NCBI GenBank assembly: GCA_945865325.1
Contig: CAMBFA010000020.1
Span: forward strand, 1 to 35,306
From: Candidatus Kuenenia stuttgartensis
GTDB lineage: Bacteria; Planctomycetota; Planctomycetia; Pirellulales; UBA1268
Direction: 5' to 3'
Length of the DNA stretch: 35,306 nucleotides
The translations under genes were made by a program, and so were the position numbers. Below, one piece after another: positions 1 to 35,306 of this stretch (positions within the stretch are counted from its first letter, which is position 1; every line of letters starts with the position of its first letter). The notes beneath the pieces are model-generated. The model was given only the letters and a program-made list of their open reading frames with translations. It was not told where the DNA came from and made no database searches.

Positions 1-15
1 GCCGGCTGGGGAAGG

Positions 16-1563
16 TCAACGTCGGGCGCCGGTACCAACAAGCCGAACGAGCCCCGCCACCGTGCCCTCGACATCCTCCGCCCGGAGCCTGACCTCCTCG
101 GCTGCATGAGCCGAGCGTTCCGCCCCCGCGGCGTTCTCCTGGACGATCCTGTCCATTTCCATCACGGTGACGTTGACCTGCTCGACGGCCCGGGCCTGCT
201 CTTCGGCGGCAATCACGATCCGCCCGACCTCGCTGGCGATGTCGCCGACTTTGTCCGCCGCCCGACCGGAAAAACTCCTCGTCCGCCCGGCGAGACGCTC
301 CCCTTCCCGCACCGATTCGATGACCTCCTCGATCCGGCTCGCGGTTTCGCGGGCGGCGGCGGCGGCCCGCGTCGCCAGATTCCTCACCTCGGTCGAGACC
401 ACCGCAAACCCGTCCCCGGCGCTCCCGGCCCGCGCTGCCTCGACGGCGGCGTTCAGGGCGAGGAGATTCGTCTGGAACGCAATCTCGTCGATCGACTTGA
501 CGATCTTCGAGGTCGACAGGGCCGTTGTCGCGATGGCGGTGATCGACGCCGAGAGCGAGTCGATTGCCCCTCCCGCCTCGGCGACCGCCGCGCGGGCCTC
601 GTCGGCGAGCCCGTCGGCCCGCCGCGCCCCCGCCGCTGTTTCCCGGCATGACGCCGCCACCTGGTTGACTGTCGCGGCGGTCTCCTCGAGCGATGCGGCC
701 TGCTCCGATGATCGCTGGGCGAGCTCGTGGCTGGCATCGGCCAGTTCCGTCGACACCCCCTCGAGACCGTGGCTGGCCAGAGCGAGAACCTCGGCCACTC
801 CGTGCACCGGGCCGATCACGGCCCGGAAGATCGCCGCGCCCATCGCCACCAACGCGGCCACCGCCAGACCGATCAGCCCGACGAGGAAGCGGAATAGAAT
901 CCGGGAGCGGTCGACATGGCGCTTGACACCCTCGGCGGTGCGCTGCTCGACGAGCTCGTAGAACCGATCGATCGGCGCCATGATCCGCGCCTTCTCGCGA
1001 TGGTACTCGGCGCCGTGCATCCGCGCGACCGGCAGTGGGCCGCCCTCCACGGCAGGAGAGCCCTGGGCCCCCGCGGAAGCGACCGCGCTCATCGCTTCGG
1101 TCTCCAGTTTCACAAGCCCGTCTGAATTGGCCTGCGACTCTCGGAGCAGGGTGAACTCATCCGCCGTGAACCCCTCGGCCCGCATCAGATCCTGGAGCGG
1201 GACCGCCGCACCGTCGGGGCGCGGCTTCTCGTCGCTGACAGCCATGAAGTCCCAATAGATGCGATCCGGCGCGAGCGGACGCGGTCGCTGACCATTGCGG
1301 ATCCCGAGAACCGCCTCGTACTGGTCACGGAAGCGTGGCTCCCCGCTGACGACATACGTCCGCGCCAGCCTCGTGAGGTCGTCGGAGCTCTGCCGGAGCT
1401 CGTCGGCGAGGAGATAGGAGCGGAAGCGCCGCTCCTGTGCTGCGAGCATGGCACGCTCATTGGCGAGCATGAGGCCCGTGATCCCGCCGATCGCGAAGAG
1501 AAACAGCAGCATCCCTCCGAGCGCCCCGAGCACCGCCCTCCCTAATCGGCTCATCGTGTTCAT
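16..1563 (-). CDS. Methyl-accepting chemotaxis protein
   Basis: Membrane chemoreceptor of 515 residues that would pass a sensed signal to a CheA/CheW array. The N-terminus has one membrane segment (about residues 10-33). A periplasmic region of roughly 180 residues follows, then a second membrane segment (about 222-250) and a long cytoplasmic coiled coil. The signalling hairpin tip is clear near residues 360-385, with [20 protein letters not shown]. This is the near-invariant MCP core that contacts CheA and CheW. The periplasmic part contains a helical stretch ([17 protein letters not shown]) common in MCP sensor domains, but I cannot assign a ligand. No other chemotaxis gene is in the window, so it is an orphan here. 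A start three codons downstream (MSRLGRAV) is equally possible. The C-terminus is complete and shows no CheR-tethering pentapeptide. Confidence 0.95.
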
Positions 1564-1576
1564 GCCCGCCGCGGCC

Positions 1577-1590
1577 CGAGGGCCCCCTCG
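1577..1590. repeat. Short GC-rich palindrome upstream of the MCP gene
   Basis: CGAGGG and CCCTCG flank a 2-base centre, 14-27 bases upstream of the MCP start codon. In RNA it could form a small stem-loop near the ribosome entry site. No SD sequence stands out for this gene. It may be chance in GC-rich DNA. Confidence 0.25.
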
Positions 1591-1813
1591 CTTGATGATG
1601 TTCTATCGAGATCGTACTTCGGCGACCGGCCCGATTCCGGGGTGGGCACCGCACCGGCCGGTCGGGCTGGAAAAACTGTTCCAGGCGGCGGAATCGGATT
1701 TGCCCCGCCCCCGCCATCCTGCCGATACCTCCACGTGTCAGCGAAGGCGGCGGCAGCCATCGTGCCCGCCGCCAGCCCCACACCTCGAGCACGCACCCCG
1801 TGAAGGAGACCGC

Positions 1814-1996
1814 ATGGCCACCGAGAAAGCGGCCCGTCCATCCGCTGCCCTCCGGATCACGCTCCCCGACGGTTCATCCGTCGTGGGAAGCCAGGCAAGT
1901 CTGGCAAAGATCCTCGAATTGACGCTCTTCCGCCCCGGACACTCAAGCCCCCGCCAGCCGGTGCGGGTCGCCGCCCCGTCGCGCCGTGCCGCCTGA
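1814..1996 (+). CDS. Unknown small protein (60 aa)
   Basis: I do not recognise this 60-residue protein. The start is supported by a GAAGGAGA ribosome-binding sequence at 1802-1809, ending four bases before ATG. An open frame runs further upstream but has no better start signal. The sequence is amphipathic, with a central SLAKILELTLF segment and a basic C-terminal tail (RVAAPSRRAA). There is no signal peptide, membrane helix or cysteine. It lies alone, divergent from the chemoreceptor gene and convergent with the sulfotransferase-fusion gene, so context gives no function. The start signal is good enough to think it is translated. A conserved homologue would settle whether it is a real gene. 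Confidence 0.5.
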   Translation: MATEKAARPSAALRITLPDGSSVVGSQASLAKILELTLFRPGHSSPRQPVRVAAPSRRAA

Positions 1997-2009
1997 AGGC
2001 TTTTCACCG

Positions 2010-2023
2010 GTCGGGATCCCGAC
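2010..2023. terminator. Perfect 14-bp palindrome between convergent genes
   Basis: GTCGGGATCCCGAC is a perfect palindrome 13 bases past the stop of the 60-residue gene and in the gap to the convergent sulfotransferase-fusion gene. In RNA it gives a 5-bp stem with a GATC loop. Neither side has a U-run, so intrinsic termination is uncertain. Its location suits a 3'-end signal for either gene. Confidence 0.3.
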
Positions 2024-2055
2024 AGAGTGGGAGAGAGCCCGGTCGAATCGTGATC

Positions 2056-2069
2056 ATCCCCTGGGGGAT
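2056..2069. terminator. Second inverted repeat in the same convergent gap
   Basis: ATCCCC and GGGGAT are separated by two bases, 22 bases past the stop of the minus-strand fusion gene. With the palindrome at 2010-2023 it makes two stem-loops in a 94-base convergent gap, which is a typical place for 3'-end hairpins. There is no U-run. Confidence 0.3.
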
Positions 2070-2090
2070 ATCACCACGGCGCCGGCAGCG

Positions 2091-4169
2091 TCAACGGTCG
2101 TCCCCCCTCACCGCGCCATGATCGGCAAGGATCGTGGCGTAGACGAGCCCCGCGAGCTGGCGGATTGCAGCGGGGCCGAAGCGGGCGATCGCGTCGACCC
2201 GCGCCGCCTCCCCCAGCGCCGTGCGGCGTGCCGGCTCGTCGAGGAGCCGGGTGATCATCGTCGTCCAATCCTCCGTCGAGCGGGCCACCCAGCCGGTCTC
2301 CCCGTCGACGACGGCAGCCACGAGGGGGGCCGTGGCCGCGACAACGCTCGGTACGCCGACCAGCGCCGCGGTCGTGCAGCGGATCGGGCTCTTCGCCTCG
2401 CAGAACGGATTGTCCGTTTCGAGCGGCGCGAGGTTGATGTCGAAGCGGGCGACCTCGGCATGGAGCTCCACCAGCGACACCGCCGGGCGGAGCTCGATCC
2501 GCGCTCCGTGGGGCGCGAGTTCGGGCACGGCCGCCATGTCGTAATGGCCAACGATGACCAGATCGACGTCGGGCCGCTGGGCGAGGAGGTCGGCCAGCGC
2601 CGGGGCGATCGTGGCGAAGTCACGGTGGTGCGTCGGCGTGCCGCTGGCAAAGCCGACGCGGAGCCGGCCGTCGCCGGCCGAGGGCTTCGGATTCCCGCGC
2701 GCCTCGAAAGCCGCGGCGAGCATCGCGGCGGAAAGCCCGTTGCGAAGAACGTAGACCCGAGGCACGACCACGGCGGCGGCCGTCGCCAGGCTCGCCGTCG
2801 TCACGACACAGGCGTCGCTCTCGGCGATCGCTCGGCGGTGGAGTGCGGAGGCGGTGAGCCATGACTGCCGGCGCTCCTCCGGCAGCCGGTCGATGAACGC
2901 GATCTGACCGGAAGCGATCACGGCCGGATCGAAGACGAGATCGTCGATGTCGTGGACGAGCGGGATCCCTCGCGTCGTGCAGCGCTCGCGCACGGCCGCG
3001 AGCGACTTGCCCCACGGGGCCCGGAAGGCCGTGACCAGATCGGCCCCGCCGACCGCCGCCGGCACGCCGGCGTCGTCGATCGGCAACCAGGACGCCTGCC
3101 ATCCCTCGGCGGCGAGGGCTGCGACGGCATGCTCGACCCGGTAGACATGCCCCGCACTCTGCGGGGCCCCCGAGAGGAAGAGCACACGGCGGCGGGGCGG
3201 TTGCGGCGCGACCGTCGGCGGCAGGCTGGCGAGCTCCGCGAGGATCACGCCAGCCCAGGGATCGCGGAGGGTGGTCGCAGCGGGCCCCTGCCGGAGAGGC
3301 GCATACGTGGTGGAAAGCCGATCGAAGGAGCGGGCGAGGGCGTCGAGCCGGCGCTGCGCCGCTGACTGTTCGATACCGCTGCCCACAGCCTGCGCCACCG
3401 CCTCGCCGACGCTCCGGAGAGCCTCCACGCCTGCCATCCCGCCCGTCGCGCCGCTTTCGTCCGGGGCCGGGCCACGCTGCCGGCGCAGGCCCGGCGACAG
3501 GAAGCCGTCGATTGCGGTGGCCGCCTCGACCGTGATCGTCGGCAACGGCACGAGGTCGACGACCCCGCGCACCGCCGTGCGCCAGTCGGCGACAAGCGCG
3601 GAATAATCGATCACGGTGCGGGGCATGTCGCGCGACCGGGCCTCGGCGTCGAGGACGTAGCGCAGCCAGAGCAGGAGGCCGCGCTCCGGGGCGGCCACCG
3701 CGGCCGGCCGGAATGCCGCATCCCCGAGGCGGGCCTGGAGCGAGCGGGCCACCTCCAGGGGATCGCGCAGCGCCACCACAGCACACGGCTCGATCCCCCC
3801 GCGGGCCAGAACGTTGCGCCACAACGGGAGGAGGCGGCAGACGCGTGGATCCTTGAGGACCAAGAGCTTTGCGTCGCCGAATGCCGTGGCAAGGAGCGTC
3901 GCCGCTTCATTCTCGTCGGCCGCCCGGGCCGGATCGGCAAACCATGCGTCCGGCAACGGGGCATCATCGTTCCAGCGGGTTCCGGCCGATTCGAGGAGCC
4001 GGTTGTTGAAGCGGGCGATCGATCGGGATTCCCAATAGCCGCACGGATTGTCGGCCGTCTCGGGCATCGGGTCGAGGGGGAGGCTCGCGCCGAGATGGCC
4101 GATGATCCTCGTCAGCGCCGAAGTGCCGCTGCGGTGCATGCCGAGGACGAGGATGGCGCGTCGATCCAT
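2091..4169 (-). CDS. Sulfotransferase / glycosyltransferase fusion protein
   Basis: A 692-residue two-domain protein. Residues 1 to about 230 resemble a P-loop sulfotransferase. GMHRSGTSAL (10-19) is the 5'-phosphosulfate-binding loop, and KDPR and ALRDPLEVARSL follow as the second phosphate-binding element. After a helical linker (about 230-320), residues 330-690 look like a GT-B family 4 glycosyltransferase. It has HDIDDLVFDP, a second Rossmann half beginning LRVGFASGTPTHHRDF, and the donor-site segment EAKSPIRCTTAALVGVPSVV. The inferred role is to add a sugar and a sulfate group to the same surface glycan. Acceptor and sugar are unknown. It is the last gene of a three-gene operon, 21 bases after the GT2 gene. 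There is no signal peptide or membrane helix, so it is probably cytoplasmic. Domain calls are strong; true sulfate transfer is less certain, since many related proteins are untested. Confidence 0.85.
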   Translation of the reverse strand: MDRRAILVLGMHRSGTSALTRIIGHLGASLPLDPMPETADNPCGYWESRSIARFNNRLLESAGTRWNDDAPLPDAWFADPARAADENEAATLLATAFGDAKLLVLKDPRVCRLLPLWRNVLARGGIEPCAVVALRDPLEVARSLQARLGDAAFRPAAVAAPERGLLLWLRYVLDAEARSRDMPRTVIDYSALVADWRTAVRGVVDLVPLPTITVEAATAIDGFLSPGLRRQRGPAPDESGATGGMAGVEALRSVGEAVAQAVGSGIEQSAAQRRLDALARSFDRLSTTYAPLRQGPAATTLRDPWAGVILAELASLPPTVAPQPPRRRVLFLSGAPQSAGHVYRVEHAVAALAAEGWQASWLPIDDAGVPAAVGGADLVTAFRAPWGKSLAAVRERCTTRGIPLVHDIDDLVFDPAVIASGQIAFIDRLPEERRQSWLTASALHRRAIAESDACVVTTASLATAAAVVVPRVYVLRNGLSAAMLAAAFEARGNPKPSAGDGRLRVGFASGTPTHHRDFATIAPALADLLAQRPDVDLVIVGHYDMAAVPELAPHGARIELRPAVSLVELHAEVARFDINLAPLETDNPFCEAKSPIRCTTAALVGVPSVVAATAPLVAAVVDGETGWVARSTEDWTTMITRLLDEPARRTALGEAARVDAIARFGPAAIRQLAGLVYATILADHGAVRGDDR

Positions 4170-4190
4170 GATGCGATTCCCCGCGACGCC

Positions 4191-5111
4191 TCACGCGCCG
4201 CTTGCGAGGCGGAGCTCGGCGAGCGACCGCTCGAGGAACGGCAGGGCCTGCGGCGGCATCCCGCCGAGGAGCAGCGGCAGCGCCGTCGGTGGGGCGAACG
4301 ATTCGCCCCGGAGGCGCACGTATTCCTCGTGGAAGATCGGGAAGGGATGGCGGGCCGCGGGGACGTTGGTCGCCACGCCGCCATGAAACTGGTGAAACGT
4401 CCCCTCGCCGAGGAGATGGACAACCTCACTGGCTCGCGCGCAGGCCCGGCGATGAAAGTCGAGATTCACCAGTCCCCCGCCGGCGGTCTGAAACCCTTCA
4501 TCGAAGCCTCCGAGCCGATCGAACGTCTCCCGGCGGACCGCCACGCCGTTGCTCTCGGAGAGGGGAAGAAACCATCCGCGCCGACTCGAGCCGGCGAAGG
4601 CGGCAATCCGGAACAGTTCATAGCCATCGCGGCGCCAATCTACCGATCCGAGGAGCCGGTCCTCCACGGCCTGATCGTAGCCTTCGAGCATCGATTCGTT
4701 CTGGATCTTGGGGCCGAGGTGCCAAGCGAGCGTGGCGACCAGCGGATCGTTCCAGGCCTGGAAGGCATCGAGCGTGAATCGCACGACGCCGGGCGTCAGC
4801 ATCCGGGCGCCGTCGATGCACACCATCACCGCCGCGCCGGTGGAGCGGCGGACAGCCTCGTTGATCGCCGCACTAGGGGATGGGGATGGCGGCGTGCGGA
4901 GGAGCGTGAACCGCGGACCTCCGGCTTCAACCAGCGCCGCGACGAGCGCCGCGTCGAGAGGCACCGCCGAGCCGGCGTCGACGGCGATCACCTCGTACGC
5001 GCTGGGATCGACCCCGCGCTGGTAGGCCTCCGAGAGGGTGAAGAGCGTCCGCGGCGCCTCGCGGGCCATGTCGCGGAAAACCACGATCACCGACAGCCCG
5101 GGGGGCGTCAT
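4191..5111 (-). CDS. Family 2 glycosyltransferase
   Basis: A 306-residue GT-A fold glycosyltransferase. The start is MTPPGLSVIVVFRDMAREAP, where the typical GT2 beta-strand begins. The open frame extends 26 codons further, but those lie inside the upstream gene. Its ATG overlaps the upstream stop codon as ATGA, so the two are probably translationally coupled. VMVCIDGARMLTPGVV (about residue 96) sits at the DXD position with a single Asp. LSESNGVAVRRETFDRLGGFDEGF is the usual acceptor-side GT2 motif. The C-terminal third has several His residues (FHQFHGG, HPFPIFHEEY) seen in related surface-glycan enzymes. No membrane segment is visible. Genes on both sides encode sulfotransferase domains, so the product is probably part of a sulfated polysaccharide or glycoprotein glycan. 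Confidence 0.85.
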   Translation of the reverse strand: MTPPGLSVIVVFRDMAREAPRTLFTLSEAYQRGVDPSAYEVIAVDAGSAVPLDAALVAALVEAGGPRFTLLRTPPSPSPSAAINEAVRRSTGAAVMVCIDGARMLTPGVVRFTLDAFQAWNDPLVATLAWHLGPKIQNESMLEGYDQAVEDRLLGSVDWRRDGYELFRIAAFAGSSRRGWFLPLSESNGVAVRRETFDRLGGFDEGFQTAGGGLVNLDFHRRACARASEVVHLLGEGTFHQFHGGVATNVPAARHPFPIFHEEYVRLRGESFAPPTALPLLLGGMPPQALPFLERSLAELRLASGA

Positions 5112-6028
5112 CCGCGCGCGGCTCCGGGGCCTTCCGGTGAGGAAGGAGGGGCCGGCGGAGGCGCCGCCGCGCCCCCTTCGGCAAGCCATTTGTCGACCGC
5201 CATGGCGCCGTGGAGCCCGATGCGGATCTCGTGCCGGGCCTGCGGCCGGTGGGCGGCGGGGGTGCCGAATCCGTCCACCCAGCGCTTCAGGTCGCGCCCC
5301 AGGAGCTTGGCGATCCGGGCCACCTCGGGGGCATACATCTCCTGAAGCAGCGGCACGAGCGTAGGCCGCGGGGGAAGATCCTGCTGCTGTTTGAGGGCCT
5401 GATCGGCCGTGAGCAACGGCACGACGCGCTCGGCAAGCTCGGTGGCCGTGAGCCCGGCGAAGCCGTTGGCATCGATGTCGAGGTGGTCAGCCAGGGCCTC
5501 GAGCGTGCCGACCGGACAGGCTTCGATGTCGTCGCGGATGAGCGGGAGGAGTTGCTCCTCGGGAAAGACGGCGAGCCAGCGTTCCATGATCGCCGCATAA
5601 TCACCGGCGCGGCGGGATCCGGCCGACTGGAAGTGATCGATGAACCATTGATCCGACACCTCGGCGTCGAGCATCTGGGCACGCACCAGCGCCATCAGCG
5701 CTGCCGACCAGGCCCGTTCGAGCGGGTTGCGAAAGGTGATGAACAGCCGGATGTCGGGGCAGGCGGCATGGAGCGCGCGGATCGATTCCGACGGGAGCGA
5801 GGCATAGGCGGGGGTGATCTCACCGGAGCGGATCGGCTGGCCGGCGGCGCTGGTCCTCGCAGGGGGCTCGAGGAGCTTGAGCCATTGATCGACGAGCCGG
5901 GCATCGGCCCGGTCCCAGAAGTGGACCTCCTTCCCGCCGGGGAAGGCGATCTGCGGGTGGCGGGAGAGCTGGTGGTAGAGCCAGGTCGTCCCCCCCTTCT
6001 GGACACCGATTCCGAGGAAGTCGACCAT
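5108..6028 (-). CDS. Sulfotransferase
   Basis: A 306-residue soluble sulfotransferase of the PAPS-dependent P-loop fold. MVDFLGIGVQKGGTTWLYHQ contains the 5'-phosphosulfate loop (VQKGGTTWL), and TFRNPLERAWSA (about residue 113) is the 3'-phosphate-binding element. HPQIAFPGGKEVHFWD matches the segment after the P-loop in heparan-sulfate-type and bacterial homologues. The chosen start has GAGG ten bases upstream. The frame continues 24 codons further, but that extension is not sulfotransferase-like. It is the first gene of the operon, and its stop overlaps the next start (ATGA). The divergent region upstream (6029-6226) must hold its promoter. The acceptor is unknown; the neighbouring glycosyltransferases point to a carbohydrate. 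Confidence 0.88.
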   Translation of the reverse strand: MVDFLGIGVQKGGTTWLYHQLSRHPQIAFPGGKEVHFWDRADARLVDQWLKLLEPPARTSAAGQPIRSGEITPAYASLPSESIRALHAACPDIRLFITFRNPLERAWSAALMALVRAQMLDAEVSDQWFIDHFQSAGSRRAGDYAAIMERWLAVFPEEQLLPLIRDDIEACPVGTLEALADHLDIDANGFAGLTATELAERVVPLLTADQALKQQQDLPPRPTLVPLLQEMYAPEVARIAKLLGRDLKRWVDGFGTPAAHRPQARHEIRIGLHGAMAVDKWLAEGGAAAPPPAPPSSPEGPGAARG

Positions 6029-6091
6029 CGGTAGCAAACCTCGGGCGGGGCATGGAGGGAGGGGGAAAAACCGAGCTGATCCGGGCAGATG

Positions 6092-6107
6092 CCAGATCAT
6101 GATTTGG
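6092..6107. promoter_or_regulatory. Near-palindrome in divergent promoter region
   Basis: CCAGATCATGATTTGG is a 16-base inverted repeat with one mismatched pair, centred on ATCATGAT. It sits 64 bases upstream of the sulfotransferase start and 120 bases upstream of the membrane-protein gene on the other strand. Size, symmetry and relative AT-richness suit a dimeric repressor operator, though no regulator is encoded nearby. The rest of the gap (6029-6226) holds no clear sigma-70 promoter. Confidence 0.3.
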
Positions 6108-6226
6108 TAGATACGGGCCCGTCAACGCAGCCGTCAAGCACAGCCCTCGCAGACCGTTACATCGGCGGTCAATCTTCGGTTTTATGGGGACGTGGTCCCG
6201 ATCGTACCCCCAGCGAAGTCAACGCC

Positions 6227-6706
6227 ATGCCCCCGTCCCTGGTCACTGCGACGCCCCCGTGGATGAGGAAATGGCTGATCGCCGCCGGCATCTACAATCT
6301 TCTCTGGGGTGCCCTCACCGTGCTCCGGCCGATGTGGCTCTTCGACCTAGCCTCCATCGAACCGCCCAACTACCCGTTCATCTGGCAGTGTGTCGGGATG
6401 ATCGTCGGCGTGTACGGCGTGGGCTATCTTGCCGCCGCCGCCGACCCGGTGCGGCACTGGCCGATCGTGCTCGTCGGTTTTCTTGGCAAGATCTTCGGAC
6501 CAATCGGCTACGCCGACGGCGTCTTCCGCGGGGAAGTGCCGGCCGGATTCGGGATCACGATTCCCACCAACGATCTCATCTGGTGGATTCCCTTCGCGCT
6601 CATCCTGGTGCATGCCTGGCGGTGCCATCACAGCAAGTCTGCCCCTGGGACAAGGCCGGGATCCCCGGGCACGATCGGTTCACCTTCCGAAGCCGTGGCA
6701 CGATGA
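6227..6706 (+). CDS. Small multi-pass membrane protein, unknown function
   Basis: A 159-residue membrane protein with about four hydrophobic segments. These are WLIAAGIYNLLWGALTVL near residue 15, a pair around 45-95 (IWQCVGMIVGVYGVGYLAAA and HWPIVLVGFLGKIFGPIGYA), and DLIWWIPFALILVHAW near 120-137. The basic, Ser/Pro-rich tail is probably cytoplasmic. I recognise the pattern as an uncharacterised conserved membrane family but cannot give a function. The chosen ATG is the first that fits; an internal ATG at 6263 (MRKWLIAAG) is a reasonable alternative because the membrane segment begins right after it. The stop overlaps the next start as ATGA, so the two membrane proteins are probably made together. 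Confidence 0.72.
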   Translation: MPPSLVTATPPWMRKWLIAAGIYNLLWGALTVLRPMWLFDLASIEPPNYPFIWQCVGMIVGVYGVGYLAAAADPVRHWPIVLVGFLGKIFGPIGYADGVFRGEVPAGFGITIPTNDLIWWIPFALILVHAWRCHHSKSAPGTRPGSPGTIGSPSEAVAR

Positions 6707-7191
6707 CCACGCTGTGGATCCTGATAGCCCAGATCATGGCGAGCACCGCCATGGCGACAATCGCCTGGTTCGTCCAGATCGTTCACTATCCGCTCTTCGC
6801 CCTCCTCCAGTCGCACGGCAGCGAGACCCCGGGTTTTACCGGCATGTCCCCTGCCGCGGCGCGGGACTACCACACCGAGAATCTCCGTCGCACCCGCCCC
6901 ATCGTCCTGATTCCGATGGTCGTTGAGGCTGCCTCGGCGGCGTGGCTGGCGTTTTTACCCCCGGCCGCCGTCGGCCGTGGTGCGACGATTTTAGGTCTGG
7001 TCCTGATCGTCATCGTCATCCTCTCAACGGCGCTGGTGCAGGTGCCCCTCCACGAGTCGCTGCGCAGCGGAGACGCTCCGCTGGACACCGTCCACCGGCT
7101 CGTGCGCTCCACCCGGATCCGCACCGCTGCTTGGACGGCGCGGGCAATGCTGGCGGCCTGGATGATCCATGCGTGGGCCGTCTCGGGATGA
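6703..7191 (+). CDS. Conserved membrane protein, unknown function
   Basis: A 162-residue protein with four predicted membrane helices: the N-terminus (about 3-26), RPIVLIPMVVEAASAAWLAF, ATILGLVLIVIVILSTALVQ, and the C-terminal AWTARAMLAAWMIHAW. Shared family features are VQIVHYPLF after the first helix, the YHTENLRRTRPIV loop, VQVPLHESL after helix three, and STRIRTAAWTARA before helix four. The conserved His residues (in HYPLF, YHTE and PLHE) could form a metal or cofactor site, but this is inference. The start overlaps the previous stop (ATGA), forming a two-gene operon. I know no experimental function for the family. Confidence 0.75.
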   Translation: MTTLWILIAQIMASTAMATIAWFVQIVHYPLFALLQSHGSETPGFTGMSPAAARDYHTENLRRTRPIVLIPMVVEAASAAWLAFLPPAAVGRGATILGLVLIVIVILSTALVQVPLHESLRSGDAPLDTVHRLVRSTRIRTAAWTARAMLAAWMIHAWAVSG

Positions 7192-7238
7192 GCCGGAAAC
7201 GACGCGGGGAAATGGATCGAGCGATCCAACGCCCGGTC

Positions 7239-7270
7239 GGGGCGACTGCGTCGTCGTCGACGCAAGCCCC
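7239..7270. terminator. Candidate stem-loop after the membrane-protein pair
   Basis: GGGGC-GAC-TGCGTCG, a four-base loop, CGACGCA-A-GCCCC: an imperfect 12-bp stem 48 bases after the second membrane-protein gene and before the convergent tRNA-His. It could end transcripts from the left. There is no U-run. Confidence 0.35.
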
Positions 7271-7313
7271 GCCCCTGGCAGAAGATCCGGGCGAGATGCC
7301 CGGGAAAAACAAG

Positions 7314-7388
7314 GGTGGCTAACGGGACTCGAACCCGCGACCCCTAGAATCACAATCTAGTGCTCTAACCAACTGAGCTATAGCCACC
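7314..7388 (-). tRNA. tRNA-His (anticodon GTG)
   Basis: Read on the minus strand, the sequence folds as a complete cloverleaf. The acceptor stem GTGGCTA pairs with TAGCCAC without mismatch. The D-arm is GCTC/GAGC, the anticodon loop is TTGTGAT with anticodon GTG, and the T-loop is TTCGAGT. An extra 5' G (7388) faces C73 (7314), the G-1:C73 pair that identifies tRNA-His to its synthetase. The gene therefore spans 75 bases. The 3' CCA is not encoded and must be added by nucleotidyltransferase. The gene for D-aminoacyl-tRNA deacylase lies just upstream on the same strand. Confidence 0.97.
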
Positions 7389-7488
7389 ACGATACCCGTC
7401 GGAAGGAACATTCTAACAGAAAATCACGCTGGTCCACTGCCCCCCGGCAAGAGCCGGTTTTCCACGGCGATCCGCCCGCCGTCGCGAC

Positions 7489-7941
7489 TCACTCCCGCCG
7501 TCGGGAATCGAGGAGGATCGTCACCGGACCGTCATTGACGAGGCTCACCTCCATGTCGGCGGCGAACACCCCGCGGGCAACCGGCCGGCCGGCCTCGCGC
7601 TCAAGAGCGGCGAGGAAGCGTTCGTAGAGCGGCACCGCCTCCTCCGGCCGTGCCGCCCGGAGAAAGCTGGGGCGATTCCCCTTCTGCGTGGCCGCATGGA
7701 GCGTGAACTGGCTGACCACGAGCAGGCCGCCGTCGATGTCGACGACGCTCCGGTTCATCTTTCCCGCCTCGTCGGCGAAGATCCGCATCCGCGCGGTCTT
7801 CTCCGCCACCCAGTCGGCATCGGCCAAGGTATCCCCCTCCTCGACGCCGACAAGCACGAGGAGCCCGGGCCCGATCCGGCCGACCGTCCGCCCGTCGATC
7901 ATCACCTCCGCCGCGTTCACCCGCTGGATCACGCCCCGCAT
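7489..7941 (-). CDS. dtd: D-aminoacyl-tRNA deacylase
   Basis: A 150-residue cytoplasmic proofreading enzyme that removes D-amino acids (and glycine mischarged on tRNA-Ala) from tRNA. Both hallmark motifs are present: [17 protein letters not shown] (the SQFTL motif, about residue 78) and NDGPVT near 138-143, the Gly-cis-Pro element that excludes L-amino acids. The start [13 protein letters not shown] is canonical (family MRxVxQRVxxAxV). The length matches the family. The gene overlaps the end of the MFS transporter gene by 13 bases, so it is probably co-transcribed and coupled. About 100 bases separate it from tRNA-His downstream. Confidence 0.96.
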
Positions 7942-9263
7942 CGGTCGTCCTTTCCCTCCTCCATCGCCCCGGCGCCGGCCCGCGACAGGAGCCACCACCC
8001 GAGGATCAGCTGGACCAGGAGCGCGGCGAGGCCTGCGCGGGGGTGCCCGGTGATCGCGTAGACGGCGCCGAACACGAGGCTGGCGACGAATCCGGCGAGC
8101 TTCGAGCCGACGTTGAGCAGGCCGAAGGTGGCGCCGTAGCGACCCGCCGGTGCGAGCACCGCCACGGCTGCCCGGATCACGCTCGCGGCCCCGCCGAGCA
8201 CCAGCGCCAGGAGGACGGCCATCGCCGTGAGCTGCGGACGGGTCGTCACGAACCCCGCCGACCCGAGCACGATCCCCCAGCCGACGAGGGAGAGCGACAG
8301 CATCGGCCAACGGCCGAATCGAGTCGACAGCCATCCGACGGCCAGCGCCCCGGGGAGGGCGACGCACTGGACGAGAAGCACGAGGCCGACGAGCGCCGGC
8401 GGATCGAGATGAAACTCCTCGAGGGCGACCGAGGAGAATTGGCTGACCGCCGTCTGCATCGCGCCGAGAATGAGCATCGCGCCGCCGAGGACGCTGCCGA
8501 GGCGCCCGTAGCCCTCGTCACCACGGAGCAGCGCCCGGGCGAAGCTGGTCAGTTCGCCGGACGAGGTCGCCGCGTGGGCGCTGCTGTGACCGGCGCCGAA
8601 GCGCATCCAGAAGGACGGAATGGAGAACACAATCCACCATCCTCCCATGATCACAAACGCCGTGCGGAGCGCCCCTGCGTCGGTCAGCCCCAGCGACGCC
8701 CGGGCCGCGAACACCCGGGTGGCGAGGATCAGGGCTACCGCCCCCCCCGCATAGCCGGCGGCATAACCGATGGCCGAGAGCCGGTCGGCCTGCGCCCCCC
8801 GGGCGATCCGCGGGAGCAGACTCCCGGTGAAGATCGCCGCCATGTCGAACCCAACGGCGGCGACGACGACGGCCACGACGATCAGGACACGCGCCGACGG
8901 GGCGAGGGCCGCCAGGAGGAATGAGGCCGCACCACCGGCGACGATGCTCGTCATAAGGGCGCGGTGGTGGCCGTGCGTCCGATCGGCCCAGGCCGCCACC
9001 CACGGAGCGGCCAGCGCCGTCACGAGCATCGCCACGGCCAGCGTCCAGGCCCACACCACGCCCCCCGGCACCCCCCACGGCTCACCGGCGAAAACCACCT
9101 TCTCGATGTAGGCGACCAGGAGCGTGATCGAGATCGTCGAGAAAGCGCTCGCTGCCCAGTCGAGGAGCACCCACGCGAAGGCCTCGAAGCGGGGGGAAGC
9201 GGCAACGGCTCCCTCGGCATCATCGGGCCGGGCGAGCGGACCATCGGAGGCGCTGTTCGACAT
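7929..9263 (-). CDS. MFS transporter, Atg22/UMF1-like
   Basis: A 444-residue polytopic membrane protein with about 12 hydrophobic helices and a central loop near residues 215-240. [22 protein letters not shown] (about 28-49) carries the DWAxSxF signature of the UMF1/Atg22 branch of the major facilitator superfamily. [15 protein letters not shown] is the loop 2-3 motif. Bacterial members are largely uncharacterised; the yeast relative exports amino acids from the vacuole. The substrate here is unknown. It starts 8 bases after the 135-residue membrane protein gene, and its 3' end overlaps dtd. This makes a three-gene unit with a transporter, which may only reflect dense packing. Confidence 0.88.
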
Positions 9264-9271
9264 GGGGGTGA

Positions 9272-9679
9272 TCAGGCTTCCGCGGAAGGTGACGAGGGAG
9301 CCCCGCCCTGGGCGCTAGAGTCGATTTCTTCCCCGGTGACACTTTCCGTCGGCGTCCTGTCCCCCGTGTCTCCGCCGGAGGTGATCACCCGCAGCCGCCG
9401 GAGCACCTGGGTGCGGTAACTGACGATCGGCGGCAGGGCCACGAGCATCGCCACGAGGAGGAGCACGGCATCGGAGAAGCGTCCCCGCTGCAGCGACCAG
9501 ACGAGCAGCCCGAGGGCAACGACGGTGTAGAGGCCGAGGACGAGGGAGGCGCGGAAGGCACTGCGGCGCAGCCCCGCAGCACTCCGGTCATCCGCCGGCC
9601 CCGCGGCAGCCGCTGGCGGCCCTTCCGCATCCGCAGGTGGGGTCGCGGCATCTGGTTCCTTCGGCTCCGGGTCTGTCAT
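9272..9679 (-). CDS. Small two-helix membrane protein, unknown
   Basis: A 135-residue protein in three parts. The first is an acidic, Pro/Ala-rich N-terminal tail (residues 1-35). The second is a membrane hairpin, SLVLGLYTVVALGLLVWSL and FSDAVLLLVAMLVALPPIVSY (about 44-88). The third is a basic then acidic C-terminal tail. The start MTDPEPKEP is chosen because GGAAGGA lies about 11 bases upstream; the open frame continues 29 codons further without family-like sequence. The two low-complexity tails suggest a small scaffold or anchor rather than an enzyme. It is first in a unit with the MFS transporter and dtd and is 156 bases after rarA. No function can be assigned. Confidence 0.65.
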   Translation of the reverse strand: MTDPEPKEPDAATPPADAEGPPAAAAGPADDRSAAGLRRSAFRASLVLGLYTVVALGLLVWSLQRGRFSDAVLLLVAMLVALPPIVSYRTQVLRRLRVITSGGDTGDRTPTESVTGEEIDSSAQGGAPSSPSAEA

Positions 9680-9835
9680 CGCGATCGATTCCTTCCCATC
9701 GTCCCCCGGGCATCCGACCTGATCTCTGTCGGGCCTCAATGGTACTTCGCTGCCGACACGCTTCACAGGGAAGCCTCACCCCACCGCCCGAGAGGTCGAT
9801 CGACGGCCCGACGGATCGTCCCCGGCCTTCGTCCG

Positions 9836-11149
9836 TCACCCCCCGGCGAGCCGGCGGCGGATCTCCTCGAGCCGAAGGGCGAGATCGCGCTCCTCCCCCC
9901 GGTCGGTCGGCTCGTAATACCGTTTCTCGACCCCGAGATAATCCTGGGCAGCGATGCCGTCGGGATGGTCGTGGGCATAGCGGTATCCCTCCCCGCGGCC
10001 GAAGGCCTTCGCCGCCGCCGAATGACGGTCTTGAAGATGCCGGGGGACCGGGATCACGCCCCGTTCGCGAACATCACGACGGGCCGCCGCGATCGCCGTC
10101 GTGCAGGCGTTGCTCTTGGGAGCCAGCGCCAGGTAAGTGACGGCCTGCGACAGGGGGAGTTGGCACTCGGGGAGGCCGACGAACTCGGTCGCCTGCATCG
10201 CTGCCACCGCCACCATGAGTGCCCGCGGGTCGGCATTGCCGACATCCTCGCTGGCGAGGATCACCAGACGGCGGGTAAGGAAGCGGACATCCTCCCCCCC
10301 CTCGAGCATCCGCGCGAGCCAGTAGAGACCGGCGTCGGGATCGCTACCGCGGATGCTCTTGATGAGGGCGCTGGCACAGTCGTAATGGGTGTCGCCGGCA
10401 TCGTAGACAAGCGCCTTGCGCTGGACACTCTCGCGGGCCAGGTCGACGTTGAAAACGAGGGGACGGCGCGTCTCGGAGAGGACCCCGATCTCGAGCGCCC
10501 CCAGCGCCCGGCGGGCATCGCCGTCGGACGACTCGACGAGGAACATCAGGGCATCGTCGTCGATCGAGACCTGCTCCGCCCCGAGCCCGTGCTCACGGTC
10601 GGCAACGGCCCGACGGAGGACCGCGGCGACGTCCGCGGGGGAGAGGGGCTCGAGAGCGAAGAGGCGGCTGCGGCTGACGAGGGCGCTGGTGAGCGCGAAC
10701 GACGGATTCTGCGTCGTCGCGCCGATGAGCGCGATCGTTCCCTGCTCGACATCGGGGAGGAGGACATCCTGCTGGGCCTTGTTGAAGCGATGGATCTCGT
10801 CGACGAACAGGCACGTCCGCTGGTCGTCGTCCTCGAGGCGGCGGCGGGCGGCGTCGAGGACCTCGCGGACCTCCTTCACCCCCGACGCCGTGGCGGAGAG
10901 CTCGACAAACCGACGCCGCGTCTCACGGGCAATGATCTCGGCGAGCGTCGTCTTCCCCACCCCCGGCGGACCGTGGAGGATCACCGACCCGATCCGGTCG
11001 GATTCGACGAGCCGCCGCAGGAGCCGACCGGGCCCGATGACATGCTCCTGCCCCACGTAGTCGGCGAGCCGCCGCGGCCGCATCCGGGCGGCCAACGGTG
11101 CGGCCCGGGCGACGTTGGCGGCTCTCGAGGCGGAGAAGAGGTCGGCCAT
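9836..11149 (-). CDS. rarA: Replication-associated recombination protein A (AAA+ ATPase)
   Basis: A 437-residue member of the RarA/MgsA/WRNIP1 family, clamp-loader-related ATPases that act on stalled forks and single-stranded DNA gaps. The Walker A motif is HGPPGVGKTT (about residues 59-68) and Walker B is LFVDEIHRFNKAQQD (about 114-128). IGATTQNPSFALTSALVSRSRLF carries sensor 1 and the arginine finger. The C-terminal oligomerisation domain is complete, with SIRGSDPDAGLYWLARMLEGGED and YKYPHD-like YRYAHDHPDG. The start at 11149 has GAGGAG four bases upstream. An alternative ATG at 11188 overlaps the stop of the upstream glycosyltransferase (ATGA) and would add 13 residues. Function is near certain; coupling to a glycan gene is probably only gene packing. 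Confidence 0.95.
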   Translation of the reverse strand: MADLFSASRAANVARAAPLAARMRPRRLADYVGQEHVIGPGRLLRRLVESDRIGSVILHGPPGVGKTTLAEIIARETRRRFVELSATASGVKEVREVLDAARRRLEDDDQRTCLFVDEIHRFNKAQQDVLLPDVEQGTIALIGATTQNPSFALTSALVSRSRLFALEPLSPADVAAVLRRAVADREHGLGAEQVSIDDDALMFLVESSDGDARRALGALEIGVLSETRRPLVFNVDLARESVQRKALVYDAGDTHYDCASALIKSIRGSDPDAGLYWLARMLEGGEDVRFLTRRLVILASEDVGNADPRALMVAVAAMQATEFVGLPECQLPLSQAVTYLALAPKSNACTTAIAAARRDVRERGVIPVPRHLQDRHSAAAKAFGRGEGYRYAHDHPDGIAAQDYLGVEKRYYEPTDRGEERDLALRLEEIRRRLAGG

Positions 11150-11184
11150 GGGGCTCCTCGCGGACCTGGGAAGGGGACGTCGAC

Positions 11185-12555
11185 TCATCCGGAGGCAAGG
11201 AGGTGCCGCTGGAGAACGTCGGGGCGGAAGTCGAGATAGAACCGCCCCGGATCTTCGGGCACGACGGGCGTGCTGTCGAACGGCGATTGGCGGGCGTCGA
11301 TGAAGCGGATGGCATGGGTCGCCGAAATCGATCCGATGTAGTCGGCGTAGGCCGGATCATGGAGCGAGTAGGAGGGGATGCCATAGCGGATGGCATCGAA
11401 GAGCACCGTCGAATAGACGGAGACGACCGCCCGCACCAGCGGCAGCAACCGGTCGATCCCACCGCGATTGGCGATCCGAACATTCGGCTCGGCGGCAAAT
11501 CGCTCGTAATCGCGCGGTCCTTCGGCGGGGTGGGAGCGGATCAGGATGCGGACACCATCGTCTCCACGGTGCCGTTCGATGAGGAAGGCGATGTAGGCCC
11601 GGCACGCATCGGCGGTCCTCGGTTGCGTGGCCACCATCACGGTGGCCGCGCCAGTGCAGAAAGCCCTCGTCTCCTCGTCGATCGAGGAATCGGGCTGGAG
11701 GTAATAGCCGATCTCGTCGATTGACGTGGCCGCGAACTCGTGGCCTTCGCGGAGGATCCCCGACCAGTAAGGGCCGTAGGTCAGCATGGTGTCTGGGAAC
11801 AGCGCCCTTTCCCGCACGTCACGCACGGCGGACGGCATGCAGTAGAAGATGTCGTTGCGGTCAATCAGCCCGTGCTGGAACTCGACGACACGGACGCCGC
11901 AGGAGCGCGCCGCGTAGATCAATCCCTCCTTGTGGTAATGGCACAAGAGACCAAGCGTCCGCGGGCGGGCGGCGCGGAGCGCTGATATCCACCCGCCGTA
12001 CCCCGCATGCAATCGGGCCAGGGCGTGCTGGAACGCCATCCCCTCCGGTTGGCTCAACAGTCCGGTCGCGGCGATACGACGATGGACGTCAAGAAGATCC
12101 CGTTTCAGCGCGATCATCTCGGGGCCGGGGAAGCTCCGCCGATGATCCGCGACCTCGTAATCTCCCCACCCTGTGAACCACGCTCGATTGTTCGTTACGA
12201 CGATCCGCTTCGCGGCCGGGATCGCCATGGCAAGCCGATGGAAGGAAGTGGAGACGACGACGCCATCGACGGTCGTCGCCCTCGAGGTATCGACGGCGAA
12301 CATCACGCTCCGATCGCGCACCTCGCGGGGAACAGGTGCGCTGGGCCTCCAAAGTGCCGACAACACCCCCCGCGCCACATAGAAGGCAGGGCTCCAGACG
12401 AGATGGGAGTCATGGGGGAACTTGAACCCCTGGGCGATGAATTGCACCGCCTCCAGCGCGCACTTGACAACGTTGAGATCAGGACGGCAATCGAATACCG
12501 TCAGGTCGGGGAACCGACCGTAGAAGTGTTCTTTAATCTGCGAAAAAGTCGTCAT
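11185..12555 (-). CDS. Putative GT-B glycosyltransferase, Kdo-transferase-like
   Basis: A 456-residue soluble protein whose C-terminal half resembles the capsule polysaccharide (KpsC/KpsS) glycosyltransferase fold. VVEFQHGLIDRND (about 224-236) is an acceptor/donor-cleft motif. VATQPRTADACR (QP near 311) and ILIRSHPAEGP (HP near 342) match the spaced QP and HP motifs of beta-Kdo transferases. VVSVYSTVLFDAIRYGIPSY (about 378-397) matches the nucleotide-site Ser-Thr segment. I infer that it transfers the CMP-activated ulosonic acid made by the upstream genes; this is untested. The start MTTFSQIKEHFYGRF has GGAG seven bases upstream, and the frame continues 29 codons with no family-like sequence. 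It is last in the locus, 98 bases after the phosphatase gene. Confidence 0.65.
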   Translation of the reverse strand: MTTFSQIKEHFYGRFPDLTVFDCRPDLNVVKCALEAVQFIAQGFKFPHDSHLVWSPAFYVARGVLSALWRPSAPVPREVRDRSVMFAVDTSRATTVDGVVVSTSFHRLAMAIPAAKRIVVTNNRAWFTGWGDYEVADHRRSFPGPEMIALKRDLLDVHRRIAATGLLSQPEGMAFQHALARLHAGYGGWISALRAARPRTLGLLCHYHKEGLIYAARSCGVRVVEFQHGLIDRNDIFYCMPSAVRDVRERALFPDTMLTYGPYWSGILREGHEFAATSIDEIGYYLQPDSSIDEETRAFCTGAATVMVATQPRTADACRAYIAFLIERHRGDDGVRILIRSHPAEGPRDYERFAAEPNVRIANRGGIDRLLPLVRAVVSVYSTVLFDAIRYGIPSYSLHDPAYADYIGSISATHAIRFIDARQSPFDSTPVVPEDPGRFYLDFRPDVLQRHLLASG

Positions 12556-12653
12556 CGCGGCACTCCGTCGTTTCCTCAGCCATCCGCCCATGCCGCGACG
12601 ATGCACGGCGAAGGCCTCTCCGTAGGGGACGCCGACGGACAATCCCGAGGGTG

Positions 12654-13232
12654 TCAGTGGGCCGGCGTTCGTAAGGATGCCAGCCAGAGCGAAAGGAGCT
12701 CGTCCCGGCGGTGCTGCGGCAGCATTCCCTCAACAAACTCCCGGAATGCACCGTTCCCCCCCGCCGTCTGGAGAACCCTCATCGCGTGGGCCGCCACATA
12801 CGCCGGCGCGTTGGCCGGAGCGGCCGAATATCCCACCGCCTCGAGGAGCGGGATGTCTGGTACGTCATCCCCCACATAGGCACACTCGGCCAGAGGAATG
12901 CCGTATTCCGCAGACAGCCGGGTTGCCTCGGTCAGCTTGTCGCCCACCCCCTGATAGAGACGGTCGATGCCCAGCTTGCGGCAACGTCGGGCCACGATCT
13001 CGGTCGACTCCCCCGTGATCACCACGACCGGAACCCCAGCAAGCCGACAGTACTTCACCCCCGCGCTGTCGTAGGTGTGGAATCGCTTCAATTCGCCGGA
13101 TGGGCTGTCGATATTGTCGTAATACATGCCGCCATCGGTCCACACCCCGTCAATGTCGGTGAACACCAAGCGGATCGTCAGTTGGCCACCGTCGGCCCCC
13201 GCCACCCCCGGCCTCGGAAAGACAAACGCCAT
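12654..13232 (-). CDS. KdsC-like HAD phosphatase
   Basis: A 192-residue capless HAD phosphatase of the KdsC type, which removes phosphate from a 3-deoxy-ulosonic acid phosphate in the cytoplasm. Motif I is FTDIDGVWTDGG with D26 and D28, motif II is VITGES near 71-76, K99 lies in GDK, and motif IV is GDDVPD (121-126). The family member in Kdo synthesis is a tetramer using Mg2+. The substrate here is probably the product of the adjacent NeuB-like synthase. The start overlaps the synthase stop as TAATG, so translation is coupled. The first 20 residues are an unusual extension before the HAD fold, so an internal start is possible, but overlap supports the long form. Confidence 0.88.
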   Translation of the reverse strand: MAFVFPRPGVAGADGGQLTIRLVFTDIDGVWTDGGMYYDNIDSPSGELKRFHTYDSAGVKYCRLAGVPVVVITGESTEIVARRCRKLGIDRLYQGVGDKLTEATRLSAEYGIPLAECAYVGDDVPDIPLLEAVGYSAAPANAPAYVAAHAMRVLQTAGGNGAFREFVEGMLPQHRRDELLSLWLASLRTPAH

Positions 13233-14326
13233 TACCGGCCCTCCGCGGGAGCGGCTGCCGACACATCCTCGGCCTGGACAAGCTCGCCGGCCAGGAGTCG
13301 CCGCAGCGCACGGCCACCGACGACGAGCCCCCGCTGCGACCAGCGCAGCCCACTGCCGGGCGAGAGCAGATGGAGATCCTCCTCGCGGACGATCCCCCCC
13401 TCCTCGATGTCCACTTTAGCAGCCACGGATCGCTCGAGCTTGTGCTTCGCGGCGGTAACGGCTGGATCGATAAACAGGGCTTCCCTCCCCATCGATCGCT
13501 CCATCAGGCGGATATCGCGCACCATGCGGGAAACACCGTCCGGCCCGAGCGATCCGGCCTGATCGGTGCCCTTCATCCGCCGGTCGAGCGTGACATGCTT
13601 CTCGATGACCCTGGCGCCGAGTGCCACCGCAGCGACCGGGGCGGAAATCCCGATTGTATGATCAGAATAACCGATCTCGTACCCGGGAAACTCCCTCTGC
13701 AGATACCGGACCGTGAGCAGGTTCGTGTTGTCCGGGTGGGTCGGATACTCGCTCACGCAGTGGAGGATCGTGATCCGTTCATGCCGCTTCGTGATCACCT
13801 CGAGGGCGGCGTCGAGATCGGCGCGATCGGCCATCCCGGTCGAGAGGATGATCGGGATCCGCGTGTCGGCGAGTGCTGCGAGGAGCGGTAGATTCGTGAG
13901 ATCCCGACTGGCGACCTTAAGTTTGTCTGGGGTGAAGTGGTCGAGGATCGAGAGACAACCGATGGCACAGAGCGTCTCGACAAAGTCGAACCCAAACGAC
14001 TTCGCGTAGCCGTAAAGCTCGAAATGCTGCTCGTCGGACAACTCTAACCGGGCACGGTGCTCGCCGTAGGTCGCCCCGAAGGAGTGGGACGAAACGTAGG
14101 GCCGCGCCATCTCAGAACGGCTCAACTCATGGGCGAGATCGCGCTTGGTGAACTTCACCGCATCGAGCCGCGGCAGATCGAGTCGGAAGTCATCCTCGAC
14201 AATCGGCCTGGCCAGCATCTCGATGAGCAGTTTGGCGAGATCGACCGATCCGTTGTGGTTTTGACCGATCTCACCGATGATATAGGTATGCATGAAGACT
14301 CTGGCAGGAAGCTGACCGAACGTCAC
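13232..14326 (-). CDS. NeuB/SpsE-like ulosonic acid synthase
   Basis: A 364-residue PEP-condensing synthase of the sialic acid synthase family, joining phosphoenolpyruvate to a sugar to make a 3-deoxy-ulosonic acid. A TIM-barrel domain starts at YIIGEIGQNHNGSVDLAK, followed by AVKFTKRD, GATYGEHRARLEL, KVASRDLTNLPLL and IGYSDHTIGI. EKHVTLDRRMKGTDQAGSLGP holds the C-terminal barrel residues. A SAF/antifreeze-like domain (about 295-360, KLERSVAAKVDIEEGGIV) closes the active site of the partner subunit. The start shown is GTG with GGAGG nine bases upstream. An ATG at 14293 begins nearer the conserved sequence and is favoured if the TATAAT just upstream is the -10 box. The substrate is unknown; the coupled phosphatase suggests a phosphorylated sugar. 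Confidence 0.9.
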   Translation of the reverse strand: MTFGQLPARVFMHTYIIGEIGQNHNGSVDLAKLLIEMLARPIVEDDFRLDLPRLDAVKFTKRDLAHELSRSEMARPYVSSHSFGATYGEHRARLELSDEQHFELYGYAKSFGFDFVETLCAIGCLSILDHFTPDKLKVASRDLTNLPLLAALADTRIPIILSTGMADRADLDAALEVITKRHERITILHCVSEYPTHPDNTNLLTVRYLQREFPGYEIGYSDHTIGISAPVAAVALGARVIEKHVTLDRRMKGTDQAGSLGPDGVSRMVRDIRLMERSMGREALFIDPAVTAAKHKLERSVAAKVDIEEGGIVREEDLHLLSPGSGLRWSQRGLVVGGRALRRLLAGELVQAEDVSAAAPAEGR

Positions 14327-14340
14327 ATCTGACGGCCTCC

Positions 14341-14346
14341 ATTATA
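14341..14346 (-). promoter_or_regulatory. TATAAT box upstream of the synthase gene
   Basis: A perfect TATAAT on the minus strand abuts the GGAGG at 14336-14340. As a -10 box it would start transcription near 14334 and leave a leader of about 41 bases to the ATG at 14293. No TTGACA-like -35 lies 17 bases upstream. It may give the synthase, phosphatase and transferase genes an internal promoter. Confidence 0.3.
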
Positions 14347-14394
14347 GGGCGGACCAGAACGCCGCAGCCCCCCTTCCGCCGGATTGCGCTCCTC

Positions 14395-15723
14395 TTACGG
14401 CTCGAGGCCGGTCTCCAATCGGAGCACGCCGGCGGCGAGAAGGCGGTCGACGATCGCCCGGCACTCGACAACATCGGCGCCGAGCCGGTCGGCGATGGCG
14501 AGAAGATCGTTCGTTCCATCGCAGTAGGCGAGGATGTTCGATTGGAGCCGCACCGTGGCCGTCGACCCTTTCACGCTCGTGACGGGGTAGAGCCCACGCG
14601 GCCCCAGCTGCGGCTCGCAGGGCTGCGTGGTATTCGGGAGGCAGTTGCATTCGAGGGCCTCGATGATCGACCGGTAGATGGCATAGCTGCCGGCCAGACC
14701 GACGGGCGTGACAAGCCGATCGTCGTCGAGGCTCGTGTGGTATTCCGGGTAGGTGCTGTGCTTCGAACGCATCACCGAGCAGACCGGGAGCCGCACGCCC
14801 GGCGAGCAATACTGCCGCTCGTCCGAGCCACGCTCGGTGAACGGATAGGCGATGAAGCCGGGGGCGAGACGACCGAGCACATGCCGGGCGACCCGATCCG
14901 CAAGCGTGTCACCATAGGGCGACTCGACCATCGAGACGGCCCGTTCATCCCCGACACAGGTGAGCACGAACCCGGCCAACAGCCGCCTACGGAGGTGTTC
15001 CAGATGCCGGGAAAGGTAGACGATCGAACCGATCGTCTCCGGCACGAAGACGAGCCGGTAGGTGAGCCTCCGTGACGGACGTCCCGCCAGCCACTGCCCG
15101 AGCGCCGTGGCGAGCACCGGCCCAGAAAGCTCGTTGTTGGCCATCGAGGGATGGCAGACGTAGGTCGAGAGGAGCACCTCGTCGGCGCTCTCGCCGGGAA
15201 TCACCAGATCGGCGTAGTCAAGTCTGCCTGGCCCGAGCGTGCTGTCGATCCGCGCCCGGTATCGGCCCGGCGGCAGGGCCGATCGCTGCCGATGCGTGAG
15301 GCAGAACCCCCACGATTCGCGGTAGTACGAAGTGACAAACGGGATCGCATCGGGCTGCTCGGGGAGCGAATGGAGATGGGGCTGGAGCTCCTCGAGATCG
15401 AGCTCGACGTCAACGGGCTGCGAATATCCCATCACATGGAGGGTGTGATCGCGGAGGTCGGCGATCACCGTTCCGTCGGGCCCCAGGAGCGTCGCCGAGC
15501 GGATCGCCCATTCCGGCGGCACGACCCAGTCGAAGACTTTCGTGCCGCTCTCGATGGAGTGCCTCGTGAGCCCCGGCAACCGCTCACCGAGGTAGTCGAG
15601 TGTCTGCCGTACCCCCGGGCCAGTGAGGCTCCGGCAGACGGGAAAGAGATCACGGAGCCAGCGGTGCATGCGCTCGCCAGCAGCGAGACACTCGGGGGAC
15701 CGGGCCCGGGCATCGAGGCTCAT
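14395..15723 (-). CDS. DUF4910 aminopeptidase-like protein
   Basis: A 442-residue protein of the DUF4910/DUF2172 family, an M28-like metallopeptidase fold with a C-terminal winged-helix domain. Candidate zinc ligands are H191 in TYVCHPSMANNELSGP, E229 in VPETIGS, D301 in ERGSDERQYCSPG and H329 in YPEYHTSLDD. The first 130 residues are the family's N-terminal lead-in (MHRWLRDLFPVCRSLTG). Residues from about 375 (SVKGSTATVRLQSNILAYCDG) to the end form the winged helix. Members occur in polysaccharide and O-antigen loci, but I know no established reaction; amide hydrolysis on a sugar or peptide is inference. It sits between the cytidylyltransferase (45-base gap) and the synthase (68-base gap), so it is probably part of the same pathway. 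Confidence 0.85.
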   Translation of the reverse strand: MSLDARARSPECLAAGERMHRWLRDLFPVCRSLTGPGVRQTLDYLGERLPGLTRHSIESGTKVFDWVVPPEWAIRSATLLGPDGTVIADLRDHTLHVMGYSQPVDVELDLEELQPHLHSLPEQPDAIPFVTSYYRESWGFCLTHRQRSALPPGRYRARIDSTLGPGRLDYADLVIPGESADEVLLSTYVCHPSMANNELSGPVLATALGQWLAGRPSRRLTYRLVFVPETIGSIVYLSRHLEHLRRRLLAGFVLTCVGDERAVSMVESPYGDTLADRVARHVLGRLAPGFIAYPFTERGSDERQYCSPGVRLPVCSVMRSKHSTYPEYHTSLDDDRLVTPVGLAGSYAIYRSIIEALECNCLPNTTQPCEPQLGPRGLYPVTSVKGSTATVRLQSNILAYCDGTNDLLAIADRLGADVVECRAIVDRLLAAGVLRLETGLEP

Positions 15724-15768
15724 CGGGCCACCATCCGCGCGCCGATCGGCGGGATTGTCATGCTCATT

Positions 15769-16545
15769 TCATTTCCCGTTGCGTTCGATCGATGCCCGCA
15801 TCGACTCGACGAGCGCCGGATGCCGATCGATGATCGCGGCGATCTGCTCGATCGTGGTCGGAACCACCCCTCCCGCCCCGGACGCCACGGCCCGGACGAC
15901 GTCGAGATCGGCCTGCGTGTCGACGGTCAATCGCCAGGTGGCGATGACCGACTCGAGCGGCACCGGGATGGAGGCGGTGCGGAACCGTTCCGGATGGGTG
16001 TAGACGTAGTTCGTCACGTGCTCGAAGGCCGTCGGGGCCTCGGCCACGCGGGCGACCTCGCGGAGGGCGTCGCAGGTGACGTACTCGGCGAACAGCCCGC
16101 AGTGGGAGAGGATCGACCAGGTGCCATCGCCGAACCGGTAAGCGACGTAATCGGCCCCCGACGAGCGGCCGACCTCAACCAGCGGCGCGATCCCTCCGGG
16201 CAGGAGGAACGGATTGTCGGCACAGACTCTCACGATCTTCGACCAGCCACGGAGATCCGCCGCCCCGAGAAATCTCTCCAGGACGTTGGCCACGCTCCCT
16301 CGGTGGACGGCCACGTCACTGCGGGCGGCAACCTCGATGAGATCGTCGTCGGCCGTTTCGATCGTGGTGGCCAGCACGAGACGCGAAGCCCCGAACTGCT
16401 CAATGAGGCGTCCGAGGATGGTGTCGAGGAGCGATCGCCCCCCGCCCACCTCGGCGAGCATCTTGCGCGGGAGCCGCGTCGATCCGAGCCGTGCCTGGAT
16501 GACGATGCCCCAATCATCATCCGCCGATGCGCCGCCTTGAATCAT
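15769..16545 (-). CDS. SpsF-like cytidylyltransferase
   Basis: A 258-residue nucleotidyltransferase of the SpsF/CMP-sugar type. IVIQARLGSTRLPRKML (about 14-30) is the nucleotide-binding loop, with Arg and Lys contacting the CTP phosphates. VLATTIETADDDLI and RVCADNPFLLPGG carry the base-contact and Mg2+-binding Asp (ADNP). The C-terminal part is helical (TTIEQIAAIIDRHPALVESM). The likely reaction is ulosonic acid plus CTP to CMP-ulosonic acid and pyrophosphate, the activation step for the adjacent synthase. The ATG overlaps the OsmC stop (ATGA). SpsF and a NeuB-like SpsE are also paired in Bacillus spore polysaccharide genes, which supports the call. The exact sugar is open. Confidence 0.85.
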   Translation of the reverse strand: MIQGGASADDDWGIVIQARLGSTRLPRKMLAEVGGGRSLLDTILGRLIEQFGASRLVLATTIETADDDLIEVAARSDVAVHRGSVANVLERFLGAADLRGWSKIVRVCADNPFLLPGGIAPLVEVGRSSGADYVAYRFGDGTWSILSHCGLFAEYVTCDALREVARVAEAPTAFEHVTNYVYTHPERFRTASIPVPLESVIATWRLTVDTQADLDVVRAVASGAGGVVPTTIEQIAAIIDRHPALVESMRASIERNGK

Positions 16546-16958
16546 GACACGCCCGTCCAGACAAACTCGATCGGCGCCGCGATCTCCGGGTGGATGCTCT
16601 TGTGCACCGGGCAGGTGTGCGCCGCCTGCTCGAGGAGTTGGCGGTGGGGGTGGTCGGCCGGGAGCGGGATCGTGAGCGTGGTGCGGAGCGACGCGATCCG
16701 ACGCGGCGGGGCCGAAGTCATCTCCTTCGTCGTCTCCACCGTCATCCCCTTGAGATCGATCGCGTGCCGGTCGGCGGCGATCCCCATGATCGTCATCATG
16801 CAGGCCCCCAGGGCGGTGGCCACGAGGTCGGTGGGGGAGAAGCTTTCACCGCGGCCGTGGTTGTCGACCGGCGCGTCGGTGACGAGCGTCGTGCCCGAGG
16901 GACCGTGGGTGGCGCGGCAACGCAGCCCCCCCTCGTAGGTGGTAGTAATCTTGACCAT
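16542..16958 (-). CDS. OsmC family protein
   Basis: A 138-residue member of the OsmC/Ohr superfamily, thiol peroxidases that reduce organic hydroperoxides. C53 in ALGACMMTIMG and C116 in AAHTCPVHKS are the two redox cysteines; FSPTDLVATALGAC is the family signature before the first. It probably acts as a dimer in the cytoplasm. The length is typical. The start MVKITTTYEGGLRC is the usual one for this subfamily; the frame continues 30 codons without similarity. It leads a unit whose second gene, the cytidylyltransferase, overlaps it (ATGA). Its position ahead of sugar-acid genes has no obvious functional reason. It diverges from the UbiD-family gene, with a shared promoter region at 16959-17148 where no clear box was seen. 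Confidence 0.93.
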   Translation of the reverse strand: MVKITTTYEGGLRCRATHGPSGTTLVTDAPVDNHGRGESFSPTDLVATALGACMMTIMGIAADRHAIDLKGMTVETTKEMTSAPPRRIASLRTTLTIPLPADHPHRQLLEQAAHTCPVHKSIHPEIAAPIEFVWTGVS

Positions 16959-17148
16959 CGGGGAAAGGGGCTCCGGAGTTCGGCGAAGGATTTTGGAGGT
17001 GGAGGAAGCCCGACCGATTGTAGCGGCGGCGGCGGCGGGGCGCTGCACTCGGGCAGACGCCCCTTCCGGGGCCGCCTACGATGGGGACGAGGCTTCGGGA
17101 GGCTCAGTACCCGATCCGGTTCGGCACGCTTCCGAGGACACGCCGCTG

Positions 17149-19038
17149 ATGGGATTTCGTTCACTTGCCAGCTGCGTCGATGCCCTCCGTGCCGAGCGGG
17201 AGGCTGTCCTTGTCGACGCGCCGGTCGACCCCCACCTGGAGATCGCCGAGATCCAGCGCCGGCTCTACCGCTCCGGTGGCCCGGCGGTGCTGTTTACCAA
17301 TCCCCGCGGCTGCCCATTCCCGATCCTCGTCAATCTCTACGGCACCCGAAAGCGCGTCGAGCGGATTTTCGCCGACACCCTCGAGCGTGTCCGCCGGCTC
17401 GTCGAGCTGAAGATCGATCCGACCTCCGCCGCGCGCCGCCCGTGGCGCTACTGGCGGGCGCCGCTGGATGCCCTGACGATGCTCCCGCGGCATGTCCGCC
17501 GCGGGCCGGTGCAGGCCTGCCCAGTGGCCCTCACAACGCTCCCCCGGGTCGTCTCCTGGCCGGGGGACGGCGGCCCGTTCATCACGCTTCCTTGTGTCTA
17601 CTCCGAGGATCCAGCCCGCCCCGGCACACAAAGCTCGAATCTCGGCATGTACCGCGTCCAGCTGGCCGGCAACGCCTACCGGCCGCTCGACGAAGTCGGC
17701 CTCCACTACCAGCTCCACCGCGGCATCGGCGTCCACCATGGCAGGGCCCTGGAGCGCGGCGAGCCGCTGCGTGTCGTGATCACCGTCGGCGGCACGCCGG
17801 CGATGGCGGTGGCGGCGATGATGCCCCTTCCCGAAGGGCTGTCGGAGCTGACCTTCGCCGGAGCCCTGGCCGGCCATCGGATTCCGATGATCACGGCCAA
17901 GGGGAAGCCGGCGGTTTACGCCGAGGCCGATTTCGCCATCGAAGGGACGATCCTTCCCGGCACGAAGCCGGAGGGCCCGTTCGGCGACCACCTCGGCTAC
18001 TACGCCCGCCGGCACGACTTCCCGGTCCTCCGCGTCGATCGCGTCTCCCACCGTCACGGCGCGATCTGGCCGATCACGGTCGTGGGGCGGCCGCCGCAGG
18101 AAGACACGATGTTCGGCTGGCTCGTCCATGAGCTCACCGGGCCGATCATCCCCACCGTCCTCCCCGGCGTGACGAGCGTCCATGCCGTCGACGCCGCCGG
18201 CGTCCACCCGCTCCTCTTGGCGGTGGGGAGCGAGCGCTACCAGCCGTGGCGGAAGACCGATCGCCCGGCCGAGCTCCTCACGCAGGCCTCGAGCATCCTC
18301 GGCCAGGGGCAGCTGTCGCTGGCGAAATACCTTCTTATCGTCAACGGCCTCGAAGCTCCGCGACTCGACGCCCACGACGTCGAAGCGTTCCTTGATTGGC
18401 TCCTCGCCCGTGTCGACTGGCGGCGCGACTGCCACTTCCACACCGAGACGACGATCGACACCCTCGACTACTCGGGTTCCGGGATGAACGCCGGCTCGAA
18501 GCTCGTCGTCGCGGCGCGCGGTGCCCCACGCCGCACCCTTGGCCGCGAGCTTCCCACGGCTCTCCCGCTCCCGGCCGGCTTCGCCAATCCCCGCGTCTGT
18601 CGCCCCGGCATCCTCGCCACCGAGGGGCCGCGCATCGAGCCCCGCTCCCGGCTCAACGCCGGTGACGACGCGGCCATCTGGCAGGGGGCGGCCTCCTCCC
18701 CCTGGAGCGCCGACATCGAGCGGCTCTGTGGGGCGCTGGGTGGAGCGACGGGGCTCGAAGCCTGGCCGCTGATCGTCGTCGTCGACGATGCCGGCTTCAC
18801 CGCAGCCTCGCTCAATAACCTCCTCTGGACGACATTCACCCGGTCAAACCCGGCCGCTGATGTCCATGGCGTCGGCGCCACGGTCCGCCAAAAGCACTGG
18901 GGCTGTACCGGCCCGCTGGTCATCGATGCCCGGCTCAAGCCCCATCATGCCCCGCCGGTGGAGGAAGATCGGGCCGTCTCGGCCCGCATCGACGCTCTCG
19001 CCGCCCGGGGCGGGCCGCTTGCGGGCCTGTTTGAATGA
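17149..19038 (+). CDS. UbiD family decarboxylase (long form)
   Basis: A 629-residue prenylated-FMN-dependent decarboxylase of the UbiD/MqnP type. SSNLGMYRVQ (about 161-170) supplies the metal- and prFMN-binding Asn and the catalytic Arg. PEGPFGDHLGYY (about 274-285) supplies the conserved Glu, with Asp five residues on, as in UbiD. The extra length compared with the roughly 490 residues of E. coli UbiD is typical of the long form in Bacteroidetes, Chlamydiae and Planctomycetes. Family roles include ubiquinone and futalosine-route menaquinone synthesis; menaquinone is my guess here. The start has GAGGA about 12 bases upstream. It stands alone on this strand, convergent with the hydrolase gene. 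No UbiX prenyltransferase is in the window. Confidence 0.93.
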   Translation: MGFRSLASCVDALRAEREAVLVDAPVDPHLEIAEIQRRLYRSGGPAVLFTNPRGCPFPILVNLYGTRKRVERIFADTLERVRRLVELKIDPTSAARRPWRYWRAPLDALTMLPRHVRRGPVQACPVALTTLPRVVSWPGDGGPFITLPCVYSEDPARPGTQSSNLGMYRVQLAGNAYRPLDEVGLHYQLHRGIGVHHGRALERGEPLRVVITVGGTPAMAVAAMMPLPEGLSELTFAGALAGHRIPMITAKGKPAVYAEADFAIEGTILPGTKPEGPFGDHLGYYARRHDFPVLRVDRVSHRHGAIWPITVVGRPPQEDTMFGWLVHELTGPIIPTVLPGVTSVHAVDAAGVHPLLLAVGSERYQPWRKTDRPAELLTQASSILGQGQLSLAKYLLIVNGLEAPRLDAHDVEAFLDWLLARVDWRRDCHFHTETTIDTLDYSGSGMNAGSKLVVAARGAPRRTLGRELPTALPLPAGFANPRVCRPGILATEGPRIEPRSRLNAGDDAAIWQGAASSPWSADIERLCGALGGATGLEAWPLIVVVDDAGFTAASLNNLLWTTFTRSNPAADVHGVGATVRQKHWGCTGPLVIDARLKPHHAPPVEEDRAVSARIDALAARGGPLAGLFE

Positions 19039-19043
19039 CACGC

Positions 19044-19065
19044 AAAAAGTGATGGGGCGTCACTT
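19044..19065 (-). terminator. Intrinsic terminator of the hydrolase gene
   Basis: On the minus strand AAGTGA, a 7-base loop, TCACTT and then a run of five T (19048-19044). The left arm is the last codon plus stop codon of the hydrolase gene. The stem is short (6 bp) but the U-run is good. It lies in the 21-base gap between convergent genes. Confidence 0.5.
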
Positions 19066-20910
19066 CACTCTGAGGCGCTTCACGAGCCAGTCTCGGACGG
19101 TGGCAAGGGCCACCGGCGCGAACGTCTCCTCGATCCGGTCGTATTCGCTGACAGCGCCGGTCATGCAAGTTTGGAAAAGGTGGTTGAGGCCCGGGAGCTC
19201 CTCGACGGTGGCGTCGGTGTTCCCGCCGGCGGCGAGCGCCTGGCGGATCGCCGGGAGATTGAGGGCCGGGTCGACCTGCACGTCCTTCTCGCCGACGATC
19301 GCGAGGACCGGGCAGGAGACCTTGGCCAGCGCCGTGGCGGGATCGTGGCCGATGAAAAACCGGAACCAGGGTGCCGAGAGGCGACGCAGGCCGTCGGCCA
19401 CGGCCGCGTCGAGCTGGGCCTTGGCGGCATCGTCGGCCTGTTCGATCTCGTCGGCGAGGTCGGCTCGGATCCGGGCGCCGGCCTTGGCGGCCAGCGCCGC
19501 CGGATCGGTGCTCTCGTCGGAGCCGCGCACGGCGTCGATCATCGCCTCCTGCATGATCCGCGAGCGCCGGATCTGATCGGCGCCGCCGAGGCCTTCCGAC
19601 TTGAGCACGAGCTCCCCCTGCGAGACGAGGATCCGCCCGCCGTCGACTCCCGTCCCGGCGAGCATGACGATGCCGGCGAGGTCGGTGCGACGCTCGGCGA
19701 GGAGCGCCGCGATCAATCCCCCTTCGCTGTGACCGACGATGCCGATCCGCGCCGGATCAATGCCAGGCTGCTTCTGGAGCCAGTCGATCCCCGCTTCGGC
19801 GTCGCGGGCGAAGTCGACGCTCGTCCCCTTCGTCGGATCCCCAGTCGAGCCGCCGACACCGCGGTCGTCGTAGCGGAGGACGGCGATCCCGGCCCGCGAC
19901 AGGACATCGGCGAGGACGAGGAAAGGCTTGTGATCCATGAGCGTCTCGTCACGGTCCTGCTGGCCGGAACCGGAGACGAGGACCACCGCCGGCCATGGCC
20001 CGGGCCCCCGCGGGAGCGTGAGCGTGCCGGCGAGTTCAACGCCGTCGTTGATATTGCGGAAGGCAGCCTCACGGGTGTCATACGGGAACGGGGGCTTGGG
20101 GGTCTGCGGCCGGCGCTTCTCCGGAATCGTCGCCGCGGCCGTATCAACAGCCACCTTCTCGAGGACCAATGGCAGGGTCACCCCCCCCTGCTTCCAGGAG
20201 CCGGTCAGCTTCCCGTCGGGCCCGAGCTTCCCGGCAAACTCCCCTTTCACCGCCGCCACCTTCATCGTCCAGGCATCGCCGGCCACCGTACGGACGGCAC
20301 GGAAGCCCCCCGCCTTCTGGCCGAGGCTATCCATGCGGAAGTCCTCCTTGCCGTCGGCCCCCTTCCCGCCCCGGAAGCGGAGCGGCAGTTTTTGGATGAC
20401 CGCGTCGAGCGTCCCGGCCCAAATCTCGTCGGCCGCCGGCGGCACCGCCTGCCCGGCGACTTTCCGGAAGGCGAGCGGCAGTTCCTGGCCCCGTTGCGTC
20501 CAGATACCAGTGGCGACGCCGTTGGCTTCGACTGCGGCCACGTAAACCGCGCCGGTCGCCTTGATCTCGAAGACGAGTTTTCCCCCGCCGTCGGAAAAGC
20601 GTTCGAGGGGGAAGCGCCGATCCCCTTCATCGAAGCTGTGGAGCCAGTGAACGAGTTTCCCCTGCTGACTGGCCGATTCGATGGCGAAGCGGAACTGCCG
20701 CTCCCCCGCGTCGAGCTCGCCGTACCACTGGGCAACATCCGCACCTTCCGCCGCCGCCTGCCTAACAGGCGAGGGGAGCAGGCCGGGGCCCGCCAGCAGT
20801 GCCGCCATGGCCACGATCGTCTCGCCCAGCTGGCGAAGGCCAAGCCAACAAACCCGCGGAAGACCTCCAGCGCATTTGGGCTCCGCAAAGCCACGAATGA
20901 AGCGCGACAT
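19060..20910 (-). CDS. Secreted alpha/beta hydrolase
   Basis: A 616-residue protein with an N-terminal hydrophobic segment (LGETIVAMAALLAGPGLLP, about residues 28-46) that looks like a signal sequence, followed by AAAEGA. A beta-rich region of about 220 residues, with repeated units such as WAGTLDAVIQKLPLRF and WYGELDAGERQFRFAI, precedes the hydrolase domain. In that domain, VVLVSGSGQQDRDE holds the oxyanion region and YDDRGVGGSTGD follows. GHSEGG carries the nucleophile Ser (about residue 393). VGEKDVQVD carries the acid and LPGLNHLF the His. The family includes serine esterases and peptidases acting on small substrates. The long pre-signal region makes the start uncertain; the chosen ATG has GGCGGA close upstream. 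It follows the L21 gene after 56 bases. Confidence 0.85.
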   Translation of the reverse strand: MSRFIRGFAEPKCAGGLPRVCWLGLRQLGETIVAMAALLAGPGLLPSPVRQAAAEGADVAQWYGELDAGERQFRFAIESASQQGKLVHWLHSFDEGDRRFPLERFSDGGGKLVFEIKATGAVYVAAVEANGVATGIWTQRGQELPLAFRKVAGQAVPPAADEIWAGTLDAVIQKLPLRFRGGKGADGKEDFRMDSLGQKAGGFRAVRTVAGDAWTMKVAAVKGEFAGKLGPDGKLTGSWKQGGVTLPLVLEKVAVDTAAATIPEKRRPQTPKPPFPYDTREAAFRNINDGVELAGTLTLPRGPGPWPAVVLVSGSGQQDRDETLMDHKPFLVLADVLSRAGIAVLRYDDRGVGGSTGDPTKGTSVDFARDAEAGIDWLQKQPGIDPARIGIVGHSEGGLIAALLAERRTDLAGIVMLAGTGVDGGRILVSQGELVLKSEGLGGADQIRRSRIMQEAMIDAVRGSDESTDPAALAAKAGARIRADLADEIEQADDAAKAQLDAAVADGLRRLSAPWFRFFIGHDPATALAKVSCPVLAIVGEKDVQVDPALNLPAIRQALAAGGNTDATVEELPGLNHLFQTCMTGAVSEYDRIEETFAPVALATVRDWLVKRLRVK

Positions 20911-20966
20911 CGATTCCGCCGGCAGGGCCGGCCCCTGCTGTGGCACACGGCTTAAAACAAAAACAC

Positions 20967-21341
20967 TCAGCCGGCGATCGAGGCGATCCGAATCTTCGTC
21001 GCAAGTGAACGGTGGCCGGTGCGACGGCGGTAGTTCTTGCGGCGGGCGAACTTCTGCACGTAGATCTTGTCTCCCTGAACGGGGCCGATCACGGCAGCCT
21101 TCACGGTCGCCCCCTTCACCACCGGCTTGCCGAGGGTCAACTTTCCCCCCTTGCTGATGGCGAGCACCCTTTCGAACACCAACTCACTCCCGGGAGCGAG
21201 ATGGCGAAAGTCGATCTCGAACTCCTGCCCTTCGCTGACGCGATACTGCCGGCCGCCGTCCACCACGATCGCATAGTGCTCTCCCGAGCCGGCCAGGGTG
21301 GCGGCGGAAGCGGGGGCGGCGGAGGTGTTGGACTTGGCCAT
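20967..21341 (-). CDS. rplU: 50S ribosomal protein L21
   Basis: A 124-residue ribosomal protein. After an N-terminal Ala/Ser-rich extension of about 20 residues (MAKSNTSAAPASAATLAGSG) comes the L21 core: YAIVVDGGRQYRVSEGQEFEIDF, followed by IGPVQGDKIYVQKFARRKNYRRRTGHR, the RNA-binding signature. The core alone is about 103 residues, the usual length, so the extension is a lineage feature or a start misjudged upstream; no in-frame ATG lies at the core. It binds 23S rRNA near the exit side and works with L20. The gene follows RNase E/G, a common arrangement, but the usual partner rpmA (L27) does not follow. A hairpin lies in the 156-base gap upstream. Confidence 0.95.
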   Translation of the reverse strand: MAKSNTSAAPASAATLAGSGEHYAIVVDGGRQYRVSEGQEFEIDFRHLAPGSELVFERVLAISKGGKLTLGKPVVKGATVKAAVIGPVQGDKIYVQKFARRKNYRRRTGHRSLATKIRIASIAG

Positions 21342-21434
21342 GATGAAAACCCACGGGTCTGAAGGGGAAGGAAGCCTGGAATCGAGCTTTTTAGGGTAGC
21401 GACGACGGGGGCGAAGGTCGAGAGGGGCCGAAAT

Positions 21435-21473
21435 CCCCCCGGTTCGGCCAGAAAATAGGGCCGAACCGGGGGG
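21435..21473. terminator. Perfect 15-bp inverted repeat between RNase E/G and L21
   Basis: CCCCCCGGTTCGGCC and its exact complement are separated by nine bases (21450-21458). The repeat sits 24 bases after the RNase E/G stop and 93 bases before the L21 start. On the minus strand it would form a very stable stem-loop followed by only ATTT. It could be a terminator, attenuator or RNA-processing site that sets L21 output apart from that of the upstream genes. Confidence 0.65.
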
Positions 21474-21497
21474 GTGACCGGTGACAAAAAGGGCTGG

Positions 21498-23102
21498 TCA
21501 GGGGAAGCGCACGGTCCGACCGCTGGTGTCGGAGGCTTCCCAGACGAGGTGCTCCGGAGAGACGCTCTCGCGGCCGACGACGTGGAGTTGGATGTGGACC
21601 GTATCCTCGAACTGCGCCACCTCGCGACGCTTGCGGTTGTTGATCCAGGTCGCCACCTCGTCGTGGACGGTGACGTTAAGCCGGGCGATATCGGTGCGGG
21701 CGGCCGACAACTGCAGCACGCGCATCACCTCGATCGCCATGCTCTCGGGCGTCTTCACCATCCCGGTGCCGGTGCAGGTGGGGCAGTCGCGGAAGATGCT
21801 CTTCCGCAACGACGGCCTGATCCGCTGCCGGGTCATCTCGATGAGCCCGAACGGGCTCGTGCGGAGGATCTTCGTCCGCGCCCGGTCGCGCTTCATCGCG
21901 TCATGGAGGGCCTTCTCGACCCCGCGGCGGTATTTCTCCTTCCGCATGTCGATGAAGTCGTTGACGATCACGCCGCCGAGATCCCGCAGCCGCAGTTGGC
22001 GGGCGATCTCCCGGGCGGCGATGAGGTTCATCTGGTAGGCATTCTCCTCAGCGCTCTTCTCGGTACGGAACGAGCCGGAGTTGACGTCGATTGCCACGAG
22101 GGCTTCGGTCTGGTCGATGACGATCGACCCGCCCCCCTTGAGTGGCACCTTCCGCTGGTGGATGCGGCCGATCTCCTCCTCCAGTCCGTAGCGATGGAAG
22201 AGCGGCTCTTTTCCCTCGTAGAGCTGGAGGCGCGGGGCGTATTTCGGCATCACGAGCTCCAGGAACTCGCGGGCCCGCTCGTAGGCCGCCGGCTCGTCAA
22301 TGAGGATCCGCCCCACGTCCTCCGTGAACATGTCACGGATGGTGCGGATGATCATGTCGCTCTCCTGGTAGATGTCGATCGGAGCGGAATACTTCCGCAT
22401 CCGACGGACGATCGACTTCCAGAGCCGAAGAAGGTAGGCCATGTCGCGGGCCATCTCCCCCTTTGTCCGCTCGGTGCCGGCGGTACGGACAACGAAGCCG
22501 ACCCCCTTGGGTGGCTTGAGATCGAGCATGATGTCCCGGAGGACGCGGCGGTCGTGCTCGTCGTCGATCTTCTTCGAGATCCCCACCCGCCCCAGCGGCG
22601 GCATGAGGACGAGATACCGACCGGGGATCGAGATGTAGGTGGAGAGGGTCGGCCCCTTCGTGCCGAAGCCCTCCTTGATCACCTGCACGAGGACCTCGTC
22701 ACCGCGCCGCAGGACATCCTGGATCGGCGGCTTGACGCGCGGCCGGTCGCCCAGGCGCGGACGGCGGCGGGCACGGGCGGCAGCATCTCCGTCGGCCCCC
22801 TCGGCGACCTTGCCGGCCGGCTCGGGCACCTCGAAGGCCTTGTCGGGATCGAGCCCCCCCTGCCGGTAATACTGCGGCTCGACGTCGCTGATATGGAGGA
22901 AGCCGTTGCGGCCGACGCCGAAGTCGACGAACGCCGCCTGGATGCTCGGCTCGATGTTGACAATCCGCCCCTTGTAGATGTTGCCGACGTGGTTGTCCTG
23001 GCTGGTTCGCTCGACGTAGAGCTCCTCGAGGACCCCGTCCTCCATGATCGCGATCCGGCATTCCTCCGGCTGCGACACGTTGATCAGCATTTCCTGTTTC
23101 AT
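21498..23102 (-). CDS. Ribonuclease E/G family protein
   Basis: A 534-residue endoribonuclease that cuts single-stranded AU-rich RNA, working in mRNA decay and rRNA/tRNA processing. The S1 domain starts at NIYKGRIVNIEPSIQAAFVD and GFLHISDVEP. It carries an insertion of about 40 residues rich in Ala, Arg and Gly. The DNase I-like catalytic part includes VAIDVNSGSF and VIVNDFIDM, with the two Mg2+-binding Asp. CPTCTGTG is the zinc-link motif joining subunits. The protein ends soon after it, so it lacks the long E. coli RNase E scaffold. RNase G and RNase E cores cannot be told apart by eye. The start MKQEMLINVSQPEECRIAI is canonical. It is 52 bases after ptsI and upstream of rplU. Confidence 0.94.
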   Translation of the reverse strand: MKQEMLINVSQPEECRIAIMEDGVLEELYVERTSQDNHVGNIYKGRIVNIEPSIQAAFVDFGVGRNGFLHISDVEPQYYRQGGLDPDKAFEVPEPAGKVAEGADGDAAARARRRPRLGDRPRVKPPIQDVLRRGDEVLVQVIKEGFGTKGPTLSTYISIPGRYLVLMPPLGRVGISKKIDDEHDRRVLRDIMLDLKPPKGVGFVVRTAGTERTKGEMARDMAYLLRLWKSIVRRMRKYSAPIDIYQESDMIIRTIRDMFTEDVGRILIDEPAAYERAREFLELVMPKYAPRLQLYEGKEPLFHRYGLEEEIGRIHQRKVPLKGGGSIVIDQTEALVAIDVNSGSFRTEKSAEENAYQMNLIAAREIARQLRLRDLGGVIVNDFIDMRKEKYRRGVEKALHDAMKRDRARTKILRTSPFGLIEMTRQRIRPSLRKSIFRDCPTCTGTGMVKTPESMAIEVMRVLQLSAARTDIARLNVTVHDEVATWINNRKRREVAQFEDTVHIQLHVVGRESVSPEHLVWEASDTSGRTVRFP

Positions 23103-23129
23103 GAATCCTGGTTTCCTTTCCTTACCCTC

Positions 23130-23145
23130 CCGCCCCGCAGGGCGG
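23130..23145. repeat. Stem-loop between enzyme I and RNase E/G genes
   Basis: CCGCCC, loop CGCA, GGGCGG. This perfect 6-bp stem lies 9 bases after the enzyme I stop and about 27 bases before the RNase E/G start. It may protect or separate the two messages. Confidence 0.4.
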
Positions 23146-23154
23146 CGGTTGCCG

Positions 23155-24894
23155 TCAGGCGACCGACTCGGAGAGCAGGCGACGCATCTGGTCGCGCAAG
23201 AAGGCCTTCACCTCACGGGCGCTGTCCATGGCCAGCGCCCGCTCGGCAATTCCGCGGCACTCGGCGACCGAAACACTTCGGCACACCTGCTTGATTTCCG
23301 GGATCGCGCTGGCCGGTACGCTCATCTGGCGCAGGCCGAGTCCCAGAAGGAGCTGCGTGTACATCACGCTGCCGCTCATCTGTCCGCAAACGTTGGCCGG
23401 CACGCCGGCCTCCCGCGCCACGTCCAGCGAGCGCCGCAACTGTCGCAGCACCGCCGGATCGCACGCGTTGTAAAGCTCTGCCACCTCCTTGTTGCCCCGA
23501 TCGACCGCCAGCGTGTACTGGATCAGGTCGTTGGTGCCGATCGACACGAAGTCGACCTCCCGGATGAAGGCATCGAGCATGATCACCGCCGCCGGCGTCT
23601 CGACCATCATCCCCACCGGCATCTTCGGATTGAACGCGATGCCGTGCTCCGCCAGGTCCTCCATCACGTCCGCGAGCACCATCCGCGCCTGCCGCAACTC
23701 GACGATCGTGGAGACGAGCGGAAAGAGGACGCGAACGTCGCCGATGGCACTAGCGCGGAGGATGGCGCGCAATTGCGTGCGAAACATCGGCAGCTGCCGC
23801 AGCGACAGCCGGATGCTCCGCAGGCCGAGGCAGGGATTGCGCTCCTCCTCCGGCGTCTTCTCGGTGCGCATCTTGTCGGCGCCGAGATCGAGCGTGCGGA
23901 TCACCACCGGCTTGTCATTGATCGAGCGGACCACCTCGCTATAGGCGGCGAAATGATCCTCCTCGGTTGGCTCGCGGGGGCTCGTCAGATAGAGGAATTC
24001 GGTGCGGTAGAGGCCGATGCCGTCGCAGCCGCGGGAAAGGCACTGCTCGACCTCGCTGGGAAACTCGATGTTCCCCGTCACCTGGATGCGGACGCCGTCG
24101 GTCGTCTCGGCGGGGAGATCGCGGAGGCCGTCGAGGCGAGCGGCGACGGTCCGGGCCGTCTCCACCTCGAGGCGGTAGCGGGCGATTGTCTCCTCGTCGG
24201 GCTGGAGGATCACGATCCCCTGGTTGCCGTCGAGGATCACCGGCTCGCCGCCGGAGACATCGGCGAGGAACGGCCCGAGGCCGACGACGGCCGGGATCTC
24301 GAGCCCCTCGGCGACGATCGCGGTGTGGCTGCCCGGGCCGCCGAGCTCGGTGGCGAAGCCCTGGACAAACCGGCGGTCGAGGTTTGCCGTCTCGCTGGGG
24401 GTGAGGTTGTGAGCGAGAACGATCACCGGCTGCGAGATCGCCGCAAGCGTCTCCCGCCGCTGGCCGAGGAGGTTCCGCAGCAGGCTCTTCTCGATGTCGT
24501 AGATGTCGTGGGCGCGCTGCGCGATGTGGTTGTCGAGGTTTTGGAACACCTTCGCGTAGCGGCGGAGCGTCCGGCTGACGGCGTATTCGGGCCAGAAGTT
24601 CTTATCGCGAACGGCGCTGGTCAGCTCCGCCTGGAGCTTGGCGTCGTGGAGCATCGCCAGATGGGCGGCAAAGATGGCGGCGTACTGGCCACCGAGCTCG
24701 GCCTGGATGGCGTCGCGGTTGCGCTCGATCTCGCGGCTGGTCTCGGCGACGGCGTTGGCAAGCCGCTCGAGCTCGGTGTCGACGGCACTGCGGGCCACGA
24801 ACCGGCGCGGGATACGAAATCCCTCGCTGTCGAGGACGAGCGCCTCGCCGATCGTGACGCCGGGTGAAACGGCGATTCCCTGGAGTTTGAGCAT
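23155..24894 (-). CDS. ptsI: PTS enzyme I
   Basis: A 579-residue phosphoenolpyruvate:protein phosphotransferase, first enzyme of the PTS phosphorelay in the cytoplasm. It autophosphorylates on a His with PEP and hands phosphate to HPr. H190 lies in GGPGSHTAIVAEG, where E. coli enzyme I has H189. The HPr-binding helices precede it (YDIEKSLLRNLLGQR). The PEP-binding barrel has RTEFLY, RTLDLGADK, GIMVETPA-like GMMVETPAAV, TNDLIQYTLAVDR and the catalytic Cys in CGQMSG. There is no N-terminal GAF domain, so it is the PtsI rather than the PtsP form. The start MLKLQGIAVSPG is canonical; the frame extends 32 codons upstream without similarity. HPr is encoded upstream after a 173-base gap holding a strong hairpin. 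Confidence 0.96.
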   Translation of the reverse strand: MLKLQGIAVSPGVTIGEALVLDSEGFRIPRRFVARSAVDTELERLANAVAETSREIERNRDAIQAELGGQYAAIFAAHLAMLHDAKLQAELTSAVRDKNFWPEYAVSRTLRRYAKVFQNLDNHIAQRAHDIYDIEKSLLRNLLGQRRETLAAISQPVIVLAHNLTPSETANLDRRFVQGFATELGGPGSHTAIVAEGLEIPAVVGLGPFLADVSGGEPVILDGNQGIVILQPDEETIARYRLEVETARTVAARLDGLRDLPAETTDGVRIQVTGNIEFPSEVEQCLSRGCDGIGLYRTEFLYLTSPREPTEEDHFAAYSEVVRSINDKPVVIRTLDLGADKMRTEKTPEEERNPCLGLRSIRLSLRQLPMFRTQLRAILRASAIGDVRVLFPLVSTIVELRQARMVLADVMEDLAEHGIAFNPKMPVGMMVETPAAVIMLDAFIREVDFVSIGTNDLIQYTLAVDRGNKEVAELYNACDPAVLRQLRRSLDVAREAGVPANVCGQMSGSVMYTQLLLGLGLRQMSVPASAIPEIKQVCRSVSVAECRGIAERALAMDSAREVKAFLRDQMRRLLSESVA

Positions 24895-25027
24895 GGGGCG
24901 CAGCCAAGCCGCCGGCGCGGAAACGGTGCCGGGGAGATCGCACGGCCCAATGGCTGCGATCCAATCCCCACCCCGGTTCGCGCCAGGCAACTGGTCGCGG
25001 CTCCTTAGGTTGTGTCGGAGTCGGTCT

Positions 25028-25052
25028 TCCGTCGGCCCCCGGGGCCGGCGGA
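25028..25052. repeat. 12-bp near-perfect inverted repeat between HPr and enzyme I genes
   Basis: TCCGTCGGCCCC, one central C, GGGGCCGGCGGA, with a single G-T pair. It starts 15 bases after the HPr stop codon, where a terminator or 3'-protective stem is expected. There is no U-run. It could lower enzyme I relative to HPr. Confidence 0.5.
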
Positions 25053-25067
25053 CAAAGTCAGTTCATC

Positions 25068-25385
25068 TCACGGCGTCGTGGTCCGCCCGGCGGTGTTCAC
25101 GGCCGTCTCGTCGTTCTCATGAAAATTGCCGTCGAAAAGCCGCACGATCGCGGCGAGTGCCTCGGTGGCATCAGGTCCGGTGACCTCCACCACCAGCCTC
25201 GTCCCCTCCTCGGCGGCAAGCGTCAGCACCTCGAGGATGCTCTTGCCGTCGACCCGCTGCGACATGGAAACCAGTTCGATCCTCGATTGCCACTTCCGCG
25301 CCTCACGCGCGAGCATGTCCGCAGGCCGGGCATGGAGCCCCTGCTTCAATCCCACCACGACATCCCGAGAGACCACCTGCTGCAT
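25068..25385 (-). CDS. ptsH: Phosphocarrier protein HPr
   Basis: A 105-residue phosphocarrier passing phosphate from enzyme I to EIIA proteins. H18 in QGLHARPADML is the active-site histidine, followed by Arg and Pro as in all HPr proteins. S49 in DGKSILEVLTL occupies the regulatory serine position (Ser46 of Gram-positive HPr), so HPr kinase control is possible, but no kinase gene is in the window. A C-terminal tail of about 15 residues (ENDETAVNTAGRTTTP) is unusual and disordered-looking; typical HPr has 85-90 residues. It starts 18 bases after the EIIA gene, so the pair is co-transcribed, and is separated from ptsI by 173 bases. Confidence 0.95.
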   Translation of the reverse strand: MQQVVSRDVVVGLKQGLHARPADMLAREARKWQSRIELVSMSQRVDGKSILEVLTLAAEEGTRLVVEVTGPDATEALAAIVRLFDGNFHENDETAVNTAGRTTTP

Positions 25386-25403
25386 CGAAAGCCACCGTCT
25401 CCG

Positions 25404-25880
25404 TCAAGACACCATGCCATGGTTGTCGGCCGCCTCCAGCAGATGCTGGATGTCAGCCGGAGCCTTTGCCGCCTTCAATTCCCGGCAAAACGCATCGTCG
25501 CGCAGCTGCCGGGAGATGTTCTCGAGCGCCCGCAGATGCTGACCGGGCTGATCGGGGGGGGAGACGAGGAGGAAGAAAAGATGGACCGGATCGCCGTCGA
25601 GGCTGTCGAAGTCGATCCCCTCCTGACTCACCGCCACCGTTCCCACCAGCCGATCAGCGCTGGGGTGCTTTGTGTGCGGCACCGCCACCCCGCGCCCAAT
25701 GCCGGTGGTCCCCAGGTCTTCGCGTTTCAGAATCGCCTTGACGATGCTTTCGAGATCGGAGGCAGGGATCCGGCCGGCCTCGACCAGCGCCGTCGCCATC
25801 TCCCGGATCACCCCCTCCTTTGTCGACGAATCGACGTGGGAGCGGATCGCATCTGTCGCGACGAAATCGGAAAACTTCAT
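25404..25880 (-). CDS. PTS EIIA protein, fructose/nitrogen-regulatory type
   Basis: A 158-residue EIIA domain of the PtsN/fructose type. H69 in GIGRGVAVPHTKHPSADRLV is the phosphorylated histidine in the family motif GxGxGxAxPHxK. The N-terminal stretch MKFSDFVATDAIRSHVDSSTKEGVIREMATAL is the usual first helix pair. The protein has no EIIB or EIIC domain and none is encoded nearby, so it probably ends a regulatory phosphorelay like PtsN rather than feeding sugar transport. The HPF gene lies 147 bases upstream, the same association as in proteobacterial hpf-ptsN. HPr follows 18 bases downstream. No target can be predicted from the sequence. Confidence 0.93.
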   Translation of the reverse strand: MKFSDFVATDAIRSHVDSSTKEGVIREMATALVEAGRIPASDLESIVKAILKREDLGTTGIGRGVAVPHTKHPSADRLVGTVAVSQEGIDFDSLDGDPVHLFFLLVSPPDQPGQHLRALENISRQLRDDAFCRELKAAKAPADIQHLLEAADNHGMVS

Positions 25881-25953
25881 GCTGTGGTTTCTCGTGGGGA
25901 TTCCCGATCCGGATCACGCCCGCTGAGGGCTCGGATCCGTGGTCTTCGCACCC

Positions 25954-25969
25954 GGGGCCGCCCGGCCCC
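25954..25969. repeat. Small stem-loop between HPF and EIIA genes
   Basis: GGGGCC, loop GCCC, GGCCCC. This perfect 6-bp stem lies in the 147-base gap, 58 bases past the HPF stop. It belongs to the series of intercistronic hairpins in this cluster and has no U-run. Confidence 0.3.
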
Positions 25970-26027
25970 GCCTGCTTCGCGGCCACCCCGTGCCGGCGAG
26001 GCGTTCACTGGGGAGCCACTCCGGGAA

Positions 26028-26348
26028 TCAGACTTTTCTCGACGATTGAACGTGCTTGTGGTCCCGGGTCTTTTCCTTGTGCTTGCGGAGCTGCTGCTCG
26101 AGCTTCTGAACGGAGCCATCGACGCTCCGCCACAGATGCCCGGAGACATCATGGCTGACCATCTCGTGGAAGTGCTCCGCCGAGGCGACGATCTCGACGG
26201 CCGGGAGCGCCGGATTCTGGAGGTCGACGGTGACGTTGAGGGCCGTCAGGCCGTCGAAATAGCGTTTCAGCCTCGCCACTTTTGCGGTGATCTTCGACTG
26301 GGTGGCCGGGCTGAGTTGACCATGCCGTACCGAGAGTTTCGTCTGCAC
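26028..26348 (-). CDS. Ribosome hibernation factor HPF/RaiA-like
   Basis: A 106-residue short-form ribosome-associated inhibitor that binds the 30S decoding region during slow growth. The fold is the usual beta-alpha-beta-beta-beta-alpha: LSVRHGQLSPATQSKITAKVARLKRYF for strand and helix, then LNVTVDLQN, AVEIVASAEHF and a final amphipathic helix with a basic tail (RKHKEKTRDHKH). GTG is chosen as start because GGAAGGAT lies seven bases upstream and the family begins about here. The longer frame adds 47 residues with no similarity. The long-form dimerisation domain is absent. The gene sits upstream of the EIIA gene, as in many bacteria. Confidence 0.87.
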   Translation of the reverse strand: MQTKLSVRHGQLSPATQSKITAKVARLKRYFDGLTALNVTVDLQNPALPAVEIVASAEHFHEMVSHDVSGHLWRSVDGSVQKLEQQLRKHKEKTRDHKHVQSSRKV

Positions 26349-26506
26349 CCGGAATATCCTTCCAAACCAACGGGGAATGCCCGCCCCATGGCAGGCCTGG
26401 AACGGCCTGCTGTGAATGGGAGTGTACCACTGGCCCTCATGCTTCGACAAACCTCGGCCGGCAGACGGCCCCGGCAGGCATCTTTCCAACCCGCGGTCCC
26501 CCGCAA

Positions 26507-26535
26507 GCCCCCGCGCCGGGCCGCGTGGCGGGGGC
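26507..26535. terminator. Hairpin after the anti-sigma-like gene
   Basis: GCCCCCGC and GCGGGGGC form a perfect 8-bp stem with a 13-base loop. It lies 8 bases past the stop codon of the 779-residue protein gene on the minus strand. No U-run follows, so it could be Rho-assisted. It separates that gene from the HPF gene. Confidence 0.45.
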
Positions 26536-26543
26536 GCTTCCGG

Positions 26544-28883
26544 TCAGCGACTCCGCCTGATGAGTCCTTTTTCCTGAAGGGATCGCCACCAGGCAACGCC
26601 GTCGCGGCGGGCCTCTTCGGGGGCATCGGGCCGGAAGCGGGCAGAATCGAAAACCGACGGGTCGACGATGTCGACGAGATTCTTGAGGGCATACCGACGG
26701 ACGACCAGCTCGGTGGAGGCCAGCGCCTCGACGAGGGTCGCGCCGGCACCCGCGGCAAGGTCGGCATCTTCGGGACCGCGCGCCATCGCCATCAGGAGCT
26801 CAGCTCGGCCGGGGGGTCCGCGATCCTCCCAGGCCTTGCGGAGCCGGGCCGCCGACTCCACCCCCCGGGCGAGAGCGAGCGAAATAGTAGCCGCCTCGAG
26901 CGCCTGCCATTGACGCCCCTCGAGGCGCTTGCCGGGCCCCTCCGCACAGAGGACTTCGACGGCCATCTCGTAGCTCCCCTCGAGCGCGAGGAGGGTGGCC
27001 GCAAAGACCCGGTTCTCGACCCGCCGATCGATCGCTAGGGCGAGCGTCACGTCGTCGAGCCCGGCAGCGGGATCGCTCTCCGGCGGCAGGGCTGCGAGCC
27101 GGGCGGTGAAGGTTTCGGCGGCATTCCGCGCGAGTGGATCGATCCGCTCCCCACCGATCCCCCAGGGGGGCACCCGGCCGGGAGGAAGGGAGACCGTCTG
27201 CCGCGGCGCGGTCGATTCCCACCGCAATCCCCCTCGAGCCGGAAGGTCGACCGCCGCCCCGTCGGCATCAGGAATCCAGCGGACAAGTCGCCCCACGGCG
27301 ATCACTTCGGCGACCACCGGCACCTCACCGAGCCCTGGGCTCCAGACCGCGGCCCGCTCGGCCGTCACCGCGCCGTCCAGCCCGGCGGTAACCGTTCCGG
27401 CGATCCCGCCGGCGACGATTCCCAGCCGCGTCTCTCCCCGGGCGGCCCGGGCGACGACGCGCCCCTCCACCACCCAGACCCGGGGCGTACCGTCGGCGGC
27501 GGTCTCGAGCGTGATCAACGATCTGGGCAGGACGCGGAGCGACACACCGGCGAGGTTGAGCTCGGGTTGCATACCGGGAGGGACGATGAGCGTCTCCCCC
27601 GAATGCAGTGGCGTGCCGACGCCGATCGGCACCCACCACGCCCGGTCCCCCGCGGCCACAGCCCGCAGGAGGAGGCCATCGGCGGCGACAAACCCGAGGC
27701 TCTCTGCCGCGGTCCCACCGTCCCCTTCGAGGCCGACCGCGGCGGCGAGATCGTCCCCTCCGTCCTTCGCCGCGATCCCCTCTCCGCCCCCGCCCCGCGG
27801 CGGCGGGTTGATGGGCTTTCGCGGACGGACTCCAGCGGCGATCGCCAGGGCCTCGCCTGCCCGCACTTTCCTCGGCCCCGGGTCAGGCATCGTCGCCTCG
27901 GCCTCCGGTCCGGGATCGGCTCCGGCAAAGTCAACGGGCCCGAGCGCCGCCTCGAAAGTCGGGGCTCCGCCGTCCACCGTATCGGTGTCGCCGGCTGGTG
28001 CGCCGTCAGCCGGGCCGACGGGGGGAAGCGGGTCGGCATCGGCGGCGGCGAGGAGCTCGGCCAGGCCGCGCGGCGCTCCCGCGGCAGCGGCGATCGCGGC
28101 GTCGGCGGGCGGGGCCACGTTCTCCGCGGCGGCGGGCTCGCCCCCGATCGGCCCAGGAGGGGCGGGCACTTGCCCGCCGTCGAGATGGGCGACCGCCTCC
28201 CTAGAACGCGGCGCGGCGCGGAACAAGCCAGCCGATTGGGCCAGCAGCGCCGCGAGTACGGCCAGGAGCAGCAGCGCCGACCCGGCCAGGGCCCACGCCC
28301 CCCAGGGCGTTCTGGAGGGGGGGCCGTCCACCGAGGCGACAGGCCTCTGAGGGGTTGGTGCGGGGGCACGTTCGCGGGTGTCGAAGGGGGCCGGGGCCTG
28401 GACCGGCTGTGTCACCTCCGGCCGGCGGGGTGCGCCGGCGCGCCCGCCAGGGGGCTGGCCGGCGATCACCTCCGGATGGGCGGCGACCCTATGCCGCATC
28501 GCCTCGAGGAGCTGCCGACGATGGGAGGCATTGAGGGGAAGCAAGACCTCCGGATGCTTCGCCACTTCGGCGAGGATCGCATGGCACGCAGCGACCTCCG
28601 CCAGGTGCATGTCCGATTCGAGGCAGATCGTCTCGAAGGCCTCGAGCCGGTCGGGGGCGAGAGTGTTGTCGAGGTATTCGGCCACCGAATCGGGGTCGAC
28701 CGCGAGCCCCTTGCCGTTGATCCGGGGGGTGGAGAGGTGCGGATTGCCGACACACGCCCCGATCCGCGCCACGAGCTGGCAGGCCATCGGGCTTCCCTCC
28801 ACCTTCTCGCCCAGGTGCGCCTGCTCGTCGGGGGGGAGGACGCCATCCATCCAGGCCAAGAGCGTACGGAGGGTGAGGCGCAT
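26544..28883 (-). CDS. Anti-sigma/FecR-like membrane protein
   Basis: A 779-residue single-pass membrane protein. The N-terminal 130 residues hold two helical units (LLAWMDGVLPPDEQAHLGEK and VAEYLDNTLAPDRLEAFETI) resembling anti-sigma helices but lacking the zinc-binding His/Cys set. A basic, Pro-rich stretch leads to the membrane helix WALAGSALLLLAVLAALLAQ (about 197-216). A long Pro/Ala/Gly-rich outer region follows (about 220-370). A beta-rich part from about 390 (GDRAWWVPIGVGTPLHSGET, RVWVVEGRVV) looks like a FecR/LysM-type ligand domain. The end, from about 610, is helical repeats. Likely a transmembrane regulator. No sigma factor gene is adjacent. The start has AGGAG seven bases upstream; a start 7 codons earlier is possible. 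Confidence 0.6.
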   Translation of the reverse strand: MRLTLRTLLAWMDGVLPPDEQAHLGEKVEGSPMACQLVARIGACVGNPHLSTPRINGKGLAVDPDSVAEYLDNTLAPDRLEAFETICLESDMHLAEVAACHAILAEVAKHPEVLLPLNASHRRQLLEAMRHRVAAHPEVIAGQPPGGRAGAPRRPEVTQPVQAPAPFDTRERAPAPTPQRPVASVDGPPSRTPWGAWALAGSALLLLAVLAALLAQSAGLFRAAPRSREAVAHLDGGQVPAPPGPIGGEPAAAENVAPPADAAIAAAAGAPRGLAELLAAADADPLPPVGPADGAPAGDTDTVDGGAPTFEAALGPVDFAGADPGPEAEATMPDPGPRKVRAGEALAIAAGVRPRKPINPPPRGGGGEGIAAKDGGDDLAAAVGLEGDGGTAAESLGFVAADGLLLRAVAAGDRAWWVPIGVGTPLHSGETLIVPPGMQPELNLAGVSLRVLPRSLITLETAADGTPRVWVVEGRVVARAARGETRLGIVAGGIAGTVTAGLDGAVTAERAAVWSPGLGEVPVVAEVIAVGRLVRWIPDADGAAVDLPARGGLRWESTAPRQTVSLPPGRVPPWGIGGERIDPLARNAAETFTARLAALPPESDPAAGLDDVTLALAIDRRVENRVFAATLLALEGSYEMAVEVLCAEGPGKRLEGRQWQALEAATISLALARGVESAARLRKAWEDRGPPGRAELLMAMARGPEDADLAAGAGATLVEALASTELVVRRYALKNLVDIVDPSVFDSARFRPDAPEEARRDGVAWWRSLQEKGLIRRSR

Positions 28884-29067
28884 CGTGGGGCTCCTGAGGG
28901 GCACGCGACGGGGACGGATAGGGAGTGAGCGAAAAGCGCCAATTTCGTGCAGCTAAACGCCAGAAATCAGCGAACCTTGCGGCTTCGTAAGGATCTTGGA
29001 AAACTTCTGGGGTGGGGCGATCACTCCTCTCCTGCGAGGCGTATACGATGGGAAGTTCCCTGATAAC

Positions 29068-29075
29068 GGAGGAGG
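29068..29075 (+). promoter_or_regulatory. Strong ribosome-binding site of the TPR gene
   Basis: GGAGGAGG lies six bases before the ATG at 29082 and fixes that start. TATACGAT at 29042-29049 is a plausible -10 region without a good -35. Confidence 0.5.
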
Positions 29076-29081
29076 CACGCG

Positions 29082-29645
29082 ATGACCGAACTGTCACGGC
29101 TTCGCCAGCAGGCGATCCTGCGACATGCTGCCGGGTACGTTGAATTGGGCGAATTGCTCGTCGAAACCGACAAGCCGGTTCCGGTTGCGGCCGCCCGTCT
29201 GCTCCGGCGGGCTCTCAACACGCTCGATGAGCTTCCCGAAGCGCAGCGTTCGATTCCGGCGGCGGCCCTCCTGCGTGGCGAGGCGCTGCGGGCTCTGGGG
29301 CATTGGATCGCGGCGCTCGAGCCGCTCGCCGAGGTCGTTGAGGGGGATCCGCAACGGGTCGAGGCCTGGCTCGGGCTGGGGTGGTGCCTGAAGCGGCTCG
29401 ACCGGCTCCCGGAGGCGATGGACGCCCTCAAACGCGGTCTCGCTGTCGAGCCCGACCAGGCGATCCTCCACTACAATCTCGCCTGCTATCTGTCGCTGTC
29501 GGGCGACCCGGCGACGTCGGTGGAGCATCTCGCCAGGGCGATCTCGCTTGACCAGCGCTATCGAGATCTCACCGAAGCCGAGCCCGACTTCGATCCGATC
29601 CGTACCGACCCCCGCTTCGTCGCCGCCACCGACCTCGCCCTCTGA
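29082..29645 (+). CDS. TPR-repeat protein
   Basis: A 187-residue soluble protein made mostly of tetratricopeptide-like helix pairs. Clear repeats run from about residue 95 (VEAWLGLGWCLKRLDRLPEA) through LHYNLACYLSLSGDPATSVE near 130. A less regular helical stretch starts at AAARLLRRALNTLDE. The C-terminus, LTEAEPDFDPIRTDPRF, is a common ending in stand-alone bacterial TPR proteins. TPR proteins scaffold protein contacts; no partner can be inferred. The gene is divergent from the anti-sigma-like gene with a 198-base shared upstream region. There is no signal peptide. Confidence 0.85.
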   Translation: MTELSRLRQQAILRHAAGYVELGELLVETDKPVPVAAARLLRRALNTLDELPEAQRSIPAAALLRGEALRALGHWIAALEPLAEVVEGDPQRVEAWLGLGWCLKRLDRLPEAMDALKRGLAVEPDQAILHYNLACYLSLSGDPATSVEHLARAISLDQRYRDLTEAEPDFDPIRTDPRFVAATDLAL

Positions 29646-29683
29646 CAACTCTCGGACAGGCGCCTGGGGGAGTCTCTGAGCAA

Positions 29684-29703
29684 ATCGCTACGCCAGAAGC
29701 GAT
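29684..29703. terminator. Candidate stem-loop after the TPR gene
   Basis: ATCGCT and AGCGAT are separated by eight bases, 39 bases after the TPR stop. The rest of the 209-base gap before the AroE-like gene holds CCCCC and GGGGGG runs 17 bases apart followed by TTTCT, which might be a second weak terminator. Neither is strong. Confidence 0.3.
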
Positions 29704-29854
29704 GGCCGACACCCCCGATAAGTTACGGTCTTTGGGGGGTTTCTAAACTGGACAACGGCCATGGATGCCTTTTGGTCGACGGACCGACTTGGTGGGGCCA
29801 AGGTTGGCCGGGCCGATTTGCCCTGGAGATCGACGATCGGTTCTCATAGTCGGC

Positions 29855-30688
29855 ATGACCAGCCCTGCCCTCCAGGACATCGTCGCGCTCCTCGGTTGCC
29901 CGGCCGCCGGCAACCCGGCGCAGTATCTGTTTGAGCGGGCGATCGCTGCCGCCGGGCTCGACTGGCGGTTTCTGACGTTCGACGTCCTCCCGGAACGGCT
30001 CGCCCTGGCCCTCGGCGGTATCGACGCGATGGGCTTCCGGGGCTGCCTCCTCGCAGGCGCCCTCCAGGAGGGGGCTATGCCGCTGCTCGCGCACGCCTCG
30101 CCGGCCGCCCGGTTTGCCGGTGCTGCGAGCCTCGTCGAGCATCAGGCGGGGGGGCTGTTCGGCCACATGACCGATGGTCGGGGGATTGTCGAAGCCCTCC
30201 GCGCCCATGCCGATCTGACAGCCGCGCGGGTGGTGATCGCCGGCGCCGGGCCAACCGGCCGGGCGACCGGCCTGGAGCTGGCCCTTTCCGGCGTTGCCGA
30301 GATCCTCGTCGCTGACCGTTCTCCGGAGGTCGCCACGGCGCTGGTTGAGCGTCTGCGGGGGCTCGACACGACTGCCGAAATCACGCTCCTCCCCTCCGAG
30401 CCTGCTGTGGAGATCCCGGAACGGGCCAATATTGTCGTCACCTCACGGGGGCGCGACGAGCCGCCGGTGGTGATCGGCGGTCTCCGCTCCGAGCTCGTTG
30501 TGGCCGATACCGATCTTGTCGAGCAGCCATCGAGCGTGGTGGCGGCCGGTCAGAAGGCAGGCTGCTGCGTGATCGACGGCCTCGAGGTCCATGTGGCGAA
30601 GATCATTATCGACTTCCAGGTGCTCACCGGCACCGAGCCCGACGCCGAGATGCTCCGCGAGGCGCTCGAAGAGTTTTTGAGCGCGTAG
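29855..30688 (+). CDS. AroE-like dehydrogenase-fold protein, catalytic Lys lost
   Basis: A 277-residue protein with the shikimate/quinate dehydrogenase layout. The N-terminal substrate domain runs to about residue 115, followed by an NAD(P)-binding Rossmann domain with GAGPTGRA at 130-137. The conserved TDG (Asp107 in HMTDGRG) is kept. The catalytic lysine position, in the segment normally N-V-T-x-P-x-K, is Gln71 (AGALQEGAMPLL). The SxS substrate-binding motif near the N-terminus is replaced by GNPAQYLF. The C-terminal helix GLEVHVAKIIIDFQVLTG matches the family end, with some residues altered. It may act on another substrate or serve as a pseudoenzyme. No strong SD sequence precedes the ATG; an ATG 90 bases upstream (29765) is an alternative. 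Confidence 0.75.
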   Translation: MTSPALQDIVALLGCPAAGNPAQYLFERAIAAAGLDWRFLTFDVLPERLALALGGIDAMGFRGCLLAGALQEGAMPLLAHASPAARFAGAASLVEHQAGGLFGHMTDGRGIVEALRAHADLTAARVVIAGAGPTGRATGLELALSGVAEILVADRSPEVATALVERLRGLDTTAEITLLPSEPAVEIPERANIVVTSRGRDEPPVVIGGLRSELVVADTDLVEQPSSVVAAGQKAGCCVIDGLEVHVAKIIIDFQVLTGTEPDAEMLREALEEFLSA

Positions 30689-30714
30689 CGGGCCGGATCG
30701 TTGGTGCCTCGGGC

Positions 30715-31782
30715 TCACCCCGCCGGGGAGACTCGGGCGAGCTTCGCCTCGAGGGCGGTGACACCGGCCCGGACGTCCGACACCGGATCGTCGGCGAGCG
30801 CTTTCACCCGGTCGAGAACCCCTGCGGGAAAAGGTGCGTGGGTAGCGTCGACGAGGAGGGCGAGGCCGCGGAGGGCATTCAAAACGACGAGGGCCCGCTT
30901 GTAACGCTTCGATTGGGCGGCATCGTCACGGGCATCCAGCGCTGGGGCCGGTTGATCGGGGAGGGAGAGCATCTCCTCGAGGGTGTCGAGGCAGTCGTCG
31001 TCGCCGAGGCGGGCCAGCGCCAGCGCCGTGTTGTAGCGAACGTCGTCGTTGGTATCGGCGAGGAGGGCATGGAGTCGGTCGGCGGCCGGGCCGGCCCCCT
31101 GCTGAGCGATGACCCCGAGGGTGAACGCCGCGGCCGAGCGGAGACTGACGTCTTCAGACCGCGATGCGGCGCCGACGGCCTCGACCACGTCGGGGCCCGC
31201 CACCGTGCCACCGCCGGCAGCGACGTTCGTCGACAGGACTGCGATCGCCTCGATGGCCGCACGGGCCACGTCGGGCCGGGTCGTATCCTTGGCCCGCTCG
31301 AGGAGCGGAGGGAGGGCCTCGGAAATCGTGAACTCACCCAAGGCGCGGCAGAGATAGACGCGAAGCATCTGCGACTGCTCGCCGGTCCGCCCGCTCTTGG
31401 ACTCATCCGTGAGGATCCGGCCGAGCTCCACGGCAAGGGTGGGATCGGCCTTCAGGGCCCCGCCCCCCGGGCCGCGGAGATCGTTGGCGAGGTTGAGGGC
31501 CGCCTGCCAGCGTCCTTCGTTGTCGCGGCGGAGCGTGCGGACGTAGGCCTGCGGGTCCTGGCCGAGGTGAGCGAGCCAGTGGAAGGTGAGCCAGACGCCG
31601 ACAATGATCGCTACGATCAGCCCCGGCACGAGGAACAGTTGGACAAGAAACCCCGCGCTCGGTGGTTCGACCGGCGGGAGGAGTTGATCCGGCGACATCG
31701 GCCGGCGGGAATGCGAGTTGTCGGCGGGGGCTGCCATGGAGCGGATCGGAGGGGGGAGCGTGGGGAAGAACAGGTCCTCCAT
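30715..31782 (-). CDS. HEAT-repeat membrane protein
   Basis: A 355-residue protein with a cytoplasmic Pro-rich N-terminus and one membrane helix (LVQLFLVPGLIVAIIVGVWLTF, about 46-67). Helical repeats of HEAT type run from about residue 80 to the end. Examples are RPDVARAAIEAIAVLSTN, SLRSAAAFTLGVIAQQG and DDVRYNTALALARLGDDDC. HEAT repeats bind proteins. The orientation implies the repeats face outside, unless the helix is a reversed anchor. Several starts are possible: ATG at 31782, 31737 or 31698. I took the first because it directly follows a divergent gap. It is convergent with the AroE-like gene and divergent from the lipoate-ligase family gene. Confidence 0.7.
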   Translation of the reverse strand: MEDLFFPTLPPPIRSMAAPADNSHSRRPMSPDQLLPPVEPPSAGFLVQLFLVPGLIVAIIVGVWLTFHWLAHLGQDPQAYVRTLRRDNEGRWQAALNLANDLRGPGGGALKADPTLAVELGRILTDESKSGRTGEQSQMLRVYLCRALGEFTISEALPPLLERAKDTTRPDVARAAIEAIAVLSTNVAAGGGTVAGPDVVEAVGAASRSEDVSLRSAAAFTLGVIAQQGAGPAADRLHALLADTNDDVRYNTALALARLGDDDCLDTLEEMLSLPDQPAPALDARDDAAQSKRYKRALVVLNALRGLALLVDATHAPFPAGVLDRVKALADDPVSDVRAGVTALEAKLARVSPAG

Positions 31783-31918
31783 TCTATACCCACCGCGGTC
31801 CGCAGGCCTGACGGTGGCGTTTTCCCAGCCGCTCGGTTCTGATTTCGCCCGACGCAGCCGGCCTTGCTCTCTCTCCGGCCGGCGTCTCCCGGTTCCGATT
31901 CCGCCTGGTTCTCTCCCC

Positions 31919-32722
31919 ATGGCCTCTGCCGCATCCCCTTCCCCTCCGCCGCTGTGGCTCGATGCAGCGGCGGCCGACGCCCTTCTCGCCGGGAGCGGTG
32001 GCGCCGACGTGATCGCGGCGCTGGCCCTCGACGAAGCCCTCCTCGAGGAGGCTCACGAGGGGGTCCGTGGGGAAGCGGTGGTGCGCACCTGGATGGCGAC
32101 GCGGCCGGTGGTCGTGGTGGGGTCGTCGAGCCGGGTGGAGGAGGAGGTCGACGTCGCCGGCTGTGATGCCGCCGGGGTGCCGATCCTGCGGCGGCCGAGT
32201 GGCGGGGCGACGGTGATCCTCGGGCCGGGATGTGTGATGTGGTCGGTGGTGACGCCGTATCCCGCCGGGGTGCCGGCGGTGGAGCGGATCCACGCGGCGA
32301 TGCTCGATCCGCTCGTGGGGGCGCTTGTCTCGGCGGGATTGCCGGTGTCGCGGCAGGGGACGAGCGATCTGGTCCTGACGGTGGATGAGGGGAGCGAAGC
32401 GATCCCGTCGCTCAAAAAAATCTCCGGCAATGCGCTCCGCGTCCGGCGGCATGGAGTGCTCTACCACGGCACGCTCCTCGACCGCTTCGACCTGCCGCTC
32501 GCGGCCCGGCTTTTGAAACATCCGCCGCGTGAGCCCGACTACCGTGGCCAGCGGCCGCACGCGGAGTTCCTCGTCAATTTGGAGCTGGGGCGGGAGCGGA
32601 TCGAGGGGCTCCTCCGGGAGGCGTTCGGCGCGGTCGACCCGCTTGGGGAGCTACCGCTGGAGCGGGTAGCGCGGCTGATCGAGGAGCGGTATGGCGATCG
32701 GGCCTGGACGCACCGCCTCTGA
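31919..32722 (+). CDS. Lipoate-protein ligase family protein
   Basis: A 267-residue member of the LplA/BPL catalytic fold, which attaches lipoate or octanoate to carrier domains of 2-oxoacid dehydrogenases or the glycine cleavage H protein. RRPSGGATVILGPG (91-104) matches the RRxSGGG nucleotide and lipoate loop, with Ala in place of the last Gly. LKKISGNALR (165-174) carries the conserved Lys in KISGNA. LYHGTLLDRF (181-190) is the third family motif. Octanoyl-transfer relatives share these motifs, so the acyl donor is uncertain. The first 25 residues are Ala/Pro-rich and may not be translated from the shown ATG. The upstream region is shared with the HEAT gene. Confidence 0.85.
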   Translation: MASAASPSPPPLWLDAAAADALLAGSGGADVIAALALDEALLEEAHEGVRGEAVVRTWMATRPVVVVGSSSRVEEEVDVAGCDAAGVPILRRPSGGATVILGPGCVMWSVVTPYPAGVPAVERIHAAMLDPLVGALVSAGLPVSRQGTSDLVLTVDEGSEAIPSLKKISGNALRVRRHGVLYHGTLLDRFDLPLAARLLKHPPREPDYRGQRPHAEFLVNLELGRERIEGLLREAFGAVDPLGELPLERVARLIEERYGDRAWTHRL

Positions 32723-33068
32723 TCGAGCGCTTCCGATCGGGCCGCCCGGGCTCCGGTTGATGGCGGCAGCCCACGTTGGCCCAGGTGTTCCCCGCGATCC
32801 TCCCTCGAGAGCCCGGCGGTCCTGGCAAGCTGCGTTGACCTTGCCGACGGCGCGGTTTGCGATTCCTTGCTGATCGCGGGTCACCGAATGGGCGGTGGCC
32901 GGACGATGAAATCCCCGTTGGTGGGAAGGGTGACGTCCCGGGCTGCGAAAGCCGCCTTTCGTCGCAGGAATCCGCCCGGTAGATTTCCGCTTCGATCGAC
33001 AGGAAGTCGTTCGCAACAGATCGCTCGTCCGATCCGCCCGCAGAACACGCAACAGGAGGTTGCCGACC
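32723..33068. other. 346-base region without a gene
   Basis: No supportable coding sequence was found. It contains two small inverted repeats: GGCAAG/CTTGCC (32824-32845) and GCGAT/ATCGC (32859-32877). Frames crossing it are shadows. The first repeat lies 101 bases after the lipoate-ligase family stop. TTGACC at 32835-32840, inside the first repeat's loop, is the only -35-like box noticed and has no good -10. Confidence 0.5.
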
Positions 33069-33338
33069 ATGCGTTTGCACATGCACGCCGCCGACGTTCG
33101 GTCTTTGGTCACCCGCTACTTCCTCGAGCTCGGGGCAGATGCCGTCGAAGTGGCCGATGTCCAGGAAAATATCCGCATTGACCGTGGTCGGTGCGTGGCC
33201 CGCTGCTATCGCGTGGCCGAGATGTTCGCGATGTGGTTGATTGACGTCGGCGTGCTCCAGTTCTATGACGCGGACGGTGAGATGCTTCACACCGTCAATC
33301 TCTTCACGGAGTTGCAGCCCCAGCGGGCGGCTGCCTGA
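33069..33338 (+). CDS. Unknown conserved-looking small protein (89 aa)
   Basis: An 89-residue soluble protein I cannot assign. The start is supported by AGGAGG at 33053-33058, about ten bases upstream. The sequence alternates charged and hydrophobic residues, with HMHAADVRSLVTRYFLELGA (helical), CVARCYRVAEMFAMWLIDVG and VLQFYDADGEMLHTVNLF (strand-like). Two Cys lie near residues 42 and 46. The compact mixed alpha/beta pattern and clear start suggest a real protein, possibly a small binding domain. It precedes the GT2-like gene by 113 bases, with a hairpin between them. Confidence 0.65.
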   Translation: MRLHMHAADVRSLVTRYFLELGADAVEVADVQENIRIDRGRCVARCYRVAEMFAMWLIDVGVLQFYDADGEMLHTVNLFTELQPQRAAA

Positions 33339-33371
33339 TTCTTCTCCGTCGATTCCGCGCCCCGGGGGGAA

Positions 33372-33396
33372 CGGTCGTAGCGACAGTCTACGATCG
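33372..33396. terminator. Stem-loop between the 89-residue gene and the GT2-like gene
   Basis: CGGTCGTAG, seven-base loop, CTACGATCG: nine pairs including one G-T. It lies 34 bases after the stop of the 89-residue protein. No U-run follows. It may end that message or attenuate entry into the next gene. Confidence 0.4.
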
Positions 33397-33451
33397 CGGT
33401 GCGCGCCTCTGGATCCTGGTCTGCACTGTCACCAGGACGGGATGATTTCAG

Positions 33452-34522
33452 ATGTCACACGTGATGCTGCGCGGACTGACGTTGTCGATCGTGATCCCGA
33501 CGCCGGGTAACACCGGGGCGCTCGAAGAGACGCTACTCAGCGTCCTCGAGAACCGTCCGGAGGGTTGCGAGGTGGTCGTAGCGCTCGGCTGCGAGTACGA
33601 CGATCCCTGGAATCTCGCCGAAGAGGTGCGGTTTGTTCGTGCCCCGGCGGGGGCAGGGCTGGTGGGGTGCGTGACGGCTGGCGTCCAAGCCACAACCGGC
33701 GACGTGATCCATCTCCTCGCGGCGGGCTGGAAAGCGACGCCCGGGTGGACGGACGCGGCCTTGGCCAGGTTTGACGACGCCACGACTGGCGCGGTGATTC
33801 CGCTCGGAGTCGATGGGGCAACTCCCGATCGCGTGGTTTCGGCGGGGCTGAAGTACAAGCGTGGTGGCCGACGTGTGGCGCTGACTCGTCCGGGGATGGG
33901 GACGACTGCCGCTGTCGGCTCGGGGGCGGATCGCCGCGTGGGAGCGCGGCGTCCGCGGTGGCCGGTGGTCGGTCCGCGGCTCGAGGCCGGGTTCTGGCGG
34001 GCGGATCTCGTCCGCGCTGGCGAGGCTGGTTTCAACACAGCCTGTGGCGACCGGCTGGCCGATGTCGACATGGCGGTGGAACTCGCCGCCCGGGGGGTGT
34101 CGACGGTCGTGGAAGAGGGTTCGCGGGTGGTGGCTGGGGGGGAGCCTGCGCGGGAGCGTGGGTTCCGTTCGGGGCTCCATGGGGAGCGGCTGTTCTGGCG
34201 ATCGCTGGCGGGTCGGTCGTTCCTGCCGTCGTTCCTGTTGCATGTCATCGAGGTGATCCGCCACACGATCGTGTCGGCTCCGCTCGGGACGGTGCCGATG
34301 TTGCTTGGCCGCTTCGTCGGGGCCTGTCAGCTTGTGAGCCACGCCCGTCGTCGTCGGCAGTTGACGGAATATCTGGCGACAGAAGCGGCCACGGAGACAG
34401 CCGCTGATGCGGCGCCTGCGGACACCGACAGCACGACGATCCGGATCGACGAAGGGCAGGAGGTTCTCTCTGGCCCGCGGCGCAGGCCGCGGGACGTGGA
34501 GCCGCTGCGGAAGTCGGCGTGA
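33452..34522 (+). CDS. GT2-like protein without a clear DXD
   Basis: A 356-residue protein beginning with a GT-A glycosyltransferase strand (LSIVIPTPGNTGALEETLLS). VVVALGCEYDDPW and ATTGDVIHLLAAGWKATPGW fall where GT2 enzymes have the nucleotide-binding and DXD motifs. At the DXD position the sequence is LLAAGW (88-93), with no Asp. A later region, EAGFWRADLVRAGEAGFNTACGDRLADVDMAVELA, resembles the acceptor loop where GT2 proteins read FDE and ED. The C-terminal 100 residues contain a hydrophobic stretch (FLPSFLLHVIEVIRHTIVSAP) and a basic, Thr-rich tail. It may be an inactive or divergent transferase. The start has no strong SD. Confidence 0.7.
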   Translation: MSHVMLRGLTLSIVIPTPGNTGALEETLLSVLENRPEGCEVVVALGCEYDDPWNLAEEVRFVRAPAGAGLVGCVTAGVQATTGDVIHLLAAGWKATPGWTDAALARFDDATTGAVIPLGVDGATPDRVVSAGLKYKRGGRRVALTRPGMGTTAAVGSGADRRVGARRPRWPVVGPRLEAGFWRADLVRAGEAGFNTACGDRLADVDMAVELAARGVSTVVEEGSRVVAGGEPARERGFRSGLHGERLFWRSLAGRSFLPSFLLHVIEVIRHTIVSAPLGTVPMLLGRFVGACQLVSHARRRRQLTEYLATEAATETAADAAPADTDSTTIRIDEGQEVLSGPRRRPRDVEPLRKSA

Positions 34523-34756
34523 GCTGTTGTGGCCGTCGGCGGGGAAGTAGGGGCGAAGCGCCGAAAGTTTCGTCTGCGAATCGGCAGATTTAAGGCGATG
34601 ACGACACCCTCCCGGGGCGTGGCGATGGGCTCGACGAGCGAGCTGTTGCCCCCCTGGGGTGCGCCCGGCGGTGGCATGCGGCAGGTTCCCAGGCTGAAAA
34701 GAGCCGGGGCGGAGCCGCTACCGCCGGGTGGCTGGGACTGGTAAACTTCGTCGCAC

Positions 34757-34830
34757 GCCCTCGTAGCTCAATTGGATAGAGCGTCAGCCTCCGAAGCTGA
34801 AGGTTACAGGTTCGAGCCCTGTCGGGGGTA
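34757..34830 (+). tRNA. tRNA-Arg (anticodon CCG)
   Basis: A 74-base cloverleaf. The acceptor stem GCCCTCG pairs with CGGGGGT, with G-U pairs at 1:72 and 5:68. The D-arm is GCTC/GAGC, the anticodon stem TCAGC/GCTGA, and the loop CTCCGAA has anticodon CCG. The T-arm is ACAGG/CCTGT with loop TTCGAGC. The discriminator is A. The 3' CCA is not encoded. TAAACT ten bases upstream could be its -10 box. It lies before the toxin-antitoxin-like pair and may be an integration site. Confidence 0.94.
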
Positions 34831-34850
34831 CTGAGTTTCAGCCTTTTCGG

Positions 34851-34873
34851 CTCCGGGGAGCGCTGGGCCGGAG
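34851..34873. terminator. Possible stem-loop after tRNA-Arg
   Basis: CTCCGG and CCGGAG with an 11-base loop start 21 bases after the tRNA. AGCC-TTTTC-GGCT just before it is another short stem. There is no U-run, so the assignment is tentative. Confidence 0.25.
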
Positions 34874-34936
34874 TGCCTGGCAGCGACGCTCTTCCCGACT
34901 CTGGTCCTTCGGGCCCTCTGTCGATCGGTAACCGCC

Positions 34937-35206
34937 ATGGCAAGCGTGACGATCGAAGTCCCTGCGGAATTGCCGTCGGCGCTCGGAGTTCTCCCGGCCG
35001 ACGCGGGCCGTGAGATCCAACTCATGGCCGCGCTCAAGCTCGTCGAGTGCGGCCGGATCTCGGGGGGCATGGCGGCGGAATTGGCCGCCGTGCCGCGCAC
35101 CGATTTTCTCGTCCTCTGCGGCCGGCACGGGGTCAGCGTCTTCCAGCAGACGGCCGACGAGGTCGCGGACGACCTGACGGCGATCGACGATGCGCGTCGT
35201 CGCTGA
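34937..35206 (+). CDS. UPF0175 family protein, putative antitoxin
   Basis: An 89-residue protein of the UPF0175 family. The strand VTIEVPAELPSAL at the start resembles a ribbon or beta-strand DNA-binding entry. The helical part (AGREIQLMAALKLVECGRISGGMAAELAAVPRTDFLVLCG) resembles a helix-turn-helix with the AAELAxxxRxxFL family pattern. QTADEVADDLTAID ends it. Members are usually found beside PIN-domain proteins and are thought to be their antitoxins; DNA binding would allow autoregulation. The overlapping next gene begins a PIN-like sequence, supporting this. It is just downstream of tRNA-Arg. The start has no strong SD (GTAACCGCC precedes the ATG). Confidence 0.75.
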   Translation: MASVTIEVPAELPSALGVLPADAGREIQLMAALKLVECGRISGGMAAELAAVPRTDFLVLCGRHGVSVFQQTADEVADDLTAIDDARRR

Positions 35207-35306
35207 CACCTCCGTCTTCATTGTGCTCGACAGGCTTGGGCACCTCCACCACACAGCACGCCCGTCGCTTGATGGGACCGTTGGGGAACTTCGAGCCGGT
35301 CAGCAG
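35190..35306 (+). CDS. PIN-domain-like toxin, 3' end cut by window
   Basis: Partial gene, 39 codons visible. MRVVADTSVFIVLDRLGHL matches the first strand and Asp of PIN-domain nucleases of the DUF3368 type (VVxDTSxxIxLxxxGHL), which cleave RNA with a Mg2+-bound acid cluster. It starts 17 bases inside the UPF0175 gene, so the two would be co-translated in the usual antitoxin-first order. After GHL the sequence (HHTARPSLDGTVGELRAGQQ) departs from the family, in which a short loop and GxVxxPxxV follow. It may be degraded or frameshifted, or simply divergent; the window ends before this can be judged. Confidence 0.55.
   Translation, partial: MRVVADTSVFIVLDRLGHLHHTARPSLDGTVGELRAGQQ

Follow-up and report, generated by a model that had tools for sequence, protein, structure and literature searches.

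A perfect 15-bp inverted repeat lies between the gene for an RNase E/G family ribonuclease and that for ribosomal protein L21, and the question it raises is whether it ends the ribonuclease transcript, adjusts the expression of the two genes relative to each other, or acts at the level of DNA. The window, i.e. the whole 35,306 nt stretch of DNA that was analysed, is a contig of a metagenome-assembled genome (MAG) of 4.4 Mb in 298 contigs (89% complete), and the RNase E/G relatives with names at 99% identity are planctomycete MAGs. The features of the locus, in the order in which they are read, are as follows.

25404-25880, minus strand: PtsN/EIIA-like gene, upstream of rne/rng and co-directional with it
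25068-25385, minus strand: HPr gene, upstream of rne/rng and co-directional with it
23155-24990, minus strand: PTS enzyme I gene, upstream of rne/rng and co-directional with it
21498-23102, minus strand: rne/rng, Rne/Rng family ribonuclease (TIGR00757, 492.5 bits, cut-off 325.95); stop codon 21500-21498
21435-21473, minus strand: hairpin with a perfect 15 bp stem and a 9-nt loop, starting 24 nt past the rne/rng stop codon
21427-21434, minus strand: short U tract, ATTTCGGC, with 3 T in 8 nt
21416-21421, minus strand: TCGACC, putative -35 hexamer of an rplU promoter, 13 nt after the stem and conserved in the family
21393-21398, minus strand: TACCCT (TANNNT), putative -10 hexamer, 17 nt from the -35
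20967-21341, minus strand: rplU, ribosomal protein L21 (TIGR00061, 93.7 bits, cut-off 43.7), downstream of the hairpin

The minus-strand order is thus PtsN/EIIA-like, HPr, PTS enzyme I, rne/rng and rplU, and, going by spacing only, the PTS genes (23155-25880) are perhaps on one transcript with rne/rng. From the stop codon of rne/rng to the start of rplU (21341) there are 156 nt. Both flanking genes are encoded on the minus strand, so the RNA through the hairpin runs from 21473 to 21435.

An earlier note, made from the sequence of the window, had described the repeat and its place between RNase E/G and L21, and both descriptions agree with what we find: the two arms (21435-21449 and 21459-21473) are 15 nt each and 100% complementary with 9 nt between them, and the protein family matches identify the genes on either side. 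The loop reads CTATTTTCT on the minus strand, and the stem is followed directly in the RNA by ATTTCGGCCC; the ATTT that had been reported after the stem is present on this strand. The further claim that the repeat stands far above background is well founded. The folding energy of the 39-nt hairpin is -34.5 kcal/mol, against a mean of -16.6 for 200 shuffles, none of which is as low. When 39-nt windows were drawn at random from the same genome (any overlapping the hairpin being left out), none of 20,000 reached this value, and 3 of 20,000 did so when the windows were placed outside called genes. A search of 706,006 bases of the genome for perfect stems with a 3-12 nt loop gives two of 15 bp and 11 of at least 13 bp, compared with none of the latter in three Markov shuffles. 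A single arm, allowing up to one mismatch, is found at three further sites genome-wide, and there is no second inverted-pair copy in the genome with up to one mismatch per arm. An Rfam scan gives no family at the gathering score, and the permissive matches at the hairpin are mostly to eukaryotic microRNA models, which fit any perfect hairpin. A consensus terminator scan does not call the hairpin; it needs a loop of 3-8 nt and at least five T in eight, neither of which the hairpin has.

The earlier note had suggested that related genomes be compared for compensatory changes, and these are present. The stem was aligned across eight same-genus loci (G000, G021, G025, G026, G027, G028, G030 and G031), of which G021 and G026 are the same, leaving seven that are distinct. 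Standard pairs occupy 103 of the 105 stem cells in these seven, with both exceptions at the outermost pair; four of the 15 pairs (three interior pairs and the terminal one) have changed on both sides and ten are invariant. When the partners are slid by 1-3 columns as a control, no pair has changed on both sides. The covariation score is reached by 1 of 500 shuffles, a value that comes from a small and related sample and is inflated by that relatedness. The orientation of the changes is also informative: the only two interior cells that are not Watson-Crick are a U-G in G027 and a G-U in G031 when read on the minus strand, and the same two cells would be C-A mismatches in a plus-strand RNA. The restriction of these G-U cells to the sense strand suggests that the RNA is made in the direction from rne to rplU, and the compensatory changes, by which pairing is preserved on the transcribed strand, mark the stem as a maintained RNA structure.

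Two same-genus loci have lost the aligned stem and carry a hairpin of other sequence in the same slot. One is L041, the second rne locus of G021 (-39.1 kcal/mol, z -6.2), in which the hairpin is followed by TGTTTTT; the other is L014, in G023 (-50.5 kcal/mol, z -2.7). G022 and G029 have no rne match, and G024 has the N-terminal part of rne only. G021 carries two rne-rplU loci, L041 and L007, with different intergenic hairpins and best hits of 100% and 96% over the protein, and may be a mixed bin.

The feature of the hairpin that fits a terminator least well is its tail. There are three U in the eight nucleotides after the stem, one short of the four or more that serve as the threshold for 3′ ends in PMC13289151 and are taken here to define a U-rich tract. 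The earlier note had taken the weak ATTT to argue against simple termination, but a short tail does not exclude it: four of ten same-genus loci have at least four T in the eight nucleotides after the stem (six of ten have fewer), and several other gene-end hairpins in this genome are likewise without a T tract. This last point comes from a census of 706 of the 4,423 kb, in which a home-made gene caller based on codon usage gave 449 genes and a coding fraction of 0.82. Eight of the 11 perfect stems of at least 13 bp follow a called stop codon by no more than 80 nt, two are in called genes and one is elsewhere; random 32-mers are in such a position in 3.55% of cases, for a binomial probability of about 4e-10. 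One of these gene-end stems, C17:9077, does have a T tract (TTTTTTTT), and three others (C2:14488, C17:22774 and C16:30758) are located 16-23 nt past stop codons with no coding-side T tract. A U-poor tail is therefore not peculiar to the hairpin between rne/rng and rplU.

Alignment of the intergenic gaps shows that the conserved block is not the hairpin itself but a sequence after it, CCCC[T/A]CTCGACC-N17-TANNNT. The core of this element, TCGACC-17-TANNNT, is found ahead of rplU at 51 of the 62 loci from the family, with a spacing of 17 in all 51. Of the 63 genomes with an L21 match, 60 supply these 62 loci (three partial matches were left out and two genomes gave two loci each), and the 51 comprise 46 of the 48 loci with a mapped L21 start and five of the 14 others; the 11 lacking the element are three of genus g7 and eight of genus g11. 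The element stays with rplU in all 17 genomes in which rne and rplU are 1.6-7.1 kb apart on one contig. The pattern occurs twice in the 1.41 million positions of its own genome, and a looser form shows no enrichment genome-wide (nine matches compared with 12 for the reversed pattern). A simple promoter scan does not list the element, and its hexamers fit the E. coli consensus poorly. With no genome-wide enrichment, identification as a promoter comes solely from conservation at rplU, and on this basis the element (21421-21393 in the window, minus strand) is probably the rplU promoter; typical spacing would place the start of rplU transcription near 21386. The loci of the 17 family genomes with rne/rng and rplU so far apart include L042, L044 and L046-L049.

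The hairpin is distributed differently. The slot was examined in 59 distinct family loci. In 30 of them the element lies within reach of the end of rne, and in ten of these 30 adjacent promoter-bearing loci the distance from the rne stop to the -35 is only 14 or 23 nt, which leaves no room for a hairpin. Three loci of genus g2 (L022, L027 and L052) have hairpins in which TTTTCT follows the GC stem, about 5 to 15 nt before the -35; a comparable hairpin is missing in many family loci, and no alignable hairpin is seen by eye in more distant Pirellulales (68-74% identity). Folding energies across the family were not used as evidence because they have no null and GC-rich stretches fold well everywhere. 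Some genera thus have the hairpin and most have the promoter element, which argues for a replaceable boundary signal and against a conserved RNase E/G circuit.

We propose that the hairpin is a 3′-end signal of the rne/rng transcript (perhaps with the PTS genes), setting the rplU promoter apart from it, and consider this reading likely. A GC-rich 15-bp stem would form in the nascent RNA directly past the rne/rng stop codon, and the stem with its short U tract (ATTT) would terminate transcription, at least partly, and/or protect the 3′ end. RNA polymerase would, at some frequency, stop at this site, and the rne/rng transcript would thereby be split from rplU, whose own putative promoter, TCGACC-17-TACCCT, begins 13 nt further on. 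The best reading of the type of signal is either an intrinsic terminator with a short U-tract or a 3′-end-stabilising hairpin; for classification we would place it as working like an intrinsic terminator without being a canonical member, and it is most likely a gene-boundary signal of a common type, though its U tail is unusually short. Location, covariation, the replacement hairpins, the promoter-like element and the census of gene-end stems speak for a 3′-end signal; against it are the short U tract, the lack of a scanner call, the weak promoter match, and the loci in which the element or the hairpin is missing.

The main rival explanation differs in what ends transcription, in that Rho would terminate diffusely downstream and 3′-5′ exonucleases would then degrade the RNA as far as the stem, a structure that would shield the rne/rng mRNA without being a terminator itself. 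The poor U tract would suit such a process, as would the three gene-end stems without a coding-side T tract (C2:14488, C17:22774 and C16:30758) and the presence of a rho gene in the genome (641.4 bits), and GC hairpin ends without a U-tract are described for E. coli in PMC13289151. However, with the rplU promoter only 13 nt away, Rho would have to act inside that promoter or the rplU leader, and relatives have fuller T tracts in the same slot (TGTTTTT at L041, TTTTCT at L022, L027 and L052); we regard this explanation as unlikely.

The remaining alternatives are weaker still. The hairpin could set the rne/rng:rplU ratio within one long transcript, acting as a partial terminator or a processing site, by attenuation or by autoregulation of RNase E/G, as the earlier note had raised. 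The genes are co-directional across a 156-nt gap and an imperfect U tract permits readthrough, but the hairpin comes after the rne/rng coding region rather than before it, other genera with the same two genes side by side have a hairpin of different sequence or none, and rplU has its own promoter-like element 13 nt on, which is kept even where rne is distant. The suggestion thus finds no support in these data and we consider it improbable; RNase E/G autoregulation in particular was rejected on the location 3′ of rne/rng and on the lack of conservation across genera. Least probable of all, and by our estimate very improbable, is that the repeat works as DNA, either as an operator for a regulator of the rplU promoter or as a mobile REP-like repeat. 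Its position just upstream of the putative -35, near that of an activator site or UP element, would be in keeping with an operator, but changes inside the stem are compensated, the intermediates being G-U pairs on one strand; the sequence at this place is unrelated in two same-genus loci, and the repeat is missing in genomes that have the same promoter element. There is also no other inverted-pair copy in the genome, and a REP-like repeat element was rejected on the finding of only one inverted copy at up to one mismatch per arm.

The hairpin can be compared with several known systems. The RNase E autoregulatory element of E. coli is part of the 5′ region of rne and is conserved together with that gene, whereas the hairpin here is 3′ of rne/rng. 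The L21 leader is an Rfam family of rplU leaders and shares with the hairpin a location upstream of rplU, but the hairpin has no Rfam match and, because it is upstream of the putative rplU promoter, it is outside the rplU leader; a ribosomal leader was rejected on these two grounds. Intrinsic (Rho-independent) terminators of the E. coli type are alike in having a stable GC-rich hairpin soon after the stop codon, followed by T's, and compensatory change in relatives, but differ in that the hairpin here has only three T in eight nucleotides, a long 15-bp stem and a 9-nt loop. Whether termination needs a U tract is reportedly in dispute, to judge by the titles of Czyz 2014 and Ahmad 2020. Mycobacterial 'I-shaped' terminators, which in PMC12288462 have no poly-U tail, occur within 50 bp of the stop codon and are of disputed activity, resemble it in their strong hairpin no more than 50 nt from the stop codon and little or no U tail, and other gene ends in this genome are similar; the host here, however, is of a different phylum, and the hairpin is a predicted terminator. 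The stabilising REP-like 3′ hairpins without a U-tract that form E. coli ends after Rho-dependent termination (PMC13289151) also combine a strong 3′ hairpin with a weak U tract, but the hairpin here is single copy, belongs to no repeat family, and has a promoter-like element immediately after it. The hairpin falls within known kinds, with nothing outside them. A literature search found no paper on rne-rplU in planctomycetes, and for Planctomycetes and terminators there was no organism-specific study among the 20 matches listed of 230.

It is possible, though in our view doubtful, that many transcripts of this planctomycete genus end at long, GC-rich hairpins whose U tract is short or lacking altogether, like the claimed mycobacterial I-shaped terminators, as a phylum-level form of U-poor 3′-end formation. 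If so, the hairpin would be a clean covarying example, 13 nt before a ribosomal promoter. Poor-U gene-end hairpins in a high-GC planctomycete bear on the reach of U-poor hairpins as transcript ends beyond mycobacteria. It is a modest, testable case, and neither the hairpin nor the promoter element alone alters current understanding; the family-wide TCGACC-17-TANNNT is a candidate housekeeping promoter for an uncultured planctomycete family. The gene following rplU is not rpmA but a hydrolase/esterase-like gene (19060-20946), and rpmA (L27) is on a different contig (G000:C1:39866-40105, L234). The genome has two Rho-like genes, L231 (G000:C120) and L232 (G000:C37), of which one, at 641.4 bits, is over the cut-off and the other scores 472.6 against 509.45.
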